Shown here one piece after another: positions 1 through 64,000 of a stretch of DNA of 64,000 bases. Position 1 is the first letter of the stretch. Each line of letters begins with the position of its first letter. A model generated the notes under the pieces. That model did not search any database. It saw only the letters and a program-made list of their open reading frames with translations, and was not told where the DNA came from. This stretch comes from Aeromicrobium ginsengisoli (GTDB lineage Bacteria; Actinomycetota; Actinomycetes; Propionibacteriales; Nocardioidaceae). The translations under genes and the position numbers were made by a program. The DNA lies in the NCBI RefSeq assembly GCF_004134905.2, contig NZ_SDPQ02000002.1:186001-250000 (forward strand). Reading direction: 5' to 3'.

Positions 1-2156
1 CGCGCGAGGCCGCCGACGCGCTCGGTCTGCAGGTCGGTGACCGCGTCGAGGCCGAGGACGAGCAGCACCGCACGGCCACGATCGTGATCAGCGGGATCTT
101 CGTCGCGGGCGACCGGGACGACCACGTCTGGGCCGCCGTGCCGGAGCTGCTGCATCCGATCATCGGGCGCTCCGACCAGCTGACCAGCGTCTCGGCGGCG
201 GCGATCGTCTCGACCGACTCGCTGCCGGACTTCCAGCTCGCTCTGCCGTTCGACGACCTGACCACTCGCGTCGTCTTCAGCCCACAGCCGTCGCAGGTGC
301 GGTGGAAACAGACCGAACGGCTGATGCAGGCGATCGTGTCGCTCAAGACGTCCGGTTCGCGGGGGAGCAGCGAGGTCTCGTGGGACAGCCTGCTCGATCA
401 GGTCCTGCTCGACAGTCGCGCCACGGTGTCGGCCGCGCAGGGGCAGGCGACAGTGCTGATCGTCGGACTGCTCGCGGGCGTGACGCTGATCCTGGTGCTC
501 GCGGCGGACCTGGTGGTGCGCCGGCGGTCGGACTCACTTGTGCTGATGCGCGAGCGCGGTGCCTCGTTGATGGGCATCTTCTCCGAGCTGGCCGCCGAGT
601 CCGTGGTCGTGGCTCTCGTCGGCTCCGCACTCGGGACGCTCGTCACGTGGCTGCTGGTCGGCGACGTCGGCTGGCGGTGGTCCCTGCCGGTGCTGGTCAT
701 CGCGACACTCGCCGGTCCGGTGCTGGCCACGACGCGCGCCGCCCGAGCTGCGGACGATCGCCGGGTGCCAGCCAACCGCTCGGCGCGCCGAGCCGTGGCC
801 CGGGCGCGGAGCGTGCGGCGACTCCTCGTCGAAGGGGTCGTGCTGGCCGTGGCCGTCCTCACGTACGTGGCACTCCATCAGCGTGGCGTCGTGGGTGATG
901 GGGACCTGACCGCGTCGTCCGCGCCGACCTGGTTCGCGATCGTCGGCGGCCTCCTGCTCGTCCGGGTCCTGCCGCCCGCGACGCGGCTGGTGCTGGCCCG
1001 GGCGCGTCGCGTGCTCGGCGCCGTGCCACTCGTCGTCGCGGCCCGGACCTCCCGATCAGCGGGCCGGGCACTGCCGCTCCTCGTGGTGGCGGTCACGGTG
1101 GCCCAGCTGACGACGGCGGTCGCACTCGTGGCGACCGAGCAGCACGGTCAGGCCGCGGGCGCCCTGCAGTCGGTCGGTGGTGACGCCTCTTGGGAGACGG
1201 CGCCTGACCGATCCGTCTCAGCTGCCGCTGCCAAGGTCTCGAGCAGTGCGGGGGTGCGCGCCGCAGCCGCGGCGCGAGTCGTCGAAGGCTTCGGCCTGGC
1301 GTCCGGCTCGAGCTCCGCGACGGTGCGGCTGGTGATCGTCGACTCCACGGCGTACCAGCGGGTCCTGGCGGCCAGCCCGCTGCCGGACGCTCCGCAGCTC
1401 GCGCGGCTGCACCGCCGGGCTGACGGCAAGGTCCCCGCGTTGCTGCTGGGTGGCGATCGCGACCTCCGCGACGACCTCCAGGTGCGGTGGGAGGACACGC
1501 CCGTGCCGCTCACGGTGGTCGGTGTCGCCCCGCGGGTCGGCGACTCCACCGAACCCGTGCTGGTCATCGACCGGGCGGAGTTCGAGTCAGCAGGCGTGGT
1601 GGCCGACCCCGGAACCGTATGGGCTGTCGGGCCGGGCGCTGCTGCTGCCCTGAAGTCCGCGGCCGGGACGGCCGGCACGGTGGACGTGCTCACCGACGTC
1701 GTCGATGCTCGCCGCTCAGCGCCGCTGGCGTCCGGTCTCGTACGCCTGGCCGTCGCCTCGGCAGTGCTCCTGCTGATGTTCGCGGTGCTCGGGGTGGCCT
1801 TGGCCGCGGCTGCCGAAGCGCCAGTCAGGGCCGAGTCGTTGGGCCGCCTCCGATCGCTCGGGCTGGGTCGTCTCGACGTACGCAGAGTGCTGCTCGGCGA
1901 GCTCGTCAGCCCGGTCGTGGTCGGTGCCGTCGCCGGTGTGGTGCTCGGCGCCGGCGCGGCCGTCGTGATGTTCGGCTCGCTCTCGCTCGAGCTGATCACC
2001 GGCCAGTCCGCGACGCCGGGCCTGGTCGTGCCGTGGTGGACCAGCCTGACAGTCGTCGGCCTCGTCGGGACCGCGATGCTCATCGCCGTCGCCGAGGCGG
2101 CACGGGTCGGTCGCCTGCCACTCGCCGCACTGCTCCGTGGCGGGGACCAGCGCTGA
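1..2156 (+). CDS. FtsX-like ABC transporter permease (5'-truncated by window edge)
   Basis: The frame is open from base 3 and enters from outside the window, so the N-terminus is missing; a GTG at base 84 is internal, not the start. About 717 codons are visible. A soluble extracytoplasmic part is followed by a hydrophobic helix near bases 444-520 and a cytoplasmic stretch with the motif LMRERGASLMGIF, typical of the FtsX core. Several more helices follow, then a second copy of the domain near the C-terminus with the related motif LGRLRSLGLGRLDVRRVLL and a final pair of helices. Two FtsX cores in one chain fit the large MacB/LolC-like permeases that work with a separate ATPase in export or lipid/lipoprotein handling. 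The substrate cannot be inferred, and the partner ATPase presumably lies upstream of the window. Confidence 0.85.
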   Translation, partial: REAADALGLQVGDRVEAEDEQHRTATIVISGIFVAGDRDDHVWAAVPELLHPIIGRSDQLTSVSAAAIVSTDSLPDFQLALPFDDLTTRVVFSPQPSQVRWKQTERLMQAIVSLKTSGSRGSSEVSWDSLLDQVLLDSRATVSAAQGQATVLIVGLLAGVTLILVLAADLVVRRRSDSLVLMRERGASLMGIFSELAAESVVVALVGSALGTLVTWLLVGDVGWRWSLPVLVIATLAGPVLATTRAARAADDRRVPANRSARRAVARARSVRRLLVEGVVLAVAVLTYVALHQRGVVGDGDLTASSAPTWFAIVGGLLLVRVLPPATRLVLARARRVLGAVPLVVAARTSRSAGRALPLLVVAVTVAQLTTAVALVATEQHGQAAGALQSVGGDASWETAPDRSVSAAAAKVSSSAGVRAAAAARVVEGFGLASGSSSATVRLVIVDSTAYQRVLAASPLPDAPQLARLHRRADGKVPALLLGGDRDLRDDLQVRWEDTPVPLTVVGVAPRVGDSTEPVLVIDRAEFESAGVVADPGTVWAVGPGAAAALKSAAGTAGTVDVLTDVVDARRSAPLASGLVRLAVASAVLLLMFAVLGVALAAAAEAPVRAESLGRLRSLGLGRLDVRRVLLGELVSPVVVGAVAGVVLGAGAAVVMFGSLSLELITGQSATPGLVVPWWTSLTVVGLVGTAMLIAVAEAARVGRLPLAALLRGGDQR

Positions 2157-2230
2157 CGATGCGACGAGTGCCACACGTCGAGGGATGAGATACGTCCAGA
2201 CCTATTGGGCGCTGGCCCTACGCTTCTCCC

Positions 2231-3106
2231 ATGAAGTTCACCCCCTACGGCGGCCTGACCGCCATCGCCGCTGCGGCGCTCGTCCTGACGTCCGCGTGCG
2301 CCCCCGCCGACTCCGAGGGCGACACCGCCCCCAAGAGCGCCTCCGCCCTCGCCGACTGCAAGCCGGCCAACCTGCCGCTCATCAAGGCCGGCACGTTCAC
2401 GATCGCGACCGACGACCCCGCGTACGACCCGTGGTTCAGCAACAATGACCCCTCCAACGGCAAGGGCTTCGAGTCCGCCGTGGCCTACGCCGTGGCCGAC
2501 AAGCTCGGCTTCGCCACGTCCGACGTCACGTGGGTCAAGGCCGGGTTCAACCAGGCCATCCAGCCCGGCAAGAAGTCGTTCGACGTCGACATCAACCAGT
2601 TCTCGATCTCGAGCTCGCGCGCCAAGGCCGTCGACTTCTCGAGCCCCTATTACTCCGCTGCCCAGGCGATCATCACGCTCAAGAGCTCGAAGTACGCCGG
2701 CGCGACGACCCTCGCGGAGCTCAAGGACGCCAAGCTCGGTGCCCAGATCGCGACGACGTCGCTCGACGCCATCACCGACCAGATCAAGCCGGCCACCAAG
2801 CCGCTGGTCTACGACGACACGTCCAAGGCGGCCCAGGCGCTGCAGAACAAGCAGGTGGACGCGATCGTCGCGGATCTGCCGACGGCCTACTACCTCACCT
2901 CAGCCGAGATCAACGGCGGCACGATCGTCGGGCAGTTCCAGCCGACCAAGGGCAAGCAGGAGCAGTTCGGCCTGCTGCTCTCCAAGGACAGCAAGCTGAC
3001 GCCGTGCGTCAGCGCCGCGGTCGACGCCCTGGCCAAGGACGGCACGCTCGACAAGCTCAAGAACGAGTGGCTCAACCAGGCGACCGACGTCCCTGAGCTG
3101 AAGTGA
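2231..3106 (+). CDS. Polar amino-acid ABC transporter substrate-binding lipoprotein
   Basis: This 291-residue protein begins with a lipoprotein signal whose lipobox LTSAC places the lipidated cysteine at residue 23, so it is anchored on the outer face of the membrane. The remainder is a family-3 solute-binding protein (SBP_bac_3), with motifs such as FTIATDDPAYDPWF at the start of lobe 1 and KAVDFSSPYY in the ligand cleft. It is first in a three-gene unit with a permease and ATPase, each overlapping the previous gene by 4 bp, so it is the receptor of a polar amino-acid importer (glutamate/glutamine/cystine class; exact ligand unknown). No Shine-Dalgarno sequence is visible. A TACGCT hexamer at 2219-2224 lies exactly 6 nt before the ATG, so the mRNA may be leaderless. 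Confidence 0.92.
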   Translation: MKFTPYGGLTAIAAAALVLTSACAPADSEGDTAPKSASALADCKPANLPLIKAGTFTIATDDPAYDPWFSNNDPSNGKGFESAVAYAVADKLGFATSDVTWVKAGFNQAIQPGKKSFDVDINQFSISSSRAKAVDFSSPYYSAAQAIITLKSSKYAGATTLAELKDAKLGAQIATTSLDAITDQIKPATKPLVYDDTSKAAQALQNKQVDAIVADLPTAYYLTSAEINGGTIVGQFQPTKGKQEQFGLLLSKDSKLTPCVSAAVDALAKDGTLDKLKNEWLNQATDVPELK

Positions 3107-3942
3107 CCCCGAGCGAGCGCCAGCTCGAGCGCGAGCGCTACCGCCGTCGACGCACCCTGACCCGGGGTGCGGTGGCGGCGGTCTCGACGATCGTCGTGAT
3201 CGGGCTGCTGGTCTACGTCGTCGGCAGCTCGCCGGGCTGGGAGCGGGTCCACAAGACGTACTTCTGGTGGCCGGACGCCAAGGCGGCCTTCCCCGAGGTC
3301 GCCCGCTCGTTCTGGCTCAACATCCGGCTGTTCCTGGTCGTCGAGGTGCTGGTCCTGATCGTGGGCGTCCTCGTGGCGATCGTCCGGGTGATCCCGGCGC
3401 CGGCGCTCGCACCGGTCAAGCTCCTCGCGGTGGTGTACGCCGATGTCTTCCGCGGGACGCCGACGCTGCTGATCGTGCTGCTGGTCGGCTTCGGCCTGCC
3501 GGCCCTCAACCTCACCGGCATGCCGACGAGCCTGTTCTGGCTCGGCGTCATCGCCCTGACGCTGAGCTATGGCGCATACGTCGCCGAGGTCATCCGCGCC
3601 GGGATCCTGTCGATCCACCCGACGCAGTGGGCCAGCGGTCGCGCGCTCGGCATGTCGTACGGCCAGACGATGCGCCACGTCGTGCTGCCGCAGGCGCTCC
3701 GCCGGGTCGCTCCGCCGCTGCTCAACGACTTCGTGTCGCTGCAGAAGGACACCGCGCTGCTGTCGACGATCGGACTCGTCGAGTCGCTGCGCGCCGCCCA
3801 GGTCATCTCGGGCAAGGACTTCATCTTCACGCCGTACGTCGTGGCGGCGGCGTTCTTCATCGCCGCGACGATCCCGCTGGCGCGCTTCACCGACTACCTC
3901 ACGGTGCGGTCGCTGCGCCGCGAGAACGGACTCGTCACATGA
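3103..3942 (+). CDS. Amino-acid ABC transporter permease (His/Glu/Gln/Arg family)
   Basis: A 279-residue membrane protein starting at a GTG that overlaps the stop codon of the binding-protein gene (GTGA), which indicates translational coupling. It has a first membrane helix near residues 22-44 and then the HisM/GlnP-type transmembrane core. The cytoplasmic EAA loop that docks onto the ATPase is readable as ASGRALGMSYGQTMRHVVLP, about 180 residues in. The motif VFRGTPTLLIVLLVGFGLP is characteristic of the polar amino-acid permease family. It forms the channel of the importer encoded by the flanking genes, probably as a homodimer because there is only one permease gene. Confidence 0.93.
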   Translation: MTPSERQLERERYRRRRTLTRGAVAAVSTIVVIGLLVYVVGSSPGWERVHKTYFWWPDAKAAFPEVARSFWLNIRLFLVVEVLVLIVGVLVAIVRVIPAPALAPVKLLAVVYADVFRGTPTLLIVLLVGFGLPALNLTGMPTSLFWLGVIALTLSYGAYVAEVIRAGILSIHPTQWASGRALGMSYGQTMRHVVLPQALRRVAPPLLNDFVSLQKDTALLSTIGLVESLRAAQVISGKDFIFTPYVVAAAFFIAATIPLARFTDYLTVRSLRRENGLVT

Positions 3943-4676
3943 GCAGCAGCGTGCTGAGGGCCGACGCGGTCCACAAGTCGTTCAACGGCACCGAGGTGCT
4001 CAAGGGCATCGATCTCGACGTCGCCGAGGGTGAGGTCGTGTGTCTGATCGGCGCCTCGGGCTCCGGCAAGTCGACGTTGCTGCGCTGCCTCAACCTGCTC
4101 GAGCAGGTCGACGACGGCGACATCTGGCTCGGCGATGCCGAGATCACCGATCCGCGCATCGACGTCGACGCGATCCGGCGCCGGATCGGCATCGTCTTCC
4201 AGGCGTACAACCTCTTCCCGCACAAGACCGTGCTCGACAACATCGTGCTGGCGCCGGTCAAGGCCGGCGGCCGCAGTCGCGCGGAGGCGGCGTCGACGGC
4301 GCTCGAGCTGCTCGCCCGGATCGGCCTCGAGGACCGCGCCGGCGCCTATCCCGATGCCCTGTCGGGCGGCCAGCAGCAGCGGGTCGCGCTCGTCCGGGCG
4401 ATCGCGATGCGGCCCGAGGTGCTCCTGCTCGACGAGATCACGTCGGCGCTCGATCCGATGCTGGTCGGCGAGGTGCTGGACGTCATCCGTGACCTGCGCA
4501 CCGAGGGGATGACGATCGTCATGGCGACGCACGAGATGGCGTTCGCGCGCGAGGTCGCCGACCGCATCGTCTTCATGGCCGACGGGCGCATCGAGGAGTC
4601 CGGTCCGCCGGACCAGCTGTTCACGGCGCCGCAGAGCGCACGTACCGCTGAGTTCCTGGCCCGCCACCGCTCGTGA
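3939..4676 (+). CDS. Amino-acid ABC transporter ATP-binding protein (GlnQ-like)
   Basis: The 245-residue ATPase starts at an ATG overlapping the permease stop (ATGA). Walker A is GASGSGKST at residues 38-46. The Q-loop region (IVFQAYNLFPHKTVLDN), signature LSGGQQQRVALVRA, Walker B VLLLDEITSALDP and a switch histidine in MATHEMAF are all intact. The second residue after the Walker B DE is Ile-Thr rather than the more common Pro-Thr, a variant that keeps the catalytic Glu. An open frame extends far upstream, but it only runs through the permease gene out of frame. It energises the amino-acid importer. No clear terminator follows; the next gene is sigK. Confidence 0.95.
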   Translation: MSSSVLRADAVHKSFNGTEVLKGIDLDVAEGEVVCLIGASGSGKSTLLRCLNLLEQVDDGDIWLGDAEITDPRIDVDAIRRRIGIVFQAYNLFPHKTVLDNIVLAPVKAGGRSRAEAASTALELLARIGLEDRAGAYPDALSGGQQQRVALVRAIAMRPEVLLLDEITSALDPMLVGEVLDVIRDLRTEGMTIVMATHEMAFAREVADRIVFMADGRIEESGPPDQLFTAPQSARTAEFLARHRS

Positions 4677-4741
4677 ATCGCGAGAGGACCCCTTCAATGC
4701 GATGATGCTGGCCCGAGCCCGCACAAAGGTGCTCGAGCGAC

Positions 4742-4769
4742 CCATCCGGGACTGAGGCAGCTTCGAATG
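4742..4769 (+). promoter_or_regulatory. Candidate SigK-type promoter of sigK-rskA
   Basis: CCATCC (4742-4747), 16 nt, then CGAATG (4764-4769). The same architecture recurs before the FAD-oxidoreductase operon and before the molybdopterin-oxidoreductase/fasciclin operon. As I recall, mycobacterial SigK recognises a CCATCC/CCGAAT-type pair, so this would be an autoregulatory promoter. An in-frame ATG (4767) lies inside the -10 element, which argues against it being the start codon. Confidence 0.6.
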
Positions 4770-4802
4770 ATTGGCAAGAACCCCTTTCGATCGGAGAGCC
4801 AC

Positions 4803-5399
4803 GTGACCCGCAGCGCTGCGCACCTGCGCCTTGCCGACGCGTCGTCCGACGAGCCGGCCGCCGACGCAGGCCAGCTCCTCGTCCGCGTGGGACGGGGTGA
4901 CGAACAGGCGTTCGCCGCGGTCTACGACCTGCTCGGCGCCTCGGTCTACGGTCTGGCCCGCCGGGTCGTACGCGATCCGGCCCGGGCCGAGGAGATCGCC
5001 CAAGAGGTGTTCATCCAGGTCTGGCAGTCCGCGGCCCGGTTCGACCCGGCACGGGGGAGTGCGAAGGGCTGGGTCATGACACTCGCCCACCGCAGGGCGG
5101 TCGACGCCGTCCGGCACGACCAGGCGGCGACCAACCGCGAGAACAGCTATGACTGGTCGAACGGCCCCGACTACGACGAGGTCGAGGAGACCGTCAGCAT
5201 GACCCTCGAGCACGAACAGGTGCGCCGCTGCCTCGAGGGGCTCACCGAGCTGCAGCGTGAGGCCGTCAACCTGGCCTACTACAACGGCCACACCTACGCC
5301 GAGGTCGCGGAAGTCCTCGACGCCAATCCCGCCACCATCAAGACCCGGATACGCGACGGTCTCGTCCGCCTGCGCGACTGCATCGGAGTTCCGGCATGA
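4803..5399 (+). CDS. sigK: ECF RNA polymerase sigma factor SigK
   Basis: This 198-residue ECF sigma factor has region 2 around RAEEIAQEVFIQVWQSAARF and the DNA-melting segment GWVMTLAHRRAVDAVR. Region 4 is the helix-turn-helix YAEVAEVLDANPATIKTRIRDG. The GTG at 4803 is chosen because a good Shine-Dalgarno (GGAGAG) sits about 5 nt upstream; an ATG at 4767 in the same frame lies within the putative -10 box. The next gene overlaps by 4 bp and encodes an RskA-like anti-sigma factor. The downstream FAD-oxidoreductase/DUF1365/DUF1295 genes match the neighbours of mycobacterial sigK (Rv0445c locus), which supports the SigK assignment over other ECF groups. It is expected to drive the three matching promoters in this window. 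Confidence 0.88.
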   Translation: MTRSAAHLRLADASSDEPAADAGQLLVRVGRGDEQAFAAVYDLLGASVYGLARRVVRDPARAEEIAQEVFIQVWQSAARFDPARGSAKGWVMTLAHRRAVDAVRHDQAATNRENSYDWSNGPDYDEVEETVSMTLEHEQVRRCLEGLTELQREAVNLAYYNGHTYAEVAEVLDANPATIKTRIRDGLVRLRDCIGVPA

Positions 5400-6097
5400 C
5401 CACAGATCTGCACTCCCTCCTCGCACCGTACGTCCTCGACGCCCTCGAACCTGCCGAGCGCGCGCAGTTCGAGGCGCACCTCGTGCAGTGCCCCGACTGC
5501 CGGTCCGAGCTCGGCGGCCTGCAGGCGACGGCGACCCGGCTCGGCGAGTCCCAGAGCCAGGAGCCCCCGGCCGCCCTGCGCCAGAGGCTGCTGGCGGCGA
5601 TCGGCTCGATCCCGCAGGAGCGCCCGCTCGTCACCTCGATCAACCAACGTCGCGGACTGCGCCAGAGGCTGCCGCAGCTCGTCGCAGCGGCGGCGCTCGT
5701 GCTGGCTGCCGCGGGTGGTGGAGGCTACCTCGTCGAGCGCGACCATGCGCAGGACCGGGAGCGCCAGCTCGCCGACATCACCTCCGTCCTCGGCGCGGCT
5801 GACGCCGCCACCACGGCGCAGGACTTCCCCAACGGCGGGACGGTCCGCCTCGTCACGTCCAAGAAGCGCGATGCCGCCGTGGTCGTCGCCCACAGCCTGC
5901 CGGCGCTCGACGGCGGCAAGGTCTATCAGGTCTGGCTCATCAGGAGCTCCAAGGCCGAGTCGCAGGGCACGTTCTCCCGATCCGGCGAGATGGTCATGAA
6001 GGACCTGTCCAGCGCCGACGAGCTGGCGGTGACGGTCGAGCCCAGCGGTGGTTCCGACCAGCCCACGACGGCGCCGGTGCTGAACGTACCGGTGTGA
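5396..6097 (+). CDS. rskA: Anti-sigma-K factor RskA
   Basis: A 233-residue single-pass membrane protein starting at an ATG that overlaps the sigK stop (ATGA). The cytoplasmic N-terminal part carries an H-x3-C-x2-C motif (His28, Cys32, Cys35) like zinc-associated anti-sigma domains. A transmembrane helix lies at about residues 93-111. The extracytoplasmic C-terminal part matches the RskA domain (motif KVYQVWLI). In the known system RskA holds SigK at the membrane and regulated proteolysis releases it; the same is inferred here from gene order and domain layout. The gene ends 74 bp before the next unit, which has its own SigK-like promoter. Confidence 0.88.
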   Translation: MTTDLHSLLAPYVLDALEPAERAQFEAHLVQCPDCRSELGGLQATATRLGESQSQEPPAALRQRLLAAIGSIPQERPLVTSINQRRGLRQRLPQLVAAAALVLAAAGGGGYLVERDHAQDRERQLADITSVLGAADAATTAQDFPNGGTVRLVTSKKRDAAVVVAHSLPALDGGKVYQVWLIRSSKAESQGTFSRSGEMVMKDLSSADELAVTVEPSGGSDQPTTAPVLNVPV

Positions 6098-6106
6098 CTC
6101 CCTGAC

Positions 6107-6134
6107 CAATCCATGCGTTCGCCGGCTTCGAACT
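6107..6134 (+). promoter_or_regulatory. Candidate SigK-type promoter of the FAD-oxidoreductase operon
   Basis: CAATCC (6107-6112), 16 nt, then CGAACT (6129-6134). Spacing and -10 core are the same as at 4742 and 11233. The predicted transcript would start near 6141 and have a leader of about 30 nt with a GGAG-like ribosome site before the ATG at 6172. Confidence 0.6.
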
Positions 6135-6171
6135 CTGGGTAGTACCGGTCCTTCGGAGCAGGGAGTTCAGC

Positions 6172-7434
6172 ATGGGCAGACGACAGGTCGCCGTCATCGG
6201 GAGTGGAGTGGCGGGCCTGACCGCCGGCTATCTCCTGCAACGCGTCGCCGACGTGACGATGTACGAGGCCGACGGGCGGCTGGGTGGCCATGCGCACACG
6301 CATGAGCTGCTCGACCCCGACGGCCGTTCGCTCAACGTCGACAGCGGCTTCATCGTGCACAACCGGCAGACGTACCCGAACCTGACCCGCCTGTTCGACG
6401 AGCTCGGCGTCGAGACGCAGGAGTCCGAGATGAGCATGTCGATCCGGTGCGACGGCTGTGGGCTGCAGTACGCCGGCGCGCTCGGCGCGAGTGGGCTGTT
6501 CCCGACGATGCGCAACGCGGCGAACCCGCGCTTCCTCTACATGCTGACCGAGGTCAAGCGCTTCCACCGCCGTGCCCGGCGGCACCTCGCCGCCACCGAG
6601 GCGGACGACCTGACGCTCGACGAGTTTCTCGCCGAGGGCCGGTTCAGCCGCTACTTCCGCACCCATTTCGTCGTGCCCATGGTGGCCTGCGTGTGGTCGT
6701 GCGCCCCAGCAGAGGCCGGCGCCTATCCGGCGCGTTACCTCTTCGAGTTCCTCGCCAACCACGGCATGCTGTCGGTACGCGGCTCGCACCCCTGGCGGAC
6801 CGTGACCGGAGGATCGGCGAGCTACGTGGACAAGGTCGGCAAGCAGCTCTCGGCGGTCAACCTGCTGTCGCCCGTCAGGTCCGTCGTGCGTACGACCGGC
6901 GGTGTCCGGGTCATCGACGCGGACGACCAGGCGGCTGAGTTCGACGCCGTCGTCATCGCGACGCACCCCGACCAGGCGCTCGCGATGCTGGCCGAGCCGA
7001 CGGCGGCCGAGACCGCTGCCCTGGGCGCGTGGACGTACTCGAAGAACCGCGTCGCGCTGCACACCGACGCCTCAGTCCTGCCGCCGCTCCCACGGGCCCA
7101 GGCCGCCTGGAACTACCAGATGCCGACCTGCGAGGCCGCCGGTGGCGAGGTCAACGTCACGTACGACATGACGCGGCTGCAGCGCCTGCCCGGCCGGTCG
7201 CGCTACCTCGTCACGCTGAACGGTGATGACTCGGTCGACGCCGGCCAGCAGATCGCGGAGATGCTCTACGAGCACCCGGTCTTCACCCCCGAGTCGGTCG
7301 CCACCCGCGCCGACCTGCCGGCCCTCAACGACGGCGTCATCGCGTACGCCGGGGCCTATCACGGCTGGGGATTCCACGAGGACGGCTGCCGCTCGGGCGT
7401 CGCCGCGGCCGAGAGCCTGGGTGCTGCTTGGTGA
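6172..7434 (+). CDS. FAD/NAD(P)-binding amine-oxidase-like oxidoreductase (Rv0449c-type)
   Basis: A 420-residue flavoprotein with the dinucleotide-binding motif VAVIGSGVAGLTAG at the very N-terminus, then an acidic residue at the end of strand 2 (MYEADGRLGGHAHTH). This is the COG2907 type of predicted FAD-dependent oxidoreductase related to amine oxidases and phytoene desaturases. The C-terminal FAD contact region is near FHEDGCRSGVAAAESLG. The substrate is unknown. It begins a tightly packed operon (4-bp overlaps) with DUF1365 and DUF1295 genes, the same companions as in the mycobacterial sigK neighbourhood, where a fatty-acid modifying role has been suggested. Expression is probably SigK-dependent. 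No signal peptide, so cytosolic. Confidence 0.85.
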   Translation: MGRRQVAVIGSGVAGLTAGYLLQRVADVTMYEADGRLGGHAHTHELLDPDGRSLNVDSGFIVHNRQTYPNLTRLFDELGVETQESEMSMSIRCDGCGLQYAGALGASGLFPTMRNAANPRFLYMLTEVKRFHRRARRHLAATEADDLTLDEFLAEGRFSRYFRTHFVVPMVACVWSCAPAEAGAYPARYLFEFLANHGMLSVRGSHPWRTVTGGSASYVDKVGKQLSAVNLLSPVRSVVRTTGGVRVIDADDQAAEFDAVVIATHPDQALAMLAEPTAAETAALGAWTYSKNRVALHTDASVLPPLPRAQAAWNYQMPTCEAAGGEVNVTYDMTRLQRLPGRSRYLVTLNGDDSVDAGQQIAEMLYEHPVFTPESVATRADLPALNDGVIAYAGAYHGWGFHEDGCRSGVAAAESLGAAW

Positions 7435-8159
7435 GAGAGGCGCTCGCGAGCTACGACGTCACGATCGGTCACCGCCGGCGTGACGGGTTCGAGTACGCCT
7501 TCACGAACCGCGGCCGCACGTGGCTGGTCGACCTCGACGACGTGCCACGGCTGCCCGGACCGCTGCGCAGGCTGTGCTCCTTCAGCTCCGGCGACCACCT
7601 CGGTGCCCCCTCGCGGTCGCTGCGCGAGAACGTCGACGCGTGGCTCGCCGAGCGTGGCGTCGACCCGCCGGCCACCGTGCGCATGCTCGCCAGCCCACGC
7701 GTGCTCGGCCACGTTTTCAACCCGCTCAGCCTGTTCTACTGCCATGACGCGGACGGCACGCTGACCCACGTCGTGGCCGAGGTCCGCAACACGTACGGCG
7801 GACGGCGCTGCTATCTCCTGGAGCCGGCCGACAACGGCCGGGCGACGACCGACAAGACGTTCTACGTGTCGCCGTTCCACGGCGTCGACGGGCACTACGA
7901 GCTGGTCGTGCCCGCGCCGGGCGACGAGCTCTCGGTCACGGTGACGCTGCGCCGGCCCGATCGCCCTCCGTTCGTCGCGACGATGCGCGGCACGCGCCGC
8001 GCCGACGCCCGCCTCGCGTCCGCACTGCGCAAGCCGTGGGCCAACTGGACGGTCGACGTGATGATCCGCGTCCACGGCATCCGGCTGTTCCTCAAGGGCC
8101 TGCGGCCGGCGTCGCGTCCCGACCATCAACCCGACGACCTGACCAGGAGCTCACGATGA
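7431..8159 (+). CDS. DUF1365 family protein
   Basis: A 242-residue protein starting at a GTG that overlaps the oxidoreductase stop (GTGA); a TTG one codon earlier is an alternative. It matches the DUF1365 family, with the characteristic segment ASPRVLGHVFNPLSLFYC and the later segment VSPFHGVDGHYELVVP. The biochemical function is undetermined. It is usually encoded beside a COG2907 FAD oxidoreductase and a cyclopropane-fatty-acid-synthase-like methyltransferase. Here the methyltransferase is missing and a DUF1295 gene follows directly with a 4-bp overlap. No membrane segment is evident. A role in fatty-acid modification is inferred from partners only. Confidence 0.85.
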   Translation: MREALASYDVTIGHRRRDGFEYAFTNRGRTWLVDLDDVPRLPGPLRRLCSFSSGDHLGAPSRSLRENVDAWLAERGVDPPATVRMLASPRVLGHVFNPLSLFYCHDADGTLTHVVAEVRNTYGGRRCYLLEPADNGRATTDKTFYVSPFHGVDGHYELVVPAPGDELSVTVTLRRPDRPPFVATMRGTRRADARLASALRKPWANWTVDVMIRVHGIRLFLKGLRPASRPDHQPDDLTRSSR

Positions 8160-8941
8160 ACCAGATCGACGGCACCGCCCTCGCCCACACGCTGATCGGC
8201 GCCGCCGCCGCGATCGTGGTCACGCTCGGCATCACGTGCGTCGTCGCCAAGCGGATCGGCCGCCACAACGTCATCGACGTCGCGTGGGGCCTGATGTTCT
8301 GCGGCGCCGCCGTGGCCGCGTTCGTGGGCTCGTCGGGGCACGGCGACGACCTCCGCCGGTGGCTGCTCCTGGTGCTGACCGTCGCCTGGGGCTTGCGACT
8401 CGCGATCCACATCGGTGTGCGCAGCCGCGGTCACGGGGAGGACCCGCGCTACGCCAAGCTGCTCGAGGGCAAGGGCGAGCTGGGGATCATCCTCATCGTG
8501 TACGTCCTGCAGGGCGGCATCGCGTTCTTCGTCGCGCTCCCGGTGATGGTCGGGTCCCTGACGCACGGCTCCGTCGGCGTCCTGGCGTACGCCGGTGTGC
8601 TGCTGTGGGTCGTCGGCATCGCGTTCGAGGCGATCGGCGACCGCCAGCTCGCGGCCTACAAGGCCGATCCCGATCGCGGCCCGGTCATGGACCGTGGCCT
8701 GTGGGGCTGGACCCGTCACCCCAACTACTTCGGTGATGCCTGCGTGTGGGTCGGCCTGTTCCTCGTCGCTGCCGAGCACTGGCCCGGCGTCCTGACGATC
8801 CTGTCGCCGGCGCTCATGGTCTACCTGCTCGCGTTCGGCTCGGGCAAGCGTGTTCTCGAGCGCCACATGGCCGAGCGCCCCGGCTATCGCGCGTACATGG
8901 ACCGCACCTCGGGCTTCTTCCCGCTGCCGCCGCGCCGCTGA
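8156..8941 (+). CDS. DUF1295 membrane protein (steroid 5-alpha-reductase-like fold)
   Basis: A 261-residue polytopic membrane protein, start ATG overlapping the DUF1365 stop (ATGA). Several hydrophobic helices are followed by the family hallmark GLWGWTRHPNYFGDACVW near residues 180-200, shared with 3-oxo-5-alpha-steroid 4-dehydrogenases and isoprenylcysteine methyltransferases. A longer open frame starting at 8036 runs through DUF1365 out of frame and is not used. It is the last gene of the FAD-oxidoreductase operon, with a strong hairpin terminator 16 bp downstream. Its mycobacterial counterpart (Rv0446c) also sits beside sigK. Substrate unknown; a lipid reductase/desaturase-partner role is only inferred. 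Confidence 0.85.
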   Translation: MNQIDGTALAHTLIGAAAAIVVTLGITCVVAKRIGRHNVIDVAWGLMFCGAAVAAFVGSSGHGDDLRRWLLLVLTVAWGLRLAIHIGVRSRGHGEDPRYAKLLEGKGELGIILIVYVLQGGIAFFVALPVMVGSLTHGSVGVLAYAGVLLWVVGIAFEAIGDRQLAAYKADPDRGPVMDRGLWGWTRHPNYFGDACVWVGLFLVAAEHWPGVLTILSPALMVYLLAFGSGKRVLERHMAERPGYRAYMDRTSGFFPLPPRR

Positions 8942-8956
8942 CGCGCCCCGGACACG

Positions 8957-8994
8957 ACGATGGGCCGCCTCCCGTGAGGGAGACGGCCCATCGT
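8957..8994. terminator. Bidirectional hairpin terminator
   Basis: ACGATGGGCCG (8957-8967) pairs with CGGCCCATCGT (8984-8994). The inner stem TCCC/GGGA closes on a GTGA loop with one mismatch. It lies between the convergent DUF1295 and fasciclin genes and can serve both. No long T-tract. Confidence 0.75.
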
Positions 8995-9007
8995 GTGGGT
9001 GATGCGC

Positions 9008-9658
9008 TCAGGCGGGCGGCATCAGGACGTTGTCGATCAGGTAGACCGTCGCGTTGGCGGTCTTGACGCCGCCGCAGATGACGGTGGCCTGGTCGCCGCC
9101 GACCTTGATGTCGTTGCCCGAACCGGTGACCTCGAGGTCGGCACCGTTGACGGTCTTGTGGGACCCGTCGATGTCGGCCGGAGCGATCTGTCCGGGGATC
9201 ACGTGATAGGTCAGGACGCTCGTCAGGGTGTCGGCACCGGCGGGGGTGCTGAGCGTCTTGAGCGTCTTCGCGTCGAGCTTGGCGAACGCGGAGTCGACCG
9301 GTGCGAACACCGTGAACTCAGCGCCGTTGAGCGTGTCGACGAGGTTGACGTCGGGGTTCAGCTGACCGGAGACGGCCTTGACCAGCGTCTTGAGCAGCGG
9401 GTTGTTGCTCGCCGCGGTCGCGACCGGGTCCTGCGCCATGCCGCTGACCGAGCCGGCACCGTCCGGGACGGCCTTGGCGTAGTCGGCGCAGCCCGCACCG
9501 ACCAGGTCGGCAGCCGGATCGGCCGCGGCGGAGCTGGTGGTCTCGGCCTTGGGCGATCCTTCGGACTTGTCGTCGCTCGAGCCGCACGCCGCGGTGAACA
9601 ACGACAACGAGACGGCCGCCGTGACGGCGAAGGTCTTCACAGTTGTACGCATCTTCAT
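9008..9658 (-). CDS. Fasciclin-domain lipoprotein (MPT83/MPT70-like)
   Basis: A 216-residue exported protein starting at the ATG at 9658, preceded by AAGGAGAG; the frame stays open upstream but into the neighbouring gene's 3' end. Signal sequence with lipobox FTAAC and lipidated Cys25, then a Ser/Asp/Ala-rich linker and one FAS1 domain. The H1 and H2 signatures are readable as [16 protein letters not shown] and LTYHVIPG. In mycobacteria the fasciclin proteins MPT70 and MPT83 are the best-known SigK targets. Here the gene sits 26 bp after a molybdopterin oxidoreductase in an operon with a SigK-like promoter, which strengthens the link. Probable role in surface adhesion or as a periplasmic partner of the oxidoreductase; unproven. 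Confidence 0.9.
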
Positions 9659-9684
9659 CTCTCCTTGTTGGGGTTGGGGTCGTG

Positions 9685-11226
9685 CTACTCGACGCGGAAC
9701 TGGACGCTGTGCCAGCCGGTCGTCCCGTTCGGGCGAATGCTCGCCCGATCGGAGGTCTGGGTGTCGCCGTCCTTGGTCGTGGCGCGGACGGTCAGGGTGT
9801 GGTTGCCGGGCGTCGCGTCGTCCCACTGCCAGCTCCACTGGCGCCAGGTCTCGACGGTGTCCTCGGTGCCGAGCTTCGCGGCCTGCCACGGGCCCTTGTC
9901 GACCCGCACCTCGACCTGCTCGATGCCGACGGTCTGCGCCCAGGCGACGCCGCCGACGCGCACGCGGTCGGCCGGGAAGGTCTGGAACGACTTCGGCACG
10001 TCGATGCGCGACGAGAACTTGATCGGCGCCTCGGCGTCGTACTCACGCGTCGTCCAGTACGCCTTGAAGTCCGCGAAGCGCGTCACCTCGAGGTCAGTCA
10101 GCCACTTGGTCGCGGAGACGTAGCCGTACAGGCCGGGCACGACGAGGCGGGCCGGGAAGCCGTGCGCCAGTGGGAGCGGCTCGCCGTTCATGCCGATCGC
10201 GACCATCGAGCTGCGGTCGTCGGTGAGCGCCTCGAGCGGGGTGCCGGCGGTCCACTTGTCGGCGCTCGTGCTCTTGACCGCGTCGGCGCCCGACTTCACC
10301 CCGGCCTGCTCGAGCAGGTCCTTGACCAGCACGCCGGTCCACACGGCGTTGCCGACGTAGGGTCCGCCGACCTCGTTGGAGACGCAGGTCAGCGTGATGC
10401 GGTGCTCGGCGAGCGGCATGTCGAGGAGGTCGCGGAAGCTGAGGTTGACCTCGTTGTCGACCATGCCGTGGATGCGGAGGTTCCAGCCCTCGGCCGGTAC
10501 GTCGGGGATCCGCAGCGCGGTGTCGACGCGGTAGAAGTCGCGGTTCGCCGTCACGTACGGGCTGATGCCCGTGACGTCGACCTGCGTCCCGGCGGGCACC
10601 GGCGGAGCGGCGACGGCGGGCTTGGGCAGCCGGATCCCGGCGCGAGACGCGACCGCTGCCGCCGTGCCGTACAGCGAGTTGACGACGCCGCCGACGACGA
10701 CGAGAGCGCCGACGCCGATCACGGCCTTGAGGAAGTCGCGGCGGCGCAGCAGCCCGGCCGGAGCCGCCTCGCGCGTACGTCGGAGGGTGACCAGCAGGAT
10801 CGCGAGCGCGGCAAGGCTGACGGCGACGGTCAGCAACGAGGGAACGAGGGTGAGGGCCCGGCTCGCGGTGGCCGTGCGGTCCACGGCTGCGGCGGCCACG
10901 GCGATCAGCCCGATGACCGCCACGCCAGCGGTGGCGATCGCCGGTCGGGTGCGGCCGATGATCCCGGCAACGGCGGCGAGCAGTGCGAGCGTCGCCACGA
11001 CGCCGCCGATGAGCACCGGCTTGTCGTTGGTGCCGAACTGCTCGACCGCGAAGTCCTTGAGCATCGGTGGCGCCAGGTCGATCGCCCGGTTGCCGACCGA
11101 CTCGATCGGTGACGGCACGCCGTTGAGGAGCGCAGCGACCGCCGTACCGGTGGCCACTCCGGCCGCGGCGGCCAGCACGCCCGCCAGTGCGCCGGCCCAC
11201 CATGGGCTCTTCGACTCCGTGTTCAC
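9685..11226 (-). CDS. Membrane-anchored molybdopterin-dependent oxidoreductase (sulfite-oxidase fold) with internal Tat motif
   Basis: A 513-residue protein, GTG start at 11226. Five hydrophobic helices lie at about 10-34, 70-90, 97-116, 128-147 and 167-185. They are followed by an extracytoplasmic sulfite-oxidase-type Moco domain; Cys281 in TCVSNEVGG is the expected Mo ligand. A C-terminal Ig-like dimerisation domain follows. Immediately before the fifth helix is RRRDFLK, a twin-arginine motif, so the folded cofactor domain may be exported by Tat after Sec inserts the first helices. The SigK-like -10 ends 6 nt before the GTG, predicting a leaderless mRNA. Substrate unknown; methionine-sulfoxide or sulfite chemistry is possible by analogy. 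The fasciclin gene follows in the same operon. Confidence 0.9.
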
Positions 11227-11232
11227 ACACGT

Positions 11233-11260
11233 GGTTCGCCGCGAGCGTCCGCCTGGATTG
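11233..11260 (-). promoter_or_regulatory. Candidate SigK-type promoter of the molybdopterin oxidoreductase-fasciclin operon
   Basis: Read on the minus strand: CAATCC (11260-11255), 16 nt, CGAACC (11238-11233), then 6 nt to the GTG start. The -35 hexamer and spacing are identical to those of the element at 6107. Confidence 0.6.
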
Positions 11261-11301
11261 GTCTGATCGGGAAATCCCTCCGACGGGCCGGGAGCTCACG
11301 C

Positions 11302-11333
11302 CGAGAGCCCGGCCCCGAGGGGCCGGGCTCTCG
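11302..11333. terminator. Strong perfect hairpin terminator
   Basis: CGAGAGCCCGGCCCC (11302-11316) and GGGGCCGGGCTCTCG (11319-11333) form a perfect 15-bp inverted repeat with a 2-nt centre. It lies just downstream (minus strand) of the 98-residue membrane protein gene and isolates it from the SigK-like promoter beyond. Confidence 0.8.
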
Positions 11334-11345
11334 CGGTGCGCGGGT

Positions 11346-11642
11346 TCAGGCGACGGCCGGCATCCTGCTGCGACGGCGGCTGGCGACGCGGTGTCCCAGG
11401 GCGACCAGCCCGAAGCCGACGGCGAAGATCGCGCAACACACCAGTCCGTACCCGACCGGTATCGTGTCCGGGTCCTTCGGGAACGCCGAGTCGTCCCCGC
11501 CAACCCACATGCGGGTCAGGTAGAGGCCCTGGAACACGAACGCCCAGAGGTAGGCGATGGCGTACGCCAGGTTGGCGGCGAGGTGTGACCGGAGGAAGAA
11601 CCCCAACGGGAACGCGAGCAGGATCGTGACGATGGCGATCAT
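11346..11642 (-). CDS. Small membrane protein, unknown function
   Basis: 98 residues with an N-terminal hydrophobic helix (IVTILLAFPLGFFL), a second and third segment around AYLWAFVFQGLYLTRMWV, a short polar loop with GGDD and KDPDT, and a C-terminal helix (YGLVCCAIFAVGFGLVAL) ending in an Arg-rich tail. It follows the 123-residue membrane protein gene by 9 bp on the same strand, so the pair is probably co-transcribed and may form a complex. I do not recognise the family. The pair lies back-to-back with a NarL-type two-component system and could be its target. Confidence 0.6.
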   Translation of the reverse strand: MIAIVTILLAFPLGFFLRSHLAANLAYAIAYLWAFVFQGLYLTRMWVGGDDSAFPKDPDTIPVGYGLVCCAIFAVGFGLVALGHRVASRRRSRMPAVA

Positions 11643-11651
11643 GACGACACC

Positions 11652-12023
11652 TCAATCCATCACGGCGGCCGACCGCCGTGCCGGTGAGAACATCAGCACG
11701 AGCGACGTGAGCGTGAGGATGGTGAAGACCGTCACCAGGACCTTGATGAAGGCCTCGACGTCCATGAAGAACGCGGGCAGCGCGGTGAGCATCGAGACGA
11801 TGCGGGCACCGGCGACGACCCGGATGGCCGCTCCGCTCGCCGAGCGCCACGCGATGACCACGGCGACGATCGTGATCAGGCCGCAGATCGAGCCCAGGAT
11901 GAGGATGCCCAGCGGTGGGCCGACCTCGCCGTCTGACGGCGCCTCCAGGAAGCTCGGCAGATCGAGGACGCCGAGCAGACCCGCGAGGGCGAGTCCGACT
12001 TTGTTCTTGGTCGTGAGGGTCAT
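11652..12023 (-). CDS. Small membrane protein, unknown function
   Basis: 123 residues with an ATG start and a clear AAGGAG ribosome site. The chain shows four hydrophobic segments (KVGLALAGLLGVLDLPSF; GILILGSICGLITIVAVVIAW; a middle helix; VLVTVFTILTLTSLVLMF) and no recognisable catalytic motif. It is the first gene of a two-gene unit with the 98-residue membrane protein and is divergent from the response-regulator gene at 12176. No family is recognised; regulation by the adjacent two-component system is a guess from position. Confidence 0.65.
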   Translation of the reverse strand: MTLTTKNKVGLALAGLLGVLDLPSFLEAPSDGEVGPPLGILILGSICGLITIVAVVIAWRSASGAAIRVVAGARIVSMLTALPAFFMDVEAFIKVLVTVFTILTLTSLVLMFSPARRSAAVMD

Positions 12024-12175
12024 GATGTGCTCCTTGTGTGGAAGGTGGATCCACGGTCGCCCGGCTCACGTGCCCCCGACAGGTGTGCCGATTCCTCATT
12101 GTCCGGAGTTCCTCCCGGTCCGTATAGGTGTACGTTCCCGGGTCTTTTGCCCTGATTTCTCGGCATCATGAGGGG

Positions 12176-12832
12176 GTGACCCCCGAACGCATCCGCGTCG
12201 TGCTCGCCGACGACCATCCCGTCGTACGTGGTGGGCTGCGCGCGCTCCTCGAGTCGATCGACGGCTACGAGGTCGTCGGCGAGGCGGTCGACGGTGAGGG
12301 CGCGGTGCGTGAGACCCAGCTCCAGCGACCCGACGTCGTGCTGATGGACATCCGCATGCCGGGCATCGACGGGCTCGAGGCCACCCGCCGCCTCCGTGCG
12401 GCCGTCCCCGAGGCGATGGTCCTGGTGCTCACGATGTTCGACGACGACGACACGGTCTTCGCCGCGATGCAGGCCGGCGCCCGGGGCTACCTCCTCAAGG
12501 GCGCCCAGCAGGACGAGATCGACCGCGCGATCCGGGCCGTCGTCGCCGGTGAGGCGATCTTCGGGCCGGGCGTCGCGGCGCGGGTCCTCGGCCACTTCAG
12601 TGAGCCGCGGGTCGTCGCAGACGTGCCGTTCCCCGAGCTGACCGATCGCGAGCGCGAGGTGCTCGACCTCGTCGCCGCGGGCAAGCGCAACCACGCGATC
12701 GCCGACGAGCTGGCCCTGGCGCCCAAGACCGTCGCCAACCACATCTCGTCGATCTTCGCCAAGCTCGCGGTGTCCGACCGGTCGGCCGCGATCGTCCGCG
12801 CCCGCGACGAGGGCCTCGGCAGGTCGCGATGA
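12176..12832 (+). CDS. NarL/FixJ-family response regulator
   Basis: 218 residues from the GTG at 12176. The receiver domain has the acidic pair Asp12-Asp13 and phospho-acceptor Asp58 (VLMDIRMPG). A LuxR-type helix-turn-helix follows at the C-terminus (LTDREREVLDLVAAG ... PKTVANHISSIFAKL). A longer GTG start at 12128 is possible, but family alignment favours 12176. The spacing to any Shine-Dalgarno is poor, and CATCAT 6 nt before the GTG would suit a leaderless mRNA. The histidine kinase gene overlaps by 4 bp, so the pair is a dedicated two-component system. Stimulus unknown. Confidence 0.92.
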   Translation: MTPERIRVVLADDHPVVRGGLRALLESIDGYEVVGEAVDGEGAVRETQLQRPDVVLMDIRMPGIDGLEATRRLRAAVPEAMVLVLTMFDDDDTVFAAMQAGARGYLLKGAQQDEIDRAIRAVVAGEAIFGPGVAARVLGHFSEPRVVADVPFPELTDREREVLDLVAAGKRNHAIADELALAPKTVANHISSIFAKLAVSDRSAAIVRARDEGLGRSR

Positions 12833-14586
12833 GCGACTGGTTCCTGGGCGCGAGCATCGCGTTGCTCGGAGTCGTGACCGCCGTCAGCGGCCTGGGGCTG
12901 GTGCTCGTGCGACGCGCGTCGGTGTCCGGCGCGCTGCTGGTGCTTGTCGGGCTGTCGGGTCTCGCCGCCCTCGTGCTCCACGCGCGTGGAGAGGCGCGCG
13001 ACGTCGAGTGGGCGCTGGCGATCGGGTCCACGATGCTCGCGTTCCCGCTCGCGGTGGCGGCCTACCCGCGGTGGAGCTGGCGCAACCCGGTCGACTTCAC
13101 GGCCGTGACGACATTCGCCGCCGGCGGAATCATTGCCGCCGCTGCACCTCGTGAGTCGCACACGGCCGACGCGATGGCGGTCGTGATCGGACTGGGTGTC
13201 ATCGTGCACGTCTGGTGGCGTGTGGAGACGGCAGACGGCGAAGTGCGCGTCCCCTTGCAGTGGTTCGCGGTGACCGCCGGGACGGTCGGCCTCGTCGGCG
13301 GGTTGCTGCTGTTCTCGGCTGAGGGGGCGTCCTCCAACACGCCGGTGTCCGTCGTGGCCCTGATGTGCGCCGCGATCGCGCCGGCCATGGTGATCGGGAT
13401 GATCCGTCCCGACGTGGTCGACGTCCGCGGCCTCATCGTCTGGGGCGTGGTCGCCTGCGTGACCGCCATCGCGTACGTCTCGGTGTTCGCCGGCGTCGTG
13501 TCGCTGCTCGCCTGGTCGGACGCACCCGATGCTTCAGCGGGGGCGCTGGGGGTGATCGGCGCGGTCATCGCGTTCGGCTTCCACCCCGTCATGGTCATGC
13601 TGCGCGGCGTCGTCGACCAGATGCTCTTCGGCGACCGGCCCGACCCGTTGCAGGCGGCCACCCGTGTGGTCGATCGCATCGGCGACGACCCCGTGCTCGC
13701 CTTGCGGGCCATCCGTGAGGCGCTGGTCCTGCCGTACGCGTGCCTGCGCGCCGAGGGCAAGACCCTCGCGACGTCCGGCACCGAGGTCACCCACACGCGC
13801 ACGCTGCCGCTCCAGCTCGGCGACGACGCGGTCGGCGAGGTCGTGGTCGGGCTGCGCGCCGGCGAGCTCGTGCTGGCGGCCGACGACGAGCACGTCCTGC
13901 GGATCGTGGCACCGCTGCTGGCCCAGACCCTGCGCGCGACGGCTCTCGCCCGCGACCTGCAGGAGTCCCGTGGCGCTGCCATCGCTGCCATCGAGGACGA
14001 GCGTCGCAGGCTCCGGCGCGACCTCCACGACGGTCTGGGGCCGACCTTGTCCGGAGTGGCGTTCTCCGCCGATGCCGCCCGCAACCACCTCACGAGCGAC
14101 GTCGCCGCAGCCGACGCCTTGCTGGCCCGGCTGCGCGATGACACGACCCAGGCGATCGGCGAGGTTCGCCGCCTGGTCGAAGGGTTGCGCCCGGCGACCC
14201 TCGACGAGCTCGGGCTCGTGGGAGCCGTCAGGCAGCACGCGGCGAACCTGCATGCCGCCGAAGGCAAGGTCCTGCAGGTCAGGATCGACACCCCGGAGGC
14301 GCTGCCCGACCTCTCCGCGGCGGCTGAGGTGGCGGCCTACCGGATCGTCGTCGAGTCGCTCACGAACGTCGCTCGGCACGCGTCGGCGACCACGGTCGAG
14401 GTCAGCATCTCCGCCGATGACGGCGTGCTGCACCTGTCGGTGCACGATGACGGCGCCTGCACGCAGACGTGGAAGCCGGGGGTCGGGCTGTCGTCGATGC
14501 GCGAGCGAGCCGAGCAGGTCGGCGGGAGCGTGGTTGCCTCGGCGCACCGCGACGGCGGTCGTGTCGACGCCGTCATCCCGATCTGA
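12829..14586 (+). CDS. Sensor histidine kinase (HisKA_3/NarL-type, polytopic)
   Basis: 585 residues, ATG overlapping the regulator stop. The first roughly 255 residues contain about eight or nine hydrophobic helices with no large extracellular loop, suggesting that an intramembrane signal is sensed. A linker with the motif VDQMLFGDRPDP, common in actinobacterial kinases of this class, leads to a GAF-like region. The dimerisation/phosphoacceptor box is ERRRLRRDLHDGLGP with His400. The HATPase domain has AYRIVVESLTNVARHA (N-box) and GVGLSSMRERA (G-box). It should phosphorylate the regulator encoded just upstream. Convergent with the gene starting at 14907, whose stop is 3 bp away. Confidence 0.93.
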   Translation: MSDWFLGASIALLGVVTAVSGLGLVLVRRASVSGALLVLVGLSGLAALVLHARGEARDVEWALAIGSTMLAFPLAVAAYPRWSWRNPVDFTAVTTFAAGGIIAAAAPRESHTADAMAVVIGLGVIVHVWWRVETADGEVRVPLQWFAVTAGTVGLVGGLLLFSAEGASSNTPVSVVALMCAAIAPAMVIGMIRPDVVDVRGLIVWGVVACVTAIAYVSVFAGVVSLLAWSDAPDASAGALGVIGAVIAFGFHPVMVMLRGVVDQMLFGDRPDPLQAATRVVDRIGDDPVLALRAIREALVLPYACLRAEGKTLATSGTEVTHTRTLPLQLGDDAVGEVVVGLRAGELVLAADDEHVLRIVAPLLAQTLRATALARDLQESRGAAIAAIEDERRRLRRDLHDGLGPTLSGVAFSADAARNHLTSDVAAADALLARLRDDTTQAIGEVRRLVEGLRPATLDELGLVGAVRQHAANLHAAEGKVLQVRIDTPEALPDLSAAAEVAAYRIVVESLTNVARHASATTVEVSISADDGVLHLSVHDDGACTQTWKPGVGLSSMRERAEQVGGSVVASAHRDGGRVDAVIPI

Positions 14587-14589
14587 CGT

Positions 14590-14907
14590 TCAGCGCTGGT
14601 GCAACGCCTCGAGCTGCTGCTCGGTGTCTGCGAGCCGCTTCTCGAGCTCGGCGATCCGGTCGTAGAGATCGACGAGCGTCACGCCGTTCGCGACGACGCC
14701 GGGGCGCTGCGAGTTCCGGCGGACGAACGCCTCCCGGCTCTCGCCAGCCGCCTGCTGGAAGCCGGTCGGGGCTGCGCCGCCCCCGCCGGTCTGCATCGCC
14801 CCGACGTGCTGTGACTTCTTCTGGAGCTTCATCACGAGGATCGCGCCGAGCACGAACACGACGACCGCGGCGGCAGGGATCAGCAGATAGATCAGCTCGT
14901 TCGACAT
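14590..14907 (-). CDS. Small membrane-anchored coiled-coil protein
   Basis: 105 residues: a short N-terminal segment, one transmembrane helix (LIYLLIPAAAVVVFVLGAILVM), a Gly/Gln-rich flexible stretch (MQTGGGGAAPTGFQQA), and a C-terminal amphipathic helix likely to be a coiled coil (LYDRIAELEKRLADTEQQLEALH). ATG start with a GGGGGA-type ribosome site. No enzyme motif; probably an oligomeric membrane scaffold. I do not recognise a named family. It sits between two two-component systems and is convergent with the kinase. Confidence 0.6.
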   Translation of the reverse strand: MSNELIYLLIPAAAVVVFVLGAILVMKLQKKSQHVGAMQTGGGGAAPTGFQQAAGESREAFVRRNSQRPGVVANGVTLVDLYDRIAELEKRLADTEQQLEALHQR

Positions 14908-14968
14908 GCGACATCCCCCTTCGGATGTGGAGCAGCCTATGGGAACCGCATCGGCCGCGACGCCCCGG

Positions 14969-15514
14969 TCAATCCCTCCAATGCCCCTTCAGCTTCTCCG
15001 CCGCCTCCTTGACCTTGTCGCCGTATCCGTCGTCCAGTGCCTTCTGCCGGATCTCGTTGCGGTACGCCTTGCGCTCGTCGCCCGGCTGCATCGCCCGCAG
15101 CTTGGTCAGGTCGGCCTGGAGCTCGTCGGGCAGGAGCGCGAACACCGCCGCCCTCCGATCGGCCCGACGGTCGGCGCGCTTCTCGATCCGGTCGCCGTAC
15201 TTGCCGGCCTTGGCGTCCGCCGCGACCTTCTTGAGCGCGTCGACCCGCTCCTGGCCCTTGAGCATGCGAGCCGCCTTCATGGCGGCGTGGAACGCGGTGC
15301 GGTCGGCCTTGGCGTCGGCCTTGGCGTCTGACGTCGCCGGATCCTGGCTGAGCTCGGTGTCGAGCGTCGACGCGGTCTGCGCGATCGTCGCCGAGGCGGG
15401 CTGCGAGGACGCGGTGAGCCAGAGCGCCGAGACGAGTGCCGCGGCGATGGCCAGCACGAGTCCGGTGATCCACAGCCGGCGGCCGACGATGGTCTTCAAG
15501 GTGGAAGCGGTCAT
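14969..15514 (-). CDS. Exported/anchored charged helical protein, unknown function
   Basis: 181 residues with one N-terminal signal-anchor helix (WITGLVLAIAAALVSALWL) followed by an extracytoplasmic region rich in Ala, Lys, Arg, Asp and Glu. Repeating helical segments include KADAKADRTAFHAAMKAA and LPDELQADLTKLRAM. The overall look (small, helical, highly charged, extracytoplasmic, beside a two-component system) recalls Spy/CpxP-like stress proteins, but there is no clear LTxxQ motif, so this is analogy only. It is divergent from the OmpR-type regulator, and a 9-bp inverted repeat lies between them. Confidence 0.6.
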   Translation of the reverse strand: MTASTLKTIVGRRLWITGLVLAIAAALVSALWLTASSQPASATIAQTASTLDTELSQDPATSDAKADAKADRTAFHAAMKAARMLKGQERVDALKKVAADAKAGKYGDRIEKRADRRADRRAAVFALLPDELQADLTKLRAMQPGDERKAYRNEIRQKALDDGYGDKVKEAAEKLKGHWRD

Positions 15515-15534
15515 CAGTCCATTCCTTCACGGTC

Positions 15535-15557
15535 ATGGTCGGGCACTTCCCGACCAT
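15535..15557. promoter_or_regulatory. Inverted repeat between divergent genes
   Basis: ATGGTCGGG (15535-15543), 5 nt, CCCGACCAT (15549-15557): a perfect 9-bp inverted repeat located 20 bp from the start of the exported helical protein and upstream of the OmpR-type regulator. It could be an operator for that regulator or an RNA hairpin. No T-tract follows. Confidence 0.45.
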
Positions 15558-15666
15558 CCTCACGTTCGCGGCTCCAGGCAAGGGGATCGTCAAGCCAATG
15601 TTCGAGCGGCGTAAGGATCGTCGGCAGAACCACCTGGGGGAGCCGCCCGTCCTGTTTCATGGAGGC

Positions 15667-16350
15667 GTGAGCACCGCGGGCAAGGGCTTGATCCTCGTCG
15701 TCGAGGACGACCACTCGATCGCCGACGTCCTGCGCCTCTACCTCTCGCGTGCCGGATATGGCGTGCACGTCGAGCACGACGGCTCGGGCGCGCTCACCCA
15801 GGTGGCGACGTTGCGACCTGCACTCGTGCTGCTGGACGTCGGCCTGCCCGAGGTCGACGGCGTCGAGGTGTGCCGCCGGATGCGCGCCCGGGACGACTGG
15901 ACGCCGGTGATCTTCGTGACGGCACGCGACGACGAGGTCGACCGCGTGCTGGGTCTCGAGCTCGGTGCCGACGACTACGTCACCAAGCCGTTCTCCCCCC
16001 GCGAGCTCGTCTCGCGGGTCGCAGCCGTGCTGCGCCGCAGCTCCGGGAGTGTCGACACCGCCTCGATCGACATCGGCGGCGTACGTCTGGAGCCCGGAAC
16101 GCGAGTCGTGACCGTCGATGGACGTGGCGTCGACCTCACCGCGACCGAGTTCGACCTGCTCGCGGCCTTGATGCGTCGCCCCGGAATCGTGTTCACCCGC
16201 GAGCAGCTGTTGTCGACGGTGTGGGGCGCTGCAGCGTACGGGCAGAGCCGGACGGTGGACGTCCACGTCGCCCAGCTGCGGGCCAAGCTCGGCGTCGATT
16301 CGCCGATCCGTACGCATCGCGGCGTCGGCTACTCGGCGGTGCGGCAGTGA
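15667..16350 (+). CDS. OmpR/PhoB-family response regulator
   Basis: 227 residues from the GTG at 15667, the usual length of the family. The receiver has Glu13-Asp14-Asp15, phospho-acceptor Asp57 (LVLLDVGLPEVDG) and the conserved Lys in YVTKPFSPREL. The C-terminal winged helix (LTATEFDLLAALMRRPG ... SRTVDVHVAQLRAKLG) is typical. The frame is open upstream to 15535, and an ATG at 15598 would add 23 residues. The GGAGG next to the GTG is too close for ideal initiation, so leaderless translation or the longer start cannot be excluded. Its kinase overlaps by 4 bp. Confidence 0.92.
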   Translation: MSTAGKGLILVVEDDHSIADVLRLYLSRAGYGVHVEHDGSGALTQVATLRPALVLLDVGLPEVDGVEVCRRMRARDDWTPVIFVTARDDEVDRVLGLELGADDYVTKPFSPRELVSRVAAVLRRSSGSVDTASIDIGGVRLEPGTRVVTVDGRGVDLTATEFDLLAALMRRPGIVFTREQLLSTVWGAAAYGQSRTVDVHVAQLRAKLGVDSPIRTHRGVGYSAVRQ

Positions 16351-17687
16351 GGACCGCGCCGCTGTCGCGCCGCATCCTGCTGGTGACGTTGGCCGGCGGT
16401 GTCGTGGTCGCGCTGGTCGCGCTGGTGCTCACCGTCCCGGTCGTCACGGGCGTGGCCAGGGACCAGGCACGCGAGGAGCTCGTACGCTCGGTCGACAGCC
16501 TCGCAGCGAAACCCGCTGCGGCGGCACGTCTCATCGCCCAGGAGCAGAAGGTGCTGGGCCGCGACGACCGCCGCTACGCGATCGTGCGACGGGGCGGCAA
16601 CGTGACGGGTGCGGCGGGCGACCTGTTGACCGACGAACAGGTTGCCGAGCTGCTGTCGACGGGCACGCTCTCGGCGACGTCGACCGTCGACGGCGAGACG
16701 ATCCTGATCGAAGGACGCGAGACCAGACGCGGATTCTCGGCCGTGGCCGTGCAGCCGGTGACCGGTGTCGACGAGGCAACCTCCGCCCTGCGTCGCCGGT
16801 TGCTGCTGGCGCTGCTGCTCGGCATCGCGGCGGCCGGCACCCTGGGCCTCGTCCTGTCTCGTACGCTCACCCGCTCGGTCGCCGCCGCAGCGGGAGCGGC
16901 CCGCCGCCTGGCCGCAGGGGAGCGAGGCGTGCCGATCGGCACGTCGTCCGTGCGCGAGTTCGACGACATGGGCAACGCCGTTGCCACGCTCGACGAGGCG
17001 CTGGCCACGAGCGAGGGCCGTCAGCGTGAGTTCCTGCTGTCGATCTCCCACGAGATCCGCACGCCGCTGACCGCGTTGAGGGGCTACGCCGAAGCGCTGG
17101 CGGACGGCGCCGTCGCACCTGCTGACGTACCGGCCACGGGCGAGACCCTGGTGGCGGAGACGGCGAGGCTCGACAGGTTCGTCAGCGACCTGCTCGCTCT
17201 CGCGCGACTTGAGGCCGACGACTTCACGATCGAGGCCCAGGACGTGTCGGTCGCCGGCCTGTTGGACGATCTCCAGCAGGCCTGGCAGGTGACGTGCGAA
17301 CGGGAGGGCGTGACGCTGCTGGCGGTGACCGGACCCGCGACGGTGCGCGCCGATCCGATGCGGCTCCGCCAGCTCCTGGACGGGTTGGTCGAGAACGCCG
17401 TCCGGGCGACCCCGGCCGGTGGTGTCGTCGAGGTGCGCACCGTCAGCACCGTGACCGAACTGACGATCGTGGTCACCGACACTGGGCCGGGAATCGATCC
17501 CGCCGACCTGAGCGACGTGTTCGAGCGCGGGGTCCTCCACGCGCGCTATCGCGACGTCCGAGCCGTCGGGACCGGCTTGGGCCTGTCGATCGCCCATCGT
17601 CTGGCGACGCGTATGGGCATGCGCATCGAGTCGCGCAACGGCGTCGACCGGGGCTCGGAGTTCGCCGTGGTCGTGCCGATACGCTGA
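16347..17687 (+). CDS. Sensor histidine kinase (EnvZ/PhoR-type, HAMP-HisKA-HATPase)
   Basis: 446 residues, GTG overlapping the regulator stop (GTGA). One transmembrane helix is at about 10-36, an extracytoplasmic sensor domain covers about 37-150, and a second helix is at 151-172. A HAMP linker ([19 protein letters not shown]) follows. The HisKA box [19 protein letters not shown] has His235, and the HATPase domain has the N-box [13 protein letters not shown] and G1-box [10 protein letters not shown]. It is the partner of the OmpR-type regulator. Its last codons contain a TACGCT that may be the -10 of pyrD. Confidence 0.93.
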
Positions 17688-17691
17688 CCGC

Positions 17692-18729
17692 GTGGTCTAT
17701 CGCGCCTTCTTCGACGCCGTCTTCCGCTCGATGGATCCCGAGAAGGCGCACGAACGAGCCTTCGCCGCGATCCGTGCGGGCCGGTTCGCCACGCGCCGGG
17801 TCTTCCCGCAGACGTACGCCCCGCGCACCGTGATGGGCATCGAGTTCCCCAACGCATTCGGCCTCGCGGCCGGCTTCGACAAGAACGCCAAGGCGGTCCC
17901 CGGGCTGCTCGGCCTGGGTTTCGGCCACGTCGAGATCGGCACCGTGACCGCCCGCGCCCAGCCCGGCAATCCCCGGCCGCGCCTGTTCCGCCTCGTCGAC
18001 GACCGGGCGATCATCAACCGGATGGGCTTCAACAACGACGGTGCCGCAGAGGTGGCCTCGCGTCTGCACCGGATCCGCGCCACCAAGGCCGGCCGCTCCG
18101 CCGTCATCGGCGTCAACATCGGCAAGACCAAGGTCGTGGAGCCCGAGCACGCCGTCGAGGACTACGTCGAGAGTGCCCGGCTGCTGGCTCCCCACGCGAG
18201 CTACCTGGTCGTCAACGTCTCCTCGCCCAACACGCCGGGCCTGCGCGACCTGCAGGCCGTCGACGAGCTGAGGCCGCTGCTCAGCGCCGTCAAGGACGTC
18301 GCCGATCGCGCGCCCGCCGGGCCCGTCCCACTGCTCGTCAAGATCGCCCCGGACCTGGCCGATGACGACGTCGACGCGGTCGCCGACCTGGCGGTCGAGC
18401 TGGGGCTCGCCGGCATCAGTGCGACCAACACCACGATCGCCCGGCCCGACTCGCTTGCAACCTCCCGCGACGTCGTCGAGGCCGCGGGGGCCGGTGGCCT
18501 GTCGGGGCCGGTGCTCGCCGAGCGCGCCACCGAGGTCCTCGTACGCCTGCGGGCTCGCGTGGGCGACCGGCTGACGATCATCTCGGTCGGCGGGGTCACG
18601 ACTCCCGACGACGTACGTGCCCGGCTGGCTGCGGGGGCCGACCTCGTGCAGGGCTACACGGCGTTCATCTACGAGGGTCCGGGCTGGCCCTCACGCCTCG
18701 CCGCGGCGAGCACCTCGGCGTCGGCCTGA
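17692..18729 (+). CDS. pyrD: Dihydroorotate dehydrogenase (quinone), class 2
   Basis: 345 residues. Class-2 PyrD is an FMN enzyme that oxidises dihydroorotate to orotate in pyrimidine synthesis and passes electrons to the quinone pool through an N-terminal amphipathic extension (here [20 protein letters not shown]). The motif [11 protein letters not shown] binds FMN. The catalytic-serine motif [14 protein letters not shown] and the phosphate-binding GGVTTPDDV ... [15 protein letters not shown] are present, at full family length. It starts 5 bp after the kinase stop. TACGCT at 17680-17685 is exactly 6 nt before the GTG, so it may have its own leaderless promoter besides read-through. Confidence 0.96.
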
Positions 18730-18871
18730 TCTTCGCGCCGCTGTTCCACTGGCTCCCGACGAGGGCTGGTTCGAGTCGACGCAGCCCCTCGTCCGGGTGT
18801 GCATCGGCTGCTACGCCGTGGCATTCCTGGCCGTGTTCGCACTGCCGATGCGGGCCCGCGAGGACGCCTGA
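18722..18871 (+). pseudogene. Possible remnant of a small membrane protein
   Basis: Directly after pyrD, one frame encodes EGWFESTQPLVRVCIGCYA followed by a hydrophobic run VAFLAVFALPM and a charged end, then a stop at 18871. No plausible start precedes it in that frame; the open frame simply runs back through pyrD out of phase. Another frame at 18720 reads [17 protein letters not shown]. The two pieces together look like a short membrane protein split by a frameshift, or the tail of a lost gene. Weakly supported. Confidence 0.25.
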
Positions 18872-18927
18872 CGAGCCCGATCGGTCCCGGGGCATCCCCC
18901 GATTTCGTCCCGGGGCCGATCACCCTG

Positions 18928-18933
18928 TATCTT
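18928..18933 (+). promoter_or_regulatory. Probable -10 element for the tRNA-Thr/tRNA-Met/rpmG unit
   Basis: TATCTT lies 13 bp before the tRNA-Thr gene, which fits a transcript starting a few bases upstream of the mature 5' end. The -35 region (TTCGTC/TCGTCC near 18904-18910) is poor. Confidence 0.4.
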
Positions 18934-18946
18934 TGGCTGTCGGCTT

Positions 18947-19019
18947 GCCCCTTTAGCTCAGTCGGCAGAGCGTTTCCATGGTAAGGAAAAGGTCTACGGT
19001 TCGATTCCGTAAAGGGGCT
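18947..19019 (+). tRNA. tRNA-Thr(GGT)
   Basis: A 73-nt cloverleaf. Acceptor GCCCCTT (18947-18953) pairs with AAGGGGC (19012-19018), discriminator T. The anticodon arm TTTCC-ATGGTAA-GGAAA gives anticodon GGT, and the T-loop is TTCGATT. CCA is not encoded. It is followed 52 bp later by tRNA-Met, a common pairing ahead of rpmG in actinobacteria. Confidence 0.95.
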
Positions 19020-19071
19020 CTGGACTCGGATCACTTCTGAGTCCTTCGGACATGAGGCAACTCATGCCCGT

Positions 19072-19145
19072 GGCGGGGTAGCTCAGGTGGTTAGAGCACA
19101 CGGCTCATAATCGTGGTGTCGCGGGTTCGAGTCCCGCCCCCGCTA
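19072..19145 (+). tRNA. tRNA-Met(CAT), elongator type
   Basis: A 74-nt cloverleaf. Acceptor GGCGGGG pairs with CCCCGCT (one G-T), anticodon loop CTCATAA gives CAT, and the T-arm is GCGGG-TTCGAGT-CCCGC. CCA is not encoded. Position before rpmG and a fully paired acceptor argue for elongator Met; an Ile2 (lysidine) tRNA cannot be excluded by eye. Confidence 0.92.
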
Positions 19146-19201
19146 CCGCAGAACTGCACACGTACGACCTTCAGCATCACCGATCAAGAAGAGGCACCCT
19201 C

Positions 19202-19372
19202 GTGGCCAGCAAGAGCTCAGACGTTCGTCCCAAGATCACCTTGGCCTGCACCGAGTGCAAGGAACGCAACTACATCACCAAGAAGAACCGTCGCAACGAC
19301 CCCGATCGTCTCGACCTCAAGAAGTTCTGCCCGCGTTGCAAGACCCACCAGGTCCACCGCGAGACCCGCTGA
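19202..19372 (+). CDS. rpmG: 50S ribosomal protein L33
   Basis: A 56-residue ribosomal protein from the GTG at 19202, below a 60-codon length cutoff but unmistakable: basic, with two Cys pairs, CTEC near the N-terminus and CPRC near the C-terminus. It is thus the zinc-binding (C+) form of L33. The motif [17 protein letters not shown] is characteristic. It follows the tRNA-Met gene as in many actinobacteria and is closed by a hairpin terminator 13 bp after its stop. In many relatives MaoC-like dehydratase genes come next; here murB does. Confidence 0.95.
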
Positions 19373-19385
19373 CCCCAGTTCCTTC

Positions 19386-19431
19386 GAACGACGGCTCCCC
19401 CTGCTCCGGCAGGCGGGAGCCTTCGTCGTTC
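19386..19431 (+). terminator. Hairpin terminator after rpmG
   Basis: A long imperfect stem: GAACGAC ... GTCGTTC on the outside, GGCTCCC (19393-19399) with GGGAGCC (19415-19421), and an inner CCTGC/GCAGG. It separates rpmG from murB. Confidence 0.65.
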
Positions 19432-19455
19432 GCGGACGCTGCTAGCGTCGCCGCC

Positions 19456-20475
19456 ATGGACCTCGCCGAGCTGACGACGCTGCGCCTCGGTGGCCCCGCC
19501 CGAGCCGTGATCGACGCGACCTCCGAGCAGCAGCTGCTCGACGCCGTGCGCGTCGCCGACGAGGCCGGCGACCCGGTCCTGGTCGTGGCCGGCGGCAGCA
19601 ACCTCGTGGTCGCCGACGAGGGCGTGCCGGGCACCGTGATCCGGGTCCTGACCAAGGGCGTCGAGGTCGACTCCGATGCCTGCAGCGGCGCGATGGTCAC
19701 GATCGCCGCGGGAGAGCCGTGGGACGGCATCGTCGCACTGGCGGTCGACGAAGGCTGGGTCGGCATCGAGGCGCTGTCGGGCATCCCCGGCTCCACCGGC
19801 GCGACGCCGATCCAGAACGTCGGCGCCTACGGCCAGGAGGTCGGTCAGACGATCGCGACGGTCCGGGCGTACGACCGCTTCGAGCGCAAGATCCGCACGA
19901 TCCACGCGGTCGACTGCGGCTTCGGCTATCGCACGAGCCGCTTCAAGGCCGAGCCCCAGCGCTGGCTCGTGCTGTCGGTGGCCTACCAGTTCCGCCTCGG
20001 TGAGCTGAGCGCCCCGATCGCGTACGCCGAGCTGGCCCGCACCCTGGGCGTCGAGATCGGCCGGCGCGCACCGTCGGCCGAGGTACGTGAGGCCGTGCTG
20101 GCGTTGCGCCGGGGCAAGGGCATGGTGCTGGATGCCGACGACCACGACACCTGGAGTGCGGGCTCGTTCTTCACCAACCCGCTGCTGACGCCCGACCAGG
20201 CGGACGCCCTGCCGGCCGAGGCGCCGCGCTTCCCCCAGCCGGACGGCTCGGTCAAGACCAGCGCCGCTTGGCTGATCGATCACGCGGGGTTCGCCAAGGG
20301 TGACACCCGAGGGCATGTGGGCCTGTCGACCAAGCACGTGCTGGCGCTGACCAACCGCGGGGGCGCCACGACGGCCGAGCTCCTGGGCCTGGCCCGCGAG
20401 GTGCGCGACGGCGTGCGTCAGGCATATGGCATCACGCTGGTCAACGAGCCCGTGCTCGTCGGCTGCGAGCTCTGA
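19456..20475 (+). CDS. murB: UDP-N-acetylmuramate dehydrogenase
   Basis: 339 residues from the ATG at 19456. The frame extends upstream through the rpmG region, but TAGCGT at 19443-19448 ends 7 nt before this ATG, so a leaderless mRNA starting here is likely. MurB reduces UDP-GlcNAc-enolpyruvate to UDP-MurNAc with NADPH and FAD in peptidoglycan synthesis. The FAD-binding PCMH domain covers about residues 1-165 (VVAGGSNLVVADEG; LSGIPGSTGATPIQNVGAYG). The catalytic serine lies in WSAGSFFTNP and the C-terminal Glu in LVNEPVLVG. Both are intact and the length is normal. Confidence 0.96.
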   Translation: MDLAELTTLRLGGPARAVIDATSEQQLLDAVRVADEAGDPVLVVAGGSNLVVADEGVPGTVIRVLTKGVEVDSDACSGAMVTIAAGEPWDGIVALAVDEGWVGIEALSGIPGSTGATPIQNVGAYGQEVGQTIATVRAYDRFERKIRTIHAVDCGFGYRTSRFKAEPQRWLVLSVAYQFRLGELSAPIAYAELARTLGVEIGRRAPSAEVREAVLALRRGKGMVLDADDHDTWSAGSFFTNPLLTPDQADALPAEAPRFPQPDGSVKTSAAWLIDHAGFAKGDTRGHVGLSTKHVLALTNRGGATTAELLGLAREVRDGVRQAYGITLVNEPVLVGCEL

Positions 20476-20479
20476 CCCG

Positions 20480-20962
20480 TCAGCGCAGCCAGCCGAGGAC
20501 GAAGTCGGAGTAGTAGGAGTCGTCGTACGGATCGTCGTCCCAGAACCCGTCGATCGTCACGGCCGCGACGATGAACGCGGTGAGTGCCAGCAAGGCCAGG
20601 ATCAGCAGGACCGTCCCGACGATGCCCATGATCTTGCCGGCGTTGGCCTCGCTCCGGCCCGAGTAGGCCTGGGGGTTCGCGTCGATCTCCTTGACCGCCC
20701 TGGCGCCGAGGATCCAGGCGACCGGCGCGACGAGGAACGTCACGTAGCAGGCGAACCCGGTCAGCCCGATGATGCCAAGCACCATCGCCGTCGTGGCCCG
20801 CGGGTGCTGGGGCGGTTTCGGGGCGTACTGGGGATACGGATATCCGTAACCCGGCGGCGGGGGAGGATAGGCGTTGCCCCAGTTGGGTGGCGGCTGCTGG
20901 TAGCCCGGCGGCGGGGGTTGGTGTGTCGGATCTGACGGGTTCCCCGGCTGCTCGTCGCTCAT
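20480..20962 (-). CDS. DUF4190 membrane protein, paralogue 1
   Basis: 160 residues from the ATG at 20962 (MSDEQPGN). A Pro/Tyr/Gln-rich cytoplasmic N-terminus (repeats of PPPPGY) leads to a DUF4190 domain with two hydrophobic helices (ATTAMVLGIIGLTGFACYVTFLVAP and GTVLLILALLALTAFIVAAV). The linker AVKEIDANPQAYSGRSEANAGKIMGI is almost the same in the next paralogue. An acidic C-terminal tail follows. The ribosome-site region (GGAAGGGTGTTCCC before ATG) is also shared with paralogue 2. Function unknown; such proteins often carry membrane-protein interaction modules. Converges on murB, 4 bp from its stop. Confidence 0.8.
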   Translation of the reverse strand: MSDEQPGNPSDPTHQPPPPGYQQPPPNWGNAYPPPPPGYGYPYPQYAPKPPQHPRATTAMVLGIIGLTGFACYVTFLVAPVAWILGARAVKEIDANPQAYSGRSEANAGKIMGIVGTVLLILALLALTAFIVAAVTIDGFWDDDPYDDSYYSDFVLGWLR

Positions 20963-21001
20963 GGGAACACCCTTCCACACCGGGTCGGCCCGGGAGCCGT
21001 T

Positions 21002-21301
21002 TCAGCTGGAGGAGGAGTCGACCGCGACGCCGAGGCTGAACAGGCCGATGAGCGCGACGATTCCGAGGATCAGGATGCACGAACCGACGATCCCCAGGAT
21101 CTTGCCGGCGTTGGCCTCGCCCCGGCCCGAGTACGCCTGCGGGTTCGCGTCGATCTCCTTGACCGCCTTGCCACCGATGCTCCACGCGAACGGCGCGATG
21201 AACCCGCACACGGCGATGCCGAGAATGCCGAGGACCATGGCGGTCGTGGCCTGCGGGTGCTTGGGCGGGACGTAGTACGGCGGCGGATATCCGGAGCTCA
21301 T
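21002..21301 (-). CDS. DUF4190 membrane protein, paralogue 2
   Basis: 99 residues from the ATG at 21301 (MSSGYPPPYYVPPK). A short Pro/Tyr-rich head is followed by two hydrophobic helices (ATTAMVLGILGIAVCGFIAPF and IVGSCILILGIVALIGLF) with the linker AVKEIDANPQAYSGRGEANAGKILGI between them, nearly identical to paralogue 1. The upstream leader is also conserved with paralogue 1, indicating a recent tandem duplication that included the translation start. Part of a minus-strand run with adenosine deaminase and the two other paralogues. Function unknown. Confidence 0.8.
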   Translation of the reverse strand: MSSGYPPPYYVPPKHPQATTAMVLGILGIAVCGFIAPFAWSIGGKAVKEIDANPQAYSGRGEANAGKILGIVGSCILILGIVALIGLFSLGVAVDSSSS

Positions 21302-21329
21302 GCGAGCACCCTTCCACACGTTCGACGGC

Positions 21330-21689
21330 TCAGGTGCCGTATCCCGCGTCGTGGTTCACGCCGATGATCGTGAGCGTCGCCGCGATGACGAGCAGGAGCA
21401 GGACGATCCCGAGGATCGCCGAGCCGATGATGCCCAGGACCATCCCGGCCTTGGCCTCGCCGGCGCGCCGGTATCGCGTGGGCTCGCGCTCCGCCTCGCG
21501 ATCGGCGACCGCCCCGAAGTACCACGCCAACGGTGAGAGGGCGATCGGCGCCAGCAGGACGAAGAACCCCGCCACGCCGATGATGCCGAGCACCAGGGCC
21601 GCCGTGGACCGGGGCGGCTTGGGGAGCGGCGCCGGCTGTGGGGCGTACGGATAGGGCTGCGGCGGCGGATAGGGATACGGCGTGGTCAT
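21330..21689 (-). CDS. DUF4190 membrane protein, paralogue 3
   Basis: 119 residues. The ATG at 21689 overlaps the adenosine deaminase stop (ATGA), so the two are translationally coupled. Pro/Tyr-rich N-terminus (MTTPYPYPPPQPYPYAPQ), then two helices (ALVLGIIGVAGFFVLLAPIAL and GIIGSAILGIVLLLLVIAATL) around the linker AEREPTRYRRAGEAKAGMVL. It is clearly related to, but more diverged than, paralogues 1 and 2. A longer open frame back to 22094 is inside the deaminase gene and is not used. Function unknown. Confidence 0.8.
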   Translation of the reverse strand: MTTPYPYPPPQPYPYAPQPAPLPKPPRSTAALVLGIIGVAGFFVLLAPIALSPLAWYFGAVADREAEREPTRYRRAGEAKAGMVLGIIGSAILGIVLLLLVIAATLTIIGVNHDAGYGT

Positions 21690-22786
21690 GCGTCCGCTCC
21701 CTCCGCCGGCGGGTTGCCGAGCCACTCGTCGATGCCCGTGAGACCTGCGTTCACGATGTCTGAAGGAGCGTACGACCTGCGGACCGACATGCGGGCGAGT
21801 TCGGCCAGCTCGGCGTCGCTGAAGTCCTGGGCGGCACGCAGCACGGCGTACTGGCCGGCGAGGCGAGAGCCGAACAGCAGCGGGTCGTCGGCGCCGAGAG
21901 CCACGTCGATCCCGGCGTCGGTCAGGGTGCGGACCGGCACCTCCTCGAGCGTGCTGTAGACCCCGAGCGACACGTTGGAGGTCGGGCAGACCTCGAGCGC
22001 GACACCGTCGGTCGCGAGCCGGTCGAGCACGGCGGTGCTCTCCGAGGCGCGTACGCCGTGCCCGAGGCGATCGGGGTGCAGGTGGTCGAGGCACTGCGTG
22101 ACGTGGGCGGGGCCGCGCAGCTCACCGCCGTGCGGCACGAGTGCCAGCCCGGCCCGCTCGGCGATCGCGAACGCGGGGCCGAAGTCGGTGGTGTCGCCGC
22201 GCCGCTCGTCGTTGGACAGGCCGAAGCCGATGACGCCGCGACCGGAGTATTGGGCCGCGAGCCGGGCGAGCGTACGCGCGTCCATCGGGTGCCGGGTGCG
22301 GTTGGCGGCGACGACCAGGCCCATGCCGATGCCTGCGCGCGCCGACGCATCGCGGACCGCATCGATGACCAGGTCGGTGAACGCCGTGATGCCGCCGAAG
22401 CGCGCGCCGTAGCCGGACGGGTCGACCTGGATCTCCGTCCAGACCGAGCCGTCGGCGGCGTCGTCCTCCGCGGCTTCGAGGATCAGCCGCCGGACGTCCT
22501 CCTCGGTGCGCAGCACCGACCGCGCCACGTCGTAGAGGCGCTGGAACCGGAACCAGCCCTTCTCGTCGGTCGTGCTCAGCTGCGGTGGCCAGTCCTCGGT
22601 CAGCGACGCAGGCAGGCGTATGCGGTCCCGCTCGGCCAGCTCGAGCAGCGTGCTGTGCCGCATCGAGCCGGTGAAGTGCAGGTGCAGGTGCGCCTTGGGA
22701 AGTGCCGAGAGCGACCGGCGATCCGGGGCTTCGAACTGAGGTGAGGCGGACTCGTCAGTCTGGTCTCCGTCGCTCACGTGCCCCAT
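21686..22786 (-). CDS. add: Adenosine deaminase
   Basis: 366 residues. The metal-dependent deaminase fold is shown by the metal-binding HxH in LPKAHLHLHFTGS, the later motif GHGVRASESTAVLD, the substrate-proximal LEVCPTSNVSLGVY and the metal Asp-Asp in ALGADDPLLFGS. It converts adenosine (or deoxyadenosine) to inosine in purine salvage; adenine or other purine deaminase specificity cannot be excluded. The start is the ATG at 22786; a GTG at 22777 is an alternative. No ribosome site is obvious. It heads a four-gene minus-strand run with the DUF4190 paralogues, the first overlapping it by 4 bp. Confidence 0.88.
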   Translation of the reverse strand: MGHVSDGDQTDESASPQFEAPDRRSLSALPKAHLHLHFTGSMRHSTLLELAERDRIRLPASLTEDWPPQLSTTDEKGWFRFQRLYDVARSVLRTEEDVRRLILEAAEDDAADGSVWTEIQVDPSGYGARFGGITAFTDLVIDAVRDASARAGIGMGLVVAANRTRHPMDARTLARLAAQYSGRGVIGFGLSNDERRGDTTDFGPAFAIAERAGLALVPHGGELRGPAHVTQCLDHLHPDRLGHGVRASESTAVLDRLATDGVALEVCPTSNVSLGVYSTLEEVPVRTLTDAGIDVALGADDPLLFGSRLAGQYAVLRAAQDFSDAELAELARMSVRRSYAPSDIVNAGLTGIDEWLGNPPAEGADA

Positions 22787-22816
22787 TCAACACGCATCGG
22801 TTCTCCGTACGTGTGG

Positions 22817-24217
22817 TCAGTGGGTTGAATCAGCGGCCTCGGCTGCCTTGCGCACCGCTGCCGCGACGCGCTTGTGCACGTCGGCGTGGAACACGCTCGG
22901 CACGATGTAGTTGGCGTTGAGCTCGTCGGCCGTGACGCTGCCGGCGATGGCCTCGGCGGCCGCCAGCAGGATGTCCATGCCGATGCCGTGGCTCTGTGCG
23001 TCGAGCAGCCCGCGGAAGATCCCGGGGAACGCCAGCACGTTGTTGATCTGGTTGGGATAGTCCGAGCGGCCCGTCGCGACGACCCGGGCGTGCTGCCGGG
23101 CGATCGCCGGGTCGATCTCCGGGTCGGGGTTGGCGAGGGCGAAGACGATCGCGTCGTCGGCCATGGCCTCGACGTCCTGGGCGTTGAGCAGGTTGGGCGC
23201 GCTCACGCCGATGAAGACGTCGGCGCCGGGCAGTGCCTCACGCAGGGTGCCGGTCAGGCCGTCGGCGTTGGTGTGGTCGGCGATCCACTGCAGCGACTCG
23301 TCGAGCCCTTCGCGTCCTTGGTGGACGACGCCCTGGACGTCACACACCACGACGTGCTTGGCGCCGGCGTGCATGAGGACCTTGAGGACCGCGGTCCCGG
23401 CCGCGCCGGCACCGGCCAGCACGATGCGAGCCGTGCCGATGTCCTTGCCGACGACCTTGAGGGCATTGCGCAGGGCAGCAAGGACGACGACCGCGGTGCC
23501 GTGCTGGTCGTCGTGGAACACGGGGATGTCGAGGCGTTCGCGCAGGCGGGCCTCGATCTCGAAGCAGCGAGGCGCCGAGATGTCCTCGAGGTTGATGCCG
23601 GCGAAGCCGGGGGAGATCGCCGCGACGGTCTCGACGATCTGGTCGACGTCCTGCGTGTCGAGGCAGATGGGCCACGCGTCGATGTCGGCGAAGCCCTTGA
23701 ACAGGGCGGCCTTGCCCTCCATGACGGGCATCGCGGCGTGCGGGCCGATGTTGCCGAGGCCCAGCACCGCCGACCCGTCGCTGACGACCGCGACGCTGTT
23801 GCGCTTGACCGTCAGGCGCCGGGCGTCCTCCTTGTCGGCGGCGATCGCCATGCAGATGCGCGCGACGCCGGGCGTGTAGATCATCGAGAGGTCGTCGCGG
23901 TTGCGCAGCGGATGCTTCGTCGCGGTCTCGATGACGCCGCCGAGGTGCATGAGGAACGTCCGGTCGGAGACCTTTTCTACCTTGACGTCGCTGATCGCCT
24001 CGAGCGCCGAGACGATCAAGGCCGCGTGGTCGGTGTCGGACGCGGCGCAGGTGAGGTCGATGCGGAGCGCCTCGGCGCCAGATGCCGTGACGTCGAGCGC
24101 GGTGACGATTCCGCCCGTGCGTTCGACGGTGGTCGTGAGCTCACTGACCGCCGATCCGCCGGAGGGCACCTCGAGTCGGATCGTGATGGAGTAGGAGATG
24201 CTGGGTGCAGTGGCCAT
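22817..24217 (-). CDS. NAD(P)-dependent malic enzyme with N-terminal ACT domain
   Basis: 466 residues. An ACT-like regulatory domain (about 1-80) precedes a short-form bacterial malic enzyme: YTPGVARICMAIA (catalytic Tyr), GKAALFKGFADIDAWP (catalytic Lys), metal-binding NLEDISAPRCFEIE and FHDDQHGTAVV, and the nucleotide-binding GAGAAGTAVLKVL. It oxidatively decarboxylates malate to pyruvate. On the minus strand TAGCAT (24229-24224) ends 6 nt before the ATG, predicting a leaderless mRNA. It is transcribed divergently from tRNA-Trp/secE. Confidence 0.95.
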   Translation of the reverse strand: MATAPSISYSITIRLEVPSGGSAVSELTTTVERTGGIVTALDVTASGAEALRIDLTCAASDTDHAALIVSALEAISDVKVEKVSDRTFLMHLGGVIETATKHPLRNRDDLSMIYTPGVARICMAIAADKEDARRLTVKRNSVAVVSDGSAVLGLGNIGPHAAMPVMEGKAALFKGFADIDAWPICLDTQDVDQIVETVAAISPGFAGINLEDISAPRCFEIEARLRERLDIPVFHDDQHGTAVVVLAALRNALKVVGKDIGTARIVLAGAGAAGTAVLKVLMHAGAKHVVVCDVQGVVHQGREGLDESLQWIADHTNADGLTGTLREALPGADVFIGVSAPNLLNAQDVEAMADDAIVFALANPDPEIDPAIARQHARVVATGRSDYPNQINNVLAFPGIFRGLLDAQSHGIGMDILLAAAEAIAGSVTADELNANYIVPSVFHADVHKRVAAAVRKAAEAADSTH

Positions 24218-24301
24218 GCACCCATGCTAAAACATGAGGAAAGGCTCAGGTTTTTGGGGCGCGGGCCTCGGTTCGACGAGGGCGGGGCGCACCACGTACA
24301 C

Positions 24302-24331
24302 TTGACCCACCGGTGAATATTCACTCTAGAT
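24302..24331 (+). promoter_or_regulatory. Promoter of tRNA-Trp-secE-nusG with palindromic spacer
   Basis: TTGACC (24302-24307), 17-18 nt, then TCTAGA/CTAGAT (24325-24331): a near-consensus housekeeping promoter 45 bp before tRNA-Trp. The spacer contains a perfect palindrome GTGAATATTCAC (24313-24324) and an overlapping CACCGGTG (24308-24315), an unusual placement suited to repressor binding. Confidence 0.7.
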
Positions 24332-24375
24332 CGTCATGCCCTCATCAGGTTTGACCCTGGGATGGAATTCGACTG

Positions 24376-24448
24376 AGGGCACTAGCTCAACTGGCAGAGC
24401 ATCGGTCTCCAAAACCGAAGGTTGGGGGTTCAAGTCCCTCGTGCCCTG
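24376..24448 (+). tRNA. tRNA-Trp(CCA)
   Basis: A 73-nt cloverleaf: acceptor AGGGCAC pairs with GTGCCCT (24441-24447), discriminator G. Anticodon arm TCGGT-CTCCAAA-ACCGA gives CCA; T-loop TTCAAGT. The CCA end is not encoded. It lies 35 bp before secE, a conserved arrangement. Confidence 0.96.
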
Positions 24449-24483
24449 CGAGACACGACAACGAAGCACAACGAAGGAGTACC

Positions 24484-24705
24484 GTGAGCGACCGTCACGA
24501 GCTGGCCGGCACGTCCGGCAAACGCACGTCGCCGATCACGTTCTACCGACAGGTGATCGCCGAGCTCCGCAAGGTGGTCTGGCCGACTCGCCCCCAGGTG
24601 GTCAACTACTTCTGGGTCGTCCTCGTCTTCGTGCTCTTCATGATGGCCATCGTGGCCGGACTCGACTACGGGTTCGGCAAGGCCGCTTTCTGGATCTTCG
24701 CGTAG
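24484..24705 (+). CDS. secE: Preprotein translocase subunit SecE
   Basis: 73 residues from the GTG at 24484, with GAAGGAG upstream. Short SecE form typical of actinobacteria: a basic amphipathic helix with the family motif [19 protein letters not shown], then a single transmembrane helix ([23 protein letters not shown]). It clamps the SecY channel in the general secretion translocase. Followed 16 bp later by nusG. Confidence 0.95.
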
Positions 24706-24721
24706 CAACCAAAGGAATTTT

Positions 24722-25594
24722 GTGACTCAAGGCATCGACCCGCAGACCAGCTCCGAGACCGACGAGGTCGAAGAGCTCGAGCCGTCGACCCCTGCCGAGG
24801 ACGTCGCAGTCGAGACGGATGCACCCGAGGCCGAGGCTGACGACGCACCCGCCGAGGACGCGATCGCGCCTGACGCCCCCGTCGAGGCCGTCGTTGACGA
24901 CGAAGCGGTCGAGGACGTCGCCGTCGAGGACGCTGTCGACGACGCACCGGCCGACGACGCACCCGCCGAGGACGAGCCGGTCGCCGACGCGCTCCAGGAG
25001 TTCCGCGACCGTCTGCACAACCAGATCGGCGACTGGTACGTCGTCCACACCTACTCCGGCATGGAGAAGCGGGTGAAGTCCAACCTGGAGAACCGGGTGA
25101 CCTCGCTCAACGCCGAGGACTACATCTTCGAGGTCGTCGTGCCCACCGAAGAGGTCGCCGAGATCAAGAACGGCCAGCGCAAGCTCGTCAAGCGCACGGT
25201 CCTCCCCGGCTACGTCCTGGTCCGCATGGACCTCACCGACGAGTCGTGGGGCGTCGTCCGCCACACGCCGTCCGTCACCGGGTTCGTGGGCAACTCCCAC
25301 CAGCCCGTACCCCTCAGTCTTGCCGAGGTCGAGAGCATGCTCGCCCCGGCAGTGGAGGCAGAGGTCGCAACCGCGACCGACACCCCCGATCAGCAGCAGG
25401 CGAAGGCCTCCAAGGTCGAGTTCACCGACTTCTCCGTCGGCGACTCCGTCATGGTCGTCGATGGCCCGTTCGCCACGCTGCACGCGACCATCACGGAGAT
25501 CAACATCGACGCACAGAGGGTCAAGGCCCTCGTGGAGATCTTCGGCCGCGAAACCCCGGTCGAGCTCAGCTTCACCCAGATCCAGAAGGTCTGA
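24722..25594 (+). CDS. nusG: Transcription termination/antitermination factor NusG
   Basis: 290 residues from a GTG. The first ~95 residues are a strongly acidic Asp/Glu/Ala/Val-rich low-complexity extension (units such as [18 protein letters not shown]). After it come the NGN domain ([37 protein letters not shown]) and the C-terminal KOW domain ([13 protein letters not shown] ... KVTITEI-like turn to [12 protein letters not shown]). NusG binds RNA polymerase and couples it to Rho or ribosomes. The long acidic N-terminus is seen in many actinobacteria but not in Escherichia coli. Co-transcribed with secE and probably rplK. Confidence 0.95.
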
Positions 25595-25645
25595 GCCAAC
25601 CGGTTCTCATCAGCACCAACCATTCAGTAGTCAAGGACCCGAGAA

Positions 25646-26074
25646 ATGCCTCCCAAGAAGAAAGTCGCAGCCATCGTCAAGGTGCAGCTGCAGGCCGGTA
25701 TGGCCAACCCGGCGCCGCCCGTCGGCACCGCGCTCGGCCCCCACGGCGTCAACATCATGGAGTTCTGCAAGGCCTACAACTCGGCCACAGAAGCCATGCG
25801 TGGCAACGTCGTTCCGGTCGAGATCACGATCTACGAGGACCGTACGTTCAGCTTCATCACCAAGACGCCGCCCGCGGCTGAGCTGATCAAGAAGGCCGCC
25901 GGACTGCAGAAGGGTTCGCCCGTTCCGCACAAGGACAAGGTCGGCAAGATCTCCAAGGACCAGATCCGCGAGATCGCCACGACCAAGATGCCGGACCTCA
26001 ACGCGACCGACATCGATGCCGCCATGAAGATCGTCGAGGGCACTGCGCGCTCGATGGGCGTCACGACGGACTAG
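25646..26074 (+). CDS. rplK: 50S ribosomal protein L11
   Basis: 142 residues, ATG start. It matches L11 over its whole length: [34 protein letters not shown] in sequence order at the N-terminal domain (proline-rich hinge APPVGTALG), and the rRNA-binding C-terminal domain with [14 protein letters not shown] and [19 protein letters not shown]. Binds the GTPase-associated centre of 23S rRNA and is the target region for thiostrepton-type antibiotics. Part of the conserved secE-nusG-rplK-rplA block. Confidence 0.97.
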
Positions 26075-26157
26075 CAACACTCCACCCCAGCAGTACGTGG
26101 CAGGGCCCGCTGGGCCCGTTCAGACCACAACTGGTTCACACAGAAGGAAGACCAGAG

Positions 26158-26871
26158 ATGGCACAGCACAGCAAGGCGTACCGACAGGTCGCCGACAAGA
26201 TCGACAAGACCAACCTCTACACACCGCTCCAGGCCACCACGCTGGCCAAGGAGTCGGGGAGCAAGGCGTACGACTCGACGGTGGATGTCTCCATCCGGCT
26301 CGGCGTCGATCCCCGCAAGGCCGACCAGATGGTGCGCGGCACCGTCAACCTCCCTCACGGCACCGGCAAGACCTCCCGGGTCCTGGTCTTCGCCACCGGC
26401 GCCAACGCCGAAGCCGCACGTGAGGCCGGAGCCGACTTCGTCGGTGCCGACGAGCTGGTCGACAAGGTCAACGAGGGCTGGCTCGACTTCGACGCCGTCG
26501 TCGCGACGCCCGACATGATGGGCAAGGTCGGCCGCCTCGGCCGCGTCCTCGGCCCGCGCAACCTGATGCCCAACCCCAAGACGGGCACCGTCACGACCGA
26601 TGTGGCCAAGGCCGTCTCGGACATCCAGGGCGGCAAGATCGAGTTCCGCGTCGATCGTCACGCCAACCTGCACTTCGTGATCGGCAAGGCGTCGTTCACC
26701 GCCGAGCAGCTCGCCGACAACTACGGCGCCGCTCTCGACGAGGTCCTGCGCCTCAAGCCCGCGAGCTCCAAGGGCCGCTACGTCAAGAAGATCACGGTCT
26801 CCACGACCAACGGTCCCGGCGTGCCGGTCGACCCGAGCCGCACCAAGGCTTACTCCGTCGACGAGGCCTGA
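26158..26871 (+). CDS. rplA: 50S ribosomal protein L1
   Basis: 237 residues, ATG start with GAAGGAAGA upstream. The L1 signature is present: [20 protein letters not shown], then [16 protein letters not shown], the rRNA-contact motif of the family, and [18 protein letters not shown]1 forms the mobile stalk at the ribosomal E site and can repress its own L11-L1 mRNA. The gene ends 14 bp before a strong perfect hairpin terminator. Confidence 0.97.
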
Positions 26872-26885
26872 GCCTCTCAGACACC

Positions 26886-26919
26886 ACGAGAGCCCCCGGC
26901 GCCTGCCGGGGGCTCTCGT
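26886..26919. terminator. Strong terminator after rplA
   Basis: ACGAGAGCCCCCGGC (26886-26900), loop GCCT, GCCGGGGGCTCTCGT (26905-26919): a perfect 15-bp stem. It ends the secE-nusG-rplKA unit. Confidence 0.85.
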
Positions 26920-26988
26920 GCGTCGTGGGCAGCGCCTACCTCGGGTCCTGAGCTTTCCGACACACTGTCCGCCTCTTATGCTCGTGCC

Positions 26989-27804
26989 ATGAGTTTTTCG
27001 AGGAAGCTGTCATCCGTCGTCGCGACCGTGCTGCTCGCCGGTCTGTCCCTGTCCGCCTGCGGCGGCAGTGACGGATCCGATGGCGACAAGGCCGACTCGA
27101 CCTCCGGCGGCGGTGGCAGCAAGACGACGCTGACACAGGCCAACTTCGCGAAGGTCATCGGCGACTCGCAGGTCGACGCCAAGTCCACGCACATCGACAT
27201 GACGATCGGCGCCGGCGGCCAGTCGTTCAAGGCCCAGGGCGACGCCGAGTTCGGCACGTCGGCCGCGGACACGTCGGTCGCGATGACGATGGACCTCGGC
27301 TCGATCAAGGCCGACATGCGTCTCGTCGACCAGGTCTTCTACATGAACATGGGCGCGATGAGCGACAACAAGTTCCTCAAGATCGACCTCAAGGACAAGA
27401 ACAACGCGTTCGCCCAGCAGTACGGCCAGATCATGGACCAGATGGACCCGTCGAAGCAGATGGAGCAGTTCAAGGAGGCCATGAAGTCCTTCGAGAAGAA
27501 GGGCGAGCCGCAGAAGCTCGACGGCGTCGAGGCGCAGCCGTACGTCGTGACGGTCGACACGAGCAAGATCAAGTCGCTCATGGAGCTTCCGGAGGCCTCC
27601 AAGGCGCAGGTCCCGGACACGATCGTCTACACGATGTTCATCGGCCCCGACAACCTGCCGCGTCGCATGGAGTTCGACCTCGCCGGGTCGACATCGACGA
27701 TCGACTACTCCAAGTGGGGCGACTCGGTCGACATCAAGGCACCGTCGGCCGGCGAGATCTCGGACAAGGACCTCAGCCAGCTGGGCGCACCGTCGGCAGG
27801 CTGA
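26989..27804 (+). CDS. LppX/LprAFG-like lipoprotein
   Basis: 271 residues with a lipoprotein signal: lipobox LSAC, lipidated Cys24, then a Gly/Ser/Asp-rich linker. The mature domain resembles the LppX/LprA/LprF/LprG beta-alpha fold that binds acylated lipids in actinobacteria (segments FAKVIGDSQVDAKSTHIDM, FYMNMGAMSDNKFLKIDL and LDGVEAQPYVVTVDTSKI). A role in carrying lipids across the cell wall is inferred. TATGCT at 26977-26982 ends 6 nt before the ATG, so the mRNA is probably leaderless. It is monocistronic, flanked by terminators on both sides. Confidence 0.82.
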   Translation: MSFSRKLSSVVATVLLAGLSLSACGGSDGSDGDKADSTSGGGGSKTTLTQANFAKVIGDSQVDAKSTHIDMTIGAGGQSFKAQGDAEFGTSAADTSVAMTMDLGSIKADMRLVDQVFYMNMGAMSDNKFLKIDLKDKNNAFAQQYGQIMDQMDPSKQMEQFKEAMKSFEKKGEPQKLDGVEAQPYVVTVDTSKIKSLMELPEASKAQVPDTIVYTMFIGPDNLPRRMEFDLAGSTSTIDYSKWGDSVDIKAPSAGEISDKDLSQLGAPSAG

Positions 27805-27825
27805 TCGTCGGCACGGCCGGCCCAT

Positions 27826-27857
27826 GAGGTGACCTTCCAGCGTTGGGAGGTCACCTC
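27826..27857. terminator. Hairpin terminator after the lipoprotein gene
   Basis: GAGGTGACCT (27826-27835) pairs perfectly with AGGTCACCTC (27848-27857) around a 12-nt loop. Confidence 0.7.
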
Positions 27858-27940
27858 GCGGGGTTCGGCATCTGGCGGCTTCGCCGCGATCGTTCAACCT
27901 GCCTCGCCGCTCGGCCGCAGGCGGCCTCGAGTTCGCCAAT

Positions 27941-27969
27941 TTGGTCGGGGTGCGGGCGTGCCGTATTCT
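27941..27969 (+). promoter_or_regulatory. rplJL promoter
   Basis: TTGGTC (27941-27946), exactly 17 nt, TATTCT (27964-27969). Placed about 195 bp before rplJ, giving the long leader expected for this operon. Confidence 0.65.
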
Positions 27970-27974
27970 GGACC

Positions 27975-28161
27975 TACCGAAGACCGCTGGTCGGTGACTC
28001 GCGAGAGTTGCACGAAGCGCCCGGAAGGGCGGCCCGCGCAGGTTGCGAATGTTGGTCCTTTCAACGTCCCGTGCCTTGCGCCGGGACGTTTTTTCGTGTC
28101 GGGCCCGTGTACGCACATGGGATCGCAGTCTTCGTACGACCCATGTGCCGGAAGGAGACCC
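27975..28161 (+). ncRNA. L10-type mRNA leader with attenuator hairpin
   Basis: The untranslated stretch before rplJ. It holds an intrinsic-terminator-like hairpin AACGTCCCG (28063-28071)/CGGGACGTT (28082-28090) running into a T-tract (28089-28094). A second hairpin GCACATGGG (28113-28121)/CCCATGTGC (28140-28148) ends 3 nt before the GGAAGGAG ribosome site. L10-L12 feedback on rplJ leaders is established in other bacteria; here the layout suggests both transcription attenuation and ribosome-site control. The stretch 27858-27940 upstream of the promoter shows only GC-rich inverted repeats and no gene. Confidence 0.6.
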
Positions 28162-28827
28162 ATGGCAAACCCGGACAAGACAGCCGCCGTTGCCGAGCTC
28201 GCAGATCACTTCCGCGAGTCGAACGGTGCTGTTCTCACCGATTACCGCGGTCTCACCGTGAAGCAGCTGCAGGAACTGCGGCGAGCCCTCGGTGCGAACG
28301 TGAGCTATGCCGTCGCCAAGAACACGCTGACCAAGATCGCTGCCAAGGACGCAGGAGTGGAGATCGACACCGATCTCCTCGTCGGTCCGACCGCCATCGC
28401 CTTCATCAAGGGCGATGCGGTGGACGCGGCCAAGGGTCTGCGTGACTTCGCGAAGGCCAACGCGCCGCTCATCATCAAGGGAGGCTTCCTCGACGGGAAG
28501 ATCCTCACTGCTGATGAGATCAACAAGCTGGCCGACCTCGAGTCGCGCGAGGTCCTCCTCGCCAAGCTCGCAGGTGGCATGAAGGCCAGCCTCACGAACG
28601 CCGCGTCGCTGTTCAACGCCCCGCTGTCCCAGGCCGCCCGAGTTCTCGGCGCCCTGCAGGCGAAGGCCGAGAGCGACCCGTCGGTTCTGGCAGCGGGCCC
28701 CGAGCCCGTCGCCCCTGTCGAGGAGGCCCCCGCGGCCGAGTCGGCTGAAGCAGAAACCCCGGCCGAGGCACCCGCCGACGCCGCCCCTGTCGAAGCGTCT
28801 GCCGACGCCGAGACGACCGAGGGCTGA
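28162..28827 (+). CDS. rplJ: 50S ribosomal protein L10
   Basis: 221 residues from the ATG at 28162 with an excellent GGAAGGAG site; the frame is open further upstream but covers the leader. The L10 core is residues 1-175 ([35 protein letters not shown]; the L12-binding C-terminal helix region). It is followed by an acidic Pro/Ala/Glu-rich tail of about 40 residues ([19 protein letters not shown]), seen in several actinobacteria. It anchors L7/L12 dimers to the ribosome stalk and is the likely feedback regulator of its own leader. Confidence 0.96.
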
Positions 28828-28881
28828 ACGCCCGATTCACATCGGGACCCCCTCGGGGTCTCATAACGGAAGGACGCCACC

Positions 28882-29274
28882 ATGGCGAAGCTCAGCACCG
28901 GCGATCTGCTGGATGCATTCAAGGAAATGACCCTCATCGAGCTCTCCGAGTTCGTGAAGGAGTTCGAGGACACGTTCGACGTCACCGCGGCCGCTCCGGT
29001 TGCCGCTGCTGCCGCTCCTGCTGCTGGTGGCGCTGCCGCCGGTGGCGAGGCTGCTGCTGACCAGGACGAGTTCGACGTCATCCTCGAGGGTGCCGGCGAC
29101 AAGAAGATCCAGGTCATCAAGGAAGTCCGTACGATCACGGGCCTCGGTCTCAAGGAGGCCAAGGACCTCGTCGAGGGCGCCCCGAAGCCTGTCCTCGAGA
29201 AGGCCAACAAGGAAGCTGCCGACAAGGCCAAGGAGGCCCTCGAGGCCGCCGGCGCCAGCGTCACTGTCAAGTGA
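28882..29274 (+). CDS. rplL: 50S ribosomal protein L7/L12
   Basis: 130 residues, full length. The N-terminal dimerisation domain contains [21 protein letters not shown]. An Ala/Gly-rich hinge ([17 protein letters not shown]) follows, and the C-terminal factor-binding domain is [28 protein letters not shown]. Recruits elongation factor GTPases to the ribosome. Co-transcribed with rplJ and closed by a T-tailed terminator. Confidence 0.97.
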
Positions 29275-29296
29275 CTCGTCGCTGAATCCATTCAAG

Positions 29297-29325
29297 AGCG
29301 CCCCTCCTTCGGGAGGGGCGCTTTT
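29297..29325 (+). terminator. Intrinsic terminator after rplL
   Basis: AGCGCCCCTCC (29297-29307), TTCG loop, GGAGGGGCGCT (29312-29322) and a TTTT tract to 29325: a textbook Rho-independent terminator. Confidence 0.92.
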
Positions 29326-29337
29326 GTCTGCCCGGGG

Positions 29338-29479
29338 GTGACGTGGGTCACGATTGTCACCCAGAGTTACATGGGGTATGTTTCACCGGATCCTTCGGTT
29401 AGTTACCGGCGAGTCACCAAGCGTGGTGGGAGCGTAACCTCGGTTGCCATATCTCGTTACTCTCTGTGTCTGCGGTCAC
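29338..29479 (+). promoter_or_regulatory. Cluster of GT(C/T)AC elements upstream of the mce operon
   Basis: In 142 bp the pentamer GTCAC/GTGAC occurs at 29338 (GTGAC), 29347, 29356, 29413 and 29475. GTTAC/GTAAC occurs at 29366, 29402, 29434 and 29456. The first two form an inverted repeat GTGAC-N4-GTCAC (29338-29351). The region is less GC-rich than its surroundings. Probably an operator region for the mce operon; the regulator is unknown. Confidence 0.45.
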
Positions 29480-29486
29480 ACCGGCC

Positions 29487-29492
29487 TAGGAT
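29487..29492 (+). promoter_or_regulatory. Probable -10 of the mce operon
   Basis: TAGGAT lies 57 bp before the first mce gene and directly after the GT(C/T)AC cluster. No good -35 hexamer at the expected distance, which fits activator-dependent transcription. Confidence 0.4.
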
Positions 29493-29549
29493 TGAAGTAG
29501 TTCGGCCGGCACTCGCCGGCAGACCACGGCAAGCAAGGAGGGGCCGACC

Positions 29550-30509
29550 GTGGGCGTTGAAGTCGTCGTCGAGGGGCTGACCAAGAAGTTCGGTAGCTCA
29601 CTCATCTGGAAGGACGTCACGCTGACCCTTCCGGCAGGGGAGATCTCTGTCATGCTCGGCCCGTCCGGCACCGGCAAGTCGGTGTTCCTCAAGACGCTCA
29701 TCGGGCTGCTCAAGCCCAACGAGGGCCACGTCTACATCGAGGGCACGGACATCGCCAACTGCTCCGAGAAGGAGCTCTACGAGATCCGCAAGCTGTTCGG
29801 CGTCCTGTTCCAGGACGGCGCGATGTTCGGTTCGATGGACCTGTTCGACAACGTGGCGTTCCCGTTGCGCGAGCACACCAAGAAGTCCGAGTCCGAGATC
29901 CGTCAGATCGTCATGGACAAGATGGAGCTCACGGGCCTCGTCGGTGCCGAGAACAAGCTGCCCGGTGAGATCTCCGGCGGCATGCGCAAGCGCGCCGGTC
30001 TGGCCCGCGCCCTGGTCCTCGACCCCGAGATCCTGCTGATCGACGAGCCCGACTCAGGCCTCGACCCGGTTCGTACGTCATACATCAACCAGCTCTTCAT
30101 CGACCTCAACGCGCAGATCGATGCCACGTTCCTGATCGTGACGCACGACGTCAACACCGCCCGCACGGTGCCGGACAACATCGGCCTGCTCTACCACAAG
30201 CACCTGGCGATGTTCGGCCCCCGCGAGATGCTGCTGACCTCGGCCGAGCCGGTCGTGGCGCAGTTCCTCAACGCCCAGACCGTTGGCCCGATCGGCATGT
30301 CCGAGGAGAAGGACGCGGACGAGCTCGCGGCGGAGCAGGGCATCGAGATGCCCCCGCTGCCGCCCGTGCCGCTCCAGCTCGAGCCCTCCGACGGCCGGCC
30401 CCGCCGCGCCCAGCGTGAGCCCGGTGCCTGGTGCCGCGACAACGGAGTCACCGCCCCTGCCGGTTCTTTCGGAGAGAAGACGCCGCTGGCTGCCGGCGGT
30501 GTTGCGTGA
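29550..30509 (+). CDS. mkl: Mce transporter ATPase (Mkl/MceG, MlaF family)
   Basis: 319 residues from a GTG with AAGGAGGGG upstream. Walker A GPSGTGKS (37-44), Q-loop LFQDGAMFGSMDLFDN, signature SGGMRKRAGLARAL, Walker B ILLIDEPDSGLDP and switch-His in IVTHDVNTA are intact. A C-terminal extension of about 70 residues, rich in Pro/Arg/Glu, goes beyond the ATPase core as in MceG. It should power lipid/steroid uptake by the YrbE permeases and Mce proteins encoded next. In Mycobacterium tuberculosis mkl lies alone between rplL and rpoB; here it heads the whole operon at that same chromosomal site. Confidence 0.93.
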   Translation: MGVEVVVEGLTKKFGSSLIWKDVTLTLPAGEISVMLGPSGTGKSVFLKTLIGLLKPNEGHVYIEGTDIANCSEKELYEIRKLFGVLFQDGAMFGSMDLFDNVAFPLREHTKKSESEIRQIVMDKMELTGLVGAENKLPGEISGGMRKRAGLARALVLDPEILLIDEPDSGLDPVRTSYINQLFIDLNAQIDATFLIVTHDVNTARTVPDNIGLLYHKHLAMFGPREMLLTSAEPVVAQFLNAQTVGPIGMSEEKDADELAAEQGIEMPPLPPVPLQLEPSDGRPRRAQREPGAWCRDNGVTAPAGSFGEKTPLAAGGVA

Positions 30510-31282
30510 CCGCAGCTGTTGTCGCCGGGCCCGCGAGGGTTGCCGGCAACCTCTTCGCCTTCATGCTGGACGTGCTGGTGGCGTTGTTCCGCCGACCGTT
30601 CCAGCTCAAGGAGTTCCTGCTCCAGGCCTGGTTCATCGTCAAGGTCACGATCGTCCCGACCGCGTTCGTCTCAATTCCCTTCGGCGCCGTCATCGCGCTG
30701 CAGGTGGGTGGACTCATCAAGCAGTTCGGCGCGCAGTCGTTCACGGGTTCTGCCGCAGTCCTCGCGGTCGTCCGTGAGGCCGGCCCCATCGCGTGTGCAC
30801 TCCTGATCGCGGGCGCCGCCGGCTCGGCCATCGCCGCTGACTTCGGTGCTCGCCGGATCCGCGAGGAGCTCGACGCCATGATGGTGCTCGGCATCGACCC
30901 GATCCAGCGCCTCGTGGTGCCCCGCGTGCTGGCCTGCATGCTCGTCGCGGTCTTCCTCAACGGACTCGTCACGGTCGTCGGCGTTGCCGGTGGCTACGTC
31001 TTCAACGTCGTGCTGCAGGACGGCACGCCCGGCGCCTATCTGGCGTCCTTCACCGCGCTCGCCCAGCTACCAGACCTCTATCAAGGTATGGTCAAAGCGC
31101 TGATCTTCGGCTTCATCGCGGCCATCGTCGCGGCCTACAAGGGCATGAACGCCAAGGGTGGCCCCAAGGGCGTGGGTGACGCCGTCAACGAGGCGGTCGT
31201 CATCACGTTCACCCTCCTGTTCATCGTCAACTTCTTCATCTCGGCGATCTACATCCAGCTCGTGCCGCCGAAGGGGATGTGA
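30506..31282 (+). CDS. yrbEA: YrbE/MlaE-family ABC permease A
   Basis: 258 residues from the GTG at 30506, which overlaps the mkl stop (GTGA). MlaE-fold permease with an amphipathic N-terminus (AFMLDVLVALFRRPFQLKEF) and about five membrane helices. The conserved EExDAxxxxGIDP-like coupling segment REELDAMMVLGIDPIQRLVVPR contacts the ATPase. It pairs with the next gene to form the membrane channel of the Mce importer. A longer frame beginning at 30431 lies inside mkl and is not used. Confidence 0.92.
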   Translation: MTAAVVAGPARVAGNLFAFMLDVLVALFRRPFQLKEFLLQAWFIVKVTIVPTAFVSIPFGAVIALQVGGLIKQFGAQSFTGSAAVLAVVREAGPIACALLIAGAAGSAIAADFGARRIREELDAMMVLGIDPIQRLVVPRVLACMLVAVFLNGLVTVVGVAGGYVFNVVLQDGTPGAYLASFTALAQLPDLYQGMVKALIFGFIAAIVAAYKGMNAKGGPKGVGDAVNEAVVITFTLLFIVNFFISAIYIQLVPPKGM

Positions 31283-31284
31283 CG

Positions 31285-32130
31285 ATGTCCGACAAGACAG
31301 CTCTGTCCGCCGTCACCGGCATCCCGGCGAAGTTCAACAACTTCCTCGACGACCTCGGTCGTCAGATGCTGTTCTACATCCGCGTCATCGCGTCTATTCC
31401 GCGCACGATCGCCAACTACGGCAAGGAGATCGTCCGGCTGCTGGCCGAGGTGGCCCTTGGCTCAGGGTCGCTCGCGGTCATCGGCGGCACGGTCGGCGTC
31501 ATCACGGCGATGTGCTTCTTCACCGGCACCGAGGTCGGCATCCAGGGCTACGCAGCCCTCGACCAGCTCGGCACCGCGGCGCTGACCGGATTCGTCTCGG
31601 CCTACTTCAACACCCGCGAGATCGCGCCGATCGTCGCCGGCATCGCGCTGGCCGCGACCGTGGGCTGTGGCTTCACCGCCCAGCTCGGCGCCATGCGCAT
31701 CAGCGAGGAGGTCGACGCGCTCGAGGTCATGGCGATCCCGTCGCTGCCGTTCCTCGTGACGACCCGAGTCATCGCCGGCCTGATCGCCGTCGTCCCGCTC
31801 TACATCGTCGGCCTGCTGTCGTCCTACTTCGCGACCAGATTGACGATCACCAAGATCAACGGGCAAAGTCCGGGCACCTACGATCACTACTTCAACACGT
31901 TCCTGCCACCTGGTGACGTGATGTGGTCGTTCGCGAAGGTCCTGATCTTCGCCGTCGTCGTGATCTTGATCCACTGCTACTACGGCTACTACGCCAGCGG
32001 CGGACCCGCCGGCGTGGGTGTGGCCGTCGGTCTTGCCGTGCGTACGTCGATCGTCGCGATCAACGTCGTCGACCTGCTCGCCTCGATGGCGATCTGGGGC
32101 ACGAACGTCACCGTGAGATTGGCGGGCTGA
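31285..32130 (+). CDS. yrbEB: YrbE/MlaE-family ABC permease B
   Basis: 281 residues from the ATG at 31285, 8 nt after an AAGGGG site; a GTG two codons earlier overlaps the previous stop but is too close to that site. Same MlaE fold as its neighbour, with the coupling segment SEEVDALEVMAIPSLPFLV and C-terminal helices (AKVLIFAVVVILIHCYYGYYASGGPAGVG). The AB pair forms the heterodimeric permease of the Mce complex. Followed 3 bp later by mceA. Confidence 0.92.
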   Translation: MSDKTALSAVTGIPAKFNNFLDDLGRQMLFYIRVIASIPRTIANYGKEIVRLLAEVALGSGSLAVIGGTVGVITAMCFFTGTEVGIQGYAALDQLGTAALTGFVSAYFNTREIAPIVAGIALAATVGCGFTAQLGAMRISEEVDALEVMAIPSLPFLVTTRVIAGLIAVVPLYIVGLLSSYFATRLTITKINGQSPGTYDHYFNTFLPPGDVMWSFAKVLIFAVVVILIHCYYGYYASGGPAGVGVAVGLAVRTSIVAINVVDLLASMAIWGTNVTVRLAG

Positions 32131-32133
32131 CCC

Positions 32134-33567
32134 ATGGCTCGTACCCCCCTGCTCGAGCGCTCCGGCTCCCTCAAGGTGCTGGGCGCTGCGTTCATCGCGT
32201 TGCTGCTGCTCATCCTTTGGGTGACCTGGGCGTTCTTCACCAAGGCATTCGTCAACTACGACCCGGTGACCCTCAAGACCGACACCACGGGCGTCAACCT
32301 CCCGCAGAACGCCGACATCAAGCTGCGCGGCATGATCGTCGGCGAGGTTCGCAAGGTCGAGCCGGACGGTGACGGCGTCAAGCTCCTGCTGGCGATCAAC
32401 CCCAAGCTCATCAAGGACATCCCCAAGGGCGTCACGGCCCAGCTCGTGCCCAAGACCTTGTTCGGTGAGAAGTACGTCGCGTTGATCCCGCCCGCGACCG
32501 ACAACGGCGAGACGCTGCAGGCCGGCGACACGATCACCAAGGCCAACGTGCCGATCGAGGTCGAGACCCTGCTCAACGACCTCTACCCGTTGCTCGACGC
32601 GGTCGACCCGGCCAACCTGTCCTACACGTTGAGCGCAGTCTCGACCGCGCTCAACGGGCGCGGCAAGCAGCTCGGCGACACTCTCGTCCAGGCCAACAGC
32701 TACCTGCAGAAGATCAATCCGGACATCCCACAGCTGGTCGACGACCTCAACAAGCTCGGCACGGTGTCCGACACCTACGCGGCGGCGATGCCCGACCTCG
32801 GCCGGCTGCTGCGCAACACCGTCGTGACCGGCAACACGATCGTCGCCAAGAAGGCACAGCTGACGGCGTTCTTCGACGAGGCGACGGGCCTGTCCGACAC
32901 CCTGACCGACTTCACGAAGGCGAACGGCGACAACATCAAGGCGCTCAACAAGCTCGGTCGGCCGATCCTCGAGACGGTCGGCGAGTACTCCACGACGTTC
33001 CCGTGCTTCCTCGGCGCGATGTCGACGCTCGTCCCGCGCCTCGACAGCGCCTACCGCGACGGGCAGCTGCACATCAACGTCGAGGTCATCGCCCAGCCCA
33101 ACGCGTACGCCAAGAACGAGAACCTCACGGCGTCGCAGCAGACGTTCGACGACGCGTCGTCCGGTGCCCCCGCGAAGTCCAGCAAGGACATCAGGGCCGA
33201 CAACGCAGCCGCGCCGACCTGCCTCGACCTCAACGAGATCAACAAGGGCAAGGCCGAGGAGAAGAAGTACTCCTCGCAGGCCCATCCGTTCAAGATCCCG
33301 GCCGACGTCTACAAGCTCGTGGGCATCAAGCAGCCGCACGCCAAGTTCGGTTCTTCGGCCGACTTCGCCAACCGCTCGGCGGCCTCGAGCGTCTCGCTGC
33401 AGGACCTGGTCCAGCCCAGCATCACCGGCGTCGACTCGCCGAGCGAGCGGGCCGAGCTCAACGTCCTGCTCGGCGGCACCCTCGGGATGCAGCCCTCGAA
33501 GGTCGATGACATCGGCTCGCTGCTGATCAGCCCCGTGCTCCGTGGGTCGGCGGTGGAGCTCCGATGA
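32134..33567 (+). CDS. mceA: Mce family protein MceA
   Basis: 477 residues. One N-terminal signal-anchor helix (LKVLGAAFIALLLLILWVTWAFF), then the MCE domain (about residues 40-120; TDTTGVNLPQNADIKLRGMIVGEVRKVE), then a long helical region whose heptad-like pattern fits the needle/tunnel of Mce hexamers, ending in a loose C-terminal tail with two Cys (CFLGAM; TCLDLNE). MceA-F are thought to form a hetero-oligomeric lipid conduit from the outer envelope to the YrbE permease. Overlaps mceB by 4 bp. Confidence 0.92.
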   Translation: MARTPLLERSGSLKVLGAAFIALLLLILWVTWAFFTKAFVNYDPVTLKTDTTGVNLPQNADIKLRGMIVGEVRKVEPDGDGVKLLLAINPKLIKDIPKGVTAQLVPKTLFGEKYVALIPPATDNGETLQAGDTITKANVPIEVETLLNDLYPLLDAVDPANLSYTLSAVSTALNGRGKQLGDTLVQANSYLQKINPDIPQLVDDLNKLGTVSDTYAAAMPDLGRLLRNTVVTGNTIVAKKAQLTAFFDEATGLSDTLTDFTKANGDNIKALNKLGRPILETVGEYSTTFPCFLGAMSTLVPRLDSAYRDGQLHINVEVIAQPNAYAKNENLTASQQTFDDASSGAPAKSSKDIRADNAAAPTCLDLNEINKGKAEEKKYSSQAHPFKIPADVYKLVGIKQPHAKFGSSADFANRSAASSVSLQDLVQPSITGVDSPSERAELNVLLGGTLGMQPSKVDDIGSLLISPVLRGSAVELR

Positions 33568-34652
33568 AGCAGATCGACCGCGAATCCATCAGTGCCCTGG
33601 TCAAGCTCGGGTTCTTCTTCGCCTTCACCGGCATCTCGACGCTGATCCTGGCGCTCACGCTGAGCAACGGATCGTTCGGTGCCGATCGCAAGGACTACAA
33701 AGCTGTCTTCACCGATGTCACCGGCATGGCCAAGGGCGACGACGTCCGCATCGCGGGTGTTGCCGTGGGCTCGGTCAAGAAGGTCCAGATCATCAAGCGC
33801 GACAAGGCGCTCGTGACGTTCGGCGTCGACAGCGATGTCCCGTTGACCGACAACACGCACGTGACGATCAAGTTCCGCAACCTCGTCGGGCAGCGCTACA
33901 TCGCGCTGACCCAGGGCGCCGACGGCGCGAAGACGACACTCAAGGCCGGCAGCACGATCCCCGAGAGTCGCACGCAGGAGGCGCTCGACCTCAATGTGTT
34001 GCTCAACGGGTTCAAGCCGGTCTTCCAGGCGCTCTCGCCGTCCGACACCAACAAGTTCGCCTACGAGATCGTGCAGACCTTGCAGGGCGAGAGCGGCAAC
34101 GTCGAGAACCTGCTCGCCCGCACCTCGTCCCTGACCAACACGCTGGCCGGTCGTGACCAGCTGATCGGGGACGTCATCACCAACCTCAGCCAGGTCCTCG
34201 ACACCGTGGGCAGCCGCGACAAGGAGCTGACGGACACGATCGACACGCTCCAGCAGTTCGTCACGGGCCTCAAGGACGACCGCAACGCGATCCTCAACTC
34301 GGTCGACTCGATCTCCGACCTGACCGACGAGACGTCCGACCTGCTCGTCCAGGGGCGCCCGGCGATCGGTGAGGACATCAAGCAGCTCAACTCGCTGACC
34401 AAGAACCTCAGCAGCAAGCGCAACCTGGCGACGATCGAGAACTCGATCAAGATCCTGCCGATCAAGCTGCAGAAGATCGGCAACTCCGCCACCAACGGCA
34501 GCGAGTTCAACTTCTACCTGTGTGCCGCACGCGGCAGCATCACGATTCCCGCAATCGCGGGCATCCTGCCGGAGACCAAGCTCGACCTGACCGGGCCCAA
34601 CGGCCTCGGTGTCGGCGGCGCTCGTTGTGATCAGCCGGGGTATGACCAATGA
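33564..34652 (+). CDS. mceB: Mce family protein MceB
   Basis: 362 residues; ATG overlapping the mceA stop. Signal-anchor helix (LVKLGFFFAFTGISTLILALTL), MCE domain (YKAVFTDVTGMAKGDDVRIAGVAVGSVKKV and LVGQRYIALTQG), a long helical stretch (LTNTLAGRDQLIGDVITNLSQVL and following), then a compact tail with FYLCAARGS and GARCDQPGYDQ, two cysteines probably forming a disulfide outside the cell. Overlaps mceC by 4 bp. Second subunit of the Mce lipid conduit. Confidence 0.92.
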   Translation: MKQIDRESISALVKLGFFFAFTGISTLILALTLSNGSFGADRKDYKAVFTDVTGMAKGDDVRIAGVAVGSVKKVQIIKRDKALVTFGVDSDVPLTDNTHVTIKFRNLVGQRYIALTQGADGAKTTLKAGSTIPESRTQEALDLNVLLNGFKPVFQALSPSDTNKFAYEIVQTLQGESGNVENLLARTSSLTNTLAGRDQLIGDVITNLSQVLDTVGSRDKELTDTIDTLQQFVTGLKDDRNAILNSVDSISDLTDETSDLLVQGRPAIGEDIKQLNSLTKNLSSKRNLATIENSIKILPIKLQKIGNSATNGSEFNFYLCAARGSITIPAIAGILPETKLDLTGPNGLGVGGARCDQPGYDQ

Positions 34653-35644
34653 AGCCATTCCGCGAGCGCAATCCCGTCGTCATCGGCGTCATCGGCATCG
34701 CCGTGATCGCCCTGCTGATGCTGGGTGCCTTCCGTGCTGACCGTCTGCCGATCATCGGCAGCGGCGACACCTATCACGCCGACTTCGCCGAGATCGGCGC
34801 GCTCAAGGCCGGCAACGAGGTGCGCGTCGCCGGCGTCTCGGTCGGCAAGGTCGAGGGCATCGAGCTCCAGGGCAACAAGGTGCGGGTCACGTTCAAGATC
34901 GACAAGGGCACCGACCTCGGCACCGAGACCGGAGCTGACATCCGCGTCCGTACGTTGCTGGGCGCCGAGTTCCTCGCACTGACGCCCAAGGGCCCCGGAC
35001 ACCTGCCCAAGGGCAGCACGATCCCGGTCGCCCGCACGATCGCTCCCTACGACGTCGTGCAGGCGTTCTCCGAGCTCAGCAAGACGACCGACGAGATCAA
35101 CATCCCGGAGCTGTCCAAGGCACTGGACAGCCTGGCCGACGTCGCCGCCAGCACGCCCGAGGAGTTCCGGGGCGCCATCAGGGGCGTCTCCGATCTCTCG
35201 CGCAACCTGGCCGCACGCGACGACCAGATCAACACGCTGCTGGTCAGCCTCAAGAAGGTCTCGGGTGTCCTCAACTCACGCAACACGCAGCTCGTCGCAC
35301 TCTTCAAGGACTCCGACGTGCTGTTCTCGGCGATCAGCGCACGCCGCGACTCGATCCACCGCCTGCTCGTGTCGACCCAGTCGATCTCGACGCAGCTGCG
35401 CGGGCTCGTCAAGGACACCCGCTCGGACCTCAAGCCGGCCCTCGACCAGCTCGACGTGGTGACCACGATGCTCCGCAAGAACGAGGCGAGCCTCGATGAG
35501 GCCCTCCGGATCTACCCCGGATTCCTCCGGGTGTTCTCCAACTCGCTGGGCACCGGGCCATGGTTCGACACCTACCTGGGCGGCGCCGCTTCGGCCTCCG
35601 GGATCCGCAAGCAGATCGAAGATGCGCTGGGAGGGGGCAGCTGA
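34649..35644 (+). CDS. mceC: Mce family protein MceC
   Basis: 331 residues; ATG overlapping the mceB stop. Signal-anchor helix (VVIGVIGIAVIALLMLGAF), MCE domain (YHADFAEIGALKAGNEVRVAGVSVGKVEGI; LLGAEFLALTPKGPG), then a helical region (LSRNLAARDDQINTLLVSLKKVSGVLNSRN). Shortest Mce subunit of the operon, without a long C-terminal extension. Its stop shares one base with the mceD start. Confidence 0.92.
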   Translation: MKPFRERNPVVIGVIGIAVIALLMLGAFRADRLPIIGSGDTYHADFAEIGALKAGNEVRVAGVSVGKVEGIELQGNKVRVTFKIDKGTDLGTETGADIRVRTLLGAEFLALTPKGPGHLPKGSTIPVARTIAPYDVVQAFSELSKTTDEINIPELSKALDSLADVAASTPEEFRGAIRGVSDLSRNLAARDDQINTLLVSLKKVSGVLNSRNTQLVALFKDSDVLFSAISARRDSIHRLLVSTQSISTQLRGLVKDTRSDLKPALDQLDVVTTMLRKNEASLDEALRIYPGFLRVFSNSLGTGPWFDTYLGGAASASGIRKQIEDALGGGS

Positions 35645-36807
35645 TGAGTCCATCCGGATTGGCACAGCGGTTCGCCGGCATCTCCAAGGTGCTCACCGCC
35701 TTCGTCGTGCTCGCCCTGCTGGCTGCCGTGGCGCTGGTCGTCAACAACGGTGACGGCAAGCGCTACATCACGATCGACTTCGAGCAGACCAACTCGGTCT
35801 ACAAGGGATCCGACGTCAAGATCCTCGGTGTCCCGGTGGGTGAGGTCGTGAGCCTCACGCCGCGTGGCGATGTCGTACGCGCCAAGGTCTCCTACAAGGG
35901 CGACATCAAGCTGCCCAACGACGTCAAGGCGGTCGTGGTCTCGCCGTCGATCGTCGGCGACCGGTTCATCCAGCTCGCCCCGGCCTACACCGGCGGAGCG
36001 GTGCTCAAGAACAACGCGGTCCTGCCCGTCGACCGCACCGCGGTGCCGGTCGAGCTCGACCAGATCTACCAGTCGCTCGACGATCTCTCCGTGGCACTCG
36101 GTCCCAAGGGCGCCAACAAGGAGGGCTCGCTCAGCCGCCTCATCGACGACTCGGCCAAGCAGCTCGACGGTCAGGGCGCTCAGCTCAACGAGACGATCCA
36201 CAACTTCGGCAAGCTCAGCACGACGCTGTCCAACAACAAGGACGAGCTGTTCGGCAGCCTGCGCGAGGTCGAGGACTTCGTGAGCCTGCTCAAGACGAAT
36301 GACTCGGCCGTACGCTCGTTCAACGACAGCACGGCCAAGGTGTCGACCGTTCTTGCGGGCGAGCGTGACGACCTCAAGGAGACGCTGAGGCAGCTCAGCC
36401 TCGCCCTGGTCGACGTCAACTCCCTGGTCAAGGAGAACCGCGGCAAGCTGCGCAGCAACATCGACAACATCGCCTCGCTCGCCGCGGTGCTCGCCAAGCA
36501 CAAGGCCGAAATCGAGGAGCAGACGATCGCTGCGCCGACTGCCTTGACCAACGTCGCCCTGGCCTACAACGGCACGGCCGGCACCCTCGACACCCGTGCC
36601 GACATCCCCGAGCTGCTCAACGGCACGCTCAAGGACCCGGCAACGTTCGTGTGCAACCTGCTCGGCGAGACGGTGGAGAACGGCCTGTGCAAGACCCTGT
36701 CCGGCGTGCTCGACAAGGCGCTGCCGCGCACGGCTGCCGCCTCCGCGCCCGTGACGCCGCCCGACAAGGTCAACACGACGTTCGCGCAGATGCTGGGGGT
36801 GAACTGA
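35644..36807 (+). CDS. mceD: Mce family protein MceD
   Basis: 387 residues from the ATG at 35644; an upstream extension of the frame lies in mceC. Signal-anchor helix ([20 protein letters not shown]), MCE domain (ITIDFEQTNSVYKGSDVKILGVPVGEVV; SPSIVGDRFIQLAPAY), a long helical domain and a C-terminal part with two Cys (FVCNLLGE; LCKTLSG) and a Pro/Ala-rich end. Separated from mceE by a single base. Confidence 0.92.
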   Translation: MSPSGLAQRFAGISKVLTAFVVLALLAAVALVVNNGDGKRYITIDFEQTNSVYKGSDVKILGVPVGEVVSLTPRGDVVRAKVSYKGDIKLPNDVKAVVVSPSIVGDRFIQLAPAYTGGAVLKNNAVLPVDRTAVPVELDQIYQSLDDLSVALGPKGANKEGSLSRLIDDSAKQLDGQGAQLNETIHNFGKLSTTLSNNKDELFGSLREVEDFVSLLKTNDSAVRSFNDSTAKVSTVLAGERDDLKETLRQLSLALVDVNSLVKENRGKLRSNIDNIASLAAVLAKHKAEIEEQTIAAPTALTNVALAYNGTAGTLDTRADIPELLNGTLKDPATFVCNLLGETVENGLCKTLSGVLDKALPRTAAASAPVTPPDKVNTTFAQMLGVN

Positions 36808-36808
36808 C

Positions 36809-38152
36809 ATGAACCGTCGACTGCTTCGTGCCGGTGTCGTCACCGGTGTCATGGGCCTGCTGCTGAGCGGCTGCGGCTTCTCGCCCTACAAGCTCCCGCT
36901 TCCAGGCGGCGCCGACCTCGGCAGTGATCCCTACACGATCAAGGTGCAGTTCCGCGACGTCCTCGACCTGGTGCCGCAGAGCGCCGTACGCGTCAACGAC
37001 ATCGCGGTCGGCAAGGTCACCGACATCAAGCTCAACGGCTGGACGGCTGTCGTCACGCTCAAGGTCAACCACGACGCCAAGCTGCCCGACAACACCGAGG
37101 CGACGATCCGCCAGACCAGCCTCCTGGGTGAGAAGTTCGTGTCGCTGGCTCCGCCCAAGACCGGGGCCCGCGGCACGCTCGGCAACGGCGACACGATCCC
37201 GCTCGACCGCTCGAGCCGCAACCCCGAGATCGAGGAAGTCCTCGGCGCGGCCTCGCTGCTGTTCAACGGCGGCGGCCTCGAGAAGACCAACACGATCGTC
37301 AAGGAGCTCAACAACGCACTGGGCGGCAACGAGCCCGAGGTCAAGGAGCTCATCAACTCCACGACCGCCTTCATCGGCCAGCTCGACGACAACAAGGCCG
37401 CGCTGCTGACGTCTCTGGAGAAGATCAACCGGCTCGCGGTGGCGACCAACGACCAGAAGGCGGCGATCACCGGAGCCCTCGACGACCTGCCTGGCGCGTT
37501 GCGAGTCGTCAACGACCAGCGGGACGACCTCGTCAAGCTGCTCCAGTCGTTGTCCAAGCTCAGTGACGTGGCGACCGGCGTCATCCGCGACTCCAAGGCC
37601 GACACCGTCGCCAACCTGCGCGCTCTCGTGCCGACGCTGACCAACCTCACCAAGGCCGGCGACGACCTGGCGACCGCGACGAAGGTTCTCCTCACCTACC
37701 CGTTCTCCGATGGGTTCGTCGGCAACACCTACGCGAAGGCGTCCGGCAAGTGTGAGGACGGCCCGCCCATGGTCAAGCAGGGCGTGTGCTTCGGCGACTT
37801 CGCCAACCTCAACCTCGGCCTCGACATCAGCGCGACCCAGCTGACCAACATCCTCGACGGCTATGCCGCTCAGGCCGGGTTGACCAAGACCGAGACGAAC
37901 CCCGACGGCAGCAAGAGCCTCGTGCCCGGCACCCCGACACAGGACCTCGTCGACCTCGTCACGGGTCTGGTCCCGTCGAACGGCTCGACCACGACGCCGG
38001 ACGACTCCGGCGCCACGCCGACGCCGAGCGCGAGCCCCACGCCGACCAAGGGCGGGGTCTGCTCGCTGCTCAACCTGTGCCGTACGCCAGTCGCCAGCGC
38101 GCCGGCCGGCGATCTCGGACAACTTCTCGTGGAACCGGCGGTGGCACCATGA
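36809..38152 (+). CDS. mceE: Mce family lipoprotein MceE
   Basis: 447 residues and the only lipoprotein of the six Mce subunits: lipobox LLSGC with lipidated Cys22, as expected for the MceE/LprK position. The MCE domain follows (YTIKVQFRDVLDLVPQSAVRVNDIAVGKVT; LLGEKFVSLAPP), then the helical region (LEKINRLAVATNDQKAAITGAL). A C-terminal tail rich in Ser/Thr/Pro/Ala (TPTPSASPTPTKGG) contains Cys pairs (CSLLNLC). Overlaps mceF by 4 bp. Confidence 0.93.
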   Translation: MNRRLLRAGVVTGVMGLLLSGCGFSPYKLPLPGGADLGSDPYTIKVQFRDVLDLVPQSAVRVNDIAVGKVTDIKLNGWTAVVTLKVNHDAKLPDNTEATIRQTSLLGEKFVSLAPPKTGARGTLGNGDTIPLDRSSRNPEIEEVLGAASLLFNGGGLEKTNTIVKELNNALGGNEPEVKELINSTTAFIGQLDDNKAALLTSLEKINRLAVATNDQKAAITGALDDLPGALRVVNDQRDDLVKLLQSLSKLSDVATGVIRDSKADTVANLRALVPTLTNLTKAGDDLATATKVLLTYPFSDGFVGNTYAKASGKCEDGPPMVKQGVCFGDFANLNLGLDISATQLTNILDGYAAQAGLTKTETNPDGSKSLVPGTPTQDLVDLVTGLVPSNGSTTTPDDSGATPTPSASPTPTKGGVCSLLNLCRTPVASAPAGDLGQLLVEPAVAP

Positions 38153-39372
38153 TCTCCAGGCTCACCAAGATCCAGCTGGTGATCTTCGCGATCGTCACGC
38201 TGCTGGGCGGCGCCTTCGTCGGTGGCCGCTACGCGCAGGTCGACCGGCTGTTCGTGGACCGTACCTTCCCGGTGACGGCGCAGTTCAAGGACTCCGGCGG
38301 CATCTTCGCCGGCGCGCAGGTGACCTACCGCGGCATCCCCGTCGGCAAGGTCGGCAAGCTCCAGTTCAAGGACGACGGCGTCCAGGCGCGGCTCGACATC
38401 GAGAACGACGCCCCCAAGATCCCAGCCGACGTCGAGGCCGTGGTGGCCAACAAGTCGGCGATCGGCGAGCAGTTCGTCGACCTGCAGCCGCGCAACAACT
38501 CCGCGCCCTACCTCCGCAAGGACTCGGCGATCACGCTTCGCAACACGCGCATCCCGATCGACACGACGACGCTGCTCGTTGACGTCAATGACCTGGTGTC
38601 GTCGGTCAACACCGACAGCCTGCGCACCGTCGTGGACGAGCTGGGTCAGGCGTTCGAGGGCACCGGTCAGGACCTGTCGACGATCCTCGACACGTCTTCG
38701 GAGTTCATCAAGGCCGCCGATGACAACATCGACGTGACCCGCGCGCTGATCAACGACTCGTCGTCGGTGCTGCAGACCCAGATCGACAAGTCGGACGACA
38801 TCGGCACGTTCTCCAAGAACCTGGCGCTGCTGTCCGACAGCCTCGTCGACGCGGATCCCGATCTGCGCCGGTTGTTCGACAAGGGCAGCGAGAGCGCCGC
38901 GACGCTCAACGCGGTGGTCAACGAGAACTCCGCCGACCTCGGCAACGCGATTCGTGACCTCGTCACCGCGAGCAAGCCGTTGTCGGAGAACGTGCTCGGC
39001 CTGCAGGCGATCTTCATCCTCTACCCCTACCTCGTCGAGGGCTCGTTCTCGGTGCTGGACGAGGTCGTCAAGAACGGCAAGGGCACCGGCGACTACAACG
39101 CGACCTTCGGTCTCGTGGCGCTCGACCCGACGCCGACCTGCACCTACGACCAGAACGGTGGCGCCGCATCGGGCTACCGCGAGCGTCGTGAGGAGGCGGT
39201 CATCAGCGACCGCGCCTTCGATACGGAAGCGGACTGTAAAGTCGCAAACAACCACATTGCACGGCAGCCCTCCAAGACCGTGCTGCAGCGATCGGCCGCA
39301 ACGTCGGACGCATCCGTGCCCACCGGAAAGGACACCTGGAAGTGGCTTCTGCTCGGCCCGGCCCAACAGTGA
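38149..39372 (+). CDS. mceF: Mce family protein MceF
   Basis: 407 residues from the ATG at 38149, overlapping the mceE stop; the longer open frame upstream is antiphase mceE. Signal-anchor helix (IQLVIFAIVTLLGGAFVGGRYA), MCE domain (FPVTAQFKDSGGIFAGAQVTYRGIPVGKVG; SAIGEQFVDLQPRN), helical region, and a conserved actinobacterial MceF end (LQAIFILYPYLVEGSF; LDPTPTCTYDQNG). Overlaps the first Mce-associated gene by 4 bp. Confidence 0.92.
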   Translation: MISRLTKIQLVIFAIVTLLGGAFVGGRYAQVDRLFVDRTFPVTAQFKDSGGIFAGAQVTYRGIPVGKVGKLQFKDDGVQARLDIENDAPKIPADVEAVVANKSAIGEQFVDLQPRNNSAPYLRKDSAITLRNTRIPIDTTTLLVDVNDLVSSVNTDSLRTVVDELGQAFEGTGQDLSTILDTSSEFIKAADDNIDVTRALINDSSSVLQTQIDKSDDIGTFSKNLALLSDSLVDADPDLRRLFDKGSESAATLNAVVNENSADLGNAIRDLVTASKPLSENVLGLQAIFILYPYLVEGSFSVLDEVVKNGKGTGDYNATFGLVALDPTPTCTYDQNGGAASGYRERREEAVISDRAFDTEADCKVANNHIARQPSKTVLQRSAATSDASVPTGKDTWKWLLLGPAQQ

Positions 39373-39926
39373 CCGAAAGGTCCAGCCGCACCCGAGTCAT
39401 CGCTCTCCTGGTGGTCACCACGGTTCTCGGCGTGGTGCTCTCGGCGATCGGTCTCGTCCTGCTCCAGCTGAACCCCTACGACGACTCCAAGGATCGCAAC
39501 GAGATCACGACGCGAGCCACGGACTTCGCGGTGGCCTACAACACGTACGACGTGGTTGACGTGGCGAACTACCAGAAGCGGCTCAAGGGTCTCCTGACGC
39601 CGAAGTACGACAAGGAGTTCGTCAAGATCACCGACGTGATCTTCAAGGCGCTGGAGTCCAAGCAGCAGAAGAGCGGTGGCGCCAAGGTGCAGGCGGCCGC
39701 TGTCGACACGATCGACAAGGACTCGGCCGTGGCGATCGTCGCGGTCGACGCCAAGATCACCAACACCGACAACAAGGCCGCCGTCCTGCGACACTTCCGC
39801 TGGAAGGTGTCGTTCACCAAGACCGACGGCACGTGGCTGATCTCGGCCTTCGAGAGCATCGCCCCGCGTTCGGCCGTGGCCGCCCCGTCGCCGTCGGCGA
39901 CCCCCAGCGAAGGTAGCGGAGAATGA
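39369..39926 (+). CDS. Mce-associated membrane protein (Mas) 1
   Basis: 185 residues from the GTG at 39369 (GTGA overlap with mceF). Single N-terminal membrane helix (IALLVVTTVLGVVLSAIGLVLL) followed by an extracytoplasmic NTF2/VirB8-like domain (TTRATDFAVAYNTYDVVDV; LLTPKYDKEFVKI; WKVSFTKTDGTWLISAFESI) and a short Ser/Pro tail. Such proteins follow mce genes in actinobacteria and are thought to stabilise the Mce complex. Overlaps the next gene by 4 bp. Confidence 0.85.
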   Translation: MTERSSRTRVIALLVVTTVLGVVLSAIGLVLLQLNPYDDSKDRNEITTRATDFAVAYNTYDVVDVANYQKRLKGLLTPKYDKEFVKITDVIFKALESKQQKSGGAKVQAAAVDTIDKDSAVAIVAVDAKITNTDNKAAVLRHFRWKVSFTKTDGTWLISAFESIAPRSAVAAPSPSATPSEGSGE

Positions 39927-40651
39927 GCGATCCCACCGGGCCCGCCCGCCGTCGCCGGATCGCCGGCGAGGGCAAGCCGGCCGTGCCTGCGGCGAAGCCC
40001 TCGGCGCGCAAGGTGCCGGCACGGGCGGCAGCGGCCAAGAAGGCCGCCACGCAGAAGCCGGCTGTCGTCCCTCCGGCCAAGGCCGCGCCGACGGTCAAAG
40101 CGCCCCGCCCGCCCAAGGTGTCGAAGCCGGCATCGGACAAGCGGTCGCATCCTGACCTGCGGTGGTCCGCCCCGGCCGCGCTCGTCGCCGTTGCCGTCCT
40201 CGTGCTGGGAATCGTCCTGACCGTTCAGGGCTATCGGCACGTGCACGGGGCGGGGGAGCGGCTCGACGACGCACGTGAGCAGGCCACCGCCGCGGCCGCC
40301 AGCGCCGTGGAGACGGTGTTCACCTACAAGTACACCGAGCTCGACAAGCATCTCTCGGCGTCGACCGCGATCATGACCCCGTCGTTCGCGAAGACGTTCA
40401 AGAAGTACGAGCCGGCCCTGCAGGAGGCGGCGCAGCAGCGCAGCGTCCAGATGCAGAGCGTCGTCGGCGACGCCGCGGCGATGCCGTGCGGCGACGAGTG
40501 CTCGACGACCAAGATGGATGTCCTGGTGTTCTACGACCAGGCCCGCCTGACCAGCGACTCGAAGACCCCGACGGTGTTCTCCAACCGGGCGAGCGTGTCG
40601 ATGGTCAAGACCGACGACGGCTGGCTCGTCAACGACATCCGCGCCCGATAG
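39923..40651 (+). CDS. Mce-associated membrane protein (Mas) 2
   Basis: 242 residues. An unusually long, Lys/Ala/Pro-rich cytoplasmic N-terminus (about 75 residues; repeats such as KPSARKVPARAAAAKKAA) precedes one membrane helix (APAALVAVAVLVLGIVLTVQGY) and an NTF2-like extracytoplasmic domain (TAAAASAVETVFTYKYTEL; MTPSFAKTFKKYEPALQ) with a Cys pair (PCGDECS). Last gene of the mce operon. No clear intrinsic terminator follows. Confidence 0.85.
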   Translation: MSDPTGPARRRRIAGEGKPAVPAAKPSARKVPARAAAAKKAATQKPAVVPPAKAAPTVKAPRPPKVSKPASDKRSHPDLRWSAPAALVAVAVLVLGIVLTVQGYRHVHGAGERLDDAREQATAAAASAVETVFTYKYTELDKHLSASTAIMTPSFAKTFKKYEPALQEAAQQRSVQMQSVVGDAAAMPCGDECSTTKMDVLVFYDQARLTSDSKTPTVFSNRASVSMVKTDDGWLVNDIRAR

Positions 40652-40998
40652 GCGAGACAAGGGCCTGCTTCGCGGGGCTACCGCGTCTTTCGGCTTGCCC
40701 TGCGCCATTCTCACCAGCGCTCACAACGGACTTCTGAGCTCCGCGCCCTACCGCAGAGATCCTTGAAATCTCACCGCGAGTTCTCGCGTGAAATGCGGGC
40801 TTCTGTCCGAAAAGCCAAATAGACTCCCCCAAGCAGCGGGCTTTGTCAAGACCCGCCCTTGCTTCGCTGTGCCCTGCGGGTTACACTGAACTTTCGCGCC
40901 CGCTCTGTCTGCCCATGTCCCCTTGACCGGGGTCGATTGGCGTGCGCGCAGCACGATCCATCGAGCCACCCGCCTGCGAGCCCTTGGAAGGACCCCTC
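40652..40998 (+). promoter_or_regulatory. rpoB upstream region with promoter
   Basis: The 347-bp stretch holds no gene. The best promoter is TTGCTT (40859-40864), exactly 17 nt, TACACT (40882-40887), giving a leader of about 105 nt. TAGACT at 40820-40825 may be a second -10 without a good -35. A small hairpin with CGCGAG/CTCGCG arms lies near 40776-40789. The region is comparatively GC-poor, as expected of a promoter region for a highly expressed operon. Confidence 0.65.
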
Positions 40999-43900
40999 TT
41001 GGCCGCCTCGCGCACCTCCGCAACTGTTCAGCCCCGCCGCATCTCCTTTGCAAAAATTTCAGAACCTCTCGAGGTCCCAGAGCTCTTGGCTCTGCAGACC
41101 GACAGCTTCGCCTGGTTGATCGGCGACGAGTCCTGGAAGGCCGGTGTCGAGGAAGCCCTCGCCGGTGGCCGCACGGACGTCTCCACCAAGTCCGGGCTCG
41201 AGGAGATCTTCGAGGAGATCTCCCCGATCGAGGACTTCTCCGAGACGATGAGCCTGTCGTTCCGTGACCACCGCTTCGAGCCGCCGAAGTACTCCGTCGA
41301 GGACTGCAAGGACCGCGACGTCACCTACGCCGCTCCGCTGTTCGTCACCGCCGAGTTCATGAACAACGAGACCGGCGAGATCAAGAGCCAGACCGTCTTC
41401 ATGGGCGACTTCCCGCTCATGACGGACAAGGGCACGTTCATCATCAACGGCACCGAGCGTGTCGTCGTCTCGCAGCTCGTCCGCTCGCCGGGCGTCTACT
41501 TCGAGCGCGTCCCCGACAAGACGTCCGACAAGGACATCTACACCGCGAAGGTCATCCCGTCGCGTGGTGCGTGGCTCGAGTTCGAGATCGACAAGCGCGA
41601 CCTGGTCGGCGTACGCCTGGACCGCAAGCGCAAGCAGAGCGTCACGGTGCTGCTCAAGGCGCTGGGCTGGAGCGAGGCACAGATCCTCGAGGAGTTCGGC
41701 CAGTACGAGTCGATCCGCCTGACCCTGGAGAAGGACAACACCACGACCCAGGACGAGGCGCTCCTCGACATCTACCGCAAGCTGCGTCCGGGCGAACCGC
41801 CCAGCCGCGAGGCCGCGCAGACGTTGCTGGACAACTACTACTTCAACGCCAAGCGCTACGACACGGCCAAGGTCGGTCGCTACAAGATCAACAAGAAGCT
41901 CGGCGTCGAAGAGGCCTTCGACCAGCAGACGCTGACGATCGACGACATCGTCTCGACGATCAAGTACATCGTCGCCCTGCACGCAGGCGAGACCGAGCTG
42001 GCGACGCCGGCCGGTGAGACGATCGTCGAAGCAGACGACATCGACCACTTCGGCAACCGCCGCATGCGCACCGTGGGCGAGCTGATCCAGAACCAGCTCC
42101 GCACGGGTCTGGCGCGCATGGAGCGGGTCGTCCGCGAGCGCATGACGACCCAGGACGTCGAGGCCATCACGCCGCAGACCCTGATCAACATCCGCCCGGT
42201 CGTCGCGGCGCTCAAGGAGTTCTTCGGCACGTCGCAGCTCAGCCAGTTCATGGACCAGAACAACCCGCTGGCCGGACTGACGCACAAGCGTCGCCTGTCC
42301 GCCCTCGGACCTGGTGGTCTGTCCCGTGAGCGCGCCGGCTACGAAGTCCGTGACGTCCACCCGTCGCACTACGGCCGCATGTGTCCGATCGAGACCCCGG
42401 AAGGCCCCAACATCGGCCTGATCGGCTCGCTCGCGTCCTACGGCCGGATCAACTCGTTCGGCTTCGTCGAGACGCCTTACCGCAAGGTCGTCAAGGGCAA
42501 GGTCACCGAGCAGGTCGACTACCTCACCGCGACCGACGAGGACCGCTTCATCATCGCGCAGGCCAACTCGGTCCTGACCGACAAGAGCACCTTCGCCGAG
42601 GACATGGTCCTGGTACGCCAGAAGGGTGGCGAGGCTGAGCTTCGTCCCGCCGGCGACGTCGACTACATGGACGTCTCGCCTCGTCAGATGGTGTCGGTCG
42701 CCACGGCGCTGATCCCGTTCCTCGAGCACGACGATGCCAACCGCGCCCTCATGGGCTCGAACATGCAGCGTCAGGCCGTCCCGCTGATCCGCAACGACGC
42801 CCCGCTCGTCGGCACCGGCATGGAGTTCCGTGCCGCGGTCGACGCCGGTGACGTCACGGTGGCCAAGGTCGCCGGTGTGGTCAACGAGGTGTCCGCGGAC
42901 GCGATCGAGATCATGCAGGACGACGGCTCCTACTTCACCTACCGTCTGGCGAAGTTCCGTCGCTCCAACCAGGGCACCTGCACCAACCAGCGTCCGCTGG
43001 TCGCTCAGGGTCAGCGCGTCGAGGTCGGCACTCCGCTGGCCGACGGCCCGTGCACCGACGAGGGCGAGATGGCCCTCGGGACGAACCTGCTCGTGGCCTT
43101 CATGCCGTGGCAGGGTCACAACTACGAGGACGCGATCATCCTCTCGCAGCGAGTCGTCCAGGACGACCTGCTGACCTCGATCCACATCGAGGAGCACGAG
43201 GTCGATGCCCGCGACACCAAGCTGGGTCCCGAGGAGATCACCCGCGACATCCCCAACGTCAGCGAGGAGATGCTGGCGGACCTGGACGAGCGCGGCATCA
43301 TCCGCATCGGTGCCGAGGTCGGCAACGGCGACGTCCTGGTCGGCAAGGTCACGCCCAAGGGTGAGACCGAGCTGACCCCGGAGGAGCGCCTGCTCCGTGC
43401 GATCTTCGGTGAGAAGGCGCGCGAAGTGCGCGACACCTCGCTCAAGGTCCCGCACGGCGAGTCGGGCACCGTCATCGGCGTCCGTGTCTTCGACGCGGCC
43501 GAGGGTGACGAGCTCTCCCCGGGCGTCAACCAGCTCGTACGCGTCTACGTCGCCCAGAAGCGCAAGATCTCCAACGGCGACAAGCTCGCCGGTCGCCACG
43601 GCAACAAGGGCGTCATCTCCAAGATCCTTCCGGTCGAGGACATGCCCTTCCTGGAGGACGGCACGCCCGTCGACATCGTGCTCAACCCGCTCGGTGTCCC
43701 CGGACGCATGAACGTCGGACAGGTGCTGGAGACCCACCTCGGGTGGGTCGCCAAGACCGGCTGGCAGATCCCGGACGAAGAGAAGGACGAGTGGGCGCAG
43801 ACCCTCCGCAAGATCAAGGCGGACAAGGCTGAGCCCTCGACCAACATCGCGACGCCCGTGTTCGACGGTGCCCGTGAGGACGAGATCCAGGGCCTGCTGG

Positions 43901-44463
43901 CCTCGACTCTCCCCAACCGGGACGGCGAGCGCATGGTCAAGCGTGACGGCAAGGCGGTGCTCTTCGACGGTCGTACCGGCGAGAAGTTCCCTGATCCCGT
44001 CTCGGTCGGCTACATGTACCTGCTCAAGCTGCACCACCTCGTCGACGACAAGATCCACGCACGCTCCACGGGTCCCTACTCGATGATCACGCAGCAGCCT
44101 CTCGGCGGTAAGGCGCAGTTCGGTGGACAGCGCTTCGGCGAGATGGAGGTGTGGGCCCTCGAGGCCTACGGAGCGGCGTACGCGCTGCAGGAGCTCCTGA
44201 CCATCAAGTCGGACGACATCCTCGGACGCGTCAAGGTCTACGAAGCGATCGTCAAGGGCGAGAACGTGCCCGAACCCGGTATCCCCGAGTCGTTCAAGGT
44301 TCTCGTCAAGGAGATGCAGTCCCTGTGTCTCAACGTTGAGGTGCTGTCCAGTGACGGTTCGGCCGTCGAGATGCGCGACGCGGAAGAGGATCTCTTCCGT
44401 GCCGCCGAAGAACTCGGCATCGACCTGTCCCGGCGTGAGCCCTCCAGCGTGGAGGAGGTCTAG
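40999..44463 (+). CDS. rpoB: DNA-directed RNA polymerase subunit beta
   Basis: 1154 residues from the TTG at 40999, 7 nt after GGAAGGA; this start gives the sequence (L)AASRTSATV seen at the N-terminus of other actinobacterial RpoB, whereas the upstream GTG at 40942 would add 19 leader-encoded residues. The rifampicin pocket reads [19 protein letters not shown] then [20 protein letters not shown], with the canonical Asp, His and Ser (Escherichia coli D516, H526, S531) unchanged, predicting sensitivity. C-terminal landmarks include [17 protein letters not shown] and [19 protein letters not shown]. Followed 69 bp later by rpoC. Confidence 0.98.
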
Positions 44464-44532
44464 CCCCCAGGGCTGGACCTTCCCCATCGCAACCACATCA
44501 GTTTTCAGAACAAGCAAGGGAAAGAAGACAAC

Positions 44533-48351
<3,819 letters not shown>

Positions 48352-48366
48352 CCAGGCACCACACGT

Positions 48367-48400
48367 CAACAGCCCCCGGCCGATCGGTCGGGGGCTGTTG
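48367..48400. terminator. Bidirectional terminator between rpoC and cutinase
   Basis: CAACAGCCCCC (48367-48377) pairs with GGGGGCTGTTG (48390-48400), with additional inner GGCC/GGTC pairing. It lies between two convergent genes. Confidence 0.85.
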
Positions 48401-48405
48401 CCGTG

Positions 48406-49182
48406 TCAGAGCCCGCTCTTGCGCAGCAGTTCGGCCATCTGGCGCCCGGTCGACCGGGAGTGCGCCGGCGTCTCGTAGAAGTGCCGGTGGGTGTCGGACA
48501 GTGGACCCGAGTAGCCGCCAGGCGGCCAGTTGCAGATCTCGTCGCCGGTCGCGCAGAACTCGATCGTGACCGGCCGCAGGGCGCGGGGGACCGGAGGCCC
48601 GGCACCCAGCTTGCCCGGTCCCGGCGCTGCCTTCCCGTACGTCCACGAGGCGATCGCGTCATCAGGATTGCGGCGCGGGTCGGCGATCATCGCGACGAGG
48701 GCGACCTGTCGCGAGGCCGTCGCCGCCAGGCTCGTGACGAGCTCGTGCACCGCCTGTGCGCCTTGGCTGAAGCCGACGAGGGCGACCTTGCTGCGGGGGC
48801 ACCGCTCGGCGAGCTGGGCCAGACGCGTGCGGGCCCGAGTGGCGCCGTCGTCGACGTACGCCTGGTAGATCGCGGCGCTGGGTGCGCTCTGCGCGCGATA
48901 GGGGATGCCCTCGAGACGTACGGTCGTCCCCGTCGTCCGGTGCAGGTCCCGGGACATCGCGCGCACGGTGCGGAGGATCTCCTGGCCCGAGCCGAAGTTC
49001 TTGTCGAGCGACTGGTCCGAGCCGCGAAGGCCGAGCACCACGAGGTCGGCGCATCCGGTCTTCACCAGGACCGGGACGGGCTTGTGGCTGGCGGACGGTG
49101 AGGGGTTCGACTCGTGGGCCGGGCTGGGGCTCGAGCACGCGGCAACGAGGAGCAGCGTCAGCGTCGCGGCGATCCGCTTCAC
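48406..49182 (-). CDS. Cutinase-family esterase lipoprotein
   Basis: 258 residues from the GTG at 49182, overlapping the acyltransferase stop (GTGA). Lipobox LVAAC with lipidated Cys16, then a Ser/Pro linker. The cutinase alpha/beta-hydrolase domain has the nucleophile motif GFSQGAQ (Ser139), Asp214 in CATGDEICNWPPGG, and His232 or His234 in SDTHRHFYE. Two Cys pairs (CADLVVLGLRGS ... CPRSK and FCATGDEIC) match the disulfides of the family. Actinobacterial relatives are esterases/phospholipases acting on acyl esters at the surface. Co-transcribed with the membrane acyltransferase, so the two may trim and build the same acylated envelope component. Confidence 0.88.
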   Translation of the reverse strand: MKRIAATLTLLLVAACSSPSPAHESNPSPSASHKPVPVLVKTGCADLVVLGLRGSDQSLDKNFGSGQEILRTVRAMSRDLHRTTGTTVRLEGIPYRAQSAPSAAIYQAYVDDGATRARTRLAQLAERCPRSKVALVGFSQGAQAVHELVTSLAATASRQVALVAMIADPRRNPDDAIASWTYGKAAPGPGKLGAGPPVPRALRPVTIEFCATGDEICNWPPGGYSGPLSDTHRHFYETPAHSRSTGRQMAELLRKSGL

Positions 49183-50276
49183 GTGGCAGCGGTGGAACGA
49201 TCGGTGGCCGGCTCCGGCGCCTTGGCGGAGGCCGGCTTCTCCACGGGCCTGAACAGCCAGTCCAGCCTGGGTTCGAAGATCGGCCGGAACACCGTGGCGA
49301 TGGGCTTGGTCATGAGCAGGTTGGCCACCACGACCGCGATGAGCGAGCAGCCGATCACGGCACCCACGCCGAACCGGTCGACCCGGTCGAAGATCTCGAA
49401 CTGGTACTGCAGGTACAAGATGATGTAGCCGTGGATCAGGTAGCAGTAGAACGTACGGCCGCCCAGCGCCGTGGTCCACGAGCGGCGACGGGGGACGAGT
49501 GAGAGCGCCGCGAACGTCAGCAGGAAGCCGATCACCAGCAGCTCGGCGCGTTGGGTGATGCCCTCGATCGGCGTGGCGCTGAGCGGGTTCTCGTCGTAGC
49601 GCTGCTTCCACAGCAACCAGTCGGTCGTCCAGTTCTTGGAGTAGACGTAACAGATCAGCAGCGCCGAGCCGAGCACGACGACGGACGCCGCCCGCACGCG
49701 AGGGGTCGTGAGCCGTTCGAACCGCTCGCGGCTCATGTGCAGCCCGACGACGTAGAACGGCAGGAAGCCCAGGATCTTGGGCAGCGCGAGCACGTTGGGG
49801 ACTTCGATCAGCCCGACCAGCAGCGAGATCACGATCGACGTCGTGATGGGGTACTTCAACGCGCGCCAGATCGGCGTCGTCAGCCGCCAGACGAACAGGG
49901 CCGCCATGAACCAGGCGAGCCACTGCGGGGACAGGATCATCAGGGGATCGGGCTCGCCGGTGTAGTGCCGGGTGATGAGCTGCATCGTGGTCTCGACCAG
50001 GAGATAGGGCACGACCAGCGTGCTGACGATGCGGCGCACCTGGCGGGCATCGCCCATGTAGCGGCGCGCCGTGTAGCCCGAGATCAGGATGAAGAACGGC
50101 ATGTGGAACGAGTAGATCCACACGTAGACCCCGCGTGCGGAGTCCATGTCGGTGAACTGGGTGAGCGAGTGGCCGATCACGACGAGGAGCATGACCCAGT
50201 AGCGGGCGTTGTCGAGGTAGGCCACGCGCTCCTTGGCCGGAGACGTGGTGACGGGCAACGGTTCGAGCGCACTCAT
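49179..50276 (-). CDS. Acyltransferase-3 family membrane protein
   Basis: 365 residues from the ATG at 50276 (MSALEPL); an in-frame upstream ATG at 50312 lies beyond the -10. About ten membrane helices. The family core is near the N-terminus: YLDNARYWVMLLVVIGHSL, with the expected catalytic His, and FHMPFFILISGYTARR. Such proteins O-acylate surface glycans or lipids, often with acetyl or succinyl groups. A TATAGA element (minus strand, 50292-50287) lies 10 nt before the ATG and no ribosome site is visible. First gene of a two-gene unit with the cutinase. Confidence 0.88.
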   Translation of the reverse strand: MSALEPLPVTTSPAKERVAYLDNARYWVMLLVVIGHSLTQFTDMDSARGVYVWIYSFHMPFFILISGYTARRYMGDARQVRRIVSTLVVPYLLVETTMQLITRHYTGEPDPLMILSPQWLAWFMAALFVWRLTTPIWRALKYPITTSIVISLLVGLIEVPNVLALPKILGFLPFYVVGLHMSRERFERLTTPRVRAASVVVLGSALLICYVYSKNWTTDWLLWKQRYDENPLSATPIEGITQRAELLVIGFLLTFAALSLVPRRRSWTTALGGRTFYCYLIHGYIILYLQYQFEIFDRVDRFGVGAVIGCSLIAVVVANLLMTKPIATVFRPIFEPRLDWLFRPVEKPASAKAPEPATDRSTAAT

Positions 50277-50286
50277 TGTGATTGAC

Positions 50287-50294
50287 TCTATAAG
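50287..50294. promoter_or_regulatory. Overlapping divergent -10 elements
   Basis: TCTATAAG reads TATAGA on the minus strand (for the acyltransferase) and TATAAG on the plus strand (for the NUDIX gene), so the two -10 boxes share four bases and the promoters should be mutually exclusive. Neither has a strong -35. Confidence 0.45.
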
Positions 50295-50337
50295 CACTGT
50301 CTGAACGTGCACTGTGACGCATCAGTGGGGAGCACGA

Positions 50338-50799
50338 GTGGTCGATCCGTCCCGTACCCAGCGCCTGGGTGCGTACGCCGTCGCGCTCGACGCCGGCCGC
50401 CTCCTGCTGACCCGCATCTCGCCGATCGGCTATCCCGCCGGCACCTGGACCCTCCCCGGTGGGGGCGTCGACCACGGGGAGTCGCCGAACGATGCCGTAC
50501 GACGTGAGCTCTACGAGGAGGCCGGTCTCGAGGCGATCAGCGCCCGGCTCGTCGACGTGCACCACGTGCACATCGTCGAGGTCGGCCGCGGCGACCAGTA
50601 CGAGGACTACCACGGCGTGCACCTGCTCTACGCGGTCGAGGTCGATCCCGCGATCGAGCCGCACGTCGTCGACGTCGACGGCACGACGGATCTCGTCCGT
50701 TGGGTGCCGATCGAGGAGATCGGCTCAGTCACCCGCCCCGTGCTGCCCATGGTGACCCATGCGCTGGAGCACCTGGATCAGTTCGACGTCGGCTCGTAG
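50338..50799 (+). CDS. NUDIX hydrolase
   Basis: 153 residues from the GTG at 50338, chosen because GGGGAG lies 7 nt upstream; a GTG at 50314 is possible. The NUDIX box is complete: GGGVDHGESPNDAVRREL then YEEAGLEA, providing the Mg-binding Glu residues. It hydrolyses a nucleoside diphosphate linked to another moiety; the substrate is not predictable. Its last 22 bp overlap the 3' end of the convergent lipoprotein gene. Confidence 0.92.
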   Translation: MVDPSRTQRLGAYAVALDAGRLLLTRISPIGYPAGTWTLPGGGVDHGESPNDAVRRELYEEAGLEAISARLVDVHHVHIVEVGRGDQYEDYHGVHLLYAVEVDPAIEPHVVDVDGTTDLVRWVPIEEIGSVTRPVLPMVTHALEHLDQFDVGS

Positions 50800-51908
50800 A
50801 ACAGCACGCTGTAGTTGCCGCGCGCCGACAGGACGTAGGTCGCCCGCGCCGTGCCGCCGTTCTTGGTGCGCGTCGAATAGGTCGTGCTGACCTCGTTGAG
50901 GTCCTCGACGACATCCTTGCTGATGCGACCGTTGGGGCTGTTGGCAAGGACGTACTGCTCGGCGGTGACGTCGGCGTCGACGGCGCGCTTGGCGGTGATG
51001 ACGACGAAGCTCGGGTGGTAGCCACTCAGCAGGATCGTCGCAGAGGTCGGCGCGGTCCAGCCGTTGAGCAGCTTGCTGGTCGCCGGGGCGTCCTCGTCCA
51101 TCTTGGGCCAGATCAGCCCTGACTTCTCCGGCTCGGAGTCGATGCTCTTGACGCCGTCGAGCGAGTTGGACTCGCGCGACAGCTGGCCCTTGCGGGGCTC
51201 TCCGACGTACTCGACCGAGATCGTCATGACGGGGCGGGTCAGGTCCGAAGGGCCCGACGTACGGGTCGCGATCTTGCCGGGGTCGACCGTCATCACGACG
51301 CGGATCTCGCGGTCACCCTGGGCGATGCCCTGGATCGCGAGGCGGCACTTGGTGATGCGGCGCTGCGCCGAGCTGCAGTAGTTGCCGAGGTCGTCGGTCG
51401 AGACGCCCGAGTCGGGCAGCAGGGCGGCGATCTGCGCGAGCATGCGACGTACGACATCGGACGGATCGCCGTCGATGCGCATGAGCGAGACCGTCGAGTC
51501 CGGCTTGGGCGGGTCGTCGAGCAGCTTGAACGTGTCGTCGCTCGGCCGGGTGTCGGGTGTCGGGGTGGTGGGCGTCGTCGGGGTGCCCTCGCTGGCCTTC
51601 TCGGCCGCCTTGTCACGAGCCTCGGCATCCTTCTGCGCCTGTGCTGCCTTGAGCTCAGGCAGGTAAGCGGCGATGAGCCGGGCGCTGCGGTAGCGGATCA
51701 GAGGGCCGAGCTGCGTCGCGCCTCGCGGTACCTGGAGGCCGTACGTGATGGGGCTCTCGGGCCCCGACTCGTGCTCGGTGACGTCCGGCGGCTGGGTCGT
51801 GGTGCGCGTCGAGGTCGGCGTGGGCGTACCGGCAGATCCACCGTCGCAGGCCGCGACCAACGTCAGCGCGACCAGTGACAACATCACCCGGAAGCAGCGA
51901 GACTTCAT
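50778..51908 (-). CDS. Lipoprotein of unknown function
   Basis: 376 residues from the ATG at 51908 with GAGGGG upstream. Lipobox LVAAC, lipidated Cys21, then a long Thr/Pro/Ser-rich linker, and a second low-complexity stretch (TPTTPTTPTPDTRPSDD). The C-terminal two thirds appear globular, with the segments RIDGDPSDVVRRMLAQIAALL, CSSAQRRITKCRLAIQGIA (likely disulfide) and SRESNSLDGVKSID. No family recognised. It overlaps the convergent NUDIX gene by 22 bp and is divergent from the GntR regulator, so its promoter region is shared with the palindrome cluster. Confidence 0.65.
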   Translation of the reverse strand: MKSRCFRVMLSLVALTLVAACDGGSAGTPTPTSTRTTTQPPDVTEHESGPESPITYGLQVPRGATQLGPLIRYRSARLIAAYLPELKAAQAQKDAEARDKAAEKASEGTPTTPTTPTPDTRPSDDTFKLLDDPPKPDSTVSLMRIDGDPSDVVRRMLAQIAALLPDSGVSTDDLGNYCSSAQRRITKCRLAIQGIAQGDREIRVVMTVDPGKIATRTSGPSDLTRPVMTISVEYVGEPRKGQLSRESNSLDGVKSIDSEPEKSGLIWPKMDEDAPATSKLLNGWTAPTSATILLSGYHPSFVVITAKRAVDADVTAEQYVLANSPNGRISKDVVEDLNEVSTTYSTRTKNGGTARATYVLSARGNYSVLFYEPTSN

Positions 51909-51975
51909 GCAATCCCCTCGTCGGATCCCCATGGGGGACGTGGTCGGTCAGGCGTTCCGAGCAGCGCCATTGCGA

Positions 51976-52039
51976 CGAGATCTCGTGCACCAACACCACA
52001 CGATATCGTTCCCGCCCAAGGGAGCGGACCGTACGGTCC
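51976..52039. promoter_or_regulatory. Three perfect palindromes upstream of the GntR gene
   Basis: ACGAGATCTCGT (51976-51987), ACGATATCGT (52001-52010) and GGACCGTACGGTCC (52026-52039); the centres are 24 and 27 bp apart. The first two share ACGA...TCGT half-sites. They lie between the divergent lipoprotein gene and the gntR start, just before its GAGAGGAG ribosome site. Likely operators, perhaps for autoregulation. Confidence 0.5.
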
Positions 52040-52062
52040 CGGCGTCCGGAGAGGAGAACGCG

Positions 52063-52794
52063 ATGGCCGCTCGGGTCACGACGACCGATCGCGTGCTCGC
52101 GTCGTTGCGCGAGTCGATCCTGTCCGGCGAGTTCCCGGCGGGCTCGCTGCACTCGATCTATCGTCTCGCCGACCTGCTCGAGGTGTCCCGTACGCCCGTG
52201 CGTGAAGCCGTCCTGCGGCTCGCCGACCTCGGACTGGTGACGATCGAGCGCAACCGCGGCGTACGCATCCGGGGTGTGTCCGTGACGGACGTGCGCTCGG
52301 TGTTCGAGCTGCGACTCATGATCGAGGTGCCGGCGGCCGCATATGCCGCGGCACACGCGACCGACGACGACGTACGCCTGCTGGAGGCCGAGCTCGACGG
52401 GATGCGAGACGCGGCGACGGCTGGTGACGAGTCGGCGTTCACGGTCCACGACCGAGCGCTCCACGAGACGATCGGGGCGGTTCTCGGCAACCAGAGGGCA
52501 CAGCACGAGGTCGCCGCGCTCCGCGACTCCATCCAGACCCGCGGCGCCTCGACCCTGCACCGCTCACGCGGCATGCCGGAGATCCTCGGCGAGCACGTCC
52601 CGATCGTGACGGCGATCGCTGCGCGCGACGCCACTGCGGCGGCGCGGCACATGGAGGAGCACCTGGTCTCGACCGCGTCGCTCCTCATGGCCCAGGCGGC
52701 CACTCCAGACGACCCGGCGCCGGAGTCCGGTTGGGCCGATCGCCTGCGCCCGCACCTGTACGTCCCGGATGGAGCGGCCTCGCCACCGGAGTAG
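52063..52794 (+). CDS. GntR-family transcriptional regulator (FCD subfamily)
   Basis: 243 residues from the ATG at 52063 with GAGGAG upstream; the open frame upstream is not coding. N-terminal winged helix (TTTDRVLASLRESILSGEF; LADLLEVSRTPVREAVLRLADLGL), then an all-helical FCD effector domain with metal-type His residues (VHDRALHETIG; GEHVPIVTAIAARD; RHMEEHL). FCD regulators usually bind a carboxylate. The next two genes handle 4-hydroxybutyrate/D-2-hydroxyglutarate, and a D-2-hydroxyglutarate-responsive GntR/FCD repressor (DhdR) is known from other bacteria, so a similar role is inferred. Its stop codon lies in a TAGCATGCTA palindrome. Confidence 0.92.
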   Translation: MAARVTTTDRVLASLRESILSGEFPAGSLHSIYRLADLLEVSRTPVREAVLRLADLGLVTIERNRGVRIRGVSVTDVRSVFELRLMIEVPAAAYAAAHATDDDVRLLEAELDGMRDAATAGDESAFTVHDRALHETIGAVLGNQRAQHEVAALRDSIQTRGASTLHRSRGMPEILGEHVPIVTAIAARDATAAARHMEEHLVSTASLLMAQAATPDDPAPESGWADRLRPHLYVPDGAASPPE

Positions 52795-52801
52795 CATGCT
52801 A
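52792..52801. promoter_or_regulatory. Palindrome at the gntR stop, before the transhydrogenase gene
   Basis: TAGCATGCTA is a perfect 10-bp palindrome that includes the gntR stop codon and contains a TAGCAT -10-like hexamer, 35 bp before the transhydrogenase start. Possible internal promoter with operator. Confidence 0.35.
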
Positions 52802-52836
52802 GTACGCTGGACGCGTCGATCCGAAGGAGCAGCACC

Positions 52837-54126
52837 GTGCCGAGCTTTCATCCCGCACGCCCCGAGACCGTGTTCACGTACGGTGCTCCGGGTCTGAAGT
52901 TCGGCGTCGGAGCGCGACACGAGCTGGGGCACGACCTCGCGCAGCTCGACGCGAGGCGGGTCCTGATCGTCACCGACCCGGGCGTCGCTGCGACCGGTGC
53001 GCCGGGGGAGATCGCCGAGTCCCTGAGGGCCGCGTCGATCGAGGCGGTCGTGTTCGACCGGTCCAGGGTCGAGCCAACCGACGCCAGCCTGGTCGAGGCG
53101 ATCGACTTCGCCCGCGCCGAGGGACCGTTCGACGCCATCGTGGCGATCGGTGGCGGGAGCAGCATCGACACCGCCAAGGCGGTCAACCTGCTGACGACCA
53201 ATGACGGTGAGCTGATGGACTACGTCAACGCACCGGTCGGCCGCGCCAGGGCGCCGAAGCAGCCGCTGCTGCCTCTCATCGCGCTGCCCACCACGACCGG
53301 GACCGGCAGCGAGAGCACGACGATCTGTGTGCTCGACGTCGTCAGCCAGCACGTCAAGACCGGCATCTCCCACGCCCGGCTCCGGCCGACCCTCGCAGTC
53401 GTCGACCCCGAGCTGACGTTGACGCAGCCGGCCGGCGTGACCGCGGCAGCCGGTCTCGACATCCTGTGCCACGCCCTCGAGAGCTACACGGCGCGGCCCT
53501 TCGAGTCGTACGAGCACAAGCAGGCCGACGAGCGGGTGCCCTATTGCGGCGCCAACCCGATCGCCGACATGTGGTCCGAGAAGGCACTGAGCCTCATGGC
53601 CTCGTCCTTCCGGGCGGCCGTACGCGACGGCGACGACCTGGCGGCTCGCACCGAGGTCGCGATGGCGGCGACGTTCGCGGGGCTCGGCTTCGGCAACGCC
53701 GGCGTGCACATCCCGCACGCCAACGCGTATCCGATCGCGGGTCAGGTCCGCGACTTCCGGCCGGCCGACTATCCCGCGGACCATGCGATGGTGCCGCACG
53801 GGATGGCGGTGTCGCTGACCGCGCCGGCCGCGTTCCGCTACACGTTCGCGGCGTCGCCCGAGCGCCACCTCCGGGCTGCCGACCTGCTCGCCCCCGGCGC
53901 CGATCGTCCTGACGACCCGGCCGAAGCGCTCCCTCAGGTGCTGGCCGCGATCATGCGCGACGTCGGCATCCCGGCGGGCATCGGCGCCGTCGGCTTCACG
54001 TCCGGCGACATCGACTCCCTCGTCGAGGGCACCATGAAGCAGCAGCGGCTGCTCGCGACCGCCCCGCTCGAGGTCACCGAGGACGCCGTCGCGACGATCC
54101 TCGACGAGTCGATCGAGCTGTGGTGA
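52837..54126 (+). CDS. Hydroxyacid-oxoacid transhydrogenase (iron-containing alcohol dehydrogenase family)
   Basis: 429 residues from a GTG with GAAGGAG upstream. Group-III iron alcohol dehydrogenase fold: NAD pocket IVAIGGGSSIDTAKAVN (GGGSS at 105-109). Candidate metal ligands are Asp208 and His212 (LDILCHALES), His291/His294 (GVHIPHANAYPIAG) and His321 (PHGMAVSLTAP). The insert CGANPIADMWSEKAL is typical of ADHFE1-type transhydrogenases, which convert 4-hydroxybutyrate plus 2-oxoglutarate to succinate semialdehyde plus D-2-hydroxyglutarate without free NAD. The next gene, overlapping by 4 bp, encodes an enzyme able to recycle D-2-hydroxyglutarate, which supports this over a simple alcohol dehydrogenase. 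Confidence 0.85.
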   Translation: MPSFHPARPETVFTYGAPGLKFGVGARHELGHDLAQLDARRVLIVTDPGVAATGAPGEIAESLRAASIEAVVFDRSRVEPTDASLVEAIDFARAEGPFDAIVAIGGGSSIDTAKAVNLLTTNDGELMDYVNAPVGRARAPKQPLLPLIALPTTTGTGSESTTICVLDVVSQHVKTGISHARLRPTLAVVDPELTLTQPAGVTAAAGLDILCHALESYTARPFESYEHKQADERVPYCGANPIADMWSEKALSLMASSFRAAVRDGDDLAARTEVAMAATFAGLGFGNAGVHIPHANAYPIAGQVRDFRPADYPADHAMVPHGMAVSLTAPAAFRYTFAASPERHLRAADLLAPGADRPDDPAEALPQVLAAIMRDVGIPAGIGAVGFTSGDIDSLVEGTMKQQRLLATAPLEVTEDAVATILDESIELW

Positions 54127-56939
54127 GCTCCGTCGAGGTCGCGACCCGGGACGTCGTCGCCGAGCTGCGCAAGCTGGGTGTCGCGGAGGTCGACGACACC
54201 ACCTTGGCCCGTGCGCTCTACAGCACCGACGCGTCGCTCTACCGCGTCATCCCGCAGGTCGTCGTCCGCCCGCGCAGCGTCGAGGAGGTGCTCGCGACCG
54301 TCGAGGCCTGCCGCCTGACCGGTACGCCCCTGACCTCGCGCGGCGCCGGCACGTCGATCGCCGGCAACGCGGTCGGCACGGGCGTCGTCATCGACTTCAC
54401 CCGGCACCTCAACCGGGTCCACGACATCGACGTCGAGGCCCGCACGGCCCGTGTGGATCCCGGGACGGTCCACGCCGTGCTCCAGAAGGCGGCCTCGCCG
54501 TTCGGTCTGCGCTTCGGCCCGGACCCCTCGACCCACACCCGCTGCACCGTCGGCGGCATGATCGGCAACAACGCCTGCGGCTCGCGTGCGCTGGCCTATG
54601 GGCGCACGGCGGACAACGTCGTGGGCCTGGATGTCGTGACGATGGCGGGGGAGCAGCTCTCGGTGACCGCCGGAGGGCGCACAGAGTCACCGACCCTCGA
54701 CCGGCTCGACGAGGTCGTGCAGGGCGGCCTCGGCGTGATCCGCACGGAGTTCGGCAGGTTCGGCCGGCAGGTCTCCGGCTACAGCCTCGAGCACCTGCTG
54801 CCCGAGCGCGGCTTCGACGTCGCGACCTTCCTCGCCGGCACCGAAGGCACCCTCGCGACGATGACGTCGGCGACCGTGAGGCTCGTCGAGGATCCGCCGC
54901 ACCGGCAGATCCTCGTGCTCGGCTACGCATCGATGGCCGATGCCGCCGACGACGTCCCGGCACTCCTGCCGTTCGGCCCGACCGCGTGCGAGGGCCTCGA
55001 CTCCCGCATCGTCGACGTCTTCCGCATGCACAAGGGTTCGGTGCCCGAGCTGCCCCGCGGCCAGGGCTGGCTGTTCGTCGAGATCTCCGGCGACGATCCT
55101 GGCCTCGTCGCCGACACCGTGCAGCGTGCTTCGGCAGCGTCCTCGGCCATCGCGAGCCGGGTCGTCACCGACGTGCGCGAGCAAGCCGTGCTCTGGCGCA
55201 TCCGCGAGGAGGGCGCCGGCCTCGCGACCCGCACCTTGCCGGGCAAGGCGCTGTCGGGCTGGGAGGACGCCGCCGTGCCGCCCGACAAGCTCGGCACCTA
55301 TCTGCGCGAGTTCGAGTCGCTCCTTCGCGACCGGGGACTCGACGGCGTTCCCTACGGTCATTTCGGTGACGGCTGCATCCACATCCGGATCGACTTCCCA
55401 CTCGATGCTCCGGGCGGCAAGGAGGTGTTCCGGTCGTTCATGTTCGACGCCGCGTCACTCGTCGCGTCGCACGGTGGATCGTTCTCCGGCGAGCACGGCG
55501 ACGGTCGAGCGCGGTCCGAGCTGCTGCACCTGATGTACTCCGCCGAGGCGATCGACCTGTTCGCCCAGGTCAAGGCGGTGCTCGACCCCGATGACCTGCT
55601 CAACCCTGGCGTCCTCGTACGCCCGCGACCGGTCGACGCAGACCTCCGTGGGCCGGAGTCCTCACTGGACCGCCTCGACGGCAGGCTGGGCCTGCGGCTG
55701 CTGCACGACGACGGTGACTTCGGCAAGGCGGTCCACCGCTGCACCGGCGTCGGCAAGTGCATCGCCGACAACGCCGGGTCCAACGGCGTCATGTGCCCCT
55801 CCTTCCAGGCGACCCGCAACGAGAAGGACTCGACTCGCGGGCGCGCCCGGGTGCTGCAGGAGATGATCGACGGCCGCCTCGTGACGGGAGGGTTCCGTGC
55901 CGCAGAGGTCCACGAGGCCCTCGACCTGTGCCTGTCGTGCAAGGGGTGCGCCTCGGACTGCCCGACCGGCACTGACATGGCGACCTACAAGTCCGAGGTG
56001 CTGCACCAGTCGTACAAGGGGCGTCTCCGCCCGCGCAGTCACTACATCCTCGGCCGGCTGCCGTTCTGGGCGCGCGTCACCTCGCCGATCGCCTGGCTCG
56101 CCAACCTCGGCCTCCGCACGCCCGGCGTCCGGTCCCTCGCCCGCTGGGCGGCCGGCGTCGACCAGCGGCGCAGCCTGCCGACGTTCGCGCGGGGGAGCCT
56201 GAGTCGCTGGGCCCGCCGGCGTACGCCCGTCGCCGACGCGCCACGCGGCCGCGTGCTGCTGTGGGCCGACTCGTTCACCGACTTCTTCTCGACCGAGGGC
56301 GGCAAGGCAGCCGTACGTGTTCTCGAGGGCGCCGGCTACCGCGTCGAGCTCCTCGCCCGATCCGCGTGCTGCGGGCTGACGTGGATCACGACCGGACAGC
56401 TGGACAAGGCGCGGTCGATCGTCGGCAACGCCGTCGCGCAGCTTCATCCGTACGTCATGGAGGGCGTGCCGGTCGTGGGCCTCGAGCCGTCGTGCCTGGC
56501 CGTCCTGCGCTCGGACGCCGTCGAGCTGCTCGATGACCCACGCGCCGTCGACGTGGCCCGCGGCGTGTTCACCCTGTCGGAGCTGCTGCAGCGGACCGAG
56601 GGCTGGCGTGCGCCCGACCTCACGGGCACGACACTCGTCGTGCAGCCGCACTGCCACCAGGCGTCGGTGCTCGGGTTCGAGGCGGACCTGGCGATCATGC
56701 AGTCGACCGGCGCCACGATCCAGCGGCTGTCAGGCTGCTGCGGACTCGCCGGCAACTTCGGTGTCGAGAAGGGCCACTACGAGGTCTCGGTCGCGGTCGC
56801 CGAGCAGCAGCTGCTGCCTGCGGTTCGTAACGCTGGCGACAGCGCGATCGTTGTCGCTGACGGATTCTCCTGCAGGACTCAGCTGGACGACCTAGCCTCA
56901 ATAGACGCGCTGCACCTGGCGCAGCTCCTCGACCCCTGA
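54123..56939 (+). CDS. FAD- and Fe-S-containing D-2-hydroxyglutarate dehydrogenase-like protein (YdiJ family)
   Basis: 938 residues from the GTG at 54123 (GTGA overlap); a GTG one codon earlier also exists. Domains in order: FAD-binding PCMH domain (RGAGTSIAGNAVGTG; GPDPSTHTRCTVGGMIGNNACG), FAD-oxidase C-terminal domain ending GEHGDGRARSELL, then a ferredoxin-like Cys region (CTGVGKCIADN ... MCPSF; CLSCKGCASDCPTG) and two CCG domains (SACCGLTW; GCCGLAGNFG). The fused dehydrogenase/electron-transfer layout matches YdiJ, a D-2-hydroxyglutarate dehydrogenase in Escherichia coli; D-lactate or glycolate remain alternatives. Paired with the transhydrogenase it would regenerate 2-oxoglutarate and feed electrons to the respiratory chain. 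Confidence 0.88.
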   Translation: MSSVEVATRDVVAELRKLGVAEVDDTTLARALYSTDASLYRVIPQVVVRPRSVEEVLATVEACRLTGTPLTSRGAGTSIAGNAVGTGVVIDFTRHLNRVHDIDVEARTARVDPGTVHAVLQKAASPFGLRFGPDPSTHTRCTVGGMIGNNACGSRALAYGRTADNVVGLDVVTMAGEQLSVTAGGRTESPTLDRLDEVVQGGLGVIRTEFGRFGRQVSGYSLEHLLPERGFDVATFLAGTEGTLATMTSATVRLVEDPPHRQILVLGYASMADAADDVPALLPFGPTACEGLDSRIVDVFRMHKGSVPELPRGQGWLFVEISGDDPGLVADTVQRASAASSAIASRVVTDVREQAVLWRIREEGAGLATRTLPGKALSGWEDAAVPPDKLGTYLREFESLLRDRGLDGVPYGHFGDGCIHIRIDFPLDAPGGKEVFRSFMFDAASLVASHGGSFSGEHGDGRARSELLHLMYSAEAIDLFAQVKAVLDPDDLLNPGVLVRPRPVDADLRGPESSLDRLDGRLGLRLLHDDGDFGKAVHRCTGVGKCIADNAGSNGVMCPSFQATRNEKDSTRGRARVLQEMIDGRLVTGGFRAAEVHEALDLCLSCKGCASDCPTGTDMATYKSEVLHQSYKGRLRPRSHYILGRLPFWARVTSPIAWLANLGLRTPGVRSLARWAAGVDQRRSLPTFARGSLSRWARRRTPVADAPRGRVLLWADSFTDFFSTEGGKAAVRVLEGAGYRVELLARSACCGLTWITTGQLDKARSIVGNAVAQLHPYVMEGVPVVGLEPSCLAVLRSDAVELLDDPRAVDVARGVFTLSELLQRTEGWRAPDLTGTTLVVQPHCHQASVLGFEADLAIMQSTGATIQRLSGCCGLAGNFGVEKGHYEVSVAVAEQQLLPAVRNAGDSAIVVADGFSCRTQLDDLASIDALHLAQLLDP

Positions 56940-56954
56940 CCGGAAGCTGGCGAC

Positions 56955-57680
56955 ATGGATCACATGCTCGAGCTCGGCTCGGCCATGTCCCGGTTCGCCG
57001 AGCTCGTCGGCAAGGCGGCGGGAGACGAGCCCGTCCCCGCGTGCCAGGCGTGGAACGTCCGCGACCTGACGACCCACCTCGGCACGATCCATCGTTGGGC
57101 CGCCGCGACGGTGCTGAGCGGCCAGCGGCTCCACGAGCCGGAGCCGATCGTCACCGAACCCGTCGTCGAGTGGTACGCCGGCACCGCTACAGCCCTGCTC
57201 AGTGCGCTGCAGGCCGTCAGCCCCGACGAGCCCGTCCCCAACTTCTCGTACGTCGGTGAGCGGGCCGCGTTCTGGGCTCGCCGGCAGATGCACGAGACGA
57301 CGGTGCACGCGGTCGATGCCGCGCAGTCCCTGGGCATCCACGAGGACGACTGGGGGATCGCCGCATCGGTCGCCGCCGACGGCGTCGACGAGGTCCTCCA
57401 GGTGTTCTTCCCGCGGATGACCGCCCGCCGCCAGCGCCCTGACGTACGTTCGCGGATCCGGCTGGTCGCCACCGACACCCACCAGTCCTGGCTGATCGCG
57501 CCCGGCGACGGCGACCTGGGCCCGCCGATCCAGCTGCACCCCTCGCTGGATGCCGACGGATCCGTGAGTGGCACCGCCGCCGAGCTCTACCTCGGCCTCT
57601 GGAAGCGGGTGGGCCCCGAGCGGCTCGACTTCGAGGGCGTCGACGGACGCATCCTGTTCGACGGTCCCATCACGCCCTGA
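56955..57680 (+). CDS. Maleylpyruvate isomerase family (MDMPI) mycothiol-dependent-type protein
   Basis: 241 residues. N-terminal DinB-like four-helix domain with the metal-type histidines LTTHLGTIHRW and RRQMHETTVHAVDA, then a C-terminal MDMPI domain (SRIRLVATDTHQSWLI; LYLGLWKRVG). The family includes mycothiol-dependent maleylpyruvate isomerase, but most actinobacterial members are uncharacterised mycothiol S-transferases. Start ATG at 56955, 15 bp after the dehydrogenase stop; an ATG at 56964 is possible. May be transcribed with the catabolic module but a shared function is not evident. Confidence 0.85.
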   Translation: MDHMLELGSAMSRFAELVGKAAGDEPVPACQAWNVRDLTTHLGTIHRWAAATVLSGQRLHEPEPIVTEPVVEWYAGTATALLSALQAVSPDEPVPNFSYVGERAAFWARRQMHETTVHAVDAAQSLGIHEDDWGIAASVAADGVDEVLQVFFPRMTARRQRPDVRSRIRLVATDTHQSWLIAPGDGDLGPPIQLHPSLDADGSVSGTAAELYLGLWKRVGPERLDFEGVDGRILFDGPITP

Positions 57681-57982
57681 CCGGTCGATCCTTGAACTTG
57701 TCGGCCCCCGCTCCTTGAGCCTGTCGAAAGGATTTCCCCTGCCTTTTGACTGAACTCACGAGGTTTCGACAGGTGGGCGCTGCGCGCCGGCACGCTCAAC
57801 GTCCCTCGACGCTCGCTCGCAGAGCACGCTCGGTCGAGTGATTTGGAAGTACCCGAGGCTGCCCGGTAGTATTGGCTGCTGTGCCTGAACCACTCAGGCC
57901 GATGCACGCATCCTGCCGGATTACCCGGTGGCGAGTGCATCACGACTCATGGCTCACACCAGTCAGAAGAAGGAAGTTTGTA
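57681..57982. repeat. Intergenic repeat region and rpsL promoter
   Basis: No gene. Near 57689-57703 and 57711-57725 a direct repeat TCCTTGA(A/G)C(T/C)TGTCG occurs. CCTGTCGAAA (57720-57729) is inverted as TTTCGACAGG (57764-57773). Elements with CCTGTCGAAA/TTTCGACAGG are, as I recall, dispersed intergenic repeats in Nocardioidaceae-type genomes. The rpsL promoter follows: TTGGAA (57843-57848), 18 nt, TAGTAT (57867-57872), leaving a leader of about 105 nt. Confidence 0.55.
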
Positions 57983-58357
57983 GTGCCCACGATCAACCAG
58001 CTGGTCCGCAAGGGCCGCCAGCGCAAGGTCGTCAAGACGACGACTCCCGCGCTCAAGGGTTCGCCTCAGCGCCGCGGTGTCTGCACCCGCGTCTACACCA
58101 CCACTCCGAAGAAGCCCAACTCCGCGCTCCGCAAGGTGGCCCGCGTGAAGCTCTCGAGTGGCACCGAGGTCACTGCATACATTCCGGGCGAGGGCCACAA
58201 CCTGCAGGAGCACTCGATCGTGCTCGTGCGTGGTGGCCGAGTCAAGGACCTTCCCGGTGTCCGTTACAAGATCGTGCGCGGCGCCCTGGACACGCAGGCC
58301 GTCAAGGGCCGCAAGCAGGCTCGCAGCCGTTACGGCGCGAAGAAGGAGAAGAGCTAA
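57983..58357 (+). CDS. rpsL: 30S ribosomal protein S12
   Basis: 124 residues from the GTG at 57983, with AGAAGGAAG upstream; the longer open frame covers the leader. Conserved decoding-site motifs are [19 protein letters not shown] and [13 protein letters not shown], then [19 protein letters not shown]. The lysines whose mutation gives streptomycin resistance (K43 in PKKPNS and K88 in GRVKDLPG) are wild type. Its stop overlaps the rpsG start by one base. Confidence 0.97.
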
Positions 58358-58827
58358 TGCCTCGTAAGGGTCCGGCAACCAAGCGCCCCGTCGAGACTGA
58401 CCCCGTCTACGGGAGCCAGCTCGTCACCTCGCTCATCAACAAGGTCCTGGTCGACGGCAAGAAGCAGGTCGCCCAGCGCATCGTCTACACCGCGCTCGAA
58501 GGCACCCGCGAGAAGTCCGGCACCGATCCGGTCATCACGCTCAAGCGTGCGCTCGACAACGTCAAGCCGTCGATCGAGGTCAAGAGCCGCCGCGTCGGTG
58601 GCGCGACCTATCAGGTCCCGATCGAGGTTCGCGCGGTCCGCCAGAACACGCTGGCGCTGCGTTGGCTCGTCAGCTTCGCTGGCGCCCGTCGCGAGAAGAC
58701 CATGGCCGAGCGCCTCATGAACGAGCTGCTCGACGCCTCCAACGGTCTCGGCGGCGCCGTCAAGAAGCGTGAGGACACGCACAAGATGGCCGAAGCCAAC
58801 AAGGCCTTCGCTCACTACCGCTGGTAA
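58357..58827 (+). CDS. rpsG: 30S ribosomal protein S7
   Basis: 156 residues from the ATG at 58357 (TAATG overlap with rpsL). Full-length S7: [19 protein letters not shown] at the N-terminus, [46 protein letters not shown], and a C-terminal helix ending [15 protein letters not shown]. Organises the 3' domain of 16S rRNA and is the usual translational regulator of the str operon. Confidence 0.97.
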
Positions 58828-58895
58828 GTCAGCAACACATTCACCCGTCGCCGTGACCCGGCGATGCTCCGCAACAAAGGAAAGCGACCAAACTC

Positions 58896-61007
<2,112 letters not shown>

Positions 61008-61014
61008 CAGCGGT

Positions 61015-61030
61015 CCATCTCATAAGATGG
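61015..61030. promoter_or_regulatory. Hairpin/-10 candidate between fusA and tuf
   Basis: CCATCT-CATA-AGATGG is a perfect 6-bp inverted repeat with a TAAGAT (61023-61028) inside it. It may be an extra promoter for tuf or an RNA hairpin regulating its excess expression. Confidence 0.3.
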
Positions 61031-61097
61031 CCTGAGGCTTCCGTACGGCGGGACCCAACGGCGTTCAACAGCAACCAATTCGAAGAAGGAGCCCCAA

Positions 61098-62291
<1,194 letters not shown>

Positions 62292-62310
62292 GCTAGCCAC
62301 ACCAGCTCAT

Positions 62311-62348
62311 CGAGAGCCCCGTCCTGCTTCGGCAGGGCGGGGCTCTCG
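62311..62348 (+). terminator. Strong terminator after tuf
   Basis: CGAGAGCCCCGTCCTGC (62311-62327), TTCG loop, GCAGGGCGGGGCTCTCG (62332-62348): a 17-bp stem with a single G-T pair. Confidence 0.88.
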
Positions 62349-62443
62349 GCATACCGGACGGCCTTGCTGGGAGTGGTTCCCGGTCGCGTCCTTTTGGCGG
62401 ACAGCGGCTCGTTGTTTTCGCAACACCGCCCTATCCTTAATGC

Positions 62444-63358
62444 ATGGGACACGACCACGCGCACGGTGCCGGCGCGGCGCACCGCGGCCGGCTGGCGCTG
62501 GTCCTTGCGCTGTCGGTCGGCGTCCTGGTCGTCGAGGCCGTGGTCGCCTGGCTCACCGGCAGTCTCGCGCTGCTGGCCGACGCCGGGCACATGCTGGGCG
62601 ACTCCTTCGGCATCGTGATGGCGCTCGCGGCGATCACGGTCGCGCAACGCGGCGGGGGTCCGGGTTCGCGGCGCACGTTCGGCTACTCCCGCACCGAGGT
62701 GCTCGCCGCCGGCGCCAACGGTCTCATCCTGCTCGGGCTGGCCGCCTGGGTCACCTACAGCGCGATTCGCCGCTTCGGGGACTCGCCGGAGCTCGAGGGC
62801 GGGCTGATCCTGGTGGCCGGCGGCATCGGCCTGGTGGTCAACCTCATCGGCCTGCTGCTGCTCCGACACGGCGCGCAGGAGAGCATCAACGTCCGCGGTG
62901 CCTATCTCGAGGTGCTGGGCGATGCCCTGGGGTCGGTCGCGGTCCTGGTCTCGGCCACGGTCATCTTGTTGACCGACTGGTATCCCGCCGACGCCATCGC
63001 CTCACTCGTGATCGCAGCGATGATCGTGCCACGCGCGATCTCGCTGCTCAGGGAGGTGGCCGAGGTGCTGCTGGAGTCGACGCCTCGCGATGTCGACCTG
63101 GGCGAGCTGCGCCAGCACATCCTGGCGATGGACGGGGTCAAGGACGTCCACGACCTGCACGTATGGACCATCACGTCCGGGATGCCGGTCATGAGCGCGC
63201 ACGTCGTGGTGGAGGACTCGGTCACCGAGATGAACGACGCGCACGGCGTCCTCGACCGGCTGCGCGGCTGTCTGGCCGAGCACTTCGACGTCGAGCACTC
63301 GACATTCCAGATCGAGCCCGCAGGCCACGTGGACTCCGAGAGCCACGTGCATCACTAG
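62444..63358 (+). CDS. Cation diffusion facilitator (CzcD/ZitB-like Zn/Cd/Co exporter)
   Basis: 304 residues with a His-rich N-terminus (GHDHAHG) and C-terminus (SHVHH). Six membrane helices are expected; the transport-site motifs are DAGHMLGD (helix 2) and EVLGDALGS (helix 5), giving the HxxxD/HxxxD-like set of Zn-type CDF proteins (second site GD rather than HD). A cytoplasmic metal-sensing domain follows (VKDVHDLHVWTITSGMPVMSAHVV). TATCCT at 62432-62437 ends 6 nt before the ATG, so a leaderless mRNA is likely. GTTG-N6-CAAC (62411-62424) just upstream of that -10 may be an operator. Confidence 0.93.
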   Translation: MGHDHAHGAGAAHRGRLALVLALSVGVLVVEAVVAWLTGSLALLADAGHMLGDSFGIVMALAAITVAQRGGGPGSRRTFGYSRTEVLAAGANGLILLGLAAWVTYSAIRRFGDSPELEGGLILVAGGIGLVVNLIGLLLLRHGAQESINVRGAYLEVLGDALGSVAVLVSATVILLTDWYPADAIASLVIAAMIVPRAISLLREVAEVLLESTPRDVDLGELRQHILAMDGVKDVHDLHVWTITSGMPVMSAHVVVEDSVTEMNDAHGVLDRLRGCLAEHFDVEHSTFQIEPAGHVDSESHVHH

Positions 63359-63673
63359 CGCCCGGCTAGCACCTCGCGGCCTCGATTTGTATTAACCACG
63401 ACGGGTCTGTCAGAATAGTTCGGTTGCTCCGGCTCGATCGCTGGGGCGCCGAACGTCCGGCCTCTCACGCCGATCATGACGCCGGTGCCGAACCTGAGAT
63501 CGAGCTTGTCCCGCTGAAAGCGGGTCCAACCACCTAACTCGACAAGTGTGTGACGTATGCGCCCATGTGGCCGCGACACGCCCGACCTCGGGGGTCGGCG
63601 GGAGGGAGGAGCCTTTCTCCCTCGATCCGGGGCGAGACTGCGAAGCGAACGAACGTAAAGGACAAGCGAGAGC
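63359..63673 (+). promoter_or_regulatory. S10-operon promoter and long leader
   Basis: No gene in these 315 bp. A promoter TTGTAT (63387-63392), 18 nt, CAGAAT (63411-63416) lies about 260 bp before rpsJ. The leader contains hairpins such as CCCGCTGAAAGCGGG near 63511-63525 and GGGAG/CTCCC pairing near 63600-63625, so it may carry feedback control by a ribosomal protein, as in other S10 operons. Confidence 0.55.
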
Positions 63674-63982
63674 ATGGCGGGACAAAAAATCCGTATCCGG
63701 CTCAAGGCCTACGACCACGAGGTCATTGACTCGTCGGCGCGCAAGATCGTCGACACGGTGACGCGCACGGGCGCCAAGGTCGCAGGACCGGTGCCGTTGC
63801 CCACCGAGAAGAACGTGTTCTGCGTGATCCGTTCGCCGCACAAGTACAAGGACAGCCGCGAGCACTTCGAGATGCGCACGCACAAGCGCCTCATCGACAT
63901 CATTGACCCGACGCCGAAGACAGTCGACTCGCTCATGCGCCTCGACCTGCCTGCCGGCGTCGACATCGAGATCAAGCTCTGA
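63674..63982 (+). CDS. rpsJ: 30S ribosomal protein S10
   Basis: 102 residues from the ATG at 63674, preceded by AAAGGACAAGCGAGAGC. Full-length S10 (NusE): [58 protein letters not shown] and the end [12 protein letters not shown]. Acts in the small-subunit head and in NusB-NusE antitermination. First gene of the large S10 ribosomal cluster that continues past the window. Confidence 0.97.
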
Positions 63983-63996
63983 GGGGGACAGCGACC

Positions 63997-64000
63997 ATGA
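63997..64000 (+). CDS. Start codon of the next gene, presumably rplC (truncated)
   Basis: An ATG at 63997 follows rpsJ by 14 bp, with GAGGGGGA about 10 nt upstream as ribosome site. In this cluster rplC (L3) normally follows rpsJ; only the start codon is inside the window, so identity rests on gene order. Confidence 0.4.

Follow-up and report, generated by a model that had tools for sequence, protein, structure and literature searches.

The question raised by this stretch of Aeromicrobium ginsengisoli DNA is whether a few copies of one promoter-like motif, lying close to a sigK-rskA pair, mark out the regulon of that sigma factor. The window analysed here comprises 64,000 nt (contig NZ_SDPQ02000002.1, positions 186,001 to 250,000), and a sequence-only reading had suggested that most of the regulon may be laid out in 6.5 kb of it. 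Most of a SigK-RskA regulon under its own control very probably lies in the window, with two SigK-RskA pairs most likely feeding it.

Promoter sites and operons

An exact search for CMATCC-N16-CGAA returned three matches in the 64-kb window and no others, at 4742-4767 and 6107-6132 on the plus strand and at 11260-11235 on the minus strand, which agrees with the places and the 16-nt spacers proposed before. Dinucleotide shuffles of the window (n = 100) gave a mean of 0.23 matches and reached three or more once, which by itself is moderate evidence for the motif. The full promoter form is gaCCMATCC-N16-CGAAy, and when this whole shape is scored by a matrix trained on 104 sites from other genomes, the three sites stand out with 30.1, 25.6 and 24.3 bits versus 8.3 bits for the next-best sequence of the window. 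They are SigK-type promoters as judged from their sequence; transcription from them is predicted, and their activity as promoters is what we infer.

Promoter 1 (4742..4767, plus strand, CCATCC-N16-CGAA, 30.1 bits) lies upstream of sigK-rskA. The open frame of sigK, which encodes the ECF sigma factor SigK1, extends back to an ATG at 4767, and as this codon overlaps the -10 element, a transcript from promoter 1 could not use it. The start is probably GTG 4803 instead, which is found 35 nt after CGAA, is preceded by GGAGAG and coincides with the start codon position in relatives; the revised gene spans 4803..5399 on the plus strand. The earlier statement of proper placement ahead of a start, made for all three sites, consequently has to be corrected for this one. 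The gene of the membrane anti-sigma factor RskA1 follows directly (rskA, 5396..6097, plus strand).

Promoter 2 (6107..6132, plus strand, CAATCC-N16-CGAA, 25.6 bits) is separated by 39 nt between CGAA and ATG 6172 from an operon on the same strand that encodes an FAD-dependent amine-oxidase-like oxidoreductase, FADOR (6172..7434; PF01593, 77.1 bits), a DUF1365 protein (7428..8159; PF07103, 190.4 bits) and a DUF1295 membrane protein (8156..8941, ATG at 8156; PF06966, 218.1 bits). Promoter 3 (11235..11260, minus strand, CAATCC-N16-CGAA, 24.3 bits) precedes a minus-strand operon of a molybdopterin oxidoreductase, SUOX (9685..11226; PF00174, 150.9 bits), with a sulfite-oxidase fold, an N-terminal extension and a GTG start, and the downstream fasciclin lipoprotein-like gene FAS1 (9008..9658; PF02469, 89.5 bits), which comes after SUOX in 29 of 30 loci of the genus. 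Exactly 8 nt separate CGAA from GTG 11226, and the mRNA from promoter 3 would therefore be leaderless or nearly so. An in-frame start codon at exactly this distance is present at 26/26 native FADOR sites, 28/28 SUOX sites and 3/3 sites of the cyclopropane synthase gene CFA1, which implies that many of these promoters are likely to give leaderless mRNAs.

The genome contains five high-scoring sites, all found among its exact N16 matches, and three of these are in the window. The fourth (29.3 bits) is located upstream of a second sigK-rskA pair, which lies some 20 kb from the first, and the fifth upstream of CFA1 on another contig; by the matrix, both are equal in quality to the window sites, so the 6.5 kb do not simply comprise the regulon. 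That stretch does contain most of it by count, namely three of five high-scoring sites and, as we read the operons, 7 of 11 genes, but the second sigma factor and two cyclopropane synthases lie outside it.

Predicted function and comparison with known systems

By family and context, FADOR, DUF1365, the CFA synthase and DUF1295 appear to be lipid-modifying types. The CFA-type methylase, the FAD desaturase type and the DUF1365 type all occur behind the same promoter type and share 35-45% identity with genes beside ECF-ChrR in alphaproteobacteria; FADOR is 42% identical over 413 aa to a Mesorhizobium gene adjoining ECF-ChrR. According to excerpts of PMC7380195, DUF1365 is a domain of UfaO, a furan-fatty-acid oxygenase. 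The gene content matches that of ChrR-sigmaE (singlet-oxygen) regulons, and the methylase, desaturase and oxygenase types may correspond to UfaM, UfaD and UfaO of the pathway to furan fatty acids, their products being predicted. The ChrR-RpoE (sigmaE) system of Rhodobacter sphaeroides likewise comprises a CFA-type methylase, a FAD desaturase-like protein, a DUF1365 oxygenase and a fasciclin, as described in parts of PMC7074977 and PMC7380195, and a Mesorhizobium terrae plasmid brings together ECF-ChrR with FADOR-DUF1365-CFA, fasciclin, MsrPQ and DUF1295. Unlike in ChrR-RpoE, however, the anti-sigma factor in Aeromicrobium is of the RskA type and the sigma factor is SigK. The ChrR model TIGR02451 (cut-off 124.5) gives only 21.3 bits for RskA2, the anti-sigma factor of the second pair, and lists no match for RskA1; for this reason we do not count the Aeromicrobium system as a ChrR-sigmaE member, although it may work like one. 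At the Mesorhizobium and Azospirillum loci the SigK matrix found nothing strong, the best scores being 13.7 and 10.7 bits, respectively. In Chlamydomonas, the genes induced by singlet oxygen include, in sections of PMC4067076, DUF1365, DUF1295, a fasciclin-like protein and two CFA synthases.

The closest known regulatory system is that of M. tuberculosis and M. bovis (sigK locus, mpt83-dipZ-mpt70), which also has a sigma factor and an RskA-type anti-sigma factor in one operon, autoregulation and a fasciclin target. Veyrier reportedly gave the SigK promoter consensus in 2008 as CCATCC-N16-CGAAT. The mycobacterial sigK locus shares with Aeromicrobium a CFA-type enzyme (UfaA1) and unknown proteins, following extracts of PMC10540498. 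Differences are that Aeromicrobium has two SigK-RskA pairs, that its fasciclin is partnered by the molybdopterin oxidoreductase rather than by dipZ, that its CFA genes are split off to two other places, and that leaderless mRNAs are to be expected from its promoters of SUOX and CFA1. Other actinobacteria document the operon history of these genes: a SigK-type site lies upstream of FADOR-DUF1365-CFA-lipocalin-SigK-RskA in Tsukamurella (29.6 bits) and of hydrolase-FADOR-DUF1365-CFA in Rhodococcus (23.3 bits), where in both cases 8 nt lie between CGAA and the annotated start, and FAS1-SUOX adjoins SigK in Actinoplanes and others, whereas gene order and operon grouping at these sigK loci differ from those in Aeromicrobium. 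The Streptomyces coelicolor factor named 'SigK' was discarded as a relative, since it is described in portions of PMC9205884 as SigB-like and is unrelated to the Aeromicrobium protein. The kind of system is already known, while its details appear new.

By analogy with the M. tuberculosis pair, RskA1 would keep SigK1 bound at the membrane and release it upon a signal, and freed SigK with RNA polymerase would then read promoters of the full form. The predicted targets in the window are its own sigK-rskA operon, FADOR-DUF1365-DUF1295 and SUOX-fasciclin; SigK2-RskA2 with its own CFA synthase, and the further CFA synthase elsewhere, would stand behind the same promoter. Modification of membrane fatty acids by methylation, desaturation and oxygenation, together with envelope repair or protection, would be the outcome, and the products indeed suggest a lipid-modifying, envelope-protecting response. 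We tentatively propose, as a possible rather than a probable interpretation, that the actinobacterial SigK regulon is the counterpart of ChrR-sigmaE, in which photo-oxidative stress would lead to envelope-protecting fasciclin and molybdo-enzymes and to branched, oxygenated fatty acids of the furan type or related to it, here with two SigK-RskA sensors, one regulon and mostly leaderless mRNAs. A SigK regulon in a harmless soil genus with the content of the Rhodobacter and Chlamydomonas singlet-oxygen gene sets opens both the signal and the lipid product to direct tests.

A purpose in general envelope or redox upkeep, such as disulphide or methionine-sulfoxide repair, instead of photo-oxidative lipid modification deserves serious thought, even if we would not bet on it. 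SUOX is related to SorA, SoxC, SorT and MsrP but stays far under the NCBIfam cut-offs, so that its relation to MsrP, which would suit such a role, is distant (45 bits, cut-off 207). Each of the two SigKs has exactly two cysteines, 50 residues apart (C155/C205 of SigK1 in open-frame numbering, C153/C203 of the SigK2 fragment), as in the ECF18/19 archetype, and these align in 4nqw_A with C133/C183 of M. tuberculosis SigK, a pair that ties the latter to the redox state in passages of PMC7509140. Against redox upkeep stand the four lipid-modifying types named above, which in Mesorhizobium again accompany fasciclin and MsrPQ next to an anti-sigma factor of the ChrR family.

Observations on mycobacteria touch the nature of the signal. 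In M. tuberculosis, SigK comes free of RskA under reducing conditions, and oxidising conditions make the complex more stable, as stated in excerpts of PMC7509140; by analogy, a disulphide signal would suit this behaviour better than singlet oxygen does. Light induced two fasciclin genes of M. kansasii and not dipZ between them, and the trigger of SigK is called obscure, both in sections of PMC9861118. The dipZ result and the redox release are points against the photo-oxidative interpretation.

The two SigK-RskA pairs

SigK1 and SigK2 both pass the NCBIfam SigK model NF007228 (259.9 and 260.9 bits, cut-off 226), and SigK1 matches M. tuberculosis SigK (PDB 4nqw_A) with an E value of 3.8e-45; together with the same site and spacer across the genus, this bears out the proposal that the sites are SigK-type. 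RskA1 and RskA2 score above the cut-offs for PF10099 and PF13490, which in RskA1 represent the C-terminal RskA domain (90.2 bits) and the zf-HC2 domain (36.5 bits), the latter with H-x3-C-x2-C at residue 28. The features of RskA are thus present, that is, a C-terminal RskA domain, a zinc-finger-like N-terminal domain and a gene directly after sigK, and the RskA_N model PF22618 remains below its cut-off of 27 in both (24.8 bits in RskA1, 20.6 in RskA2). Compared by eye alone, anti-sigma helix 1 (HSLLAPYVLDAL, HTLLAPYSLDAL) resembles the AS19-1 motif HTLAGAYALDAL of the ECF19 group given in PMC7406223.

As a second SigK exists, it would be wrong to ascribe the sites solely to the SigK of the window. 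SigK1 and SigK2 probably share one regulon, because their recognition helices are identical (12/12; region 2.4, 19/22), and most likely they would provide two separately held inputs to it. That SigK1 alone reads the sites, with SigK2 confined to separate, insulated promoters despite a similar motif, seems unlikely to us. The two proteins are just 70% identical and fall into separate supported clades, the bases flanking the sigK1 and sigK2 sites are unlike, and the sigK2 operon includes a target gene of its own, the cyclopropane synthase gene CFA2. One and the same matrix nevertheless recognises both sigK promoters with nearly equal scores, and other members of the genus have a single-copy SigK, in several cases grouping with SigK2 in the tree, and carry the same motif upstream of FADOR and SUOX. 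The two pairs on one promoter type offer a natural case of paralogous sigma factors that share or divide a regulon.

Reading of these promoters by another ECF factor, with or without SigK, we consider quite improbable. Sixteen more matches to SigK occur in this genome and ECF regulons can overlap, the Streptomyces case of overlap, in portions of PMC9205884, being one of SigB-like factors; but none of the sixteen exceeds 30% identity to SigK, and the motif is found before sigK itself throughout the genus and at most of the wider loci described below.

Conservation of the site and genome-wide occurrence

Across 80 related sigK loci, spacings of 13 to 19 gave 1, 1, 7, 109, 6, 5 and 8 matches, respectively, so the proposed comparison with relatives came out clearly in favour of spacing 16. 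The N16 site is placed at -400 to +60 of the sigK match in 58 of these loci, with at most one for any other spacing; an exact site near sigK is absent in the remaining 22, and 24 of the 109 N16 sites lie upstream of genes outside the recognised set. When 30 loci per gene were compared within the genus, the N16 site was present upstream of SigK in 29, of FADOR in 30 and of SUOX in 28, and other spacings from 12 to 20 yielded no match at these loci apart from one N12 at SigK. Sequences of at least 20 bits numbered 105 in the real 80 loci, which were also the training source of the matrix, versus 0 in the reversed ones (1.46 Mb). This conservation across related loci and the genus settles the question, and we accept the motif as real. 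Other actinobacteria, too, carry a site with the N16 spacer, as recognised by sequence, upstream of sigK and of several genes of this set.

In the 4.0 Mb genome itself, CMATCC-N16-CGAA matches 12 times, and the remaining spacings between 10 and 25, 15 in number, average 7.07 matches, with the largest number (13) at spacing 21. The excess at spacing 16 has a Poisson P of 0.056, so the short core alone is weak genome-wide evidence, and the five high-scoring sites have to rest on matrix score and context; the chance check thus had a divided outcome, with the short core nearly at chance and the full matrix separating the sites. That the motif is a chance likeness and the genes have ordinary housekeeping promoters, as this core count might suggest, is hardly credible given the spacing-specific conservation, the fixed 8-nt distance to start codons and the matrix scores. 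A reversed-pattern control of the genome was rejected as proof: it gave 0 matches, yet neighbouring spacings average 7.07, and it overstates the strength of the motif because the reversed pattern differs from it in composition.

The seven remaining exact N16 matches of the genome (-3.2 to 18.5 bits) were set aside by context. Six of them are within long open frames or within DNA of lower GC content that resembles an island, and the one at C1:511413 (18.5 bits), within a frame on the opposite strand, was set aside by context alone. GC at spacer positions 13-14 is found in 5/5 context-supported sites of this genome and 0/7 of the others, and among the 109 outside sites G has a frequency of 0.96 and C of 0.82; as a regulon-defining rule it was dropped, since only 25/29 SigK, 18/30 FADOR and 20/28 SUOX sites of the genus carry it. 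A CAATCA-N17-CGAA sequence, tentatively a candidate only, lies upstream of a lipoprotein-like gene without a Pfam match, itself upstream of sigK2. The match at C1:21241 (12.6 bits) is 12 nt upstream of an ATG, whose frame we take to be threonyl-tRNA synthetase; near-identical sites occur in at least two other genomes, and it may conceivably act as a promoter there.

SigK-type sites in the window and in the genome

The sequence-only reading had placed three sites of the form CMATCC-N16-CGAA before sigK1-rskA1, before the operon of FADOR (a FAD-dependent, amine-oxidase-like oxidoreductase) and before the operon of SUOX (a molybdopterin oxidoreductase of sulfite-oxidase fold) and the fasciclin gene FAS1, and a direct sequence check found all three where they had been claimed. 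The window has no other exact core match; shuffled versions of it averaged 0.23 matches, and one of the 100 shuffles reached three. The genome has 4,005,926 bases on 7 contigs, and the window is C2:186001-250000. A genome scan for the core, the test put forward in the sequence-only reading, is marginal and could not sustain the finding if taken alone: spacing 16 yields 12 matches vs a mean of 7.07 (Poisson P = 0.056) and a maximum of 13 for the 15 other spacings between 10 and 25 in the same genome.

The comparison with related sigK loci bears out the claimed spacing. In the best 80 of 344 confirmed SigK matches, all actinobacterial by title, the core occurs 109 times at spacing 16 and at most eight times at neighbouring spacings (1, 1, 7, 6, 5 and 8 matches at 13, 14, 15, 17, 18 and 19). 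In 58 of these 80 loci the N16 site falls between positions -400 and +60 relative to the sigK match, and in that interval each other spacing from 12 to 20 is found at most once. By downstream gene, the 109 sites belong to SigK (58), FAS1 (15), SUOX (9) and FADOR (3), with 24 unassigned.

Within the genus, at the E-value limits used, 45 of 49 genomes contain SigK, 38 FADOR, 38 SUOX and 37 CFA1, a cyclopropane synthase encoded on contig C1. Site counts refer to 30 fetched loci per gene, a part of the carriers. The N16 site precedes FADOR in 30/30 loci, SigK in 29/30 (the remaining locus has CCATCT), SUOX in 28/30 and CFA1 in 3/30; one of the two SUOX misses reads CAATCA at spacing 16, and the other locus has no site before SUOX. 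Spacings 12-15 and 17-20 are absent from these genus sets, save one N12 match at SigK.

A position-weight matrix of the whole promoter shape, built from 104 of the 109 sites after the two closest relatives, L024 and L025, had been set aside, gives the window sites 30.1, 25.6 and 24.3 bits and the next-best position in the window 8.3. Across the genome the scores cover the 12 exact matches, those in the window included, and weaker members may be missed; five of the 12 (sigK1, FADOR, SUOX, sigK2 and CFA1) score 24.3-30.1 bits and the remaining seven -3.2 to 18.5. Four of the twelve fall inside C1:488000-522000, a region of lower GC (about 62% vs 68% in the window) that looks like an island. The exact core at C1:21241-21266, 12 nt before the ATG of a 658-aa frame which we take to encode threonyl-tRNA synthetase, has near-identical counterparts in two other genomes (G006 and G008), and its matrix score is only 12.6 bits. 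A second molybdopterin oxidoreductase, 48% identical, is encoded at C3:34147-35625, and no exact core match was found near it on that contig.

Probable loss of FADOR and DUF1365 at the CFA1 locus

Of the 30 fetched CFA1 loci, 26 have the gene order FADOR-DUF1365-CFA1, in most relatives behind the SigK-type promoter, and 23 of the 26 native FADOR loci have the same upstream gene as the A. ginsengisoli locus. In A. ginsengisoli (C1:676863-679819), Aeromicrobium sp. Root344 and genome G022, the flanking genes are kept, but neither FADOR nor DUF1365 is present and CFA1 comes immediately after the SigK site; 9AM lacks the SigK site at this locus as well. Identity between the sigK1-adjacent FADOR and the native ones is only 51-56%. 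The simplest reading of these arrangements would be that two genes were lost in place with the promoter retained, and that the diverged copy beside sigK1 took over their function. The frame after CFA1 in A. ginsengisoli is presumably WhiB-like.

Start codons and leaders

Transcripts usually start 5-10 nt past the -10 element. A start codon in the alignment frame follows CGAA at a distance of exactly 8 nt at 26/26 native FADOR, 28/28 SUOX and 3/3 CFA1 sites, and at 0/29 SigK and 0/4 sigK1-linked FADOR sites. Combined with the usual transcript start, the 8-nt distance suggests that transcripts from such sites would be nearly without a leader. The same distance is found in two plasmid records annotated by others, from Tsukamurella (L231) and Rhodococcus (L227), the sites of which are SigK-type. 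At sigK the leader is retained: the ATG at 4767 of sigK1 overlaps the -10 element, and the start is likely the GTG at 4803, with GGAGAG.

The second SigK

Outside the window, at a distance of 19.7 kb from the revised start of sigK1, lies sigK2 (C2:170431-171054, minus strand), with rskA2 and a CFA-synthase gene behind it. The two SigK proteins share 70% identity, and two SigKs at E <= 1e-40 occur only in A. ginsengisoli, G019 and G022 among the 49 genomes. SigK1 is 95% identical to the SigK of Root344; in a tree of 82 rows it clusters with Root344 and 9AM (100/96). The companions of SigK2 in the tree are five other Aeromicrobium rows, with one more in a sister clade (99/91). This grouping indicates that SigK1 is a clade-specific copy and SigK2 the one nearer to the usual Aeromicrobium SigK. 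The two share 12/12 residues of the recognition helix, 19/22 of region 2.4 and 16/28 of the linker, and the identical helix together with the near-identical region 2.4 makes a common promoter reading likely.

Within C2:168000-175000, a gene for a lipoprotein-like product that matches no known family lies upstream of the sigK2-rskA2 pair, and a weaker SigK-like site, CAATCA-N17-CGAA, belongs to it. Two small membrane-like frames in the window (11346-12023, minus strand), for which no Pfam match was found, have also been kept next to sigK1 in Root344 and 9AM.

Relation to known systems

In the open-licence literature, we found nothing on a SigK sigma factor in Aeromicrobium, and only the Rhodobacter study joins SigK, singlet oxygen and cyclopropane; furan fatty acids, mycobacteria and a sigma factor come together in two papers; because the search covered open-licence literature only, the novelty of the details is provisional. 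The SigK promoter type was reportedly known from Veyrier in 2008. PMC7509140 and PMC10540498 describe SigK and RskA together with promoters of this type.

FADOR is a flavoprotein of amine-oxidase fold, and DUF1365 and DUF1295 come next in its operon. In R. sphaeroides, furan fatty acids arise when the DUF1365 protein UfaO oxygenates methylated fatty acids, a step that comes after those of UfaM and of UfaD, a FAD protein (PMC7380195), and cfaS and a fasciclin gene are likewise assigned to the RpoE regulon (PMC7074977). The SAK1-dependent singlet-oxygen genes reported for Chlamydomonas include two CFA synthases, a fasciclin-like protein, DUF1365 and DUF1295 (PMC4067076). Two reports count against a likeness to singlet-oxygen responses: the redox data on M. 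tuberculosis SigK favour a thiol signal (PMC7509140), and dipZ of M. kansasii is described as not light-induced (PMC9861118).

FADOR relatives were found in 122 plasmid records, five of which were examined for gene neighbourhood. No sigma factor was found in the stretch shown of the Rhodococcus and Cupriavidus records. In Azospirillum and Mesorhizobium the FADOR relative adjoins genes for an ECF factor and for an anti-sigma factor of the ChrR family, the Mesorhizobium locus additionally carrying fasciclin, MsrPQ, CFA and DUF1295 genes, and it occurs together with SigK in Tsukamurella.
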